A DNA stretch of 64,000 nt from contig VGMN01000002.1 of the NCBI GenBank assembly GCA_016866355.1, positions 62,001 to 126,000 of the forward strand, written 5' to 3'. Under the pieces are notes generated by a model. It had not been told where the DNA came from and did no database searches. It saw only the letters and a program-made list of their open reading frames with translations. Shown here piece after piece: positions 1 to 64,000 of the stretch. The DNA comes from Bacteroidota bacterium (GTDB taxonomy: Bacteria > Bacteroidota > Bacteroidia > Chitinophagales > Chitinophagaceae). Within the stretch, counting starts at the first letter, position 1, and each line of letters opens with the position of its first letter. Made by a program: the position numbers and the translations under genes.

Positions 1-189
1 AATGGTAAGCCCTTGTATGAAATTGCCCGATCACAGCAAGGGATACTACTAATAGGAAATGAGGCAAAAGGGGTGCCTGCCGCTCTGCTTACCAATCAGG
101 TTGTGGGTATTACCATCCCTCGAGTAGGAGGTGCGGAGTCTTTAAACGCAGCAGTGGCAACTGGCATTTTACTTTCTTGGCTTAGTTAA
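1..189 (+). CDS. TrmH/SpoU-family RNA 2'-O-methyltransferase, C-terminal fragment (truncated by window start)
   Basis: Open frame from base 1: ...GILLIGNEAKGVPAALL...VTIPRVGGAESLNAAVATGILLSWLS*, matching SpoU motifs 2/3 (IGNEaxG, IPrxGxxeSLNaavA). Confidence 0.85.
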   Translation, partial: NGKPLYEIARSQQGILLIGNEAKGVPAALLTNQVVGITIPRVGGAESLNAAVATGILLSWLS

Positions 190-1417
190 AACGAATAGCA
201 CGTAAGGGACTAATTTTTTTAACCAGTAGCGTTGGCAGCAATAATACGAATGCGCTAATTATAAAGGTGCCTCCCATTACGCTTATTACATGTAAGGGAA
301 CCACTTCTACAGCTACTGTATCAATGTAATAGGCAGATTGGTCTAGCCGAATAAAGGAAGTGGTATTTTGCAGCCATAAAATTCCTAAAGCAATAAAAGT
401 ACCTGTGGCAATTCCACCCAGTGTTAATAGCAAGCCAAATCGTATAAAAATTTGTTGAATTAATAGATCGGTTGATCCCATGGCTTTGAGAATGCCAATC
501 ATGGGGATACGCTCTAACACCAAAACCAGTAAACAAGTAAGTAGATTAACCAGTGCCACAATAGTCATAAATGACAGTAGCACATTTCTTGTTACCACTT
601 GCATATTGAGCCAATCAAAAAGTTGTGGCGCTAGTTCTCTGGTAGTAAGCACATCCCAGGTGGGAGGGAGCGTCTCAGATTCAAAAAATTGATTGGCTAT
701 TTGAATTGCCTGGGAAGGATCTTTTAAAAAAATTTCATATCCGCCAATTTGGTTGCTTTCCCAGCCTGTCAGCGGTGCAACCAATCTTAAATCAGCAACT
801 GCAAAAAGTCTATCATATTCCTCGATACCAGTTTGATATAGACCTGCTATGACCACCTTTCGTGCACGGGGTGCTTGTCCAGCTTGTGTAAAATATAACA
901 CTACCGAGTCGCCTGCTTGAATGTGAAGACGATTAGCGTGATAGGTGGAAAGCAATATTTCTCTAGAAAATGTATCCCGTTGAAGTTTGGGTAGCGTTCC
1001 TTTTTTTAAAAATTGTTGGTATGAATGCCAGTGTGAACCTGAATCAATTCCTTTTATCAGCACACCCTCCAACGATGATTGGGTTTTAACTAATGCATAC
1101 TGATTTACAAAGGGATGTATTGATCTAACCTGTGGTTCTTTCTTTATTTTTTCTTCTAACGCCGCATTTCTACGTAGCGGAATTTCTCGTACCCCCACTG
1201 CTTTGTCTGCTTGCTTTTCTTGTATGCGAATATGACCCCAGAACCCAACAATTTTATTTTCAATCGCTTGCTGAAAACCAGTAGCCAGTGCCATAGTGAT
1301 AATCATGATTGCCACACTCAAGACAGTGGCTATAAATGAGAGACGAAGTATAAACCGGGAAAAACTTTTCTGTTTACTTCGTGCAATTCTGTTGGCTATA
1401 AATCGTGCTATTTTCAT
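182..1417 (-). CDS. ABC transporter permease, LolC/LolE/FtsX-like
   Basis: 411 aa; N-terminal TM, MacB-like periplasmic region, C-terminal FtsX-type TMs (GILKAMGSTDLLIQQIFI). Confidence 0.85.
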   Translation of the reverse strand: MKIARFIANRIARSKQKSFSRFILRLSFIATVLSVAIMIITMALATGFQQAIENKIVGFWGHIRIQEKQADKAVGVREIPLRRNAALEEKIKKEPQVRSIHPFVNQYALVKTQSSLEGVLIKGIDSGSHWHSYQQFLKKGTLPKLQRDTFSREILLSTYHANRLHIQAGDSVVLYFTQAGQAPRARKVVIAGLYQTGIEEYDRLFAVADLRLVAPLTGWESNQIGGYEIFLKDPSQAIQIANQFFESETLPPTWDVLTTRELAPQLFDWLNMQVVTRNVLLSFMTIVALVNLLTCLLVLVLERIPMIGILKAMGSTDLLIQQIFIRFGLLLTLGGIATGTFIALGILWLQNTTSFIRLDQSAYYIDTVAVEVVPLHVISVMGGTFIISAFVLLLPTLLVKKISPLRAIRFN

Positions 1418-1427
1418 ACTTTGCCCT

Positions 1428-2720
1428 ATGCGGCAGCTCGAATTTACAATCTTCCCTCTTATTTTTTGCCTGACTTTTTGTGTCCCGGCAAATGCACAAC
1501 ACCCTGATCACGTATATAGTCGGTCCATTCAAACTATAAAACTGAATAAAGCGGGTGATCCACTTTCTTATCCATTGTTGGTTCTTGGCGAACGGGAGCA
1601 ATTAGAGTTGCAGTTTGACGATTTGGATGCAGTTATAAAAAACTACTATTACACATTTCAACTTTGTAATGCAGATTGGACACCAGCCAGTTTGCAACCA
1701 TTTGATTATTTACGAGGTTTTCTCACTAACCGGATTAGAAATTATAGACCCTCCTCACTGACACAAGTTCGTTATACACATTACCAGGCTTTACTTCCTG
1801 AAACGGGTAGTGGTCCCACCCGCGCAGGGAATTATTTATTGAAAGTTTTTTTGAATGATGATACCACGCAGTTGATGTTTACTCGAAGAGTATTGGTTGC
1901 CTCAAAAAAAGTAGCTGTAAATGCACAAGTCAGACAGCCATTCGATGGCCAGCTCTTACGAACACACCAGCAACTTCAAATAGGGGTAACGCCGGTACAG
2001 TCTTCCGGTAATCAATTTACGCCTACTGAGTTAAATGTATGGGTATTGCAAAACAGAAGCTGGAAGTTGGCTCATGTGCAAAAAACGCCAACACTTTTTC
2101 GTGGAAATTATTTTGAATATACTGATCAGGAATTTTCACTTTTTCCGGCTGGTCAGGAGTGGCGTTGGGTTGATTTACGCAGCTTTCGGTTGCGTAGCGA
2201 ACGTATCAGTCGGATTGAGGATAGTGATAGTACAGCAAGAGTTGACATTTGGGTTAACCCCGACAATCCTAGGGAAGGGAAAATGAGTTTATTGAATCGT
2301 GATATTAATGGCGCCTATATCGTGGAAAGTAGAGATAATTCAAACGCACAATTACAAGGGGAGTATGCATGGGTTCATTTTACTTTTATTCCTAGAGGTG
2401 GCCGTGCCATACCTGGAAAATCAATCTACTTATATGGTGAACTCACCAATTATACGCTAGATAGTAACAGTAAAATGAATTTTGATGCCAGCCGTGGTAT
2501 ATATACCAAAGCCTGTTTATTAAAGCAAGGCTACTATAACTATCAATATGTAACCGCTGATGAAAAAGATGGCAAATCAATACCTGTTACCTATTTAACT
2601 GAGGGTGATTATTGGGGAACTGAAAATGAATACTTGGTGTTGGTATATGTTAGACCCGTTGGTGCCCGTGCTGACGAGTTGGTAGGGTACACATGGGTGC
2701 GATCTGCTTTTCAGCAATGA
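1428..2720 (+). CDS. DUF5103 / type IX secretion system plug-like protein
   Basis: ATG at 1428 followed by signal peptide; DUF5103-like features (QHPDHVYSRSIQTIKLNKAGDPLSYPLLVLGEREQLELQFDDLDAVIKNYYYTFQLCNADWTP); the upstream ORF extension is probably not translated. Confidence 0.8.
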   Translation: MRQLEFTIFPLIFCLTFCVPANAQHPDHVYSRSIQTIKLNKAGDPLSYPLLVLGEREQLELQFDDLDAVIKNYYYTFQLCNADWTPASLQPFDYLRGFLTNRIRNYRPSSLTQVRYTHYQALLPETGSGPTRAGNYLLKVFLNDDTTQLMFTRRVLVASKKVAVNAQVRQPFDGQLLRTHQQLQIGVTPVQSSGNQFTPTELNVWVLQNRSWKLAHVQKTPTLFRGNYFEYTDQEFSLFPAGQEWRWVDLRSFRLRSERISRIEDSDSTARVDIWVNPDNPREGKMSLLNRDINGAYIVESRDNSNAQLQGEYAWVHFTFIPRGGRAIPGKSIYLYGELTNYTLDSNSKMNFDASRGIYTKACLLKQGYYNYQYVTADEKDGKSIPVTYLTEGDYWGTENEYLVLVYVRPVGARADELVGYTWVRSAFQQ

Positions 2721-2743
2721 GGGAATATTCATTAAATTTGCAC

Positions 2744-2839
2744 TGGCAGGTCTTACACGACCAGCTCCTGCTGAACCCTCCCAGGGCCGGAAGGCAGCAA
2801 GAGTAAGTGGTTGAGCGGTGCGATGTAATAAGCCTGCCA
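2744..2839 (+). ncRNA. ffs: Signal recognition particle RNA (small bacterial type)
   Basis: Diagnostic CTGAACCCTCCCAGGGCCGGAAGGCAGCAAGAG SRP domain; ends pair GGCAGG...CCTGCC. Confidence 0.93.
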
Positions 2840-2868
2840 TTTTTTATTTAAACTACTTAATTTTCTAT

Positions 2869-3525
2869 ATGAAATTCTTTATTGACACAGCCAACCTTGC
2901 ACAAATTAAAGAAGCTAATGAGTTAGGAATTCTTGATGGGGTAACTACCAACCCCTCTCTAATGGCAAAAGAGGGCATCAAGGGTGGGAAGGCCATCATG
3001 GATCATTATCGCACCATTTGTGAACTGGTTAATGGTGATATCAGTGCCGAAGTAATCAGTACAGACTTTGCTGGCATTGTAGAAGAGGGAAAAAAATTGG
3101 CAGCTATTCATCCCAATATTGTTGTGAAGGTTCCTATGATTAAAGATGGTATCAAGGCCATCAAATGGTTTACTGATAATGGAATCAGAACAAATTGTAC
3201 ACTGGTATTTTCTGCAGGGCAAGCTATATTAGCCGCAAAAGCCGGTGCAACTTATTTGTCCCCTTTTATTGGTCGTTTAGATGATAGTAGTTGGGATGGT
3301 GTTGAGTTGATTGCTCAAATAGCACAGATCTATGGGGTTCAAGGTTTCAAGACACAAATTCTTGCGGCCTCTATTCGCACTCCCTTGCACATTGTAAAAT
3401 GTGCAGAAGCCGGAGCAGATGTATGTACCTGCCCGCTTGATTCTATTTTGGGATTATTAAAGCACCCTCTTACTGATATTGGGCTTGCAAAATTCTTAGA
3501 GGATGCCAAGAAAACAATGGGCTAA
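2869..3525 (+). CDS. Transaldolase-like / fructose-6-phosphate aldolase family protein
   Basis: 218 aa; MKFFIDTANLAQIKEANELGILDGVTTNPSLMAKEG, KVPMI.DGIKAIKW, TLVFSAGQAILAAKAGATYLSPFIGRLDD. Confidence 0.93.
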   Translation: MKFFIDTANLAQIKEANELGILDGVTTNPSLMAKEGIKGGKAIMDHYRTICELVNGDISAEVISTDFAGIVEEGKKLAAIHPNIVVKVPMIKDGIKAIKWFTDNGIRTNCTLVFSAGQAILAAKAGATYLSPFIGRLDDSSWDGVELIAQIAQIYGVQGFKTQILAASIRTPLHIVKCAEAGADVCTCPLDSILGLLKHPLTDIGLAKFLEDAKKTMG

Positions 3526-4739
3526 TGCAATCCTTGCAAAATAGTTACAGAAAATTCCTCGGGGTATCTTTTTTATTATTCCTGTGTTCCATTATTGGTT
3601 ATGGGCAATCTATTAGTTCCGTCCATCGTAAAGCTATCCTGGTAGATACGCACAATGATTGTTTAAGTGGACAGGTATTGGAAGGAAAGGATATTAGTGC
3701 GTTATTGTCTACAGGACACAGTGACTATGTTCGATGGAAGCGAGGCGGTGTTGACATTCAGTTCTTCTCCGTTTTTACAGGGGAAACGCCTCGAAGGAAA
3801 GAGGGGTTTTATCATGACGCACTTGAGGAAATTGATTCATTGAATCGCATCATCTTGCGTCATCCAGATAAATTTGATTTTGCAACTGGATATAAAGAGG
3901 CGCGTAAAAAGGTTCACAAAAATAGAGTGGTGGCAATGATTGGGGTGGAAGGTGGACATATGATTGAGTCAGATTTATCCAAGTTAGACTCGCTGATTGC
4001 AAAAGGGATGTCCTACCTGACGTTAACTTGGAATAATAGTCATGATTGGGCTACTAGTGCTATGGATGAATCGGGAGCTGGCAAAATCCTCTCTACAAAA
4101 GGGCTTAGTGATTTCGGAAAAGAAGTGGTGAAGAGGTTGAATGAGGCAGGTGTAATTGTTGATCTCTCACACGTCGGTGAAAAAACATTTTATGATGCGT
4201 TGGAAGTTACGACCAAACCTGTACTTTTAACACATAGCTCAGTTTGGTCCCTCTGTCCTGTTTTTCGTAACGCCAAGGATCAACAAATCCAAGCAATGGC
4301 AAAAAATGGGGGAGTTATTTGTATTAACTTCTATCCGGCCTTTATCAGTAAAAAATTTGTAGCCGCTAAAAAATATTGGGAGGGTCCTGGAAAAGATTCA
4401 ATCCGCGCTTCTTTACAGCAATTGCCTGCTTACCACAATCAATCCGCGCTACTTTCAAAACAGGTTGCTAATCTTGTGCAACAAGAGTTGAGTAAAAGTT
4501 TACCTGACGTAAAAGAGGTAGTAGACCATATCGATTATGTAGTCAAATTAGTTGGCGTGGATCATGTTGGAATTGGCGCCGATTATGATGGAATTGGATT
4601 TGTTCCCAAAGGCTTGGAGGATGTTAGTGCCTACCCACAAATAACTGCAGAATTAAAACGCCGAGGCTATTCCAATAAGTCATTGAAAAAAATCCTCGGC
4701 GGTAATGTACTGCGTGTGATTAAGGCTAATCGTTCTTAA
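3525..4739 (+). CDS. Membrane dipeptidase (peptidase family M19)
   Basis: Signal peptide; DTHND motif, GVEGGHMIESDLSKLDSLIAKGMSYLTLTWN, IVDLSHVGEKTFYDAL, GIGADYDGIG. Confidence 0.93.
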   Translation: MQSLQNSYRKFLGVSFLLFLCSIIGYGQSISSVHRKAILVDTHNDCLSGQVLEGKDISALLSTGHSDYVRWKRGGVDIQFFSVFTGETPRRKEGFYHDALEEIDSLNRIILRHPDKFDFATGYKEARKKVHKNRVVAMIGVEGGHMIESDLSKLDSLIAKGMSYLTLTWNNSHDWATSAMDESGAGKILSTKGLSDFGKEVVKRLNEAGVIVDLSHVGEKTFYDALEVTTKPVLLTHSSVWSLCPVFRNAKDQQIQAMAKNGGVICINFYPAFISKKFVAAKKYWEGPGKDSIRASLQQLPAYHNQSALLSKQVANLVQQELSKSLPDVKEVVDHIDYVVKLVGVDHVGIGADYDGIGFVPKGLEDVSAYPQITAELKRRGYSNKSLKKILGGNVLRVIKANRS

Positions 4740-6925
4740 CGAAGGAAAAGCATTTCACGGTACTTAGGCAAACTCCATTCAGTATCGTCCACCAGCAATT
4801 CTAACTTGTCAACATGGTAGCGAACTTCATCAAAGAAGGCGTCTTTGACTTTGGTTTGATAGCCAATTGCCTTATCGCGCGTGTTGTCCATATTATTGCA
4901 AGCCTTACGAGCCTCTGTCATTTTTTCGACAGCATCGCTAACCTTACTAATATGCGTAGAGATTTTCTCTAACAAATCCCGATGTACTTTGAAGCTTTTT
5001 TCATTTAGGCCGGCCTCTTTCAGTCCTTTTACATTGCTAGCTAATGTATTTTGATAGCGAATGGCTGCCGGTAAAACTTGGCTGGTTGCCAGTTCTGCTA
5101 TGATGCGACTCTCAATCTGCACTTTTTTGATATACTTCTCTAGCTCAATTTCGTGACGTGCTTCCAACTCTTGGTGGGTGTAAATGCCATTTTCTTCAAA
5201 CAAGGACATTGCTTTTTTTGTAACCATGGCATCCAGCGCTAATGGCGTTGTTTTTACATTGGGTAAGCCTCGTTTAGCAGCTTCTTTTTCCCAGGCCTCG
5301 CTGTAACCATCTCCCTCGAATAATACTTTTTCGCTCTTGACAATATACTCGCGTATAACATGCATGATTGCAATCTCCTTCTTCTCTCCTTTTTCAATTA
5401 GTGTGTCAACTTCTGCTTTAAATTGCTTTAAAGTAGCCGCCATAATTGTGTTCAACACAGTCATGGGATTGGCGCAATTAGCAGAAGATCCTACTGCGCG
5501 AAATTCAAATTTGTTACCTGTGAACGCAAAGGGAGAAGTGCGGTTTCTGTCTGTGTTATCCATGAGTAATTCAGGGATACTTTTATGAATGTCAATTTTA
5601 AGTAAGCTTTCGTCCGTTTCATCCATTTTAGAAGTAACCCGTTCTTTAACATCAGTCAATACTTTACTTAAATATTGTCCTATAAATACGGATATAATTG
5701 CGGGAGGAGCCTCATTAGCCCCTAATCGATGATCGTTTGGAGCAGAGGCAATTGAAGCGCGTAGCACGTCTGCATAGTCATGTACTGCTTTGATAGTGTT
5801 TACGAAAAATGTAAGAAACATCAAATTGGTCTTTGGCGTTTTTCCCGGTGCCAGGAGATTTACTCCTGTGTCGGTTGCCATACTCCAGTTGTTATGTTTT
5901 CCGCTACCGTTAATACCGGCAAATGGCTTTTCATGAAGCAATACGCGGAGGTTGTGTCTACGCGCAACGCGGTCCATGACATCCATTAACAAGGAATTAT
6001 GGTCAACCGCTACACTTACTTCTTCAAAAATGGGGGCACACTCAAATTGTGCAGGCGCCACCTCATTGTGACGGGTACGAAGTGGAATTCCTAGTTTGTA
6101 GGATTCATTTTCAAAATCACGCATGTAAGCGTAAACGCGCTCGGGGATTGATCCGAAGTAATGATCTTCCAGTTGTTGATTTTTTGCAGAGCCGCTTCCA
6201 AATACTGTTCGCCCAGTCATTACCAGATCGGGCCGCGCGTTATAAAAAGCCTCATCAATAACAAAGTACTCCTGCTCCCAGCCTAACGTAACGTTTACTT
6301 TGTTTACGTTCTTATCAAAGTAATTGCAAACCTCAGTTGCTGCTTTACTTAGTGCTTCTGTGGCTTTCAATAACGGTGCTTTATAATCAAGAGATTCTCC
6401 GGTGTATGAAACAAATATGGTTGGGATGCAAAGTGTTTTGCCATTTCCAATTTCAATCACAAAAGGAGGAGAGGAGGGATCCCATGCGGTGTAGCCACGT
6501 GCCTCAAATGTTGCGCGTAAGCCTCCGCTGGGAAAGGAAGAAGCATCGGGCTCTTGCTGTATCAAAGCAGCACCATCGAATTCCTCTATTGCTGTTCCAT
6601 CACTTTTTAATGTAAAGAAGGAGTCGTGTTTTTCAGCAGTTGTTCCTGTTAGCGGTTGAAACCAATGCGTGAAATGCGTTACTCCCTTTGTTTCTGCCCA
6701 AGCCCGCATACCGTTTGCAATCTGGCTGGCCATATTCCGATCAATTTTCATTCCAGCTTTAATGGAAGCTTTCAAGCTTTTGTAGGCCTCGTCGCTGAGA
6801 AACTCTCTCGCAACCTGTACGGTGAACACATTTGAGGCGAAAAAACTAGTGGTTTTATTGGGCGAACCAAGTTCGACCTTTTTATTACGGCTAAGGTTTT
6901 CTAGTGCTTGAAATCTGATAGACAT
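4736..6925 (-). CDS. glnN: Glutamine synthetase type III
   Basis: 729 aa; GSIII hallmarks THWFQPLTGTTAEKHDSF, GWEQEYFVIDEAFYNARPDL, NEVAPAQFECAP, HEKPFAGINGSGKHNNWSM, NRTSPFAFTGNKFEFRAVGSSAN. Confidence 0.96.
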   Translation of the reverse strand: MSIRFQALENLSRNKKVELGSPNKTTSFFASNVFTVQVAREFLSDEAYKSLKASIKAGMKIDRNMASQIANGMRAWAETKGVTHFTHWFQPLTGTTAEKHDSFFTLKSDGTAIEEFDGAALIQQEPDASSFPSGGLRATFEARGYTAWDPSSPPFVIEIGNGKTLCIPTIFVSYTGESLDYKAPLLKATEALSKAATEVCNYFDKNVNKVNVTLGWEQEYFVIDEAFYNARPDLVMTGRTVFGSGSAKNQQLEDHYFGSIPERVYAYMRDFENESYKLGIPLRTRHNEVAPAQFECAPIFEEVSVAVDHNSLLMDVMDRVARRHNLRVLLHEKPFAGINGSGKHNNWSMATDTGVNLLAPGKTPKTNLMFLTFFVNTIKAVHDYADVLRASIASAPNDHRLGANEAPPAIISVFIGQYLSKVLTDVKERVTSKMDETDESLLKIDIHKSIPELLMDNTDRNRTSPFAFTGNKFEFRAVGSSANCANPMTVLNTIMAATLKQFKAEVDTLIEKGEKKEIAIMHVIREYIVKSEKVLFEGDGYSEAWEKEAAKRGLPNVKTTPLALDAMVTKKAMSLFEENGIYTHQELEARHEIELEKYIKKVQIESRIIAELATSQVLPAAIRYQNTLASNVKGLKEAGLNEKSFKVHRDLLEKISTHISKVSDAVEKMTEARKACNNMDNTRDKAIGYQTKVKDAFFDEVRYHVDKLELLVDDTEWSLPKYREMLFLR

Positions 6926-7152
6926 ATTTGCAAAATTTTAAGCAAAGCAACTCTTTTTAATCAGTTTATCCAAAAAAATCATACCCAGTGTTCGTAAAAT
7001 GTTACTTATTAGCCTTTTTTAAGAAAAATAGCGGCCAAAAATTGATTATTTATAAATATTAAAAATAAAATTAATGTGTAGACTAAGGGAACAACTTTTA
7101 TAAAGAACCTGCCTCTTGTAAAATACCTTTGTAACTCAATTTTTTAACCTGC

Positions 7153-9381
7153 ATGGAAGTGACCGTTTCCACGGCTGAGCAGCTCCGCCTTACAGCCGAA
7201 GAATTTGATTTGATTTGTAAAAAACTGGGTAGAACCCCCAACTTCAATGAGCTCTGTGCTTTTTCAGGAATGTGGAGCGAACATTGTAGTTATAAAAACT
7301 CAATCAAGTGGCTAAAGACATTGCCACGCGAGGGAGGAAGAATGTTAGTGAAAGCTGGCGAAGAAAATGCTGGTTTAATGGATATTGGCGATGGGTTGGG
7401 TGTTGTATTTAAAATTGAATCGCATAATCACCCATCGGCTATTGAACCATTTCAAGGAGCTGCCACAGGAGTGGGAGGAATACACCGAGATATTTTCACC
7501 ATGGGGGCAAGGCCTATTGCCGCATTGAACTCCTTACGTTTTGGTTTATTGGAAGATGAAAAAACACAGCACTTATTAGCAGGGGTTGTACATGGCATTG
7601 GCCATTATGGAAATTGTTTTGGTGTCCCCACCGTTGGCGGTGAAATCTATTTTGATAAATGTTACCACACTAATCCACTTGTCAATGCAATGAGTGTGGG
7701 TATTGTTAAAGCTGGGCAAACAGTATCAGCTACCGCTGAGGGTCTTGGAAATCCTGTACTTTTTGTGGGAAGTGCAACAGGAAAAGATGGAATTGGAGGT
7801 GCCTCTTTTGCATCTGCAGATATTACGGCAGAGAGTGCCAAAGAACTGCCTGCTGTACAAGTTGGAGATCCTTTTCAAGAAAAAAAATTATTAGAAGCCT
7901 GTTTAGAAGTAATTCAAACAGGAACAGTAGTTGGCATGCAGGATATGGGAGCGGCAGGAATTATCTGCTCTACAGCAGAAATGAGTGCTAAAGGCGGGGT
8001 AGGGATGCGTATTGATCTGGATAAAGTCCCCACGCGTCAGCTCAATATGAAAACATGGGAATTGCTATTGAGCGAAAGTCAGGAAAGAATGCTGTTGGTA
8101 GCACAAAAAGGGAAAGAGGATTTGGTACAAAAGGTTTTTGAAAAATGGGATCTACCATGCGCAGTTATTGGAGAAGTAACGGATGATGGGCTATTGGATT
8201 TTTATATGCATGGGCAACTGGAAGCTTCCATACCTGCACAAGAATTGGTGTTAGGTGGCGGAGCACCTCAGTACAGCAGAGCATTTACAGCTCCTGCTTA
8301 CTTAAAAAAAATTGAGCAGTTTGAGATAAGTGAAGTTCCCTTGCCGGTTGATTTGAAAAAAACAGCCGAACAGCTTGTTCAGCATCCTACGATTGCTTCC
8401 AAGAAGTGGGTATATAGACAATATGATAGCATGGTAGGCACCAACAATACTAATACCAATGCTCCTTCTGATGCAGCCGTGGTGCTGGTGAAAGGAACAA
8501 AAAAAGGAATTGCCATTACTACCGACTGTAATAGTCGATATGTTATGGCTGATCCAAAAAAAGGTGCCATGATTGCAGTAAGCGAGGCTGCGCGCAATAT
8601 TGTTTGTGCAGGAGGTGAACCTCTTGGTGTTACTAATTGCTTGAATTTTGGTAATCCTTATGATCCCGAAGTTTATTATCAATTTAAAGAAGCCATCTTG
8701 GGTATGGGGGAGGCTTGCAGACTTTTCAATACACCAGTTACGGGTGGTAATGTGAGTTTTTATAATCAAAATCCGGATGGTCCCGTAAATCCAACTCCCA
8801 CTATTGGAATGGTTGGCTTATTGGAAGATGTAGCCAAAAAGATGACGTTAGATTTCAAAAATGAGGGGGATGAGATTTATTTGCTAGGATCGCTTCAAAA
8901 TGATTTGGGATCCTCTGTCTACTTACATGAGATAACAGGACAAACTTTTTCGCCTGCTCCCTACTTTAGCGCAGCCGAGGAGCTGTCTCTCCAGCAACTT
9001 GTAAAATTATTAATACAAGCAGGAGTTGTTGAAAGTGCACATGACTGCAGTGAGGGTGGTTTGTTTGTGACCTTGATAGAAAAGTCATTTAACAAGCCAC
9101 TGGGATTTACTGTCAGCGCCCCAGAAAGAGCTTCAGATGGCAAGCCGCTGAGAGCAGATGCATGCTGGTTTGGTGAATCACAAAGCAGGGTGGTGGTCTC
9201 AGTTTCTCCAAGACACAGAACTGCCTTTTTGCAACTGATCGCCACCGGTAGTACCCCCGTCACCTTGCTTGGAAAAACTACCCAAGGTGAAGTGAAGTTG
9301 GACGGTCAGCCTTGGGGCACGGTGTTGGAATGGAAAAACAAGTACGATTCTGCAATTAACGGAGTAATGAATAAGGGATAA
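7153..9381 (+). CDS. purL: Phosphoribosylformylglycinamidine synthase subunit PurL (small form)
   Basis: 742 aa; ELCAFSGMWSEHCSYKNS, KIESHNHPSAIEPFQGAATGVGGIHRDIFTMGARPIA, GGNVSFYNQ. Confidence 0.96.
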   Translation: MEVTVSTAEQLRLTAEEFDLICKKLGRTPNFNELCAFSGMWSEHCSYKNSIKWLKTLPREGGRMLVKAGEENAGLMDIGDGLGVVFKIESHNHPSAIEPFQGAATGVGGIHRDIFTMGARPIAALNSLRFGLLEDEKTQHLLAGVVHGIGHYGNCFGVPTVGGEIYFDKCYHTNPLVNAMSVGIVKAGQTVSATAEGLGNPVLFVGSATGKDGIGGASFASADITAESAKELPAVQVGDPFQEKKLLEACLEVIQTGTVVGMQDMGAAGIICSTAEMSAKGGVGMRIDLDKVPTRQLNMKTWELLLSESQERMLLVAQKGKEDLVQKVFEKWDLPCAVIGEVTDDGLLDFYMHGQLEASIPAQELVLGGGAPQYSRAFTAPAYLKKIEQFEISEVPLPVDLKKTAEQLVQHPTIASKKWVYRQYDSMVGTNNTNTNAPSDAAVVLVKGTKKGIAITTDCNSRYVMADPKKGAMIAVSEAARNIVCAGGEPLGVTNCLNFGNPYDPEVYYQFKEAILGMGEACRLFNTPVTGGNVSFYNQNPDGPVNPTPTIGMVGLLEDVAKKMTLDFKNEGDEIYLLGSLQNDLGSSVYLHEITGQTFSPAPYFSAAEELSLQQLVKLLIQAGVVESAHDCSEGGLFVTLIEKSFNKPLGFTVSAPERASDGKPLRADACWFGESQSRVVVSVSPRHRTAFLQLIATGSTPVTLLGKTTQGEVKLDGQPWGTVLEWKNKYDSAINGVMNKG

Positions 9382-9480
9382 TTCCTAACTTTACACGACC
9401 TCTTGCACATTCCCTTTTTTTCAAGGCTGATAGCTGCCCGAAGGTCACTAAGGGTAAAATCAATGGAAAAAGTAACATCC

Positions 9481-11121
9481 ATGTCTAAATTCATTTTTGT
9501 GACCGGAGGCGTGACCTCCTCACTTGGTAAAGGAATTGTTGCCGCATCACTGGCTAAGCTACTTCAAGCCAGAGGTCTTCGTGTGACTATTCAAAAGTTT
9601 GATCCTTACATCAATGTTGATCCAGGTACGTTGAATCCCTATGAACATGGGGAGTGTTATGTCACTGAAGATGGAGCAGAAACAGATTTGGACTTGGGTC
9701 ACTATGAGCGATTCCTTAACATACACACTACACAGGCTAATAATGTCACAACTGGTCGTATTTATCAAACAGTCATCAACAAAGAAAGAGAAGGTGCTTT
9801 TTTAGGAAAAACGGTACAAGTGGTGCCGCATATCACTGATGAGATAAAGCGAAGAATGAAATTACTGGGTCAATCAGGAGAATATGATATTATTATAACT
9901 GAAATAGGCGGAACGGTTGGTGATATAGAAAGCTTGCCTTTCGTAGAGGCATTGCGTCAGTTACAATGGGAGCTTCCCGAAGAGGATACCATAGTGGTAC
10001 ATCTGACCTTGATACCCTACCTGAAGGCTGCTAAAGAATTAAAAACAAAACCAACGCAGCATAGTGTGCGTATGTTAAGTGAGGAAGGGGTACATCCTGA
10101 TATTATAGTTTGTAGAACGGAGAAGCCGTTGAACCCAGAGTTAAAAAGAAAAATTGCGCTTTTTTGTAACGTCAAGCCAGAAGCAGTTGTAGAAGCTGCT
10201 GATGCTTCTACTATTTATGAAGTTCCTGTTTTTATGATGCGGGAGGGGTTGGATACAACCGTCTTGAAAAAATTGAATTTAACTGGCACACAGCAGCCTG
10301 ACTTGACTCGTTGGAAAACTTTCTTGGATAAGTTAAAGTATCCAAAGGCAAAAGTGAATATTGGGTTAATTGGAAAATATATTGAGTTACAAGATGCTTA
10401 TAAATCCATTCTAGAATCATTTATTCATGCTGGGGCCATTAATGAGTGTCAGGTACAAGTGATAAATATTCACAGTGAATTTATTACTACAGAAAACGTA
10501 AATGAAAAATTAGCAGGGCTGGATGCACTGTTGGTTGCTCCTGGATTTGGGCATCGTGGTGTTGAAGGCAAAATAGCTGCGGTACAATATGCGAGGGAAA
10601 AAAAGTTGCCCTTTTTTGGAATTTGCTTGGGAATGCAGATGGCAGCTATTGAGTTTGCTCGCAATGTGCTTGGGCTGCGAGAGGCTAATTCTACTGAAAT
10701 GAATCCTGGAACTGCTGACCCAATAATTGATTTGATGGATCAACAAAAGCAAGTAATTGCAAAAGGTGGAACCATGCGTTTGGGTGCCTACCCCTGTGTT
10801 ATTGAAAAAGATTCGTTGGCGTTTCGGATTTATGGAAAAGAAAAAATCTCTGAACGTCATCGCCATCGTTGGGAGTTTAATAACAAATATTTAGCTGACT
10901 TTGAAAAAGCAGGAATGTTGGCAAGCGGTAAAAATCCAGATACAGGGCTAGTCGAGATTATTGAGTTGGCTAATCATCCTTTTTTTATTGGCGTTCAATA
11001 CCATCCAGAATTGAAAAGCACAGTAGAGGAGCCACAACCCATCTTTGTTCATTTTATAAAAGCGGCACTACAACAGGCGCAACAACCATTTAGTAAGTCC
11101 GTTCAGCCACTCCATACTTAA
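9481..11121 (+). CDS. pyrG: CTP synthase
   Basis: MSKFIFVTGGVTSSLGKGIVAASLAKLLQARG; C-terminal GATase FGICLGMQMAAIEFARN; start set at ATG 9481 (the ORF extension uses TTG). Confidence 0.97.
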   Translation: MSKFIFVTGGVTSSLGKGIVAASLAKLLQARGLRVTIQKFDPYINVDPGTLNPYEHGECYVTEDGAETDLDLGHYERFLNIHTTQANNVTTGRIYQTVINKEREGAFLGKTVQVVPHITDEIKRRMKLLGQSGEYDIIITEIGGTVGDIESLPFVEALRQLQWELPEEDTIVVHLTLIPYLKAAKELKTKPTQHSVRMLSEEGVHPDIIVCRTEKPLNPELKRKIALFCNVKPEAVVEAADASTIYEVPVFMMREGLDTTVLKKLNLTGTQQPDLTRWKTFLDKLKYPKAKVNIGLIGKYIELQDAYKSILESFIHAGAINECQVQVINIHSEFITTENVNEKLAGLDALLVAPGFGHRGVEGKIAAVQYAREKKLPFFGICLGMQMAAIEFARNVLGLREANSTEMNPGTADPIIDLMDQQKQVIAKGGTMRLGAYPCVIEKDSLAFRIYGKEKISERHRHRWEFNNKYLADFEKAGMLASGKNPDTGLVEIIELANHPFFIGVQYHPELKSTVEEPQPIFVHFIKAALQQAQQPFSKSVQPLHT

Positions 11122-11180
11122 CTAATGGCCGATGCCACCCCTTATCTTTGTCGGCTCTTATCTCCAAACTTGATTAACCT

Positions 11181-13043
11181 ATGAATTTTGATCGTAATAC
11201 CGTTCTGGGTTTTGTGTTGCTAATAGTGCTGTTCTTTGGGTATTTCTATTATACCAATATGGAGCAGGTCGCTTTTAATAAAGCAAAAGCGCGTCAGCAA
11301 TTTATACAGGACTCCATCGCCAAAGCCAATAGTCCAGTAGTAGATACACTTGCAACGGCCACTGCGGTAGCCAAGACGGATAGTGTTCTTCGTTCCACTG
11401 CGGCCGGATATTTTGTAACTGCGGCACAAGGCGTTGAAGAATTGCAGGTAGTGGAAAATCAAAGAATGAAAGTGGTTTTCACTAACAAAGGCGGACAGAT
11501 TAAATCTGTGACTGTAAAGGAGCACACCCAGTTTGGTGACACTATGCCAGTCACATTAGCTACTACGTCATTTGCTCGATTTGGGTATGCAATCAACACC
11601 GCATTGAATCGTACAGCGTCCACCGCAGCATTGTTTTATGCGTTTCAAGGAATAGAAAAAAAATCAGATGGTTCTCAAGTTATCACCTTTGAATTAGCAG
11701 CTGCTGATACTGCTTATGCTGGTCGCATAAGACATCAGTACACCATCTATCCTGCAGACTACCGTATCAATCTGCAGCTTGAATTTGATTCACCTGCACA
11801 ACTATTTACCCAAGGGCAGGTACCCTTTTTGTGGCAGTATGAAGCCCTGAAGCAGGAATCAGATATTGCTTATGAAAAGCAAAATACACAAGTAGGCTTT
11901 GTGGAGGACGGCGCCTTCGATTATTTTACTATTGGTAATCGTAGCACAGTTGATTTCACAAAGCCTGTAGGGTGGGTAGGGGTCAGACAACGTTTTTTCT
12001 TTGCAGCGATAGAAGCTCCTTCCAATTTCACATCTGGTCAATTAAACTGGATTTTACCCCCAGATTCCACAGGTTCAGTTATCAAAGCTACAGCAGCACT
12101 GAAAATGCAGCTCCCAGCATCCGAACGCGCTACGGTTGGTCTTAAATTTTATTTTGGTCCTGCTGATTATACAGTGCTAAAAAAATATGACAATGAGTTT
12201 GAAAAAATCGTAAATCTTGGGCAAGGGGCCTATACGTTTGTTCGCCCCCTAAACAAATATGTTATTGTACCCATTTTTGATTTTCTTAAAAATATTTCAC
12301 TGGGCAACATCGGATTAGCCATTGCCTTACTCACGCTTTTTATACGTGTGTTGACATCTCCGCTGATTTATTCAAGCTACCTCAGTGGTGCTAAGATGAA
12401 GGCCCTACGCCCCGAGATTGCTAAATTGAAAGAGAAATATGGAGAGGATCAGCAAACAATCAGTATGGAGCAGATGAAACTTTTTCGGGAAGCTGGTGTA
12501 AATCCATTAGGGGGTTGTATTCCTGCCTTGCTTCAGATTCCAATTTTCTTTGCCTTGTTTAGTTTCTTCAATGCTGAAATTGCGCTACGTGGTGCCTCCT
12601 TTTTGTGGGCAAATGATCTCTCTGCTTATGATGCCCCCATTCGTTTTGGTTTTACGATTCCATTGTTTGGCGATCACCTGAGTTTATTCAATTTTTTGGC
12701 CACTGCAACCAGTTTATTAATTTCTGTTTATAGCATGAGTTTAAGTCCGGATCAGAGTAATCCGATGATGAAATATATGCCCTATATTTTCCCTGTATTC
12801 ATGCTCTTTTTCTTTAACAGTTTGCCTGCGGCATTAACTTGGTATTATACTGTTTCCAACCTGATTACATTAGTGCTTCAATTTGTAATACAGAATTATA
12901 TCATCGATCATGACAAGATTCTCCTGCAAATCCAAGAAAATCGTAAAAAGCCAAAGCCCAAATCAATGTGGCAGGAAAAGTTGGAGCAAATGCAAGCGCA
13001 ACAGAAAAAGTTAAAAGATATGCAGGACAAATCCAAACGTTGA
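11181..13043 (+). CDS. yidC: Membrane protein insertase YidC
   Basis: 620 aa; N-terminal MNFDRNTVLGFVLLIVLFFGYFYY, C-terminal 60KD_IMP (SLGNIGLAIALLTLFIRVLTSPL...NPLGGCIPALLQIPIFFALFSFF). Confidence 0.95.
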   Translation: MNFDRNTVLGFVLLIVLFFGYFYYTNMEQVAFNKAKARQQFIQDSIAKANSPVVDTLATATAVAKTDSVLRSTAAGYFVTAAQGVEELQVVENQRMKVVFTNKGGQIKSVTVKEHTQFGDTMPVTLATTSFARFGYAINTALNRTASTAALFYAFQGIEKKSDGSQVITFELAAADTAYAGRIRHQYTIYPADYRINLQLEFDSPAQLFTQGQVPFLWQYEALKQESDIAYEKQNTQVGFVEDGAFDYFTIGNRSTVDFTKPVGWVGVRQRFFFAAIEAPSNFTSGQLNWILPPDSTGSVIKATAALKMQLPASERATVGLKFYFGPADYTVLKKYDNEFEKIVNLGQGAYTFVRPLNKYVIVPIFDFLKNISLGNIGLAIALLTLFIRVLTSPLIYSSYLSGAKMKALRPEIAKLKEKYGEDQQTISMEQMKLFREAGVNPLGGCIPALLQIPIFFALFSFFNAEIALRGASFLWANDLSAYDAPIRFGFTIPLFGDHLSLFNFLATATSLLISVYSMSLSPDQSNPMMKYMPYIFPVFMLFFFNSLPAALTWYYTVSNLITLVLQFVIQNYIIDHDKILLQIQENRKKPKPKSMWQEKLEQMQAQQKKLKDMQDKSKR

Positions 13044-13047
13044 GATA

Positions 13048-13728
13048 ATGTTACGGAGCAGTAACTTTATGCAAATGTTTCGAACCTTTTTACTTTTTTT
13101 AGGAAGTCTTTCTTTTCTGCAAACGTTATATGCCCAACGAAGATTAACGGAAGCCTCCCTTCACTATTCGGTAGAGACTGCTGCTGCTGATAGCAATATA
13201 CAAGGCTTGCTACAAGGGTTTAATTATACCTGTTATATCAAAGGTGTTAATAGTCGTATGGATTTGGAATCGGCAATGGGTAAAGAGAGCACGCTGTTGT
13301 TAGGGAAAACCGGACAAGTGGTATTGCTGAAAGAAGTTGGAGCACAGCATTATATGACCAAGCTAACTTCAGAACAATGGCTGCAGCTGAATCGATTGTT
13401 CGATGAGGCGCAATTGAAATTATTACCTGATACGCTTTTTATTAGCGGCTACCCCTGTAAAAAAGCTATTTTTCAATTTAGCGATGGAACCACACGTGAA
13501 GTATGGTATACAACACAGGTGATTCCAATATACAGGGAGTTCCAACTTTTTGCAAAGAAACTACCTGGTCTATTAGTACAATATGAAACCTTAATCGGCA
13601 AGACTCCAGTAATTTTCAAACTAAAGGAGTTGAGCTACAATCCTGTGCAGGCAGCATTGTTTGACGTCCCGGAAAAGGGATATCGAATCTTAGAATGGGG
13701 CCAAGCTGAAAATGTAAATAGGAATTAA
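13048..13728 (+). CDS. Hypothetical secreted protein
   Basis: 226 aa with N-terminal signal peptide; follows yidC by 4 nt. Confidence 0.65.
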   Translation: MLRSSNFMQMFRTFLLFLGSLSFLQTLYAQRRLTEASLHYSVETAAADSNIQGLLQGFNYTCYIKGVNSRMDLESAMGKESTLLLGKTGQVVLLKEVGAQHYMTKLTSEQWLQLNRLFDEAQLKLLPDTLFISGYPCKKAIFQFSDGTTREVWYTTQVIPIYREFQLFAKKLPGLLVQYETLIGKTPVIFKLKELSYNPVQAALFDVPEKGYRILEWGQAENVNRN

Positions 13729-14087
13729 CGAGGACTGAGTTGCTGGTTGCCAAGTTGGATCTTCACTTTATTAACTAGGGTTGTTTTACGTAAGGGTATC
13801 GATAATTCGTAATTACCCTTTTTGGTGATTACATCCGTATGCAATTGAATTACACGAGGTGTTGGATTCTCTAAAACAACATTTCCTCTAAAATTATATC
13901 CAGATTTTAAAGAGAAGGCACCATTGTAGCTAAGCACTTTGTTGGAGAGTATTTTTTTACCCGCACTGGATGCCCTTTTTTTGCCTAAACCAAGTGAAGC
14001 AAATGAACTGACTACAATCAAAGTAGCCAGACCCATCAACATTGTTTTTTGAACAACCTCTTTAGCTATTTGCATGGAAGTATACAT
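13725..14087 (-). CDS. Hypothetical protein, exported
   Basis: 120 aa; TM/signal segment; TACCTTTG -7-like box on minus strand upstream (caaaggta at about 14096-14103). Confidence 0.55.
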   Translation of the reverse strand: MYTSMQIAKEVVQKTMLMGLATLIVVSSFASLGLGKKRASSAGKKILSNKVLSYNGAFSLKSGYNFRGNVVLENPTPRVIQLHTDVITKKGNYELSIPLRKTTLVNKVKIQLGNQQLSPR

Positions 14088-14219
14088 CTGTTTTACAAAG
14101 GTATCATAATTGGCTAATATTTACAATTATGCAAATTTTAGACTCATCCACAGGTGGGGATAAAATCACTAGTTTTTGGGGCAGTTATAGCTTAAATTGT
14201 TGAATACAAACCATTAATC

Positions 14220-15635
14220 ATGGGTGGCGCCGCAAATGGAAACGATAAAAATGAGCTGGAGGAGCTTCTCCAACATTACGAATTGTTACAGCAAGGTGGG
14301 GTGCATTCCTTTTTGGAGGAAGAGGCCTTTGAACGGGTGATCGAATATTTCCAGCAAAACGAGTTGCCAGATAAAGCTTTAGAAGCCGCTACATTGGCAG
14401 TGGAGCGTTATCCTTATTCTGCTGCTTTATTGATCAGAAAGGCAGACGTCCTGGTCTTGCATCGGAGGTATAAAGAAGCACTACGAATTTTAGATCAAGC
14501 TGAGATTCTAGACAGTAGGGATATCAATATTTACATTTTGAGAACAGATGCTTTTTTGGCGTTGGATAAACCTGAAAAAGCGGTGGCGCTATTAGAGAAA
14601 GCACTGGGGCAATTTGAAGGAGAGGAAAAGGTAGAGTTATTGTTTGAGCTAGCAGATGTTTACGATGACTACGAAGATTTTGATAAGGTTTTCGATTGTC
14701 TAAAAGAGGTATTAACTGTTGATCCCTTAAATGAGGAGGCGCTTTATAAAATTTGCTTTTGGACTGACTTTACTGGAAGAAATGAAGAGGGCATCCGATT
14801 GCACCAACAAATTATAGATGAACACCCCTTTAGTGAATTAGCTTGGTTCAATCTTGGAGCCGCATACCAAGGATTAAAACTATATGAAAAGGCGATTGAT
14901 GCCTATAAGTATGCAGTAGCAATTGAGGATAAGTTTGATTATGCTTATCGTAATATGGGTGATGCATATATCCGACTACATCGTTATAAAGATGCTATTG
15001 AAGTATTAGAGAGAGTGCATGAATTGGCAAAACCTGAAGATGTGATCTATGAGGCCATCGGTTATTGTTATGAGAAACTCAAACAGCCTGCATTGGCTCG
15101 TTTACAGTATCGTAAGGCCTCTCATTTACGCAAGGACGACAGTCGATTATTCTATAAAATTGCCTGTACGTATTACACGGAAGGGCAATGGAGTGCCGCC
15201 TATAAGCAAGTAGAGGTGGCTTTACGAATATTCCGTCTTGATTATGATTTTCAATTGCTGGCTGGACAATGTTGCGAACAGTTATCACGTACGCAGGAGG
15301 CTGTTGAACACTATTTATTAGCCTTGCAAGCAAGGCCAAAAAAGATAGGGGGGTGGGAGTCTTTAATCCATTGTTTGTATGGGGAAGAAGCGTGGGAAGA
15401 AGTATTGTTGCAATCCAATTTAGCCCTCAAGGCTACAAAGGGCAAGGTTATATTTCTATATTACAAGGCGGCTGCCCTTTTTGGAGCCGAGAAAAACAAA
15501 GAGGCACTTCAGCAATTAGAGGAAGCATTGGAAAAAGATCCCCGGCAAGTAAAAAAAATACTTTCATTAAGACCCGCTATCATGCAGCTATCGCAGGTAG
15601 TTGATTTATTGGCAAGATTCAAACGTAAGCGCTGA
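14220..15635 (+). CDS. Tetratricopeptide repeat protein
   Basis: 471 aa; multiple TPRs (AWFNLGAAYQGLKLYEKAIDAYKYAVAIEDKFDYAYRNMGDAYIRLHRYKDAIEVLERV). Confidence 0.9.
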   Translation: MGGAANGNDKNELEELLQHYELLQQGGVHSFLEEEAFERVIEYFQQNELPDKALEAATLAVERYPYSAALLIRKADVLVLHRRYKEALRILDQAEILDSRDINIYILRTDAFLALDKPEKAVALLEKALGQFEGEEKVELLFELADVYDDYEDFDKVFDCLKEVLTVDPLNEEALYKICFWTDFTGRNEEGIRLHQQIIDEHPFSELAWFNLGAAYQGLKLYEKAIDAYKYAVAIEDKFDYAYRNMGDAYIRLHRYKDAIEVLERVHELAKPEDVIYEAIGYCYEKLKQPALARLQYRKASHLRKDDSRLFYKIACTYYTEGQWSAAYKQVEVALRIFRLDYDFQLLAGQCCEQLSRTQEAVEHYLLALQARPKKIGGWESLIHCLYGEEAWEEVLLQSNLALKATKGKVIFLYYKAAALFGAEKNKEALQQLEEALEKDPRQVKKILSLRPAIMQLSQVVDLLARFKRKR

Positions 15636-15695
15636 TCACGTAGTTAGCTTGTTTCCTTGTAAATTTGAGGCTTACATTCCTATAAATACAACTGT

Positions 15696-16460
15696 ATGAA
15701 TTACGAATTAAGTCAGATGCCAGACCGGTTAGTCAAACCACGTCAATCCGGATTAACCATGGTTATGGACAAAGGGCTCAGTACGGAAGAGTCTCGTAAT
15801 TTTATGAGTGTCTCCTATCCACACGTAGATATTGTAAAACTTGGTTTTGGGACCTCTTATGTTTCCCCAAACCTTCGTGAAAAAATTGAACTATACCAGT
15901 CCTATCAAATTCCTGTTTATTTTGGTGGGACCCTCTTTGAGGCTTTTTTAATTCGTAATCAGTTTGAAGACTATGTGCGCATCTGTAAAGATTATGGAAT
16001 CAGTTATATGGAAGTGAGTGACGGTTCCATCACTATTCCGCACACGGAAAAATGCGGATACATAGAAAAGCTAACAAAACACGGAACTGTATTGAGTGAA
16101 GTAGGCAGTAAGGATGCCGCTCATATTATTCCTCCTTACAAGTGGATTGAATTGATGCGTGCTGAATTGAGCGCAGGTTCTCGCTATGTAATTGCAGAAG
16201 CAAGGGAAGCGGGTAATGTAGGAATCTACCGGGGAAGCGGTGAAGTGCGAGAGGGATTGGTACAAGAAATATTGACACAAATTCCAGGCGATCAAATTAT
16301 TTGGGAAGCGCCCCAAAAGGCACAGCAACTTTATTTTATTGAACTATTAGGTTGTAACGCCAACCTGGGAAATATTGCTCCAACAGAGGTTATTCCATTA
16401 GAGGCCATGCGTATTGGTTTGCGGGGAGATACTTTCCATTTTTATCTAGATAAAAAATAA
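15696..16460 (+). CDS. comA: Phosphosulfolactate synthase (ComA family)
   Basis: 254 aa; GLTMVMDKGLS, DIVKLGFGTSYVSPNLREKIELYQSYQIPVYFGGTLFEAF, YMEVSDGSITIPHTEKCGYIEKL, SRYVIAEAREAGNVGIY. Confidence 0.87.
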   Translation: MNYELSQMPDRLVKPRQSGLTMVMDKGLSTEESRNFMSVSYPHVDIVKLGFGTSYVSPNLREKIELYQSYQIPVYFGGTLFEAFLIRNQFEDYVRICKDYGISYMEVSDGSITIPHTEKCGYIEKLTKHGTVLSEVGSKDAAHIIPPYKWIELMRAELSAGSRYVIAEAREAGNVGIYRGSGEVREGLVQEILTQIPGDQIIWEAPQKAQQLYFIELLGCNANLGNIAPTEVIPLEAMRIGLRGDTFHFYLDKK

Positions 16461-16467
16461 AAAGGAT

Positions 16468-17211
16468 ATGCGACTGTTTGGTCTCATTGGCCAACCCTTG
16501 ACACATTCTTTTTCTGCAACCTATTTTGCGGAGAAGTTTGATCGGGAAAAACTGATTGACTGTACCTATCAACTTTTCCCGCTTCAACAGATAGCACAGC
16601 TTCCTGCTTTACTGAAAGCACATCCAACATTGGTAGGTCTAAATGTTACCATCCCTTACAAAGAGGCGGTACTACCTTACCTGACTTCCACTTCCATACC
16701 AGCAGGTCTTGATGCATGCAATTGTATTTTTATTAGCAACGGTAAGTGTGAGGGATATAATACAGACTATATCGGGTTTGAAAAATCCTTGCTGCCACTA
16801 CTGCAGCCGCGTATTCAAGCAGCTATGATTTTTGGAAGTGGTGGGGCCGCTAAAGCGGTTCGGTATGTGCTAAAAAAAATTGGAATTCCTTTTACAGTAG
16901 TTGGACGAACCGAGAAGCCAGGCATTGACAGAACATTTCAATCCCTTACAGAAGCAGATATACAGGCACATCAGTTATTAATCAATACTACTCCATTGGG
17001 TACTTATCCGGCTGTAAACGGTTATCCCCCCATACCCTATGAAGCGGTCGGTGCGGGTCATACACTTTATGATTTGGTATATAATCCTTCACTTACTGCA
17101 TTTCTAAAAAAAGGAGAAGCGCAAGGAGCACGGATAAAAAATGGAATTGAATTATTACAGATTCAGGCTGAAGAAAGTTGGAAAATTTGGAATCAACGAG
17201 ATAAGCGTTGA
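16468..17211 (+). CDS. aroE: Shikimate dehydrogenase
   Basis: FGLIGQPLTHSFSATYF, GLNVTIPYKEAVLPYL, NTDYIGFEKSL, GSGGAAKAVRYVL, LLINTTPLGTYP. Confidence 0.94.
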   Translation: MRLFGLIGQPLTHSFSATYFAEKFDREKLIDCTYQLFPLQQIAQLPALLKAHPTLVGLNVTIPYKEAVLPYLTSTSIPAGLDACNCIFISNGKCEGYNTDYIGFEKSLLPLLQPRIQAAMIFGSGGAAKAVRYVLKKIGIPFTVVGRTEKPGIDRTFQSLTEADIQAHQLLINTTPLGTYPAVNGYPPIPYEAVGAGHTLYDLVYNPSLTAFLKKGEAQGARIKNGIELLQIQAEESWKIWNQRDKR

Positions 17212-17624
17212 AGTGCCGTTTCAGGAAGGCTGGTTACTTTTTTATTTTTATAGTCAAAGCAAATCATTGTAGTTAGCACAATCGCAGCAAGAACGGGCTT
17301 CCCTGATGTTATTTTTTCTATTTTATATAGCAGATCGAAACCTTTGCTGGTGAAGTGCATGGCTTGCACCGCAACAGATAACTGATCTCCAAAAAATAAT
17401 TCACTTCTTATCTCAAGACTCGCTTTTGTGAGCATGAGCGAAGTTGTATCTAATTCCATTTCGGTATATCCCATTTCTTGTAAGTACTGTATTCGCGCTT
17501 CATGTGCATAAACTAGTAGCCTGTCGTTACCCACATGCCCGCCATAGTTAATATCAGTTATTCGGACGGGGAGCTTACAAGTGAATTGAAAGGACGTTGG
17601 GAGTAGTTGTTTTAATGCGTGCAT
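17193..17624 (-). CDS. Acyl-CoA thioesterase, 4HBT hotdog fold
   Basis: 143 aa; VRITDINYGGHVGNDRLLVYAHEARIQYLQEMGY. Confidence 0.83.
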   Translation of the reverse strand: MHALKQLLPTSFQFTCKLPVRITDINYGGHVGNDRLLVYAHEARIQYLQEMGYTEMELDTTSLMLTKASLEIRSELFFGDQLSVAVQAMHFTSKGFDLLYKIEKITSGKPVLAAIVLTTMICFDYKNKKVTSLPETALQRLSR

Positions 17625-17627
17625 CAG

Positions 17628-18224
17628 TTACTTATTTAAGTTGAGATAGCTGATTAGTTTCTCTACGGCTTTTTTTCGGTGGCTATATATATTTTTCTCC
17701 TCCATTGTCATGGAAGCAAAACTCTTGGAGGCACCCGTTGGTATAAAGATGGGATCATATCCAAAGCCATTATCTCCACTACAATGCCAATCTATCATGC
17801 CTTCGCAAATTCCTTCAAACTGATGTTCAATTCCTTTTTCTATGAAAGAAATTACTGTTCTAAATCTGGCTTTTCTGTTTTTATTGGCTGCTAACTCGTT
17901 TAATAATTTAGCGATGTTCTCCGCTGTTTTACCTTGTTCGCCCGCATAACGAGCACTCCGGACACCAGGAGCACCACCCAGTGCAGCTACTTCAAGGCCG
18001 GTATCCTCACTGAAGCAATCAGTTTGTGTAAGATTGAATATGGTGGTGGATTTTTCTCGGGCATTTGCTTCCAATGTATCGTGTGGTTCGGGGATATCAA
18101 TTTCAATACCGGCTTCTCTAAGTGTACAAATTTTATAGGTAGCACCAAGAATAGCGTTTATTTCATTTGCCTTGTGTTGATTATTGGTAGCAAAAATCAA
18201 TTGACGCGCAGCATTAGACATCAA
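17628..18224 (-). CDS. rdgB: XTP/dITP diphosphatase (RdgB/HAM1)
   Basis: IFATNNQHKANEINAIL, DTLEANAREKS, SEDTGLEVAALGGAPGVRSARYAGE, GDNGFGYDPIFIP, SHRKKA. Confidence 0.95.
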   Translation of the reverse strand: MMSNAARQLIFATNNQHKANEINAILGATYKICTLREAGIEIDIPEPHDTLEANAREKSTTIFNLTQTDCFSEDTGLEVAALGGAPGVRSARYAGEQGKTAENIAKLLNELAANKNRKARFRTVISFIEKGIEHQFEGICEGMIDWHCSGDNGFGYDPIFIPTGASKSFASMTMEEKNIYSHRKKAVEKLISYLNLNK

Positions 18225-18729
18225 AGTATTTTTTTAAAGATTGCCAAAGTTTTTCCCTATCTGGTTTAGAAGATTCTATTTCCTGGAGAGCGGGTGCTAG
18301 TAAAAAAGTTGCGGCTTCTAATTTTTGTAATTGATAAGGCGGGAAGTCAATAGGAAGTTGCAGTTGTGTGGGCGTAACTCCAAAAAGTAAAATTAGTTCC
18401 GAAGGAAAAATGGGTTGTAATGTCCGATAGGTTTCAGTAGTGTTTTTTGCATAATTGATCAATGCAATGTCTTCTACGGTTCGCTTACAGGCATTCAGAA
18501 TTTTTGAGAGGTATGTCAATTGCGAATCCGCAAGAAATACCGCATTGGGTTCGTTTACCACTACCAAAATGCTCCGTTTATGCTTTCCAAGAAACTTTAG
18601 TTGATGTTGGGAATCCCTTTTTGTTTCATTTTCAGTGACCTGTAAACTGACTTTATTTTCCACTACCAAGCCCTGTTTATAAAATGCTGCTACAAAGTTG
18701 GGTGTTAGCGCTAGTTGGTTAATTGACAT
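18214..18729 (-). CDS. Hypothetical protein; possibly DNA polymerase III psi (HolD)-like
   Basis: 171 aa; alternating hydrophobic strand/helix pattern (SILVVVNEPNAVFLADSQLTYLSKILNACKRTVEDIALINYAK...ELILLFGVTP); overlaps rdgB start by 11 bp. Confidence 0.5.
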   Translation of the reverse strand: MSINQLALTPNFVAAFYKQGLVVENKVSLQVTENETKRDSQHQLKFLGKHKRSILVVVNEPNAVFLADSQLTYLSKILNACKRTVEDIALINYAKNTTETYRTLQPIFPSELILLFGVTPTQLQLPIDFPPYQLQKLEAATFLLAPALQEIESSKPDREKLWQSLKKYFDV

Positions 18730-18799
18730 GGCGGGGTAAAAATATACTAATGAGTGTTAGTTTTTTTCATTTTCTTTGTCCAGTAAATTTATATGAAAT

Positions 18800-19867
18800 A
18801 TGGCTGTTGCGCTAGATATTCCCATTGTGCCAATTGCACAAAGCAAGTTAAAAGGGTTGTCGTTGGAAAATCTGCCTTTTGGTAAGCACTTCACAGACCA
18901 TATGCTGGAGGCCGATTATGTAGATGGAGAGTGGACATCAGTTACTATACGCCCTTATGAAGCGCTCAAGCTAGAACCTTCTGTAGCAGCATTGCACTAT
19001 GGTCAGGCAATTTTTGAGGGGATTAAAGCTTATAAAGATCAACAAGCCAGGCCGTTCATATTTAGACCTCATGACAATTTTGTTCGTTTTAATATTTCTG
19101 CTGAACGCATGCAGATGCCAACAATACCGGCTTCCATTTTCATGGATGGTATGTTGCAACTAGTAAAATTAGATCAAGATTGGATTCCTGCTTTCCCTGA
19201 TCACTCTCTTTACATCCGTCCATTTATGTTTTCGAGTGATGAAATGATTGGTGTACGCCCTTCAGAATCCTATAAGTTCATGATCATTTTAAGTCCAACT
19301 GGTCCGTATTATAGTGCGCCAATGCGAATTTGGGTAGAGGAGAAATATGTGCGGGCTGTAAGTGGTGGCGTAGGGTATGCAAAGGCGGCAGGTAATTATG
19401 GTGGAGCCATGTATGCAACTGCACAGGCCAAACTAAAGGGTTATGACCAAGTATTATGGACGGACCCCTATGAACACAAATATGTCCAAGAGTGTGGAAC
19501 CATGAATGTTTTCTTTATCATTGGTAACAAGGCCATCACTCCCGGGTTGGAGGAGGGTACTATTTTAGAGGGGGTTACCCGGATGAGTGCCATGACCTTG
19601 TTGGAGGAGATGGGGCTTAAGGTTGAAGAAAGAAAGTTAGGCATGGATGAAGTGCTTGCTGCTTATAAATCAGGAGAACTTCGCGAAGTATTTGGTACAG
19701 GTACCGCAGCAACAGTTTCGTTAATCAAAGAATTATGTTACAAGGAAGAGGTACTGCATTTTGATATCAATAAATGGGAGGTAGCCCCTGCATTAAAAGG
19801 AAAGCTAGCCGCTATCAGAGAAGGGAAAATCGCTGATACACACGGTTGGATGGTTCCAGTGGTATAA
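18800..19867 (+). CDS. ilvE: Branched-chain amino acid aminotransferase
   Basis: 355 aa; HYGQAIFEGIKAY, RPFMFSSDEMIGVRPSESYKFMI, GVGYAKAAGNYGGAM, QECGTMNVFF, EVFGTGTAATVS. Confidence 0.96.
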   Translation: MAVALDIPIVPIAQSKLKGLSLENLPFGKHFTDHMLEADYVDGEWTSVTIRPYEALKLEPSVAALHYGQAIFEGIKAYKDQQARPFIFRPHDNFVRFNISAERMQMPTIPASIFMDGMLQLVKLDQDWIPAFPDHSLYIRPFMFSSDEMIGVRPSESYKFMIILSPTGPYYSAPMRIWVEEKYVRAVSGGVGYAKAAGNYGGAMYATAQAKLKGYDQVLWTDPYEHKYVQECGTMNVFFIIGNKAITPGLEEGTILEGVTRMSAMTLLEEMGLKVEERKLGMDEVLAAYKSGELREVFGTGTAATVSLIKELCYKEEVLHFDINKWEVAPALKGKLAAIREGKIADTHGWMVPVV

Positions 19868-19891
19868 GTTCAATTTGAATAAGTATATTCG

Positions 19892-22141
19892 GTGTTTAAT
19901 CGCAAACACCATCTCTTGACTGCACGTTATTATTTTTTGCTGTCTATTGTTTTACTGGTGCAAGCTTTCCAAGTTACTGCTCAGTTTACTCCTATTCCGT
20001 TAAATGGATTTTCACAAGATGTAATTGCTGAAGCAGGCCCCAATCCTGTGGCAACCACTACCATGGAAATTGATGGTTTGGCTAGTTCAAACAAAGTGAT
20101 GTATAGTGCTGCTTTTGCAGGATTTGCCTCTATAGCAGGGGGGCTGCCCGATAATGGCACCATCACTAATGCTGGGGATAGTTACCAACTAGCCTCTTAT
20201 ACGGGTAATAACGCATTATTTGTTAAACGCAACCAAACCTTTGAGTTAACGGTTGCCACCCCCGGCCCCTATGTAAAAATTCGTTTATTGGCTTTTTCTG
20301 CTGAGCAAGCTAGCACTATCAATGTAGGATTGGGTTTTTCGGATGGCTCCTTTTCACCCTATTTGACCAATTATGTATTGGCTGATTGGTTTAATGGTTC
20401 CACTAATATTGTATCACAAGGATTTGGTCGTGTAACCAGAACATCCACCGGGCCTTTTGTGGCAGATGGGGTGACTTCAAATAACCCGCGTTTTTATTTT
20501 GTAGAGATTGTACTCAACTGTGTAGATCGTGCTAAGCAATTAGAAAAAATAAGAATTAGTAATGTTTCAACTGGTACCAATGCTCCATTTCCCAATACTG
20601 TGATCATGGGTGCATCGGGTATTGCATTTTCGCAAACTATTACACCAACAATTATTGCTTCGGATTGTAACGGTCCAAATGGTAGTATAGCATTAAATGT
20701 AACAGGTTCTACTGGACCCTATAATTTTTCTTGGAATACTTCACCACTGCAAAGCAGTTCTACTGCTTCCAATTTGACTCCTGGTAATTACACTTGCACC
20801 ATCACAGATCTGGCTGGCTGTACTTCTTCTTTTAATGGAACTATTGTGCTTAATAATAACGCAACAATAACTGCTACAGCATCGCCTGCTTTAATCTGTG
20901 CCGGGGGATCAACTCAGTTAGGTATTAATGCTGGAGCGGGGGTGCTCACTGATTTTACATGGATGCCAGGTAATCTTACAGGATCCAGCCAAACAGTTTC
21001 TCCCGCTGCTACTACCACCTATATAGTTTCAGCTACTAATGCATTGGGGTGTAGCGCCGCCTCTCAAGTTACTGTTCAAGTCCAAAATAAGCCAGCAACG
21101 CCTGTTGTAAATCCTGTGTCAGTCTGCAGTGGCAGTAATGCTGTATTGGCGGTGAGCGCTCCTTCGCCAGCTTTAACATATAGCTGGTTCTCTGCTGCTA
21201 CTGGCGGGACTGCAATTCAAACTGGAAATTCCTATTCATTATCTGCGGTAACAGCACCTGCTACCTATTACGTAGAAGCTGCAAGCACAGCAGGATGCAT
21301 TAGTGACACGCGTGCAATTGCTACGCTTACCATCAATGCTATTCCAGCTGATGCGCAACTTAGTAATGTAAGTGTTTGTCCAGGTTCTGATGTTACATTG
21401 CAAGTTCAAAATGTGAATACGGCCACGGTTACTTACCGATGGTATCCTACTCAAACGGGTGGTACTCCGGTAGCTACAGGGTATAGTTTTTCATTTGTGG
21501 GTGTATCCGCACCTTCTACCTGGTATGTGGAGGGATTTAGTACTGCTGGTTGTATTAGTGCGGTTCGTACTCCCATACAAGTTACCTTGATCCCACGCCT
21601 AGCAATACCAGTGGTTACTGTCACTGCGATTTCTTTTTCGTCCCTAACTTTTTCTTGGGCAGCAATTACTGGGGCAACTGGCTACCAGGTTAGCACCAAC
21701 GGGGGTAGTACATTTAGTACACCCAGCACTGGGGCTACTGGTCTATCTCATACTATTGATGGGCTGCCTGGTAATACTACGGTTACATTATTGGTCAGAG
21801 CCATTGGCGCAAAAATTTGTGAAACTAGTTTACCTGCGGGTCCAGTTTCAGGCACTACTTTAAGTACCAGAGAAATATTTGTACCCAACGCATTTACGCC
21901 TAACAACGATGGCAAAAATGATATTGTCAAAGTATTCGGAAACTATATCAGTACCATTGATTTTAGAATTTTTAATCAATGGGGGCAATTAATTTTTCAA
22001 ACCACCGATTCCGCGCAAGGATGGGACGGTAAACATAAGGGCAAATTACAACCGGTGGGGGTCTACGCCTATGTTTTAAAAGTAGTACGTCGGGATGGAA
22101 CTACCGTTAATAAAAAAGGTTCAATAAATTTAATCCACTAA
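19892..22141 (+). CDS. Secreted Ig-like-repeat protein with gliding-motility-associated C-terminal (CHU_C, T9SS type B) domain
   Basis: 749 aa, GTG start, signal peptide; repeated VCSGSNAVLAVSAPSPALTYSWFSAATGGT modules; C-term VPNAFTPNNDGKNDIVKVFG...FRIFNQWGQLIFQT...GWDGKHKGKLQPVGVYAYVLKV. Confidence 0.9.
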   Translation: MFNRKHHLLTARYYFLLSIVLLVQAFQVTAQFTPIPLNGFSQDVIAEAGPNPVATTTMEIDGLASSNKVMYSAAFAGFASIAGGLPDNGTITNAGDSYQLASYTGNNALFVKRNQTFELTVATPGPYVKIRLLAFSAEQASTINVGLGFSDGSFSPYLTNYVLADWFNGSTNIVSQGFGRVTRTSTGPFVADGVTSNNPRFYFVEIVLNCVDRAKQLEKIRISNVSTGTNAPFPNTVIMGASGIAFSQTITPTIIASDCNGPNGSIALNVTGSTGPYNFSWNTSPLQSSSTASNLTPGNYTCTITDLAGCTSSFNGTIVLNNNATITATASPALICAGGSTQLGINAGAGVLTDFTWMPGNLTGSSQTVSPAATTTYIVSATNALGCSAASQVTVQVQNKPATPVVNPVSVCSGSNAVLAVSAPSPALTYSWFSAATGGTAIQTGNSYSLSAVTAPATYYVEAASTAGCISDTRAIATLTINAIPADAQLSNVSVCPGSDVTLQVQNVNTATVTYRWYPTQTGGTPVATGYSFSFVGVSAPSTWYVEGFSTAGCISAVRTPIQVTLIPRLAIPVVTVTAISFSSLTFSWAAITGATGYQVSTNGGSTFSTPSTGATGLSHTIDGLPGNTTVTLLVRAIGAKICETSLPAGPVSGTTLSTREIFVPNAFTPNNDGKNDIVKVFGNYISTIDFRIFNQWGQLIFQTTDSAQGWDGKHKGKLQPVGVYAYVLKVVRRDGTTVNKKGSINLIH

Positions 22142-22142
22142 C

Positions 22143-23144
22143 ATGAAAAGAGGTAGCCTGCTATTTTTTCTTTTGTTCAGTGGTTTGTGTTGGAGGGCTA
22201 TTGCCCAAACTGATCCACATTTTTCTCAATTCTACGCTTACCCATTGGGAATTAATCCTGGTTTAGCTGGAGTCAATGAAGGGGATTTTCGTGCTAACGC
22301 TGTGTACCGGACGCAATGGAGCCAGGTGATGACTCCGTTTGTTACAAAAGGTTTGTCTGCTGACATTGTCACTCCTAAAAATTTAAATTTTGGCATCAAC
22401 TTGCTAGATCAATCTGCTGGAGATGGAGGTTATCACTACCAACATGGCTACCTTACTATTGCATATAGTGGAGTTCGATTTGGAGAGGATGATAATCAAC
22501 AAATCACTTTTGGTATACAAGTAGGAGCACTTGCCAGAAAGTTTGACCCCAGCAATTTTCAGTTTGGTGATCAATGGAATTCAATTAGTGGATATGATCC
22601 CGGCGTTTCTAGTGCAGATCAACTACGAAGAACCTCTTCCAGCGACTTGGATTTAGGGGCAGGTGTTTCCTATGCTGATGCCAGAGAACTCCGTGCCTTG
22701 CGTTTTTTTGGTGGTATCGCAGCCTTCCATTTAAATCGGCCACAAGATCCCTTTGTTACGCAGTCTATAGCGCAATCATTACCTATGCGGTTGATTGCAC
22801 ACGGAGGTTTTCAATGGGCACTCACTGAGCGTCTCTCCATTACACCCCAGTTTATGGTAACAAAGCAGGGTACAGCCATGGAGCAGATGGCGGGTGTTTC
22901 AATCAGAACTCCCTTTGCTTCCTCCACTGATTTGGTGGCAGGGGTTAATTATCGTTTCAATGACGCATTGGTTCCTTATCTGGGTATTGGCTACCAGCAA
23001 TGGGTATTTGGATTTGCATATGATGTGGCTGCAGGGCAAATTGGCAAAGCGCTCCCTGGGACCAGTAGTTTAGAGGTTTCTCTTTCCTATACTGGCAGAA
23101 AAGCCGGCAGACCTATTCGTTATCTATCGTGCCCGCGCTTTTAA
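22143..23144 (+). CDS. PorP/SprF family type IX secretion system membrane protein
   Basis: 333 aa; QTDPHFSQFYAYPLGINPGLAGVNEGDFRANAVYRTQWSQV, beta-rich C-term with YLGIGYQQWVFGFAYDV. Confidence 0.92.
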   Translation: MKRGSLLFFLLFSGLCWRAIAQTDPHFSQFYAYPLGINPGLAGVNEGDFRANAVYRTQWSQVMTPFVTKGLSADIVTPKNLNFGINLLDQSAGDGGYHYQHGYLTIAYSGVRFGEDDNQQITFGIQVGALARKFDPSNFQFGDQWNSISGYDPGVSSADQLRRTSSSDLDLGAGVSYADARELRALRFFGGIAAFHLNRPQDPFVTQSIAQSLPMRLIAHGGFQWALTERLSITPQFMVTKQGTAMEQMAGVSIRTPFASSTDLVAGVNYRFNDALVPYLGIGYQQWVFGFAYDVAAGQIGKALPGTSSLEVSLSYTGRKAGRPIRYLSCPRF

Positions 23145-23212
23145 CCTTTGTAAATCAATTTTTTGCATTAAATCGGACCACCTCGCTTTCTATCAAAAAA
23201 CAGTTTTCATTT

Positions 23213-23244
23213 TTTGGTAGTTCAGCGTGTCATCTTTAACTTTG
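23213..23244 (+). promoter_or_regulatory. Bacteroidetes-type promoter for rpsL-rpsG
   Basis: TTTG-N20-TAACTTTG 25 nt upstream of rpsL ATG. Confidence 0.6.
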
Positions 23245-23268
23245 CTCTCCCAAAAATAAGGGTCTAGA

Positions 23269-23649
23269 ATGCCTACTATTCAACAGTTAGTAAGAAAAGG
23301 ACGTGAGATTATCAAGGCTAAGAGTAAATCAAGAGCACTCGATCAATGTCCACAACGCCGTGGTGTTTGCACCAGGGTTTACACAACTACTCCAAAAAAA
23401 CCAAACTCTGCCTTGCGTAAAGTGGCAAAAGTTCGTCTCACCAACAAGGTGGAGGTTATTGCTTATATCCCAGGAGAGGGCCACAACTTACAGGAGCACT
23501 CCATTGTATTAATCCGTGGTGGTCGTGTGAAAGATCTTCCAGGAGTGCGTTATCACATCGTGCGTGGTTCATTGGATACTGCCGGTGTAAAAGATCGTAA
23601 GAAGAGCCGTTCTAAATACGGTACCAAGAAAGAAAAAGCAAAAAAGTAA
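23269..23649 (+). CDS. rpsL: 30S ribosomal protein S12
   Basis: [12 protein letters not shown]...[57 protein letters not shown]. Confidence 0.98.
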
Positions 23650-23677
23650 TTTAAGAATTTCCTAATCGTACAATACC

Positions 23678-24145
23678 ATGCGTAAAGCACAAGCCAAAAA
23701 ACTTCCCTTAGCTCCTGACCCACGTTTTAACGATAAGCTCGTTACTCGATTTGTAAACAACTTAATGTGGGAAGGTAAAAAGAGTGGTGCATTCACTATT
23801 TTTTATACTGCACTAGAGAAAGTAGCTAAGCAAACCAGTGAAGATGGATATGAGGTTTGGAAAAAGGCCTTGGCCAATGTAGCCCCTGCTGTAGAAGTAC
23901 GCAGTCGTCGTATCGGAGGTGCTACTTTTCAAATTCCTTCAGAGGTGCGTCCTGACCGTCGTATTTCTCTAAGTATGAAATGGTTGATACGTTACAGCCG
24001 CGAAAGAAATGGTCGCAGCATGGCTGATAAATTAGCTAATGAAATTGTTGCAGCTAGCAAAGGTGAAGGTGCTGCATTTAAAAAGAAAGAAGATACGCAT
24101 CGAATGGCTGAGGCTAACAAAGCATTTGCTCACTTCCGCGTATAA
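23678..24145 (+). CDS. rpsG: 30S ribosomal protein S7
   Basis: [36 protein letters not shown]...[29 protein letters not shown]. Confidence 0.98.
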
Positions 24146-24170
24146 ATTTTTTTAATCGTATTATAACGAA

Positions 24171-24193
24171 CCCCGCAACTGCGGGGTTTTTTT
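24171..24193 (+). terminator. Rho-independent terminator after rpsG
   Basis: CCCCGC-AACT-GCGGGG followed by TTTTTTT. Confidence 0.9.
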
Positions 24194-24695
24194 ATACATC
24201 TCCTTCGGCAAAGGAAAGCGTTAGTGAAGAAAGGGTGGTATTCACTTTCCTGCAATGCACGCCAGCCGTTTCCAGCATTTTTCTGGAGGCAACAGCGCTA
24301 TCTTGTCCATTATATTTATCAGACAGATAAACTACTTCTTTGATGCCAGCTTGTATGATTGCTTTTGCACATTCATTACAAGGGAAAAGTGCAGTATATA
24401 TTCTGCAGCCATCAAGTGACATGCCGATATTATTTAAAATGGCATTTAACTCTGCATGACAGACATACGCGTATTTAGTATCCAGAAATTCACCTTGTTT
24501 GTCCCAAGGAAACGCATCGTCATTACAACCTGCAGGTAAGCCGTTATAGCCTGCTCCAACAATCTTGTTTTGCGGATTAACGATACAAGCACCAACTTGG
24601 GTGCCCGGGTCTTTGCTTCTGCGGGCAGAAAGGAGCGCTACTCCCATGAAGTATTCGTCCCAACTGATGTAGGACTCTCTTTTTTTAGTGGCCAA
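24192..24695 (-). CDS. dCMP deaminase family protein
   Basis: [47 protein letters not shown]. Confidence 0.92.
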
Positions 24696-25920
24696 GTTTT
24701 TGCTGCAGATTTTGGTTAATTACCTCTAGAAATTCTTCTGTGTAGAGATAATGTTCCCCATGCTTCACTTTATTGCCATGTATACAAACTGCTAAATCTT
24801 TTGTCATTTTTCCTGACTCTACAGTTTCGATACAAACTTGTTCTAGTTTTTCACAAAAATCAATTAAGGAAGCATTATTGTCAAGTTTGCCTCTAAAAGT
24901 AAGTCCGCGTGTCCATGCAAATATGCTTGCTATTGGATTTGTACTTGTGGGTTTGCCAGCCTGGTGATCACGATAGTGACGCGTAACGGTCCCGTGTGCA
25001 GCTTCTGCTTCCATCGTTTTACCATCGGGTGTGATTAGTACGGATGTCATTAGTCCAAGGGATCCAAATCCTTGTGCTACTGTGTCACTTTGTACGTCCC
25101 CATCATAATTTTTACAAGCCCAAACAAAATTACCATTCCACTTTAACGCACTGGCAACCATATCGTCAATCAAGCGGTGCTCATATACAATACCCGCTGC
25201 TTCAAAGGAAGTTTTAAATTCTTGTTCAAAGATTTCTTGAAAAATATCTTTGAAACGTCCGTCATATTTTTTCAGGATGGTATTTTTTGTAGATAGGTAT
25301 AGTGGCCATTTTTTACTAAGTGCCATATTGAAACAGGAACGTGCAAAACCACGAATACTTTCCTCGGTATTATACATGGTCATGGCCACACCATCACCTT
25401 TAAAATTATACACTTCAAAGGTTTGTGGAGTGCCGCCATCCTCAGGAGTAAATGTCATAGTCAATTTACCCTTTCCTTTAATAACAGTGTCAGTGGCACG
25501 GTACTGGTCGCCAAAAGCATGTCTACCCACAATGATAGGCGCCGTCCAATTGGTCACTAACCGCGGAACATTACTAATTACAATAGGTTCTCTAAAGACT
25601 GTACCATCCAAAATATTTCGGATAGTTCCATTGGGGCTCTTCCACATTTGTTTCAATGAAAATTCCTTGACACGTGCCTCATCTGGAGTGATGGTAGCAC
25701 ATTTGATACCAACGCCGTATTTTTTAATGGCCTCTGCTGCATCAATTGTGACTTGATCATTTGTTTCATCTCGATGCTCAATTCCAAGGTCAAAGTATTT
25801 AATGTCTACTTTCAAATAAGGAGTAATCAACTTGTCTTTAATAAATTTCCAAATGATCCGGGTCATTTCATCGCCATCTAATTCTACAACCGGATTCTGT
25901 ACGTTGATTTTTTTTGTCAT
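24685..25920 (-). CDS. icd: NADP-dependent isocitrate dehydrogenase (eukaryotic-type, type II)
   Basis: 411 aa; [93 protein letters not shown]. Confidence 0.95.
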
Positions 25921-25963
25921 ATTCTTCAGTTAACTGTTTTTTTGGAGTTGCAATATACCAACA

Positions 25964-26815
25964 TTAGCCTAACGCCACATCTAGTATCATCATTACTAAA
26001 AATCCAACAATAAAGCCTAGTACAGATCGGTCAGTGTAGCGATCACGTTGTGTTTCTGGTATCACTTCTTCTACCACCACAAAAATCATAGCACCGGCCG
26101 CAAATGCTAATGCAAAGGGAAGAATGTGTTGAACATATACCACGGCCAATGCTCCGATAACACCGGCAATTGGCTCTACAATAGCAGAAAGTTGGCCGTA
26201 CCAGAAACTTTTGAATCGGCTAACACCATTGCGACGCAGGGGCATTGAGACGGCAATTCCCTCGGGAAAATTTTGAATACCAATTCCAATGGCTAGCGTA
26301 ATGGCACCAACGAGTGAAGCGTTTTCCATCCCAAGTGAAGCTGCTCCAAATAACACCCCCACCGCCAGTCCCTCAGGAATATTGTGAAGAGTAATTGCTA
26401 ATATCAGTAGTGTAGTTTTGTGGAATTTACTTTGAATCCCCTCTGTTTCTTCCACCCCAAAGTTGATGTGTAAGTGCGGCGTGAATTTATCAAGTGCGTA
26501 AATAAAAAGTGCGCCAGCTAAAAATCCAACGGCGGCTGGCATCCACTTTAAACCAGGATACATGTGCTCAGACATCTCAATCGCAGGATTTAAAAGTGAC
26601 CAGAAACTAGCAGCCACCATCACACCTCCTGTAAATCCCAACATGGGATCAAGTATTGAACGACTCATTGATTTAAAAAAGAACACAAGAGATGCGCCAA
26701 GTGCGGTAACCAGCCAGGTAAATGTGGTGGCCAACAAAGCTGCCCAAATGGGACCTACCGAGGATAGAAATTGTTGTAATTGTTCCATAGCACTAATCAA
26801 TTTATTGCCCTTCAA
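25964..26815 (-). CDS. ZIP family metal transporter
   Basis: 283 aa; TLHNIPEGLAVGVLFG, GIQNFPEGIAVSMPLRRNG, FVVVEEVIPE. Confidence 0.92.
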   Translation of the reverse strand: MKGNKLISAMEQLQQFLSSVGPIWAALLATTFTWLVTALGASLVFFFKSMSRSILDPMLGFTGGVMVAASFWSLLNPAIEMSEHMYPGLKWMPAAVGFLAGALFIYALDKFTPHLHINFGVEETEGIQSKFHKTTLLILAITLHNIPEGLAVGVLFGAASLGMENASLVGAITLAIGIGIQNFPEGIAVSMPLRRNGVSRFKSFWYGQLSAIVEPIAGVIGALAVVYVQHILPFALAFAAGAMIFVVVEEVIPETQRDRYTDRSVLGFIVGFLVMMILDVALG

Positions 26816-26880
26816 AATTACTGATTTGTGTTAAGCGGATAAAGACTTCTATTTCCCAATAAAAGGGTAAATTGGGTGCA

Positions 26881-27843
26881 ATGATGCGCTGGCGATTTCA
26901 ATGGCTGATTGTAGTATTCCTCTTGGTAGCTGCCGGTTGTACTGAGAAGAAAAAAATATTGCTTTCTGGTGAGGAACCAGTAGCTATCAATGACTTTATT
27001 AGCTTTTTTACGCCACTTGCCAGGCCGCTCACCATTCCGGATACGGTGTTGGCTAAGAAGTTTCCAGGTTCCTTATCCATCAGTATTCCTGTTTTGAAAA
27101 GTATTATACCTGATTCCATTTTGGGTACGTTTATCAATAAAAAAGATAAACCTCAATTTCATGCTATTGGAAGCATCGAAGTGCCAGATGCGGAAACGTA
27201 TATTTTAATCCACTATACAAGCCGCATTAGACGTTTTATTTGGGTGCTAGTTTTTACTAAAGAACCTGTTTTTCAGTCGGCTACTTCTTTTTTTTATCCC
27301 TTGCCAAAAAAGGGTATTCAGCAATCATTATTGGTAGATCGAAAATTTCTCTTCACTTTACTTCAATTGAGAAAAAATGCGGATGCTACCCTAAGCGAGG
27401 GCAAATCGGTTTATGTCTATAACCAGGCGGCCAAGCAATTCATGTTGATTATGACGGAAGCATTGGATGATAAAGCAGTTGAGCTGATAAACCCAATTGA
27501 TACGCTACCGTCCACGCGTAAATACTCGGCTGATTATACACAGGGAGAAATGAATGTAGTCTCGATACGCGATGGACGAAAACAAGATCGTTTCTCTTTT
27601 TTTATTCACTTTGAAAAAAGAAATGGAGATTGTACAGGGGAGTTAAAGGGCGAAGCTTTTTGGAAGTCACCTACTAAAGCTGAATATAGACAGGCAGGAG
27701 ATCCATGCGTGTTACAATTTGCTTTCACAAGTAATGGGGTACGGTTGCAGGAACAAAATTGCGGATCTCGCCGTGATACCGGGTGTTTGTTTGATGGTTC
27801 CTTTGTTCGTAAAAAATCCACGCGTGTAAAAAAGAAAAACTAA
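26881..27843 (+). CDS. Hypothetical lipoprotein
   Basis: lipobox LLVAAGC near N-terminus; no recognisable domain. Confidence 0.65.
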   Translation: MMRWRFQWLIVVFLLVAAGCTEKKKILLSGEEPVAINDFISFFTPLARPLTIPDTVLAKKFPGSLSISIPVLKSIIPDSILGTFINKKDKPQFHAIGSIEVPDAETYILIHYTSRIRRFIWVLVFTKEPVFQSATSFFYPLPKKGIQQSLLVDRKFLFTLLQLRKNADATLSEGKSVYVYNQAAKQFMLIMTEALDDKAVELINPIDTLPSTRKYSADYTQGEMNVVSIRDGRKQDRFSFFIHFEKRNGDCTGELKGEAFWKSPTKAEYRQAGDPCVLQFAFTSNGVRLQEQNCGSRRDTGCLFDGSFVRKKSTRVKKKN

Positions 27844-27872
27844 ATTGCAGCTTCGTGTAAAAAAGACACATT

Positions 27873-29528
27873 ATGAGTTTTTCTCCTTATAAAGTTTCCT
27901 ATTCAATACAGGACCAATTTAGTAAGAGTGTAGCTTATTTTTCAATGGAATTTGCGGTCCATCAACCATTGAAAATTTACAGTGGAGGCCTGGGATTTTT
28001 GGCAGGTTCTCACTTGCGAAGTGCCTACGAATTGCAGCAAAACATGATAGGTATTGGGATACTCTGGAAATACGGCTATTATGACCAGGCTCGTAATCAA
28101 GACCAAACATTAAATGTTACCTGGCACGAAAAAGAGTACAGCTTTTTGGAAGATACAGGCATTAAATTTCAAGTAACCATTCACGAACATTCGGTATGGG
28201 TCAAAGCCTTGTACCTGAATCCAGCTACTTTTAAAACTGCCCCCTTATTTTTATTAACTACAGATTTACCGGAGAACGATTACGTTTCTCAAACAATCAC
28301 CCATCGTTTGTATGACGCTAATGTGGCAACTAAAGTGGCTCAGTTCATTTTGCTAGGGGTAGGGGGAGCCAAGTTGATTGACTTGTTAGGTATTCAGCCG
28401 GAACGGTATCATCTCAATGAGGCCCATGCTATTTCTGCTGCATTTTATTTGTATAGAAAGTTTGATCAAAACCTGGAAGAGGTGAAAAAACGAGTAGTTT
28501 TCACCACACATACTCCCGAGGAAGCAGGTAATGAAAAGCATGATATTTATCTCTGTCATCGCATGAGTTATTTCTGCGGGCTAACAGTCGAAGCCGTAAA
28601 AGAGTTGATTGGTGATGATGCAGATATGTTCAATCATTCTCTGGCAGCACTTCGTTTTGCTCGTCTTTCAAACGGGGTTTCAAAATTGCATGGAGAGGTA
28701 TCCAGAAAAATGTGGGGAAAGAAAGAGGGCATCTGTCCGATTATTTCCATTACCAATGCCCAGAATTGGCGTTATTGGGCGGATAAACAATTGTACAGGT
28801 TCATGGAGGCAGGTGACAATTATGGAATCGATGACAGGAAACAATATTTGAAGAAAAGGGCTTTTGAGCTGGTGGCTGATCAAACGGGTAAACTTTTTAA
28901 TCCCGCTGTATTTACCATAGTGTGGGCTCGTCGATTTGCTGGTTATAAAAGAGCCGGATTAATTACCACGCACGAAGAGCGTTTTGCTAAATTAATGTCA
29001 AACAAACGCTATCCTGTTCAATTAATTTGGGCGGGCAAGCCGTATCCAATGGATCATCCTGCTATTAGCGAATTCAATCAATTGGTGCACTTAAGCAAGC
29101 AGCATAAAAATATGGCTGTTTTAATTGGGTACGAACTTACACTGTCCAAACGTTTAAAACAGGCTGCTGATTGTTGGCTTAATAATCCTCGTGTTCCCCG
29201 GGAAGCATCAGGAACCAGTGGCATGACAGCCGCTATGAGTGGTGCCATTAATTTTTCTACTGATGATGGTTGGATTCCAGAGTTTATCAATCATGGACAT
29301 AATGGTTTTGTAGTGCCTAAGGCAGATTACGAAAACATGGCAGTGCACGAGCAGGATGAATATGACCTGAACAAGCTTTACGATATTTTGGAAAAAGAAA
29401 TTCTACCGCTCTACTACGATAATTATGACACCTGGCGTCAGGTAATGAAAAATGGAATGCAAGACGTTCGCTTTGCATTTGATAGCAACCGAATGGCAGC
29501 AGAATATTACAACCTACTTTACGCTTGA
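27873..29528 (+). CDS. Alpha-glucan phosphorylase family (GT35-like) protein with substituted PLP lysine
   Basis: 551 aa; LNEAHAISAAFYLYRKF, VVFTTHTPEEAGNEKHD, LSNGVSKLHGEVSRKMW, VWARRFAGYKRAGLI, EASGTSGMTAAMSGAINFSTDDGW. Confidence 0.85.
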   Translation: MSFSPYKVSYSIQDQFSKSVAYFSMEFAVHQPLKIYSGGLGFLAGSHLRSAYELQQNMIGIGILWKYGYYDQARNQDQTLNVTWHEKEYSFLEDTGIKFQVTIHEHSVWVKALYLNPATFKTAPLFLLTTDLPENDYVSQTITHRLYDANVATKVAQFILLGVGGAKLIDLLGIQPERYHLNEAHAISAAFYLYRKFDQNLEEVKKRVVFTTHTPEEAGNEKHDIYLCHRMSYFCGLTVEAVKELIGDDADMFNHSLAALRFARLSNGVSKLHGEVSRKMWGKKEGICPIISITNAQNWRYWADKQLYRFMEAGDNYGIDDRKQYLKKRAFELVADQTGKLFNPAVFTIVWARRFAGYKRAGLITTHEERFAKLMSNKRYPVQLIWAGKPYPMDHPAISEFNQLVHLSKQHKNMAVLIGYELTLSKRLKQAADCWLNNPRVPREASGTSGMTAAMSGAINFSTDDGWIPEFINHGHNGFVVPKADYENMAVHEQDEYDLNKLYDILEKEILPLYYDNYDTWRQVMKNGMQDVRFAFDSNRMAAEYYNLLYA

Positions 29529-30733
29529 TAGGTTTCTAGGAGTGAGTCAATGGTAGTCGTATCTGGAATCAGGGTTAATAAGCGTTCAATCACCCCTTCT
29601 ACCAGCGCATCTGGACAAGAGGCGCCACTGGTTAACAGTATTCGTAATGGCCTTTTATTGGGCAAAAAATTTGAAGTTATTTTTTCAACATGGGCATGCA
29701 TATCGTAATGCATGATGGAATTTTCATCGCTGATTTTCTGTGCATTCTCAATGTAATAAGTAGGTAGTTGTAATTCGCATAGTTCTACTAAATGAGACGT
29801 GTTGGAGGAGTTGTATCCGCCAACAACAATGGCTAAGTCAGCAGGATTTTGTAATAAACCTTGTACGGCAGTTTGATTATCCAGGGTGGCATAACATAGC
29901 GTATCACGGGTATCGGCTACCTGCTCTTCTTTGCCTTCTTTTTCCAAAATTGTTTTTTTCAAAAAGTCAGCTATAGCCTGTGTGTCACTGGCTAACATGG
30001 TGGTTTGATTAACTACACCGATGCGTTTTAGATCTTGGGATGGATCAAAGTTTACCGAGAATTGATTTTTAAAACAGGTAAAAAAATCAGCAATAGGTTT
30101 ATCACCCCGAATAAATTCTGCGAGCACTTTAGCCTCTTCCATATCTTTTATAACCAGGGCAGGGCCGTGTGCAGCAGCATGTGAAAATGTTGCGCGTGTT
30201 TCCTCATGCGTTGGTTTCCCATGAATGATCACCGTAAAATTCTTTTTTGCAATAGCCTCACTGCGATTCCAAACTTTTTCTACAAAGGGACAGGTGGTAT
30301 TGTATTGTTCAGTAGTAATACCTCGGGCATGTAGCTGTTTTTCAATTTCCAGTGTAGTGCCAAAAGCGGGAATTAGTACTATGTCCTCTTTATGAAGCTC
30401 GGCAAAAGGGATCAGCGTTTGCCCGGATGTGTCTTGTAAAAAGCGAATACCTCTTGCCTGTAAGTCAGCATTTACCTGTGGATTGTGGATCATTTCGCCA
30501 AGCAAAAAAATCCGCTTGCCCGGATGATTATCAAGGGTACGAAATGCAATTTCTATGGCATTTTCTACCCCATAGCAGAATCCAAAATGTCTGGCCAATG
30601 AAATTTGAAATGATCCAAAATCAAGCAGCGTAGGTGTGAAGTCCTTTTTCATCCTATCCTGCTCCTTCCTTTTTTTCTTGATCGCACTGATCAGTGGACT
30701 ACGATAAATGATCGGTACGTCAAAGCTTTTCAT
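29519..30733 (-). CDS. ispH: 4-hydroxy-3-methylbut-2-enyl diphosphate reductase
   Basis: GFCYGVENAIEIAFR, LGEMIHNPQVNADLQARGI, TTCPFVEKVWN, VVGGYNSSNTSHLVELC, LTSGASCPDALVEGVIERL; start set at an internal ATG (30733) or later. Confidence 0.93.
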   Translation of the reverse strand: MKSFDVPIIYRSPLISAIKKKRKEQDRMKKDFTPTLLDFGSFQISLARHFGFCYGVENAIEIAFRTLDNHPGKRIFLLGEMIHNPQVNADLQARGIRFLQDTSGQTLIPFAELHKEDIVLIPAFGTTLEIEKQLHARGITTEQYNTTCPFVEKVWNRSEAIAKKNFTVIIHGKPTHEETRATFSHAAAHGPALVIKDMEEAKVLAEFIRGDKPIADFFTCFKNQFSVNFDPSQDLKRIGVVNQTTMLASDTQAIADFLKKTILEKEGKEEQVADTRDTLCYATLDNQTAVQGLLQNPADLAIVVGGYNSSNTSHLVELCELQLPTYYIENAQKISDENSIMHYDMHAHVEKITSNFLPNKRPLRILLTSGASCPDALVEGVIERLLTLIPDTTTIDSLLETYQA

Positions 30734-30782
30734 ATTGCAAAGATAGGGTCCCTCTTTTTTGTATATTGCTAAAAATAACACC

Positions 30783-32168
30783 ATGTATTTTCGCTTGTTT
30801 GCACTTGTGTTTTCGCTCTCCTTGCTGTCTTGCAAGCTCATGCCTCGTCAGGAGGGTGTATCAGAAAAATCAATTAATATGAATGGTCCATTTGTGACTC
30901 CAGATTGGGTAAAACAAACAACAATTTATGAGGTGAATCTTCGCCAATACACGTCGGATGGCACCATTCTTGCATTCATGCAAGAGCTTCCGCGTTTAAA
31001 AGCATTGGGTGTGGAGACACTTTGGTTTATGCCATTGACTCCCATTGCCAAGGAAAATCGAAAGGGGAGTTTGGGCAGTTATTATGCCTGCTCAGATTAC
31101 ACAAGTATCAATCCTGAATTTGGAACGGAAGCTGACTTCAAGTTGCTAGTTACAAAAGCACATGAAATGGGTTTCAAAATTATAATTGACTGGGTGGCTA
31201 ATCATACAGGATGGGATCATCGTTGGACCAAGCAACATCCCGATTATTATTTGAAGGATTCCACTACGGGCACCTTCCAAATTGCCTCCGGAATGGATGA
31301 TATCATTGAGTTAGATTTTTCTAATCCCTCGCTTCGTACAGCAATGATTGAGGCCATGAAATATTGGGTAACCAACTTTGATATAGATGGGTTTCGTTGC
31401 GATTTAGCCTTTTGGGTAGAGTTGGATTTTTGGAAAGAAGCGCGTGCCGTACTTGATCAAGTAAAACCTTTATTTTGGTTTGGCGAGTACGATCAATTAG
31501 AGAAACCAGCATACGGTCAAGTCTTTGATGCGAGTTATACCTGGACCTGGATGCATCGGGCTAAAGATTTTTATCAACAAAAGAGGCCGATTGATTCTTT
31601 GTATGCCATATTGGAGGCGTATGATAAGGTTGGAGACTCTACGCTAAGTGCATGGTTTACTACTAACCATGATGAGAATAGCTGGAGTGGTACAGAGTAT
31701 GAGAAGTATGGAGATATGGCTCGTGCTTTGGCTGTATTTAGTATAACATGGTATGGTATACCCTTACTGTATTCAGGCCAAGAGATTGGAAATAGAAAAA
31801 GAATACTTTTTTTTGAAAAAGATTTATTCGAAAAAGGGCCTGATGCTGAATATTTGAATTTATTCTATTCCACGCTAACCCGGTTGAAAAAAAACCATCC
31901 AGCGCTAAGGGCCGGGGATCCTTCTGCTAAAACGTACCGATTGAAAACCTCAGCTCCAAACCAGGTATTTGCTTTCCTTCGAAAAAATGGCGATAGGGAA
32001 GTGGTGGTGGTATTAAATCTATCAGGTCAAAACGACTTACATTTTGACTTGATAGATTCCTTAGTTACTGGTGTTTATAAAAATGCATTCTCAGGAGCAA
32101 CAAATGACTTCAAACAAGGCACACCATTTGAAATGCAAGCTTGGGAATATCTAGTCTATGAAAAATAA
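30783..32168 (+). CDS. GH13 alpha-amylase family lipoprotein
   Basis: Lipobox LSLLSC; IYEVNLRQYTSDGT, IIDWVANHTGWDH, DGFRCDLAFWV, LFWFGEYDQ, WFTTNHDENSW (GH13 catalytic residues retained). Confidence 0.92.
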   Translation: MYFRLFALVFSLSLLSCKLMPRQEGVSEKSINMNGPFVTPDWVKQTTIYEVNLRQYTSDGTILAFMQELPRLKALGVETLWFMPLTPIAKENRKGSLGSYYACSDYTSINPEFGTEADFKLLVTKAHEMGFKIIIDWVANHTGWDHRWTKQHPDYYLKDSTTGTFQIASGMDDIIELDFSNPSLRTAMIEAMKYWVTNFDIDGFRCDLAFWVELDFWKEARAVLDQVKPLFWFGEYDQLEKPAYGQVFDASYTWTWMHRAKDFYQQKRPIDSLYAILEAYDKVGDSTLSAWFTTNHDENSWSGTEYEKYGDMARALAVFSITWYGIPLLYSGQEIGNRKRILFFEKDLFEKGPDAEYLNLFYSTLTRLKKNHPALRAGDPSAKTYRLKTSAPNQVFAFLRKNGDREVVVVLNLSGQNDLHFDLIDSLVTGVYKNAFSGATNDFKQGTPFEMQAWEYLVYEK

Positions 32169-33659
32169 CTATTCCTCTTCCTGCGCAAGCATCACTGGGT
32201 AGCGATAGAGCCCCTCGTAGCCATCATAAAATCCTTCCAGATTTAGGTTTTCACCACGAGTGGACGCGATGGCTCTACTCAACTCCTCGATGGTTGAAAC
32301 TGGAGCACCATTTACGCTTGTAATGATAAATTCTTCCTGCATTCTTGTTCTGCTAAGTGGACCTCCTTTAATAATGCGTTTCACACGGATGCCACCTTCT
32401 GCCTCATTACGCAGTGCAACTTTTTTATCAGCATTTTCCAGTTCGGCTCCTAGCAATTCTCCCAATGAATTGGCAGCAATATTTCCGTAATTACCTTGAT
32501 CTGCTTTTAATGTAGCAGCAGCTGTGTATTCTTTCCCTTCTCTCTTGTAGAGTATTGAAATTTTTTCCCCCGCGTTTAATGAAGCAATAGTTCCTTGTAA
32601 TTCACTCCAAGAGGCAATGGGTACGTCGTTTATTTTTTTAATAATATCTCCTTTTTTAAGTCCTGCTGCCGCCGCTGCGCCATCTGGGGCTACGGTGCCA
32701 ACATAGGCGCCATCAGTAGCATTTACATTTCGGCCATCAGACATAATACCCAAGTAGGGTCTTTTTACATCTCCAAACTTAATCAGGTCATTTACAATTT
32801 TTTTAGCCAGATTAATTGGAATTGCAAATGAATAACCGGCATACGTTCCTGTTGGCGCGTAAATAGCAGAGTTTATACCAATTAATTGTCCGTCTGTTGT
32901 GATCAATGCGCCACCGCTGTTTCCTTGATTTACAGCCGCATCTGTCTGAATGAAAGATTCAATTGGTGTTTGACTCTGACGTCCGTTTACACCAATAGAG
33001 CGGCCTTTTGCACTGACAATCCCAGCTGTTACAGTTGTTTCCAATGTTAATGGGTAGCCTATCGCTAAAACCCATTGTCCCAATTTTACAATATCAGAAT
33101 TTCCGTAAACCAGGTAGGGGAACCCGGTGCCATCAATTTTTAATACCGCTATATCACTGCTGGGATCTTTTCCAATCACCTTTGCTTTGTAAGTCTTTTT
33201 ATTGCTTAAGGTTACATTGATTTCCTCCGCTACACCAGTGCCTCCGTCAGTAATTACGTGGTTATTGGTTACAATGTAGCCATCATCACTAATTAATACC
33301 CCACTTCCTGAGGCACGTTGTTCTGGTTGTATTTGGGGGTAATTGAAAAACTGATCAAAAAAATCATCAAACATCCCGCCCCGATTGCGTGGTAGTTGAT
33401 TGGTAATTCTTTTAGCAGGGGTTTTAGTCTTGATGTGTACCACTGCCGGAACTGCAGCCTGTGCTGCTTTTGTGAAATCAGTTGTCTCCGCACCCGGAGC
33501 TGCGTTAAAGAATCCAGCATAATTAGCTGGGGTTTTTCCATCCGTAGATTGTGCAAAGGAGGCAACTCTTGGATTTGCAAATTGGCTGTACACCCAAACA
33601 CTGCCCACAGATGTAACTGCGCTGATTCCGATTACCAGAAGTACTTGTTTCCATTTCAT
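32169..33659 (-). CDS. Deg/HtrA-family trypsin-like serine protease with PDZ domains
   Basis: GSGVLISDDGYIVTNNHVI, SSDIAVLKI, QTDAAVNQGNSGGALI, PYLGI...KGDIIKKINDVPI. Confidence 0.94.
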   Translation of the reverse strand: MKWKQVLLVIGISAVTSVGSVWVYSQFANPRVASFAQSTDGKTPANYAGFFNAAPGAETTDFTKAAQAAVPAVVHIKTKTPAKRITNQLPRNRGGMFDDFFDQFFNYPQIQPEQRASGSGVLISDDGYIVTNNHVITDGGTGVAEEINVTLSNKKTYKAKVIGKDPSSDIAVLKIDGTGFPYLVYGNSDIVKLGQWVLAIGYPLTLETTVTAGIVSAKGRSIGVNGRQSQTPIESFIQTDAAVNQGNSGGALITTDGQLIGINSAIYAPTGTYAGYSFAIPINLAKKIVNDLIKFGDVKRPYLGIMSDGRNVNATDGAYVGTVAPDGAAAAAGLKKGDIIKKINDVPIASWSELQGTIASLNAGEKISILYKREGKEYTAAATLKADQGNYGNIAANSLGELLGAELENADKKVALRNEAEGGIRVKRIIKGGPLSRTRMQEEFIITSVNGAPVSTIEELSRAIASTRGENLNLEGFYDGYEGLYRYPVMLAQEEE

Positions 33660-33735
33660 AGGTAGAACACGATTTATGAGTTATTAAGTACAAATTTTAT
33701 GCCGGCTTTGCAAAATAACAAACTGTCAGTCCTGC

Positions 33736-34758
33736 TTATTGTGGAAAATGCCAGTTTAACATTTTTTTGTTCAAAAAATCCAGGGTGTTGACACCATCTG
33801 CATAATCAAAGAGGGTGGGGTGTTGACTTTCTCCAAAAGGTAAAAAATTAACACCCACTATCGCTTGAATATCCGGATGTGTTGAAAGATCTACTTCCAA
33901 TGATTCATAGTTCGAAACAAATTCATAATTGAGCTGGCTGACAGGGGCAAAGCAGTTTTTTTCTTCAAGTAATAAAATGGATCCGTTTGTCATATAAAAT
34001 TGCTTGTTCAGTATATACAAAGCCAAGTTATAATCATAATTGTTTTTGTATTTGTGAAAATCTGACAGCCAATTAAATTTCTTGAATGCCTCAAGCAGGG
34101 GGATAAAGTTGTAGCCAACTGGCAAGTAAAGTTTGGTGACATTTCTACAGCCCAAGCCAAAATACAAATGAACATCCGAAGCAAGTTTTTCCAGTTCTTC
34201 CATCGTTTCATTCCCATACAATACACCAACAGAGGTTTTATTCTTGCGTATGATATGAGGGTACTTGCTAAAATAGTAGTTGAAATAGCGGGCTGAATTA
34301 TTACTTCCTGTAGCCAGGTAGGCATTGCATCCGGCTAACCGTTCGGCCAATTGATGGGTAGTGGAAATTGAAGGGGTCCATTCGTTCATCTTTTTTAATA
34401 AGTGAGGGAACAAAACCTGATCCTTTGATGAGACTTTTATCTGGGAATTATTACCCGTTATAAAAACACATAGCCAATCATGGAATCCCACCAAAGGGAT
34501 ATTGCCAGCCATTACCAGTCCTACCGTGCGAGGGTCGGTTTGTTGGATGGGGATTTGTTCTGCCGTTGCCCAGGCTGTTAGCGCTTCCTCGGTTAGCCAA
34601 TTTTTAGCAATGGAGTCCACCGCATTACTTATGAATGATGGTATAAACCAACCGTTTTCACGTGAGGCTCTTTCCTGGGCGGCTAGCCAATCCGGTTCTT
34701 GACTTTGCATGTAATTGCCTAGCCGGGTTAGTAAAGAAATTCGGTCTTGTAATTTCAT
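33736..34758 (-). CDS. LuxC-like acyl-CoA reductase
   Basis: 340 aa; TVGLVMAGNIPLVGFHDWLCVFITGN, VSSKDQVLFPHLL, LATGSNNSARYFNYYFSKYPHIIRKNKTSVGVLYG, YFGLGCRNVTKLYLP (candidate catalytic Cys). Confidence 0.8.
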   Translation of the reverse strand: MKLQDRISLLTRLGNYMQSQEPDWLAAQERASRENGWFIPSFISNAVDSIAKNWLTEEALTAWATAEQIPIQQTDPRTVGLVMAGNIPLVGFHDWLCVFITGNNSQIKVSSKDQVLFPHLLKKMNEWTPSISTTHQLAERLAGCNAYLATGSNNSARYFNYYFSKYPHIIRKNKTSVGVLYGNETMEELEKLASDVHLYFGLGCRNVTKLYLPVGYNFIPLLEAFKKFNWLSDFHKYKNNYDYNLALYILNKQFYMTNGSILLLEEKNCFAPVSQLNYEFVSNYESLEVDLSTHPDIQAIVGVNFLPFGESQHPTLFDYADGVNTLDFLNKKMLNWHFPQ

Positions 34759-34813
34759 GCTGGTCCGTTAAATTTGTAGAGTACAAAATTACTCCACAAC
34801 TAATTACTATTTT

Positions 34814-35161
34814 ATGGCAATAAAGATTACTGAAGAATGTATCAATTGCGGTGCTTGTGAGCCCGAATGCCCAAACAATGCCATTTATGAAGGCGGAGTA
34901 GAGTGGGCTATTGCAGATGGCACTACGGTGAAAGGAAGTTTTACTTTAATGGATGGTACTTCCATTGAAGCTGGGCAGAAAAATGCTCCCATTGCCACGG
35001 ATGCTTATTATATATCTCCCAATAAGTGCACAGAGTGTCAGGGATTCCATGAGGAACCGCAATGTGCGGCAGTTTGTCCGGTGGACTGTTGTGTTCCTGA
35101 TGAACTCTATCGTGAAACAGTAGATGAGTTGCTCAACAAGAAGAACAAACTTCATATCTAA
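34814..35161 (+). CDS. 4Fe-4S dicluster ferredoxin
   Basis: 115 aa; [21 protein letters not shown] and [22 protein letters not shown]. Confidence 0.93.
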
Positions 35162-35169
35162 TCAGTAGC

Positions 35170-36174
35170 ATGTCGCTTATCCATATTGCGTTGGTAACGG
35201 GTGGCTATTCGGGAGAATCGGTCATTTCTTATAAGACTGCCCGAACCATTCAGCAGCAACTCGATCCCATTACCTATAAAACCTATTGGATTGATATTAC
35301 GCTGGAAGGTTGGTTTTATGTGGATGAAGTAGGGAGTAGATGGCCTATCAATAAAAATGATTTTACGGTATCACTTTCTGATCGGAAGATTGTTTTTGAT
35401 GTTGCCTTTATTGCGTTGCACGGAACTCCTGGTGAAGATGGAAAGTTGCAAGGCTATTTTGATATGATTGGGATTCCCTATGCAAGTTGTAGTGCATTGA
35501 CTTCCGCTATCACTTTCAATAAAAGAGTGGCAACAGCTTTTGCTGGTGCTGCCGGAATTCCAGTAGCAAAATCAGTATTGCTGATTCGTGGTGAAGAAAC
35601 TGATTGGGAAAAAGGTGTCGCATCACTTCAATTACCTGTTTTTGTTAAACCCAATAACGGTGGGTCTAGTATTGGTATGTCTAAAGTTGATCAGACAGGT
35701 GCTGCACTGCATGATGCAATTCAAAAAGCTTTCAAAGAAGATGCACAGGTTTTAGTGGAGGAAATGATCCAGGGGAGAGAATTTACGGTGGGGGTATTTA
35801 AAAGTAAGGGAACTGTCACTGTTTTGCCAATTACTGAGGTGAGTGTAAATGCTGATATGCCTTTTTTTGATTTTGAGGCAAAATACCAGGGAAAGTCTAC
35901 TGAAACCACACCAGCAAAAATTCCATCGACCTGGTCTGATCAATTGTCTTCAATGGCTAAACAAGTTTATCAAGCTTTTCAATGCAGCGGCGTTGTTCGT
36001 ATTGACTTTATTTATAATGAAAAAGAACAACGGCCCTATATGCTTGAGCTAAATTCAATTCCTGGTCAAAGCGACGCAAGTATTATTCCACAGCAAGTTA
36101 GATCTATGGGGTGGACCTTAGCTACTTTTTATGACCAATTGGTACAAGATTGTATAACAAATCAAAAGAAATAG
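35170..36174 (+). CDS. ddl: D-alanine--D-alanine ligase
   Basis: ALVTGGYSGESVISYKTA, ALHGTPGEDGKLQGYFDMIGIPY, FVKPNNGGSSIGMSKV, VVRIDFIYN...YMLELNSIPGQSDASIIPQQ. Confidence 0.95.
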   Translation: MSLIHIALVTGGYSGESVISYKTARTIQQQLDPITYKTYWIDITLEGWFYVDEVGSRWPINKNDFTVSLSDRKIVFDVAFIALHGTPGEDGKLQGYFDMIGIPYASCSALTSAITFNKRVATAFAGAAGIPVAKSVLLIRGEETDWEKGVASLQLPVFVKPNNGGSSIGMSKVDQTGAALHDAIQKAFKEDAQVLVEEMIQGREFTVGVFKSKGTVTVLPITEVSVNADMPFFDFEAKYQGKSTETTPAKIPSTWSDQLSSMAKQVYQAFQCSGVVRIDFIYNEKEQRPYMLELNSIPGQSDASIIPQQVRSMGWTLATFYDQLVQDCITNQKK

Positions 36175-36183
36175 CGCAAGGGT

Positions 36184-36975
36184 ATGTTTGATTTCATTAC
36201 TAAAAAGCCATTGTGGGCAAACCTTGTTGCAGGTGTAGTTGTGTCTATTCTTTTATTTGGGCTCTTTTTGCTTTCATTGGGATGGCTAACCGATCACGGA
36301 AAAGCTGCTACCGTCCCCTCGCTAACTGGAAAAAGTTTAGAGGAGGTAAAGAATTTACTAGACAGTACTGGTTTTGATTGGGAAGTACAGGACTCTGTGT
36401 ATGTTGACACCATACCGCCATTGCAAATTGTCAAACAATTTCCAGATGCTGATGAGGTGGTGAAAGCTAATAGAACCATTTTTTTAATAGTACGAAGTGT
36501 GGAGCCCCCCTTAGTGGAAATGCCAAATTTGATAGGGTATAGTTTTAGAAATGCAGAAGTTGTTTTACGAACAATGGATTTGCGAGTAGGGGATACCTTG
36601 TTCAGACCTGATTTTGCTAGAAACGCAGTATTGGAGCAACGTTGGAATGGTCAACAAATAATTCCTGGGACCAAAATTTTAAAAGGAAGTGGGATCACGC
36701 TTGTTTTGGGTGATGGAATAGGAGATCAGCCAATACCTGTACCGGGCTTGATTGGCATGAGTTTTTTGGAAGCAAAAGCATTGCTAGATAGTACGGGACT
36801 ATCTTTTGGAGCTATCGTTTTAGAATCAGGAGTACAGGATACGGCTACTGCTTGGATCTATAAGCAAAGTCCACAAACATTGAATGAGGATAAAATTGTT
36901 CAAACAATTCGTCCGGGCCAGTTGATAGATATATGGCTGCAATTGGCTCGTCCTCGAATGGACTCTATCCGTTAG
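36184..36975 (+). CDS. PASTA domain-containing membrane protein (no kinase domain)
   Basis: N-terminal TM then three PASTA modules (TVPSLTGKSLEEVKNLLDSTGF; EMPNLIGYSFRNAEVVLRTMDLRVG; PVPGLIGMSFLEAKALLDSTGLSFG). Confidence 0.9.
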   Translation: MFDFITKKPLWANLVAGVVVSILLFGLFLLSLGWLTDHGKAATVPSLTGKSLEEVKNLLDSTGFDWEVQDSVYVDTIPPLQIVKQFPDADEVVKANRTIFLIVRSVEPPLVEMPNLIGYSFRNAEVVLRTMDLRVGDTLFRPDFARNAVLEQRWNGQQIIPGTKILKGSGITLVLGDGIGDQPIPVPGLIGMSFLEAKALLDSTGLSFGAIVLESGVQDTATAWIYKQSPQTLNEDKIVQTIRPGQLIDIWLQLARPRMDSIR

Positions 36976-36978
36976 TTC

Positions 36979-39156
36979 CTATTGTCTTTTTATGTTTATA
37001 CTAAATAGAAAATTTCTTCCAGCCATTGGGAAAAAGTAGTTTTCTGTTTCAATAGCCCCTCCTACAAAATAGCTAAATGTATAGCCATTTGGTTCATATT
37101 TTGTATTGCTAATATTATTAACCTGCGCAACGAGTGTCACTTTTCCCAGGCCTTTTACGGCTAGTAAGTAATGAACACGAAGATCTTGCACAAAAAACGG
37201 ATCTAAGGACCGGTGTAAGTTAGCTGTGTTGTCCATGAATTGTCTGCTTACATATCTACTAAAAAGGGAAGCTTCTATTCTTTTTGCAGAGGCGATGGTT
37301 ATAAAATGATTTAGTACAGTTGCGGGTGAGAATGCAAGGGTAGAGCGGTCATACATTTTTTTTAGTTGCCCACCATTATCATAATCATCCATATACTCCT
37401 CCAGGTTTTTTACGGTATTCCTACTAAGCGACATATTGCCACCTGTGGTTAACCATTTGTTTATACTAAAAGCCGCCTCTAATTCAATACCCAATCTTTG
37501 GCTAATAGGCACATTGGTGCGTGTATAGGCGCCCACATCATTGATTTTACCAGTTAAGATTAACTGGTTCTTATATCGCATATCATAAAGTGTGATAGCC
37601 GTGGTAAATTTCTTCGTTTTTTTCTCTATACCAAGTTCCAGATCATTTAGTTTTTCTGGTAGTGGCTGTGTAGTGATACCTGCTTCAAAGTCATCTCGAT
37701 TTGGTTCTTTAGCACCGCTACTAAAGGAGGCATAAGCTCTCCAACCGTCTTTACGATACGTGATACCAAATTTTGGGTTAAAGAAAATATAGTTGTTGTC
37801 AACAAAGAGAGAAGGATTATTTCTAAAACCATTTATTCGGTAATGTATAGTTCTTACTTGCAAATCATAATATAGATAAAAATTTTCTTGCACTTTTGTT
37901 TGCTGCTTTACATAAAGTGCTCCCTCCAATTTGGTAGCCTTATTGTTATACCAAGTATGCTGATAATTGGTTCGGTTAATGGAGGACCAGATAACCTTTC
38001 CATAATGGTCTCCTTGGTACTGTGAGAGGGTGGTACCTATTGTCCACTCAGTATTATTTTTTTCTATCTGAAGAGTGCTATTATTTCCAAAGAAATAATT
38101 GTCTAACCAGAGCTGTCTAATAAAATCTGACCTTTCAATAGCTACTCCATTTAGCGTGGGTGGCGTCAAACCATATTTGGTGAATCGCTCATTTGCTTTA
38201 TACTGTTCGTAATATCCTTTTCCTCTGGTTAGAAAAAGTGCTGTACTGAAGTGGGTATTTTTTTTAATATTTTTTTCCCAGAAGAGCTGGTAGTGTGTTT
38301 GATGGTAATTATCTGTTTCATTTTCATACGGTAATCCTGGCGCTTCTGTTCCGGCATAATTAATGGTTCGATTACCTTGTAGCAAATCGCTTTCTCTGAT
38401 GCCATACCAGGCCTGATACGTTTTTTCCTTTCCTGAAAAAATATATAAACGCAAAATGGAATTGCTATCCTTGCTGTAGCCTGCTCCTACATAGAATGAA
38501 CGTAGATTGCTGCTGGCTCTGTCAATAAATCCATCACTTACTATAGATGAAAGGCGTCCCGAAAGGTAGAATCCTTTGTGTTGGCCGGTCCCAAATTGTA
38601 ATGTGTGTTTGCGGCTTCCAAATGAACCGATGCTGTTATTGAATGCTAGGTATTTTTCTTTTTCTGTTTCAACTGTGCTGATGTTAACGCTGGCTCCAAA
38701 GGCTCCGGTACCATTAGATGAAGTTCCTACGCCTCGTTGGATTTGAATACTGCTAGCTGAGGAACTGAAGTCAGGTAGATTAACAAAAAATGTGCCCTGA
38801 CTTTCTGCATCATTGAATGGAATTCCATTTAATGTTATATTAATTCGAGTAGCATCGGTGCCTCTTATGCGCATTCCGGTATATCCAATTCCATTTCCCG
38901 CGTCTGAATTTACAACCAGCGAGGGGGTATTGTTTAATATAAATGGTAGATCTGCTCCCTGATTTGCTAGTTGAATTTGTTTTTTTGATAAGTTGGTTCT
39001 AGTAAAAGGTGAATTTTCTCCGGCGCGTATGGCACGAATAGATACAGGGGATAGGGTGTAAAAGCTGTCACTTTGTATACTATCCTTTCGGACTAGTTCT
39101 TGTGCAAAAGAAACTTGATTAATAAGCGCCACCAGTACAATAAAAAGCTTCTTCAT
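36979..39156 (-). CDS. TonB-dependent receptor, candidate thiamin(-related) transporter
   Basis: 725 aa; signal peptide, plug domain (GIGYTGMRIRGTDATRINITLNGIPFNDAESQGTFFVNLPDFSSSASSIQIQRGVGTSSNGTGAFGASVNIST) and beta-barrel; preceded by a TPP riboswitch on the same strand. Confidence 0.92.
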   Translation of the reverse strand: MKKLFIVLVALINQVSFAQELVRKDSIQSDSFYTLSPVSIRAIRAGENSPFTRTNLSKKQIQLANQGADLPFILNNTPSLVVNSDAGNGIGYTGMRIRGTDATRINITLNGIPFNDAESQGTFFVNLPDFSSSASSIQIQRGVGTSSNGTGAFGASVNISTVETEKEKYLAFNNSIGSFGSRKHTLQFGTGQHKGFYLSGRLSSIVSDGFIDRASSNLRSFYVGAGYSKDSNSILRLYIFSGKEKTYQAWYGIRESDLLQGNRTINYAGTEAPGLPYENETDNYHQTHYQLFWEKNIKKNTHFSTALFLTRGKGYYEQYKANERFTKYGLTPPTLNGVAIERSDFIRQLWLDNYFFGNNSTLQIEKNNTEWTIGTTLSQYQGDHYGKVIWSSINRTNYQHTWYNNKATKLEGALYVKQQTKVQENFYLYYDLQVRTIHYRINGFRNNPSLFVDNNYIFFNPKFGITYRKDGWRAYASFSSGAKEPNRDDFEAGITTQPLPEKLNDLELGIEKKTKKFTTAITLYDMRYKNQLILTGKINDVGAYTRTNVPISQRLGIELEAAFSINKWLTTGGNMSLSRNTVKNLEEYMDDYDNGGQLKKMYDRSTLAFSPATVLNHFITIASAKRIEASLFSRYVSRQFMDNTANLHRSLDPFFVQDLRVHYLLAVKGLGKVTLVAQVNNISNTKYEPNGYTFSYFVGGAIETENYFFPMAGRNFLFSINIKRQ

Positions 39157-39210
39157 TGATTATGTTTTTAAAATGTAGAGGGTATGCAGCGCAGGAGAAT
39201 AGACTTGGTT

Positions 39211-39290
39211 TCTTCCCTTCGCAGGCATTACCCTGACCAGGTTCAACGGGTTTGATCTCAGAAACTGATTTTCCAATCAGAAACACCCCG
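39211..39290 (-). promoter_or_regulatory. TPP (THI element) riboswitch
   Basis: Minus strand reads CGGGGTGTTTCTGATTGG...CAGTTTCTGAGATCAAACCCGTTGAACCTGGTCAGGGTAATGCCTGCGAAGGGAAGA, containing the CTGAGA and ACCTG.TC.GG.TAAT.CC.GCG.AGGGA cores. Confidence 0.95.
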
Positions 39291-39365
39291 AAAACATGGA
39301 GCAACACTTTTAATAAGTGTGTTGTACTACACAAAATTATACAAAACAACTGATTAGATACTTTG

Positions 39366-39397
39366 TTTGGAGGGAGGGCTAAAAAAAACTATATTTG
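39366..39397 (+). promoter_or_regulatory. Bacteroidetes-type promoter for tRNA-fMet
   Basis: TTTG-N20-TATATTTG immediately upstream of the tRNA gene. Confidence 0.6.
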
Positions 39398-39407
39398 CAC
39401 TCCAGAT

Positions 39408-39482
<75 letters not shown>

Positions 39483-39484
39483 AG

Positions 39485-39507
39485 AGTCCGCCTCAGGCGG
39501 ACTTTTT
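39485..39507 (+). terminator. Rho-independent terminator after tRNA-fMet
   Basis: AGTCCGCC-TCA-GGCGGACT plus T-run. Confidence 0.88.
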
Positions 39508-39525
39508 AGTTGGAAAGCCATCCAG

Positions 39526-40389
39526 ATGCGTGTTGGATTTGTAAACATACTAGGATTCCCTAACGCGGGTAAAAGCACACTCCTCAATGCATTGATGGGG
39601 GAAAAGCTAGCTATTGTCTCTTCAAAGGTTCAGACTACCAGACATCGTATTAAGGGAATTTTGAGCACCGCTGATTATCAAATTGTGTTTTCTGATACAC
39701 CCGGTATTATTGAGCCGCAGTATAAACTGCACGAGCGTATGATGGCTGCTGTACGAAGTGCACTGGAGGATGGTGATTTGGCAATTTTATTAGTAGATCT
39801 TAAGCAGGACTGGCAACGTAGTGATCAGTTGTTTAGTTCGCTTGCATTAAAAGTTCCTGCTATTGTTGTTTTAAATAAGAAAGACTTAGTCAGTAAGGAA
39901 AAACTGCAAGAGGCCATTTTGTATTTTTCAAAGAAAGCGTATTGCAAAAAAGTAATTGCTATCGCTGCAAAAAGTCAACAGGTGTCCAACTTATTGGATG
40001 AGTTATTGCCTTTTTTACCTACCGGAAATCCATTTTATGATACCGAGCAAATCAGTGATTTGCAGACACGCTTTTTTGTAGGTGAAATTATTCGTGGTAA
40101 AATTTATGATACTATGGAGGAAGAAATTCCCTATCATACTGCAGTGATGGTGAGGGAATTTAAAGAAAAGCCCGGCTTGATTCGAATATTGGCTGATATT
40201 ATAGTCAATCGTGAAACTCAAAAAGGGATCTTGTTGGGTCAAAAAGGTGCCACAATAAAGAAAATTGGATCGGAGGCACGCAAGGACATTGAGGTATTTC
40301 TACAAGAGAAAGTTTATCTGGAACTATTTGTAAAAGTTAGACCCCGGTGGCGTGATAATGAATTATTTTTGAACGAATACGGATATTAA
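39526..40389 (+). CDS. era: GTPase Era
   Basis: GFPNAGKSTLLNALMGEKLAIVSSKVQTTRHRIKGI, SDTPGIIEPQYKLHERM, NKKD, KH domain ILLGQKGATIKKIGSEARKDIE. Confidence 0.96.
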   Translation: MRVGFVNILGFPNAGKSTLLNALMGEKLAIVSSKVQTTRHRIKGILSTADYQIVFSDTPGIIEPQYKLHERMMAAVRSALEDGDLAILLVDLKQDWQRSDQLFSSLALKVPAIVVLNKKDLVSKEKLQEAILYFSKKAYCKKVIAIAAKSQQVSNLLDELLPFLPTGNPFYDTEQISDLQTRFFVGEIIRGKIYDTMEEEIPYHTAVMVREFKEKPGLIRILADIIVNRETQKGILLGQKGATIKKIGSEARKDIEVFLQEKVYLELFVKVRPRWRDNELFLNEYGY

Positions 40390-40390
40390 T

Positions 40391-41704
40391 ATGTCATTTA
40401 CAGTTGCAATAGTCGGCAGGCCTAATGTGGGAAAGAGCACGTTATTCAATCGTTTGTTAGAACAACGCAAAGCTATTGTCGATGATATTTCAGGCGTTAC
40501 AAGAGATCGGCAGTATGGAGTAGCAGATTGGAATGGTAAAAATTTTAATGTTATTGATACGGGTGGATTTGTGCAGGGTAGTGAGGATGTTTTCGAGCGG
40601 GAAATTGCCAAGCAGGTATTGGTAGCATTGGAAGAAGCAAATGTGATCCTATTTATGGTGGATGCAGCCACAGGTCGTACCGATCTTGATGATTCTATGG
40701 TTGGTTTGCTGCGAAAAAGTACAAAGCCCGTTTTTGTAGTAGTTAACAAGGTGGATAATAACGAACGTTTATTAGAAGCGTCAGAGTTTTATTCCCTTGG
40801 GCTGGAACAAGTTTTTTTTATTGCAGCGGCAAGTGGAAGTGGTACGGGGGAGTTGTTAGATGCCATTACTGCATTGATGCCAGCGGAACTCACCGCTGGA
40901 CAAGCAGAAGAAAATAAACTTCCTAAGTTTGCTATTATTGGTCAGCCCAATACGGGAAAGTCTTCACTTTTGAATGCATTAATTGGGCAAGAGCGAACCA
41001 TTGTTAGCAATGTTGCGGGAACTACCCGCGATACGATACATACGCACTATAATTTGTTTCAAAAGGAATTTGTTTTAATTGACACAGCTGGAATTCGCCG
41101 TAAGGCCAAAGTTCATGAGGACCTCGAGTTTTACTCCGTAATCCGGGCAATCAAGGCATTGGATGAAGCAGATGTTTGTCTGTTACTTTTGGATGCTGAG
41201 AAAGGATTAACAGCACAGGACTTAAATATTTATAGTCTGGCAGTGAAAAAAGGAAAGGGGATTGTGGTATTGGTCAATAAGTGGGATTTGATTACAAAAG
41301 AGACAAATACTGCTATTCAGGCTGAAAAGGAGCTACGTAAAAGATTGGCTCCCTTTAACGATGTACCCATTTTATTTGTTTCAGCGCTAGAGAAAATTCG
41401 TATCCATAAAGCTATCGAAGCTGCACTACAGGTCTATGCCAGCCGTCAACAAAAAATTCCTACGGCAGCATTGAATGAAAAAATGTTAAAAGCTATCGAG
41501 GCTTATCACCCACCCGTTGTAAGGGGGCATCCTATTAAGATTAAATTTATTACACAGTTACCAACAGCTGTTCCCAGTTTTGCATTTTTTTGCAACTTCC
41601 CTGATGATATTAAAACGCCGTACAAAAATTACCTGGAAAATCAGCTACGTTCAAATTTTAATTTTACAGGGATTCCTGTTCGTCTATTTTTTAGAAAAAA
41701 ATAA
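40391..41704 (+). CDS. der: Ribosome biogenesis GTPase Der (EngA)
   Basis: Two tandem G domains (GRPNVGKSTLFNRLLEQRKAIVDDISGVTRDRQYG; GQPNTGKSSLLNALIGQERTIVSNVAGTTRDTIHT). Confidence 0.97.
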   Translation: MSFTVAIVGRPNVGKSTLFNRLLEQRKAIVDDISGVTRDRQYGVADWNGKNFNVIDTGGFVQGSEDVFEREIAKQVLVALEEANVILFMVDAATGRTDLDDSMVGLLRKSTKPVFVVVNKVDNNERLLEASEFYSLGLEQVFFIAAASGSGTGELLDAITALMPAELTAGQAEENKLPKFAIIGQPNTGKSSLLNALIGQERTIVSNVAGTTRDTIHTHYNLFQKEFVLIDTAGIRRKAKVHEDLEFYSVIRAIKALDEADVCLLLLDAEKGLTAQDLNIYSLAVKKGKGIVVLVNKWDLITKETNTAIQAEKELRKRLAPFNDVPILFVSALEKIRIHKAIEAALQVYASRQQKIPTAALNEKMLKAIEAYHPPVVRGHPIKIKFITQLPTAVPSFAFFCNFPDDIKTPYKNYLENQLRSNFNFTGIPVRLFFRKK

Positions 41705-41726
41705 ATAACGGGTACTGATTTTTGAT

Positions 41727-42455
41727 CTAATTAGCAGTGGAATCAGTTTTTTTGGGAATTGTTTTCATTTGGATAACATCTACCAAAAAGGCAAAGGCCA
41801 TGGAGAAATAAATATATCCTTTAGGAATATGAAATCCTAGTCCATCTGCCAGTAGCGCTACTCCAATCATAAGCAAAAAACAAAGGGCTAGTATTTTGAA
41901 TGAAGGATGCCGGCGTATAAAATCACTGATTGGCCCAGCCGCTAGCATCATAATGGCAACGGTGATCACTACAGCTGCATACATCACCCAGAGCTCTTGC
42001 ACCATTCCTACCGCGGTTATGATAGAATCAACTGAAAAAACTAAATCTAGTAGCACTACTTCACCCAGTAATTGCGCAAATGTGGCATTTGTACCAATAG
42101 CGGATATTGGGTTAGCTGCCACTTCTGTTTTATGATAGATTTCTTTAGTGCTTTTATAAAGCAGAAATAATCCACCTGCAATTAAGATCAGTCCTTTACC
42201 GGTAAACACCGTAGTGCCTATTGTAAAAAGTACGGTATCTAATTTCAGAATCCAAGTGATGAATGCAAGTAATACCAGGCGCATTATCATAGCAAGCGTA
42301 AGCCCCCAAAACCGCAATTTTTTTCGTTGCTGATCTGGGAGCCTATCTGCTAAAATGGATATGAATATGATATTATCAATCCCCAGTATTACCTCTAGGG
42401 CAATCAAGGAAAGGAGGGGAACTAACGCTTCTGTCATAAATGTATGTTGCAACAA
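41727..42455 (-). CDS. TerC family integral membrane protein
   Basis: 242 aa; LIALEVILGIDNIIFISILADRLP, LLGEVVLLDLVFSVDSIITAVGMV, PKGYIYFSMAFAFLVDVIQM. Confidence 0.92.
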   Translation of the reverse strand: MLQHTFMTEALVPLLSLIALEVILGIDNIIFISILADRLPDQQRKKLRFWGLTLAMIMRLVLLAFITWILKLDTVLFTIGTTVFTGKGLILIAGGLFLLYKSTKEIYHKTEVAANPISAIGTNATFAQLLGEVVLLDLVFSVDSIITAVGMVQELWVMYAAVVITVAIMMLAAGPISDFIRRHPSFKILALCFLLMIGVALLADGLGFHIPKGYIYFSMAFAFLVDVIQMKTIPKKTDSTAN

Positions 42456-42495
42456 AACTATTGCATTATGATCTTTTTACTTGTATATGGCAATA

Positions 42496-42526
42496 AAAAA
42501 GCCTCACAGCCAGGCTGTAAGGCTTT
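42496..42526 (-). terminator. Rho-independent terminator after tRNA-Glu
   Basis: Minus strand GCCTTACAGCCTGGCTGTGAGGC followed by T6. Confidence 0.85.
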
Positions 42527-42527
42527 G

Positions 42528-42599
42528 TAGCCCGTACGGGATTCGAACCCGTATCACCACCGTGAAAGGGTGGTGTCCTAGCCCTTAGACGAACGGGCC
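42528..42599 (-). tRNA. tRNA-Glu (TTC)
   Basis: Minus strand GGCCCGTTCGTCTAAGGGCTAGGACACCACCCTTTCACGGTGGTGATACGGGTTCGAATCCCGTACGGGCTA; anticodon TTC. Confidence 0.93.
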
Positions 42600-42686
42600 G
42601 TTTTAGGAGCGGCAAAGATAGGGTGCTGCTGTTTGCCAACCAAATCTCGTCTGCTTGCTTTACCTTTGCATCCTTAAATTTTAAGT

Positions 42687-43697
42687 ATGGCATCAATTAA
42701 AGTTGCAATCAATGGTTTTGGAAGAATCGGAAGGTTGGTATACCGGAAAATATACAACATGGAGGGCATTGATGTAGTTGCTATAAACGATTTAACCAGT
42801 CCTGCCGTTTTAGCTCATTTATTGAAGTATGATAGCGCCCAGGGCCGTTTTGATGCGGACGTTAAGGCCACTGAAGATTCTATTATCGTGAACAAGGATG
42901 TGTTGAGAATATATGCGCAGAAAGATCCTGCACAAATTCCATGGGCTGCGCATCAAGTGGATGTGGTGCTAGAATGCACAGGATTTTTTACTGATAAGGA
43001 TAAGGCAGCTGCGCATTTGCGTGCTGGAGCAAAAAGAGTGGTGATCTCTGCGCCAGCAACAGGAGATTTAAAGACAGTAGTCTTTAATGTTAATCATCAG
43101 ATTTTAGATGGAACTGAAACAGTTATTTCAGGTGCTTCCTGCACTACCAACTGTTTGGCTCCTATGGCAAAAGTGCTGGATGAGCAATATGGAATTGCTG
43201 TGGGTCATATGACTACCATTCATGCGTATACGAATGATCAAAATACCTTGGATGCCCCACATCCCAAAGGAGATTTACGTCGGGCCAGAGCTGCTGCCGG
43301 CAATATTGTTCCCAATAGTACAGGTGCCGCCAAAGCAATTGGTTTAGTATTGCCTCAATTGAAGGGGAAATTAGACGGAGGTGCCCAACGTGTTCCCACG
43401 ATCACTGGTTCGCTCACGGAATTGATTTCAATTTTGAATAAAAAAGTCACCGTTGAAGAGGTAAATGCTGCTATGAAAGCAGCAGCTAACGAATCTTTCG
43501 GGTACACTGAAGATGAAATTGTTAGCACTGATATTATCGGCATCAGTTACGGTTCACTCTTTGACGCCACGCTAACTAAAGTAATAACTGTTGGGGATCA
43601 CCAACTAGTCAAAACAGTGAGTTGGTATGATAATGAAATGAGTTATGTAAGCCAACTGGTTCGCACGGTTAGTTACTTTGCAAAATTAATTCGCTAA
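42687..43697 (+). CDS. gapA: Glyceraldehyde-3-phosphate dehydrogenase, type I
   Basis: [52 protein letters not shown]. Confidence 0.97.
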
Positions 43698-44899
43698 TGC
43701 AAGGATCTTTTTCGTCTTTTTCTTTCCATGGCCAAAAAGCGTTGGTGCGAGTAGATTTTAATGTTCCACTTGACGCACAACAGCAAATTACTGACGATAC
43801 AAGAATTCGTGCTGCTTTACCCACCATTCAGCATATTTTAGTTCAAGGCGGATCCGTTATTTTAATGAGTCATCTGGGCAGGCCTAAAGAAGGTCCCATC
43901 AATAAATACTCTTTAAAACATCTGCTAACGCATTTGCAGCAATTACTGCCTGGCACTTCAATCAAATTTGCAGCTGATTGTTTTGGGGAAGAAGCTAACC
44001 AATTGGCGGCAAACTTGTTGCCTGGCGAGGTGCTTTTACTCGAGAATCTTCGATTTTATAAACAAGAGGAAAAGGGTGATGTTGCATTTGCAAAGCAATT
44101 AGCACAATTAGGAACAGTTTGGGTTAACGATGCTTTTGGTACCGCGCATCGTGCCCATGCATCCACTGCTATTATAGCTCAATTCTTTCCCCCACAACAA
44201 CGTGTATTTGGTTTATTGATGGAGGCAGAAGTGGCTAGTGCCACACGCGTATTACATGAAGCTACTAAACCATTTGTAGCTATCATTGGGGGCGCTAAGG
44301 TTAGCGATAAAATATTGATTATTGAAAATTTACTGGAACGTGCTACGGATATTATTATTGGAGGTGGCATGGCGTATACATTTTGGAAAGCACAGGGTAA
44401 AATGATAGGCAGTTCACTTTGTGAGGAGGACCGGTTAGAATTGGCTGCTGCATTACTGAAAAAAGCAGCGTCAAAAGGAGTTACTATTCATTTACCTATT
44501 GACAGTACTATCGCAGACAAATTTGCAGTGGATGCAACCACCACTAATTGTGAAAGTTTCGGAATTCCTGCTGGTTGGATGGGATTAGATATCGGTCAAA
44601 AAGCAAGAGCAGATTTCAATGCTGTTATTGCTGCTGCTCGTACCATACTTTGGAATGGTCCTATGGGTGTTTTTGAAATGCAACCATTTCAGGCCGGTAC
44701 CTTGGCCATTGCTGCCTCAGTTGCTAGTGCAACCGAGAAAGGAGCATTTTCATTGGTGGGCGGCGGTGACTCCGTAGCTGCTGTCAATCAATTTGGTTTT
44801 GCCAATCGAGTCAGCTATGTTTCTACTGGGGGCGGAGCATTGCTGGAGTATTTTGAAGGGAAAACGCTGCCAGGAATTGCAGCGGTTCAGCAGCCCTAA
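43697..44899 (+). CDS. pgk: Phosphoglycerate kinase
   Basis: ALVRVDFNVPLDAQQQITDDTRIRAALPTI, LMSHLGRPKEG, LLENLRFYKQEEKGD, AIIGGAKVSDKILIIENLL, WNGPMGVFE, VGGGDSVAAVNQ. Confidence 0.97.
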   Translation: MQGSFSSFSFHGQKALVRVDFNVPLDAQQQITDDTRIRAALPTIQHILVQGGSVILMSHLGRPKEGPINKYSLKHLLTHLQQLLPGTSIKFAADCFGEEANQLAANLLPGEVLLLENLRFYKQEEKGDVAFAKQLAQLGTVWVNDAFGTAHRAHASTAIIAQFFPPQQRVFGLLMEAEVASATRVLHEATKPFVAIIGGAKVSDKILIIENLLERATDIIIGGGMAYTFWKAQGKMIGSSLCEEDRLELAAALLKKAASKGVTIHLPIDSTIADKFAVDATTTNCESFGIPAGWMGLDIGQKARADFNAVIAAARTILWNGPMGVFEMQPFQAGTLAIAASVASATEKGAFSLVGGGDSVAAVNQFGFANRVSYVSTGGGALLEYFEGKTLPGIAAVQQP

Positions 44900-44982
44900 A
44901 TAAAATTTTAACACACTGGCTTTATCTCTTCTCTTTACTGCCATCTCTTTTGCACTAAATTTGCTAAATAAATAAAATATCT

Positions 44983-45576
44983 ATGAAAGGATCAACGCTG
45001 GCCCTCTTAATTATCGGAGGTCTATTTTTAATTTTTGGTTTTTGGGGATGCAATACGTTCAATGGCTTTGTTGCAGGTGATCAAGGAGTAAAAAAAGCCT
45101 CGAGTAATGTAGAAACAAACTATCAACGTCGTAGTGATTTGTATGGTAGCGTAATAAAAACTGTAGAGGCCTCTGCAAACTTTGAAAAGTCAACGTTACA
45201 ATCCGTAGTAGCAGCGCGGGCTGCTGCCACACAAGTCAAAATTGATGTCAATGATCCAGCTTCATTGCAAGCCTATCAACAAGCACAAGCAAATTTGCAG
45301 GGTTCCTTTAGTAGATTGATTGCATCTTTTGAGCAGTATCCTGACTTAAAGACAACAAAAGCTTTCCAAGATTTTCAAACACAAATTGAGGGTACTGAAA
45401 ATCGTATTAATGTGGCTCGTCAAGATTATAACAAAGCAGTTGAAGATTTTAATCTGCGTGTGAAACGTTTCCCTGGAAATATCATGGCTGGTCTTTTCAA
45501 CTTTGGGGAGAAGGCTTACTATGAATCGGATAAAGGTTCTGAAAAAGCACCTGATATTAAATTTAATATTCAGTAG
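44983..45576 (+). CDS. LemA family protein
   Basis: 197 aa; N-term TM, NTFNGFVAGDQGVKKASSNVETNYQRRSDLYGSVIKTVEA, RFPGNIMAGLFNFGEKAYYE. Confidence 0.93.
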   Translation: MKGSTLALLIIGGLFLIFGFWGCNTFNGFVAGDQGVKKASSNVETNYQRRSDLYGSVIKTVEASANFEKSTLQSVVAARAAATQVKIDVNDPASLQAYQQAQANLQGSFSRLIASFEQYPDLKTTKAFQDFQTQIEGTENRINVARQDYNKAVEDFNLRVKRFPGNIMAGLFNFGEKAYYESDKGSEKAPDIKFNIQ

Positions 45577-46039
45577 GTTGTTTTCTTTTTTTAATACGAA
45601 ATCTTCTTCCTTTTTCTCAGCTCAGGATCGTAAGGCTATTAGTGAAGCGATTGCAATGGCTGAGAAAAGAACAAGCGGGGAAGTCCGTGTTTTCATTGAA
45701 AGTAAATGTAGGTACATCAATGCGGCTGATCGCGCTGCCGAATTGTTCCTGCAATTGGATATGCACAAAACAGCTGCGAGAAATGGAGTTTTATTTTACT
45801 TGGCTATCAAGGATCACCAACTAGCGGTTTGGGGCGATCAAGGGATACATGAAAAATTAGGTACAACCTATTGGCAGCTTCAGGTTGAAAAGATAGTTTC
45901 CGCTTTTCAAGCCCAAGATCCCACGCATGGAATCTGCGCAAGTATACAAGAGATTGGGTTTGCGTTACACGAACATTTTCCTTACGAAGGAAGTAAAGAC
46001 AGGAATGAATTATCTGACGAACTAGTTTTTGGTCGATGA
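45521..46039 (+). CDS. TPM domain-containing protein
   Basis: KRTSGEVRVFIESKCR...AARNGVLFYLAIKDHQLAVWGDQGIHEKLG; overlaps the lemA 3' end by 56 bp in another frame. Confidence 0.83.
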   Translation: MNRIKVLKKHLILNLIFSRLFSFFNTKSSSFFSAQDRKAISEAIAMAEKRTSGEVRVFIESKCRYINAADRAAELFLQLDMHKTAARNGVLFYLAIKDHQLAVWGDQGIHEKLGTTYWQLQVEKIVSAFQAQDPTHGICASIQEIGFALHEHFPYEGSKDRNELSDELVFGR

Positions 46040-46818
46040 AATTAGCGGGCTACCTACTACTTTCTTGCCTATTAGTGGCAACTGCAGCTTACGCGCAAAT
46101 CGAAAAGATTATACCCGTTAGACCTAGCCCTGCTACATTGTATAATGATCTTACAAAATCAGCAACATTTCTAACAAAGCCGCAAGCTGATTACTTAGAG
46201 AGAACATTGGTGTCTTTTGATGATAGTACTTCAAATCAAATTTCAATTGTTGTAGTTGAGAGTTTAGAAGGATACACGGCAAATGAGTACGCCACTGCTT
46301 TAGGAAGAAAATGGGGTATAGGAAGTCAAACCTTTAATAATGGAGTGGTAGTATTAATTTCCACTGGTGGTGGCGATGGTAACAGAGATGCTTACATAGC
46401 AGTAGGATATGGACTTGAAGGTGCAATACCTGATGTGACAGCCGATGCAATACTTGAAAATGAGTTAATTCCATCCTTCAAAGAAGGAAATTATTTTGAT
46501 GGTTTTAAAAGAACAATTGATGCCTTAAAAAAGGCGGCAGCGGGTGAATACAAACAAGAGAGAAGAAAAAGAAAGTCACCTGAAGTTGGGATTTCTTCAA
46601 TAATTTTTGTAATTATCTTGATCCTGATTTCACTTTTATCCTCACGTGGAGGAGGCGGCACCATGATTAACCGTCGAGGTCACCGCGGTTGGACAGGAGG
46701 TACGTGGATGGGTGGAGGATGGGGCAGTGGAAGTAGTTGGGGTGGCAGCGCAGGTGGCGGATTTGGTGGTTTTGGCGGAGGAAGTTTTGGGGGAGGAGGT
46801 GCCGGAGGCAAGTGGTAG
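46036..46818 (+). CDS. TPM domain (YgcG-like) membrane protein with Gly-rich C-terminus
   Basis: Signal peptide; LVSFDDSTSNQISIVVVESLEGYTANEYATALGRKWGIG...YIAVGYGLEGAIPDVTADAI; TM then GGGWGSGSSWGGSAGGGFGGFGGGSFGGGGAGGKW. Confidence 0.92.
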   Translation: MKLAGYLLLSCLLVATAAYAQIEKIIPVRPSPATLYNDLTKSATFLTKPQADYLERTLVSFDDSTSNQISIVVVESLEGYTANEYATALGRKWGIGSQTFNNGVVVLISTGGGDGNRDAYIAVGYGLEGAIPDVTADAILENELIPSFKEGNYFDGFKRTIDALKKAAAGEYKQERRKRKSPEVGISSIIFVIILILISLLSSRGGGGTMINRRGHRGWTGGTWMGGGWGSGSSWGGSAGGGFGGFGGGSFGGGGAGGKW

Positions 46819-46859
46819 CTTTTAATAATTACTTTTGAGTGCTAATACCAAGCAACTTC

Positions 46860-47741
46860 ATGAGAGTTTCCATTTTTGTTTTTTTACTTTTTTTTTCATC
46901 CAATTTCTTGAGGGCTCAACGCACAAACTTTGTGTATATACAATCAGAGCCTGCACGATTGTTTTCAGTTATAATAAAAGGTGATACAATTACCTCTTCA
47001 AAAGCAGGTTATTTGATTTTATCTAAATTGACGGATACTGCATATCAAGTAGGTATTAATTTTCCAGGTCAAAATTGGCCTGTTCAATACTTTACATTGA
47101 ATGTATTTCAGTCGGACAGGGGATATCTACTAAAAGATTATGGTGATAAGGGGTGGGGATTATTAGACTGGAAAAGTTTGCTGGTACAATATGGAAAAAG
47201 GAATATTCTTACTGAGAATACGTTGCCCATCAATCCAACAGTATCGGATGATTTCGCTGATCTTCTTGCTAAGGCTGCGGGTGATCCAAGTTTACGCGCT
47301 CGCGATGAGAACAAACAAACGACAATAGTTTCAACGCAAGCTGCGCCTGTACCACTAATAGAAAATGCAATCGAACCTGCCAAGCAACCACAAAAGGAGA
47401 AAAAGGATACGGTTATTAGTTGGAGTGATTCGCCAGTTATAACAAATCCAAGATGTGCAATGGTTGCTACGCAGCAGCAAATGGAAGAATTACTAATCAA
47501 GTTAGATTCATTAACTGTGGATATGAAACGTGTTTTGTTGATCAGTAAAGCACTTCAAAATTTTTGTTTATCAGTTTCTCAAGTGGCCGCAGTAGCTGAA
47601 AAGTTTACGACTGATGAAGGGCGGTATGATTTTTTTTTAGAGGCTTGGTTGTATGTAGCGGATCGTTCACAATTTGATCGACTATATCAATTTTTTAAAA
47701 ATTCTGCATTCGCAGTTCGTCTTAAAGAGATGCTTCAATAA
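46860..47741 (+). CDS. DUF4476 domain-containing secreted protein
   Basis: Signal peptide; C-terminal CAMVATQQQMEELLIKLDSLTVDMKRVLLISKALQNFCLSVSQVAAVAEKFTTDEGRYDFFLEAW. Confidence 0.8.
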   Translation: MRVSIFVFLLFFSSNFLRAQRTNFVYIQSEPARLFSVIIKGDTITSSKAGYLILSKLTDTAYQVGINFPGQNWPVQYFTLNVFQSDRGYLLKDYGDKGWGLLDWKSLLVQYGKRNILTENTLPINPTVSDDFADLLAKAAGDPSLRARDENKQTTIVSTQAAPVPLIENAIEPAKQPQKEKKDTVISWSDSPVITNPRCAMVATQQQMEELLIKLDSLTVDMKRVLLISKALQNFCLSVSQVAAVAEKFTTDEGRYDFFLEAWLYVADRSQFDRLYQFFKNSAFAVRLKEMLQ

Positions 47742-48484
47742 TGCCTCGTTATTTTTTAGAAGTTGCTTACAAAGGAACTCCTTACAGTGGATTTCAATCA
47801 CAGGAGAACGCATGGACTGTACAGGCTGAAATTGAAAAAGCCTTTAGCACCTTGCAACGTGATAGCGTTACGATGACAGGTTCGTCCAGAACAGATACAG
47901 GAGTACATGCCTTGCAAAACTTTTTTCATTTTGATTTTGATGCGGTAATTCATCCGCAGTTTATCTACAAGATGAATGCGATCCTGCCTTCTTCTATTGT
48001 TGTCAAATCTTTACAACAGGTAGGTGCAGACGCCCACTCTCGCTTTGATGCAACCCATCGACGGTATCAATATTATTTATACAGTGCAAAAGATCCTTTT
48101 AAAGAGGACAGGGCTTGGTTCTATCCTTATCCGCTAAACAGAGATCTTTTAAATAAAGCGGCCGAATTATTGCTATCCATTGAAGATTTTACCAGTTTCT
48201 CAAAACGCAACACGCAGGTAAAGACATTTATTTGTCAATTGTCTGAGAGTCAGTGGATAGAGGACAATGGGTGTTTGGTCTACTCTGTCAAGGGTAATCG
48301 TTTTTTAAGGGGGATGGTAAGGGCCCTTGTTTCCACCATGTTATTAGTTGGGAGAGAGAAGATAAGCCTAGACCAATTTGAAGAAATTATCGCTGCAAAG
48401 GATTGTACCAGAGCTAGTTTTGTGGCTCCCGCCCATGGACTTTTTCTAGTTGAGGTGGGGTTGTTGCCTTCTAAAACCCAATAG
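47741..48484 (+). CDS. truA: tRNA pseudouridine(38-40) synthase TruA
   Basis: RYFLEVAYKGTPYSGFQSQ, TGSSRTDTGVHALQNFFHFD, FLRGMVRALVSTMLLVG. Confidence 0.95.
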   Translation: MPRYFLEVAYKGTPYSGFQSQENAWTVQAEIEKAFSTLQRDSVTMTGSSRTDTGVHALQNFFHFDFDAVIHPQFIYKMNAILPSSIVVKSLQQVGADAHSRFDATHRRYQYYLYSAKDPFKEDRAWFYPYPLNRDLLNKAAELLLSIEDFTSFSKRNTQVKTFICQLSESQWIEDNGCLVYSVKGNRFLRGMVRALVSTMLLVGREKISLDQFEEIIAAKDCTRASFVAPAHGLFLVEVGLLPSKTQ

Positions 48485-48538
48485 GGGCCTGTGTTCTATT
48501 GATTATCAGTAATTTTTCGAATTTTTTTTGTTCAAATG

Positions 48539-48569
48539 TTTACCAGTAACCTCATTTGCTCTATCTTTG
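48539..48569 (+). promoter_or_regulatory. rrn promoter P1
   Basis: TTTA-N19-TATCTTTG upstream of 16S. Confidence 0.6.
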
Positions 48570-48664
48570 ACATCCGCCTCGAAAAAACGGGGCCCGGTCT
48601 TTCGAAAACAATTGATTTTCACTATAAATGATTCAGGTTTTGTTGGAAAATAAATACTGAAAAA

Positions 48665-48695
48665 TTTGGTAGAAATAAATGGACGACTACCTTTG
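48665..48695 (+). promoter_or_regulatory. rrn promoter P2
   Basis: TTTG-N19-TACCTTTG, matching the Bacteroidetes TTTG/TAnnTTTG consensus. Confidence 0.7.
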
Positions 48696-48877
48696 CACTC
48701 CCGTTCAAAAAACGGGTAGGCTGGTAACGGCCGAAGATCTTTGAAAGTTGGGAAACAATAGCACTCATTCTCGCTTCACGCGAGAGTGAAATAAAAGGTA
48801 AGTCAAACGAAAACAATTCGATTTGACACGTTAATTTTCTCTTGAGAATTTTAAAATGTCAGTATCAAACATCATTT

Positions 48878-50408
<1,531 letters not shown>

Positions 50409-50501
50409 TTAGAGTGTTTACTTACCTGCTATTGTTTCCTTTTCTTTCATTGTTTTAGTTCTTTGTATCGGAAACCCGTAACACGGGGGCTACATACAAA
50501 T

Positions 50502-50576
50502 AGATCCGTAGCTCAGCCTGGTTAGAGCACTACACTGATAATGTAGGGGTCAGCAGTTCAAATCTGCTCGGGTCTA
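50502..50576 (+). tRNA. tRNA-Ile (GAT)
   Basis: AGATCCG...CGGGTCT acceptor; anticodon loop CTGATAA; T-arm CAGTTCAAATCTG. Confidence 0.95.
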
Positions 50577-50666
50577 CTTAAGGACGAACTCGGTTGGTCG
50601 CTGGTTCCCTGGTCATGTAAAGCCATGCCTGAACTACCAACAGAACTACCAACCCATAATAAAATC

Positions 50667-50740
50667 GGGGGATTAGCTCAGTTGGCTAGAGCATTAGCTT
50701 TGCAAGCTAAGGGTCATCGGTTCGACTCCGATATCCTCCA
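50667..50740 (+). tRNA. tRNA-Ala (TGC)
   Basis: GGGGGAT...ATCCTCC acceptor; anticodon loop TTTGCAA; T-arm ATCGGTTCGACTCCGAT. Confidence 0.96.
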
Positions 50741-50749
50741 CAGATCTTT

Positions 50750-50798
50750 AGATGTGATTCATTATGGTGAATCATCTGGTTCAAGTCCAGCACATCTG
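50750..50798 (+). other. tRNA-like mini-structure (acceptor stem plus T-arm) in the 16S-23S spacer
   Basis: AGATGTG/CACATCT 7-bp stem, CTGG-TTCAAGT-CCAG T-arm abutting the 3' acceptor strand, central ATTCA/TGAAT hairpin. Confidence 0.6.
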
Positions 50799-50967
50799 CT
50801 TGTTCGCCATTGGCGAATCAGCTCTTTGACATATTGGAAAATAAATGTTAGACGAGTATCTAACAATTCGATCATTATTTTGACAATCACACCATTTTTT
50901 TGGTTGGTCTGAAGAAATGTGGTCGGGTAACAACTACAAGAATAACAAATTCTAGTTTTTAATTTTT

Positions 50968-53762
<2,795 letters not shown>

Positions 53763-53849
53763 TTTTTTCTTTTTATAAAGAAAAACCAGGTACTCGCTAA
53801 CATTTTCCAATATGTTAATCTTATTGCTGCAGCAATGCAGTTAAGATCT

Positions 53850-53961
<112 letters not shown>

Positions 53962-53966
53962 TTATT

Positions 53967-53998
53967 AGCCCAATCGGTTTCCGGTTGGGCTTTTTTAT
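53967..53998 (+). terminator. rrn operon Rho-independent terminator
   Basis: GCCCAATCGGTTTCCGGTTGGGC followed by TTTTTT. Confidence 0.9.
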
Positions 53999-54079
53999 TT
54001 CCATCAATAGCCTCTACTTAATAATTCTAATGCATATGTAGTGCGATTGGGAATGGAGTGATATCAAAGTGAGTTTTAG

Positions 54080-54184
54080 TTTGGAATGTCTGTGAGGGGG
54101 ATGTTTAAACAGCACGGTTATAATAGGCTGTAAATAATAATCTTTTTACCGTGCTGTTTTTATCCCACGAACTGACATTCCAAA
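54080..54184. repeat. Long nested inverted repeat (about 105 nt hairpin)
   Basis: Outer arms TTTGGAATGTC / GACATTCCAAA; inner arms AAACAGCACGGT / ACCGTGCTGTTT; partly matching middle. Confidence 0.8.
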
Positions 54185-54197
54185 CCAAGACCTACTT

Positions 54198-55934
54198 TCA
54201 TAGTACTCTGAATACCGGATAGCGATTGTAGTCTGGTTCGGCCCAGGGAGAATTTTTATAGACAAAATCTAACTGAGCACGGGCACTTTTTGCAAAGCTT
54301 GTGTCGGTTGCTCTCCGTTGATCCAACTGTGCTTTAAGTGCCGGATTTTCTTTTACGTATTGAGCAGCTTTATCTTCAAATACATAGGCAGAATAGCCTT
54401 CTTTTTGCCCCAGAATGGCATCAAAAAAGTTCCAAGCAAAGTAAGAGTCTTCAGCTTGCGGCTCCAAGGTTTCAATTAAAAAACGGTTAGCAGGTTGATC
54501 TAATTTGATAAGCCAATCTCCTTTTCTAAAATTTTTTAATCCATGTTGTTTGCGGACTACTACATCGCTATTAATGTGATGCATTTCATATTGTCTGGGT
54601 GAGGTTTTGTATTCGTCAATTACATACCACTCAACTTCAATAGTGGTATCTTTTTTGAGTTGGCTCATTTGTTGTACGTTATTTGTAAGCAACCGATCAA
54701 TTACTTTCCACCATCCCTGAGGAATGATGTACGCTTTTGGTTTTACGATGCTCAACTCAGGAATAAACTTGTCAAAAACTTTGATGGTTTTGGTGAATGG
54801 TTTTGATCGGTCATAATACAATCTATTAAGGCCAGAAACTTCACTGGGTTTATTCCCTGATTCAAATCCTTTGAAGGTATACTCAGTAAACCCTGATTTG
54901 TCTAGTTTCCATTTGATAGGAAATTTTTCAGCTATGGAAGCAGCGTGCTTCGTTTCATTACGCAAGGCTTTTATTTCTTTTCCATTTTTTCCAGTGAATG
55001 AAACAAAGATTTCCATCAAGGCAAGCGTGGCCATTACTCGCTGATCATATGATTTCAACATGTGAGTTTCTGGTACAAAAGCAAAGCTGTGCCAGAGTGT
55101 AGCGTATCCGCTTGTGTAGCGGGGGCTATCCCAATAGGTGCTCCACCCATTTTCCGGTTTATCTCCATAAGCATTCACATAAGGCACCATATCAAATCCC
55201 TTTTCTTTCATGCCCGCATAAAGGGCAGGCTCAAACTGAGACCTTAGAAATTGTTCCATTATGCCTCCTAGTTTACTAGGTTGGCTGGTGAGTAATGTCA
55301 TTATATGTTGATAATCGGCTCCATTGCTCACGTGATTGTCAATGAAAACGTCCGGATCACATTCTTGAAAAATGGCGCTAAAAGAAAGGGCTTCTTTAGA
55401 ATCACATTTAATAAAATCTCTATTCAGATCCAGGTATTGCGAATTACCTCTTGAACCAAAAGCAACGGGTCCTTCTTGATCCACTCTGTAATTGGTACTT
55501 CTATTTAGACATCCACCAATATTGTAGACTGGTATAATCGCAAGCACCAAATTTGGGGGGAGTATTAATTTTTTCTCAATTACTTTTTTGGCAAGTAACA
55601 TACTAGCGTCTATGCCATCGGGCTCTCCGGGGTGTATGCCGTTATTGACCAATATAACGGTGGCTCCCGCATCTTTAGCGGAGTAGATTGAGGTGAATCC
55701 CTTGTTACTTAAGAGTACCAAATGAAGAGGAAATCCCGCATCGGTCGGGCCTTTTGTCAGCATCTTCAGTTGGAGGGAGGCTTGATCTGCTTTTTCCCAC
55801 CACGCAATTATTTCTTCATAGGTAGGTGTTTCTTTTCCCTGTGATTTTTCAAAACGGGTTTGTAGGGTGTTTTGTCCATGGAGCATACCTATCGTAAAAA
55901 ATAGGCCTACTAAAAGTGTAATAACGTTGCGCAT
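54198..55934 (-). CDS. M14 family zinc carboxypeptidase, secreted
   Basis: 578 aa; signal peptide; VNNGIHPGEPDGIDASMLLAKKVIE, LNRDFIKCDSKEALSFSAIFQECDPDVFIDNHVSNG. Confidence 0.9.
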   Translation of the reverse strand: MRNVITLLVGLFFTIGMLHGQNTLQTRFEKSQGKETPTYEEIIAWWEKADQASLQLKMLTKGPTDAGFPLHLVLLSNKGFTSIYSAKDAGATVILVNNGIHPGEPDGIDASMLLAKKVIEKKLILPPNLVLAIIPVYNIGGCLNRSTNYRVDQEGPVAFGSRGNSQYLDLNRDFIKCDSKEALSFSAIFQECDPDVFIDNHVSNGADYQHIMTLLTSQPSKLGGIMEQFLRSQFEPALYAGMKEKGFDMVPYVNAYGDKPENGWSTYWDSPRYTSGYATLWHSFAFVPETHMLKSYDQRVMATLALMEIFVSFTGKNGKEIKALRNETKHAASIAEKFPIKWKLDKSGFTEYTFKGFESGNKPSEVSGLNRLYYDRSKPFTKTIKVFDKFIPELSIVKPKAYIIPQGWWKVIDRLLTNNVQQMSQLKKDTTIEVEWYVIDEYKTSPRQYEMHHINSDVVVRKQHGLKNFRKGDWLIKLDQPANRFLIETLEPQAEDSYFAWNFFDAILGQKEGYSAYVFEDKAAQYVKENPALKAQLDQRRATDTSFAKSARAQLDFVYKNSPWAEPDYNRYPVFRVL

Positions 55935-55962
55935 AAACTGCCTTTTTATAAAAGTAAGGGAA

Positions 55963-55993
55963 ATAAAAAAAAGGCACCCTTTTGGAGTGCCTT
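55963..55993 (-). terminator. Rho-independent terminator after rpsT
   Basis: Minus strand AAGGCACTCCAAAAGGGTGCCTTTTTTTT. Confidence 0.85.
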
Positions 55994-56014
55994 CATTAAA
56001 TGATATTATTGGAA

Positions 56015-56266
56015 TTACTTGGCAGTATTTACTTTCTTGGCCAATTTACTTTTTAGATTAGCCGCTTTGTTTTTGTGGATGATACCACGCTTTGCTAATT
56101 TGTCAATCATGGCAGCAACAGAGGGAAGTTGTTCCTTCATTTCACTGGATCCAGCCGCCTTGAGGTCTCGGATGGCATTACGGGTAGTTTTTCCGTAGTA
56201 TTTGTTACGTTCACGACGCTTGGCAGCTTGGCGGGCGTCTTTTTGGGTAGCACTATGGTTAGCCAT
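56015..56266 (-). CDS. rpsT: 30S ribosomal protein S20
   Basis: 83 aa; MANHSATQKDARQAAKRRERNKYYGKTTRNAIRDLKAA...KLAKRGIIHKNKAANLKSKLAKKV. Confidence 0.95.
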   Translation of the reverse strand: MANHSATQKDARQAAKRRERNKYYGKTTRNAIRDLKAAGSSEMKEQLPSVAAMIDKLAKRGIIHKNKAANLKSKLAKKVNTAK

Positions 56267-56287
56267 CTAGCTTTGATTTAAGGGGGG

Positions 56288-56319
56288 CAAAGATAGGGAA
56301 TACCTCCTTTTTAGCCAAA
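56288..56319 (-). promoter_or_regulatory. Bacteroidetes-type promoter for rpsT
   Basis: Minus strand TTTG-N20-TATCTTTG. Confidence 0.55.
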
Positions 56320-56424
56320 TTTATCCCATCTCTCTGTCCACTAATCCTTTAGAGGACTTCCCAGTTCATGGATTTTGAACGATATTTGTGTCCCAAACCG
56401 GGGATTTCTAACACCTTGACATTC

Positions 56425-59175
56425 ATGAAGGATTTTTCCTACGTAACCCAATCGCATCCTGCATACATCGAAAGTCTGTATCAGGATTTTGTTAAAGATC
56501 CACAATCTGTGGACGCTGATTTAAAAAAGTTTTTTGAGGGCTTCGATTTTGCTGTTAAAGCAGGTAAGCTTTCCAGTGTAACTTCAACTGCTTCAACCGA
56601 TACAAAAAGTGGTGTAAGTATATCTGATTGGCAAGATGAAATCAACGTGTATCGATTGATTCTTGGCTACAGAAATAAAGGACATCTCATTGCAACCACC
56701 AATCCGATTCGCACCCGTAAAGATCGTGGTGCACATATCAAATTGGAAGATTTTGGCTTAAGTGAATTGGACTTAGAACGAACTTTTAAGGTTGGTCAAC
56801 ATCTTGGATTAAATAATGCTTCGCTCCGTGCGATTTTAGAAAAACTAAATGCTTGTTATGCTTCTACTGTTGGTGTTGAGTACAAGTATATTAGTGATCC
56901 TATAAAAACAGATTGGATTACAGCGGCCATTGAACAACGTCTTTATCAGCCCCTGCCAATTGAACAGAAAAGACGTGTGCTTGAAAAGCTCAATCAGGGT
57001 GTTATGTTTGAGCGGTTCTTACATACTAAGTACGTGGGTCAAAAAAGATTTTCTTTGGAAGGTGGGGAAACTACTATTGCTGCATTAGATGCTATCATCA
57101 ACGCAGCAGCTTCTCATGAAGTAAAGGAAGTGGTGATAGGAATGGCACATCGAGGCCGGTTGAACGTACTAGCCAATGTGATGGGTAAAACCTATGAATA
57201 TATTTTTAGTGAGTTCGAGGGATCCGCTAAAGTTGATCAAACCATGGGTAGTGGAGATGTAAAATATCATATGGGATATGGTAGTGAAGTTAAAACTATT
57301 CATGAAAAAAATATTAGCCTAAAGCTAATGCCCAATCCCTCACATCTAGAGGCAGTAAATCCGGTAGTGCTTGGATTTGCAAGAGCCAAGGCAGATGTGA
57401 TGCATGGATCAAATTTTAATCAAATTCTTCCCATTCTTATTCATGGCGATGCCTCAGTAGCAGGTCAGGGAATTGTCTATGAGGTGTTACAAATGAGTAA
57501 TCTTGAAGGCTATCATACCGGGGGGACGCTCCATTTCATCATCAATAATCAAATTGGATTCACAACAGATTTTGAAGATGCGCGTAGTTCCGATTATTGC
57601 ACTTCATTAGCAGCTGCTATACAAGCACCGGTTTTTCATGTGAACGGGGATGATCCGGAAGCGGTAGTTCGATGTGTCGAAATAGCCACTGCCTACCGAC
57701 AACAATTCCATCAAGATGTATTTATTGATATGGTCTGCTACCGCAGACATGGGCATAACGAAGGAGATGATCCAAAATTCACGCAACCACACTTGTACCA
57801 GCTGATTGAGAAGCATGCAAACCCCAGAGAGATTTATATCAACAAGCTTTTACATCAGGGGGATACTGAATTGCAATCGTTAGCCCGGGAGATGGAGAAA
57901 AAGTTCTGGCAAGATTTACAAGAGCGATTGGATGAAGTGAAGCAAAATCCATTGCCGTATCAATATCAACCACCCGAATTAGAGTGGAAGAAATTAAGAA
58001 GGGCTACGACTGCTGATTTTTTAAATTCACCTGATACCTCGGTGCCGGAGCCGGTAATCAGAGAAATATTGCATGCCCTGTTTAGCTGGCCTGCTGACTT
58101 TAAGCCTTTACGAAAAGTTGAAAAAATAGTACAAGAAAAAGCCAAATTACTAGAGCAGGCGTCAAAAATTGATTGGGCTACCGCAGAGTTATTGGCTTAT
58201 GCAAGTTTACTCCGTGAGGGAAAAGATGTTCGATTGAGTGGACAGGATGTTCGTAGGGGAACATTTTCGCATCGACACGCAGTGTTGCGAGATGAAAATA
58301 ACGATAAGCCATATAATAGACTCTCCAACGTTCCTGGCGCCACGGGTCAGTTTAGAATTTATAATTCATTATTGAGTGAATACGGTGTGCTTGGATTTGA
58401 ATATGGTTATGCATTGGCCAATCCGCAAGCGTTGGTAGTATGGGAGGCGCAGTTTGGCGATTTTGCGAATGGTGCTCAAACACTCATAGATCAATTTATT
58501 GCTGCGGGTGAGCAAAAATGGAATCGTATGAACGGTGTTACCTTATTGTTGCCCCATGGTTATGAAGGGCAAGGGCCTGAACACAGCAGTGCTCGGCTTG
58601 AGCGTTTTTTACAATTAGCTGCCGAGATGAATATTGTAGTTACCAATGTTACCACAGCTGCCAACCTATTTCACTTACTACGTCGACAATTGACCTGGCC
58701 ATTTAGGAAACCATTAATTAATTTTTCTCCAAAGGCAAATCTTCGTTACCCCAGCACCTATGCTGCACTGGCTCAATTTGCCAATGGAAAATTTCAGGAG
58801 GTGATAGACGATGCGCATGCCGTTCCTTCAGCGATCAAAAAAGTGTTGCTTTGTGCTGGAAAAATTTATTTTGAATTGCTTGAAAAGCGCGATAAAGAGG
58901 CTAGAAAGGATATTGCCATTGTACGATTAGAGCAATTGTATCCGCTACCACTGAATCAACTTGAAATGCTGCAACAACGCTATGCAGGAGCTACTTGGTT
59001 CTGGGTGCAGGAAGAGCCTCAAAATATGGGAGCTGCTGCTTATCTTAAAATGCAATGGCGTGGCGTAAACTTTGGAGTGGTCAGCAGACAACCTTCCGCT
59101 TCTACAGCAACTGGCTACAATAAAATTCACGTTAAAGAACAAGCGGAAATACTTGAAACTGCTTTTACAGTCTAA
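56425..59175 (+). CDS. sucA: 2-oxoglutarate dehydrogenase E1 component
   Basis: ORF open from 56368, likely start MKDFSYVTQ at 56425; GVEYKYISDPIKTDWI, GMAHRGRLNVLANVMGK, GDVKYHMGYG, NPSHLEAVNPVVLGFARAK, HGDASVAGQGIVYEVLQMSNLEGY, LLLPHGYEGQGPEHSSARLERFLQ. Confidence 0.96.
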   Translation: MKDFSYVTQSHPAYIESLYQDFVKDPQSVDADLKKFFEGFDFAVKAGKLSSVTSTASTDTKSGVSISDWQDEINVYRLILGYRNKGHLIATTNPIRTRKDRGAHIKLEDFGLSELDLERTFKVGQHLGLNNASLRAILEKLNACYASTVGVEYKYISDPIKTDWITAAIEQRLYQPLPIEQKRRVLEKLNQGVMFERFLHTKYVGQKRFSLEGGETTIAALDAIINAAASHEVKEVVIGMAHRGRLNVLANVMGKTYEYIFSEFEGSAKVDQTMGSGDVKYHMGYGSEVKTIHEKNISLKLMPNPSHLEAVNPVVLGFARAKADVMHGSNFNQILPILIHGDASVAGQGIVYEVLQMSNLEGYHTGGTLHFIINNQIGFTTDFEDARSSDYCTSLAAAIQAPVFHVNGDDPEAVVRCVEIATAYRQQFHQDVFIDMVCYRRHGHNEGDDPKFTQPHLYQLIEKHANPREIYINKLLHQGDTELQSLAREMEKKFWQDLQERLDEVKQNPLPYQYQPPELEWKKLRRATTADFLNSPDTSVPEPVIREILHALFSWPADFKPLRKVEKIVQEKAKLLEQASKIDWATAELLAYASLLREGKDVRLSGQDVRRGTFSHRHAVLRDENNDKPYNRLSNVPGATGQFRIYNSLLSEYGVLGFEYGYALANPQALVVWEAQFGDFANGAQTLIDQFIAAGEQKWNRMNGVTLLLPHGYEGQGPEHSSARLERFLQLAAEMNIVVTNVTTAANLFHLLRRQLTWPFRKPLINFSPKANLRYPSTYAALAQFANGKFQEVIDDAHAVPSAIKKVLLCAGKIYFELLEKRDKEARKDIAIVRLEQLYPLPLNQLEMLQQRYAGATWFWVQEEPQNMGAAAYLKMQWRGVNFGVVSRQPSASTATGYNKIHVKEQAEILETAFTV

Positions 59176-59188
59176 TTAAGAAATTGCT

Positions 59189-60424
59189 ATGATAGAAATT
59201 AAAGTACCCACCGTTGGAGAGTCCATTTCAGAAGTTCAATTACTTCGCTGGAATAAAAAAACTGGTGACTATGTGGAGCGAGACCAAGTAATAGCAGAGC
59301 TTGAAAGTGAAAAAGCAACTTTTGAGGTCAATGCAGAAAAAGCAGGGGTACTAACTACAGTTGCAGCTGAGGGGGATCAATTAAAAATTGGAGAACTTCT
59401 TGCAACCATAGATGACACGGCAAAAGCGCCTCCCGCAACTATTGAAATTACCGCTCCCAAACCTCCTGCCATAACAACCATTCAAGCTGCAGCTCCAGTA
59501 AAAAAACCTGCTGCTAGTGAGCCTGCTGCGGTTGAAATGAAAGCCACACCGCTAGCATCCGCATTATTAGCGGAGAAAAAAGTTGATCCTTCACTGGTAA
59601 AACCTACTGGACCACAAGGAAAAATTGTAAAAGATGATGTACTGAAAGCCCTCGAACAGCCCGGTAAGCTTCCATTCGAAAATCAATCTTTGTCTGCTAG
59701 GGAAGAACGTAAAGAAAAGATGAGCAATCTTAGAAAAACCATTGCAAAGCGATTGGTCGAGGCAAAAAATGGTACCGCCATGTTAACCACTTTTAACGAG
59801 GTTGATATGAGTGCCATCCTTACTATTAGAGCTGCTCACAAGGATAAATTTAAAGAGGTGCATGGGGTGGGACTTGGGTTTATGAGCTTTTTTGCAAAAG
59901 CTTGTTCAGTGGCGTTGCGTGAATGGCCCTCGGTGAATGCTTCAATTGATGCCGATACGATATTGTATCATGATTATGCTGATATCAGTATCGCTGTTAG
60001 TACACCGCGTGGTCTTACGGTTCCGGTAATGAGAAATGTTGAGAGCATGAGTATGGCAGATGTAGAGAAAAAAGTGGCGGAGTTGGCGGTAAAGGCTAGA
60101 GATAGCAAATTGACTGCTGAGGAATTAACGGGGGGAACTTTTACAATAACAAACGGGGGCGTTTTTGGCTCTCTCATGAGCACACCCATTATTAATGCTC
60201 CGCAGAGTGCTATTTTAGGAATGCATAAAATTCAAGAAAGACCAATGGTTGAAAAAGGACAGGTGGTGGTTCGTCCAATGATGTATCTAGCGCTTAGCTA
60301 TGATCACCGTATTATTGATGGACGCGAATCAGTTGGTTTTTTAATACGCGTAAAAGAGTTGCTTGAGAATCCCGCCCAACTGTTGATCGGCAAGGATCCG
60401 GTCAAAACACTGTTAGAAATTTGA
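59189..60424 (+). CDS. sucB: Dihydrolipoyllysine succinyltransferase, 2-oxoglutarate dehydrogenase E2
   Basis: Lipoyl domain ([18 protein letters not shown]), E3-binding region, catalytic [28 protein letters not shown]. Confidence 0.96.
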
Positions 60425-61590
60425 GTAGATATCATGCATATTTAAAAAGGGCCGTTTCCCTCTTAGAACAATATGATGGGAATGAGCCCTTTTCCATTTA
60501 TTATAAAAACGAAATTGCAAAGGATAAAAAAGTAGGGTCTACGGATCGAAAGCTTGTCCGTCATTATTGTTATACATTTTTTCGAATTGGGTTTGCCTGT
60601 GCTGAAGCTTCCATTGAGGAGCGATTACTGATTGCTGTTTATTTGATACAGGGTGACACGGATCCACTCATTAAAGTAGTTCGTCCGGAGTGGGTTGGGG
60701 AAGGGACTACTACTTTTGAGCAACGGCTTGCGTTGGCATGTCCTGCTTTTTCATGGCAGGCAGTTTTTCCGTTGCCTGTACCTTTTTCAATGGCATTAAC
60801 CCTGGAAGAATGGGCAAAGTCTTTATTGAGTCAGCCTGCCTTTTTTATTAGAACTAGACCTGGCAAACAGCAATCTGTAATAAACAAATTAGAAGCTGCC
60901 TCATTGTCTTTTAAAATTATCTCTTCCTCTTCACTTGCATTACCAGCCGCTACTAAGCTGGACACTGTACTTGAATTGAATCAGGATTATGTAGTGCAGG
61001 ATCTGAGTTCACAGCGAGTGGGGGACTTTTTGAAGGCGCTTTTGCCAAATTCTATTAGATCAGTATGGGATTGTTGTGCAGCGAGTGGAGGTAAATCCTT
61101 GTTATTAATGGATCAGTATCCATCGTTGGAGTTAACTGTATCGGATGTTCGTCCATCTATCTTGCAGCAATTGAAAACACGGTTTAAACAAGCGGGAATT
61201 GCTAATTATCAATCCTTGCTATTGGATCTCACACAGCAACCATTTCCAACGAATAAGACTTTTTTTGACCTGATTATTGCAGATGTGCCTTGCTCCGGAA
61301 GTGGAACTTGGGCACGCACGCCGGAGCAAATCACTAAAATAACAGCCACGCAACTTTTAGCCTATACAAAAAGACAGCAATCCATTTTGTCTCGTTTACC
61401 AGCTGTATTAAAATCTGGTGGCTACCTACTTTATTGCACCTGCTCAGTTTTTGCCAGTGAAAACGAGGAGCAAGTAGCGTGGCTACAACGTGAATTTGGT
61501 TTTTCACTATGTAAACAGGCATTATTAGAGGGGATGGATGAAAGTGCAGATACCCTTTTTGTAGCGTTGTTACAAAAAACTAGTAACTAA
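60421..61590 (+). CDS. RsmB/NOP-family RNA (cytosine-5) methyltransferase
   Basis: [71 protein letters not shown] start overlaps the sucB stop. Confidence 0.92.
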
Positions 61591-63598
61591 CAATCCAGTC
61601 CTTGCTTTCTCTTTTAGTATTCCCTATCCAGAGTGTAATGGTGTAGACTCCCGAAGAAGCAGGTGTAAACGGAAGTTCTCCTCGATAAATTCCGGCAGAT
61701 TTATTTAACGTTTGCGTAGCAAGAAGGCGTCCGGCTCTGTCATGTAACGTAAGTTTACAATCCGATGCAGCTTCCATACTGTTTATCACAAACTGTGCTT
61801 TTGTTTTTCCAGGAGTGGGGTTAGGATAAATCCAAAGTAGGGAGGCGATATCATCTGTGGTGCTACATCGACTAGGCAAGGTGACAGTGGTGCTGTCCAA
61901 GTAAACCAATTGACGAGTTGTTGTTAGGGTGTCAATTACCTGTGTAATTCTATATTGAATATTGCCAGGATTGATGGCGTTTAATGCATCCTGATAAGTA
62001 TAGGTTTTATTGCTCAGTATAGTGCCACTGGTGGCATTCAATTGGCCTATTTTTTGAAAAGTGTTTTCGGTTGGCAGCTTACGTTCAATCAAAAACTGCA
62101 TGCCTTCCACATCTTTTGTCCGCCAGGTAAGATCCACTTTGCAATTTGAAATAGAACCAGTCATGGTAGCATACGCTGAAAGTAAATAAGCAAATGCGTT
62201 TCTCATATCTGGTATCCCGTAACCAATTCTGTCATTGGGATTGCTATATCGACTCGCACTTCGTTTAAGTGCATCCAGTATTTTCATGTTATTGAATTCT
62301 GTGAATCCTTGCCATAGGCAAGTAGCAAGGCCGGCTAAATTGGGACAAGAAAAAGAAGTTCCATTGGCTACTCCTATTGTTCCAGAAGTGGATTGCACCA
62401 CCGCTTGCCAACCTACGGAAGCTAATTCAGGCTTTATACGCCCATCAACAGAGGGGCCGTAGCTTGAGAAACCTGCTACAGTGCCTGCTGCATTTACGGC
62501 ACCAACGGCAACTACACTATCTCCATCTGCGGGAGTAATGATATAGCGCCAGGCACCAGCCCCTTCATTGCCAGCAGAGTTAAAAACTAAGAGTCCTTTT
62601 TTGGCAGCTAGATCTGCGCCTTTGACGGCAATGGTTGTTTTGCCATCCATTTGTGCATAGGTGTAGTTAAAAACAGGGTTGTCAAAATCATAATAACCCA
62701 AGGAGGACGAAATCAGGTCAGCACCTACGCTGTCTGCTCTCTCTGCCCCAGCAACCCAGTTAAATTCTTCTATTGGAAATTCGCTAATGACATCCTCCGT
62801 CCTGTATAAGTGAAAGGAGGCTTGCGGTGCTTTCCCTACAAATTGGCCTGGGATATTGGCAGCAATTGTTGATAGGCATTGCATCCCATGGGGATGGTCC
62901 TCAGCTACTGATGTATTTCCTGTTACAAAATCCCAGGTGCTTACTATCTGCCCTTTACGATTTGCACTATCAAAAGCAGGTAGGGTGGTATAATTAAAAA
63001 AACCACCATCAAGAACGGCCACTTGCATACCGGATCCGCGTAATCCAATGTTATGAAGAAACTCAGCACGATGTAATTTCATTTCTAAGCCTGCATTGGT
63101 TCCATAATTATAAAAATCGCCAGTAATTTTTTCAGCAACTGAAGTAGCAATTAAAGGTGTAACAAGTAATTGGTCTGAAAATTTATTAGGTTTACTTGGT
63201 TGGGAGGAGGAGGGCCTTGCCGCCAATCCTGCTACTTGTTGCACGTAAGGTAAATTTTGAATGGCTGTTAGCGCGGCTGGGGAAGTGGTTTGGATACAGA
63301 TTGCATTCAGCCACTTTGAAACATTTAAAATGGTAACACCGGGTATAGTCCTAATGGCAGCTACATAAGCTGGAGATACAGGAAGGTCGGTACTATCTAA
63401 CTGAATGGAATAGCGCGTTCTTCTGGCAATTGATCTTGCTGAGAGGTAGGTGGAAGCATTACTTAAAGTATAACTATTATTTCCTTTATTTTTTAACCAA
63501 ATGATATGTTTGGAGAACTGGGCGCTAGCAACAGTTAGCAGTTGGCAGCTGAAAAGCAATAGAAAAAACAGAAATCGTATTTTATAGAATTTGCGCAT
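61580..63598 (-). CDS. S8 subtilisin-like serine protease with T9SS type A C-terminal sorting domain
   Basis: Catalytic D (VAVLDGGFF), H (EDHPHGMQCLSTIAA), S (NGTSFSCPNLAGLA); NSAGNEG; C-term IYPNPTPGKTKAQFVI...GVYTITLWIGN. Confidence 0.93.
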   Translation of the reverse strand: MRKFYKIRFLFFLLLFSCQLLTVASAQFSKHIIWLKNKGNNSYTLSNASTYLSARSIARRTRYSIQLDSTDLPVSPAYVAAIRTIPGVTILNVSKWLNAICIQTTSPAALTAIQNLPYVQQVAGLAARPSSSQPSKPNKFSDQLLVTPLIATSVAEKITGDFYNYGTNAGLEMKLHRAEFLHNIGLRGSGMQVAVLDGGFFNYTTLPAFDSANRKGQIVSTWDFVTGNTSVAEDHPHGMQCLSTIAANIPGQFVGKAPQASFHLYRTEDVISEFPIEEFNWVAGAERADSVGADLISSSLGYYDFDNPVFNYTYAQMDGKTTIAVKGADLAAKKGLLVFNSAGNEGAGAWRYIITPADGDSVVAVGAVNAAGTVAGFSSYGPSVDGRIKPELASVGWQAVVQSTSGTIGVANGTSFSCPNLAGLATCLWQGFTEFNNMKILDALKRSASRYSNPNDRIGYGIPDMRNAFAYLLSAYATMTGSISNCKVDLTWRTKDVEGMQFLIERKLPTENTFQKIGQLNATSGTILSNKTYTYQDALNAINPGNIQYRITQVIDTLTTTRQLVYLDSTTVTLPSRCSTTDDIASLLWIYPNPTPGKTKAQFVINSMEAASDCKLTLHDRAGRLLATQTLNKSAGIYRGELPFTPASSGVYTITLWIGNTKRESKDWIVSY

Positions 63599-63603
63599 AA
63601 GTA

Positions 63604-64000
63604 TTAATTGTGTTCAATCATCCATTGTCGAATACCAAAACCAATCCGATAAGGGCCGCCAGGACCACCCGTGTTGGGTTGGTATTCCCAAGATTCCCAC
63701 TCTCTATATATAAGTCCAATATTTTTTGCAAATCGATCGATTGCATAATTTTTAAAGGCGTAAGCAGTTGGAATTACTATTGGTACATTCACCGCTTCGT
63801 CTACCTGTGATACAGAAATTACATCTTCATATTGTTTGTTACGATATCGAAATGGTGAGGACATTGTTGGTATGGTGTAAATCCAATTTTGAATATTATC
63901 GTCATTGCTGAAATCATAGGGTGGATTCAGCGGGTTGCTTGTTAAAAATAGGTTTCCATTCCATTGAGCTCCAGGGCGCAGTGGGGCTTGTAATTTAATT
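63604..64000 (-). CDS. Hypothetical protein, 5' end beyond window
   Basis: Frame stays open to the window edge (IKLQAPLRPGAQWNGNLFLTSNPLNPPYDFSNDDNIQNWIYTIPTMSSPFRYRNKQYEDV...RIGFGIRQWMIEHN), so the tracked 86-aa ORF is a fragment. Confidence 0.75.
   Translation of the reverse strand, partial: IKLQAPLRPGAQWNGNLFLTSNPLNPPYDFSNDDNIQNWIYTIPTMSSPFRYRNKQYEDVISVSQVDEAVNVPIVIPTAYAFKNYAIDRFAKNIGLIYREWESWEYQPNTGGPGGPYRIGFGIRQWMIEHN

Follow-up and report, generated by a model that had tools for sequence, protein, structure and literature searches.

The rRNA operon spacer of this Chitinophagaceae genome contains a tRNA-like element at positions 50750-50798 (+ strand) of the window, i.e., the whole 64,000-nt stretch of DNA analyzed. 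The element combines a 7-bp acceptor-like stem with a hairpin and a T-arm, and its shape is kept across relatives while its sequence changes, a comparative pattern indicating that it is selected. We tentatively propose that it serves as a tRNA-mimicking signal for pre-rRNA processing, cleaved by RNase P.

A tRNA-like element upstream of the 23S rRNA gene

The window holds one rrn operon, with 16S at 48878-50408, tRNA-Ile at 50502-50577, tRNA-Ala at 50667-50741, 23S at 50967-53763, and 5S at 53850-53961, and a 221-nt query covering the element and spacer has a single match in the 1.76-Mb genome. The parts of the element and its flanking motifs are as follows.

50667-50741, +: tRNA-Ala(TGC), upstream neighbor of the element
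50742-50749, +: AGATCTTT, the window form of the AGTTCTT motif lying just 5' of most elements (sequence, relatives)
50750-50798, +: whole tRNA-like element
50750-50756, +: P1, 5' strand of the acceptor-like stem, AGATGTG (sequence, predicted fold, covariation)
50757-50772, +: P2, D-arm-like hairpin, ATTCA-TTATGG-TGAAT (covariation, hand-collected elements)
50766-50767, +: invariant GG of the P2 loop (hand-collected elements)
50776-50790, +: P3, T-arm, CTGG-TTCAAGT-CCAG (sequence, covariation, hand-collected elements)
50780-50786, +: canonical T-loop of P3 (sequence)
50791-50797, +: P1, 3' strand, CACATCT (sequence, covariation)
50798-50799, +: G-C, positioned like discriminator 73 and C74 (R-C in 36 of 39 elements)
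50803-50817, +: small hairpin TTCGCC-ATT-GGCGAA between the element and boxA, a boxB-like position (predicted fold)
50820-50831, +: boxA-like AGCTCTTTGACA before 23S (sequence; conserved in relatives)
50829-50841, +: 5' strand of the 23S leader-trailer stem, ACATATTGGAAAA; the complement, TTTTCCAATATGT, is located at 53803-53815

The preliminary description had placed a 7-bp acceptor-like stem and a T-arm at 50750-50798, and both the sequence and the coordinates are exact. The T-stem comprises 4 bp, and CAT lies between the P2 hairpin and the T-arm. The minimum-energy fold has the same topology, with the seventh acceptor base common to P1 and the P2 hairpin. An anticodon arm with a 7-nt loop is absent from the window element and the Chitinophagaceae elements; ARAGORN called no tRNA for the window element, and no Rfam family reached its gathering score when the window sequence, rather than subtype B (see below), was scanned. 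The folding energy is only moderately better than that of shuffled sequences (z = -2.6 for 94 nt with flanks, z = -1.5 for the element alone), and comparison with relatives therefore had to decide.

Compensatory changes and constant features

Across 11 aligned sequences, 96% of cells pair and two-sided changes occur at 11 of the 16 pairs. With 24 distinct sequences, the corresponding values are 95% and 13 of 16, and 67 cells carry two-sided changes versus 20.7 in shuffles, all on alignments that were fitted to the model and are thereby biased in its favor. None of 500 shuffles reached the covariation score of these 24 sequences, and pairing drops to 29-43% in slid controls. Two-sided substitutions are present in P1, P2, and P3, and the compensatory changes in the 7-bp stem and T-stem that the preliminary description proposed to look for in relatives' spacers are thus present. 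The P2 hairpin and the T-stem swap wholesale yet keep pairing, as in the hairpin variants ATTCA/TGAAT, TTTTG/CAAAA, ATTAA/TTAAT, and AACAG/CTGTT. An alternative GAT/ATC extension, suggested earlier to compete with the acceptor stem, is not kept in the relatives' sequences.

Beyond pairing, several features are nearly constant. The central hairpin carries GG in all 39 hand-collected distinct elements, the TC of the T-loop is among their conserved features, and R-C follows the T-loop at a distance of 11 nt (31 elements) or 12 nt (5 elements) in 36 of the 39, whose ends were chosen with the R-C pattern in view. Subtype B, which has many members, carries non-canonical T-loops, TTCRTAA and TTCGCAA among them. 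A tRNA docks its D-loop GG onto T-loop positions 55-56, and its T-loop lies 12 bp from the acceptor end, which is followed by R73-C74. Because the GG, the distance ruler, and the R-C end come close to this geometry, the central hairpin is best read as a D-arm. The earlier view of one short hairpin and no D-arm needs correcting, as that hairpin is itself D-arm-like.

Distribution in Chitinophagaceae

Four congeners (G003, G009, G022, and G001) have the spacer element at the same place, and a pattern scan of genomes also located it in Terrimonas ginsenosidimutans, T. ferruginea, UBA4411, and RBC053. With a first covariance model, built from five sequences and searched in 399 genomes of the order, all matches of at least 40 bits fell in rrn spacers of several genera, and one 30-bit match lay in a 16S leader (L028); among the matches inspected at or below 27 bits, none had rrn context. 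A second model, searched over 399 genomes of the family, added further spacer copies, 16S-leader copies in five genomes (G141, G574, G625, G681, and G479), and one copy (L060) ahead of an unlinked 23S gene that is preceded by promoter-like sequence. Many of its matches between 27 and 36 bits are rrn leader or spacer copies; two others in this range, L061 and L032, are not and were rejected. The leader of G286, read as an unlinked 23S, also contains the element. In Chitinophagaceae, the element thus lies between tRNA-Ala and a boxA-like site before 23S, and some genomes also carry it in the 16S leader or ahead of an unlinked 23S gene.

At L060 (1400-1730) and L085, 23S is apparently unlinked from 16S, with promoter-like TACCTTTG upstream, and both leaders retain AGTTCTT, the element, and boxA.

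As a guard against model bias, contiguous Chitinophagaceae genomes, excluding three already known as carriers, were read across the starts of both rRNA genes, 23S and 16S. Nine of the 12 readable pre-23S regions conformed to the strict descriptor, and one more (G326) contained the element with a longer hairpin; G214 was ambiguous, and G364 lacked the element in this region. The element was present in three of 11 readable 16S leaders (G350, G326, and G082), and the 16S leader of the window itself does not contain it. Descriptors tuned on sequences already seen matched 33 of 40 pre-23S regions (0.3 expected from shuffles) and 17 of 36 pre-16S regions (0.65 expected), sets that include model-selected loci. 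Together with the covariation, this descriptor test rules out a chance hairpin.

Related forms in other Bacteroidota families and possible origin

A further covariance model (R3), searched over 396 genomes of the class, matched only Chitinophagaceae apart from one genome, G705, whose match (L070) had no rRNA context in the stretch inspected and is probably due to chance. A tRNA-like descriptor, likewise tuned on sequences already seen, matched 19 of 120 spacers outside Chitinophagaceae, where shuffles predict 3.15. On inspection, about 15 of the 19, in roughly ten families, are convincing. Six of these loci (L134, L141, L144, L179, L260, and L125) have no anticodon arm, and five (L142, L152 with a 5-nt loop, L266 with a 3-nt loop, L167, and L273) are cloverleaf-like without a usable anticodon. 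At L144 and L125, the element is kept although ARAGORN finds neither tRNA-Ile nor tRNA-Ala. None of the 13 16S leaders inspected from families with such forms outside Chitinophagaceae, two of them short, contained the element. The homology of the Chitinophagaceae elements to these forms rests on position and shape, not on sequence.

At L142 (G775), a third spacer tRNA-like gene is reported as tRNA-??? by ARAGORN, and its anticodon arm consists of an 8-bp stem with a GAAA loop. The descriptor matches L250, L267, L242, and possibly L177 were set aside as they look like chance or degenerate tRNA-Ala; degenerate tRNA-Ala-like sequences occur in the rrn spacers of two other Bacteroidota families at L242 and L267.

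The cloverleaf-like versions at the same site in other families make descent from a third spacer tRNA plausible. The simplest reading is that a spacer tRNA-like gene lost decoding, was kept, and was then copied into leaders within Chitinophagaceae, although several spacer tRNAs may have decayed independently. The preliminary description had offered a fossil of a third spacer tRNA as one explanation; its tRNA origin agrees with the cloverleaf-like relatives, but inert decay is unlikely. A decaying, non-functional fossil might account for the gradation seen in other families, whose forms range from cloverleaf-like to armless, and for the degenerate second tRNA-Ala-like copy between tRNA-Ala and the element in Terrimonas ginsenosidimutans (L012:2557-2640). 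Nevertheless, we regard it as very improbable, given the strong compensatory change, the near-constant ruler and 3' end, and the copies that sit in 16S leaders or ahead of unlinked 23S genes without spacer tRNAs.

Proposed role in pre-rRNA processing and alternatives

In our proposed model, the element would be a cis element of the rRNA precursor, shaped as a tRNA minus its anticodon arm, in which the acceptor-like stem stacks on the T-arm and the GG of the D-like hairpin could dock onto the T-loop. Its probable ancestor is a third spacer tRNA that gave up decoding and retained the parts read by tRNA-processing enzymes. In the nascent pre-rRNA, it would most likely provide tRNA-style punctuation. 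RNase P, possibly together with a 3' processing enzyme, would recognize the elbow, measure 11-12 bp as far as the P1 end, and cleave at that point, so that the boxA/stalk region is detached from the RNA preceding it. Model substrates of the acceptor/T-stem-loop type are known to be cut by RNase P, which is believed to gauge a distance of 12 bp from the T-loop, and R-C pairs with the P15 loop (PMC11143913). The RNase P RNA of this genome is type A. The RNase P reading is preferred since the features kept, namely the T-stem and loop, the fixed distance, and R-C, are those that RNase P reads: the element has a T-loop, a stack of about 12 bp, and an R-C 3' end at 11-12 nt in 36 of 39 cases. The shared location in spacers and in the leaders of 16S and of unlinked 23S also speaks for processing, as do the covariation in all three helices, the series of relatives from cloverleaf-like to armless, and the excess of descriptor matches over shuffles. 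However, CCA is not fully encoded, the stack usually has 11 bp instead of 12, the T-loops of subtype B (TTCRTAA) depart from the canonical form, and the flanking AGTTCTT and boxA fit antitermination equally. Many 16S leaders have no element, and it is therefore not essential there. A broader version of the proposal, in which a spacer-tRNA-derived, anticodon-less mimic, present also in 16S and unlinked 23S leaders, is an RNase P-dependent punctuation and assembly signal of pre-rRNA in part of Bacteroidota, and so a tRNA gene converted to rRNA processing, appears rather doubtful to us.

The main rival of the processing signal is a role in boxA antitermination, which we consider unlikely on balance. 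The element would then be a structural accessory to an rrn nut-like site, acting with AGTTCTT and boxA in antitermination or co-transcriptional rRNA folding, and its tRNA-like shape would be a compact fold or protein platform. E. coli has boxB-boxA-boxC both in the leader and in the spacer before 23S, and its boxB is unexplained (PMC10250234). The element lies in the corresponding region, 5' of boxA in some leaders as well as before 23S, unlinked 23S included, and has AGTTCTT directly 5' of most copies. However, the window already has a separate small hairpin between the element and boxA, many leaders and most spacers of the class have boxA without the element, as do most leaders examined without model bias, and this role leaves the tRNA-like ruler and R-C end unexplained. 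A mimic that binds a tRNA-handling protein (a modification or CCA enzyme, EF-Tu, or similar), coupling rRNA output or assembly to that pool, could explain the conserved elbow-like GG and T-loop. It seems improbable, as no alternative terminator-type fold was noted and the 3' end lies within the transcript if no processing occurs. An alanine minihelix charged by AlaRS was rejected, the window having A-U in place of a G3:U70-like pair, although some relatives have G-U.

Comparison with known systems

The tRNA-like domain of tmRNA, which also has no anticodon, the TYMV 3' end, and MALAT1 mascRNA are examples of the tRNA fold as a processing signal or mimic outside decoding. In contrast to these, the element resides in another transcript, has no tag frame, and is fixed in position relative to boxA and the rRNA stalks. 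The Euglena chloroplast rrn leader contains a pseudo-tRNA, likewise a tRNA-like sequence in an rrn leader, in a different lineage. With tRNA (Rfam RF00005), the element shares the 7-bp acceptor-like stem, a T-arm with a canonical T-loop in the window, a D-like arm with GG, the near-12-bp stack, and the R-C 3' end, but it differs in having no anticodon arm, a 4-bp T-stem plus mismatch, and no ARAGORN or Rfam call. The recognition parts and ruler are common to the RNase P minihelix substrates (PMC11143913), whereas the element is natural, lies in pre-rRNA, and has an extra D-like hairpin, its cleavage being our proposal. Like E. coli boxB (PMC10250234), it is a structured RNA upstream of boxA in the 16S leader and pre-23S spacer. 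However, boxB is one small hairpin, and the element has three tRNA-like helices 5' of a separate small hairpin. In some genomes, the element is upstream of boxA at both sites; in the window, the separate hairpin is nearer boxA.

A literature search on tRNA-like elements in rrn leaders and spacers returned nothing matching among the titles and abstracts listed, and the element appears undescribed in the sources searched, although rRNA spacers and leaders rank among the most-sequenced non-coding DNA. The element would be a natural example of a tRNA stripped of decoding and retained as a processing or antitermination signal. Both pre-rRNA cutting in Bacteroidota and the retention of structured RNA upstream of boxA become testable, and the 49-nt consensus is a possible seed for an RNA family.

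Repeated motifs in the operon

The boxA-like motif (A)GTTCTTT/GATCTTT recurs in the window at 50464-50472 (before tRNA-Ile), 50742-50749 (before the element), and 50820-50831 (before 23S), with a further copy in the 16S leader near 48733, and relatives have AGTTCTT at the same places. Two repeats, one inverted (GGTTGGT ... ACCAACC) and one direct (GAACTACCAAC), lie in the interval between tRNA-Ile and tRNA-Ala (50590-50660).
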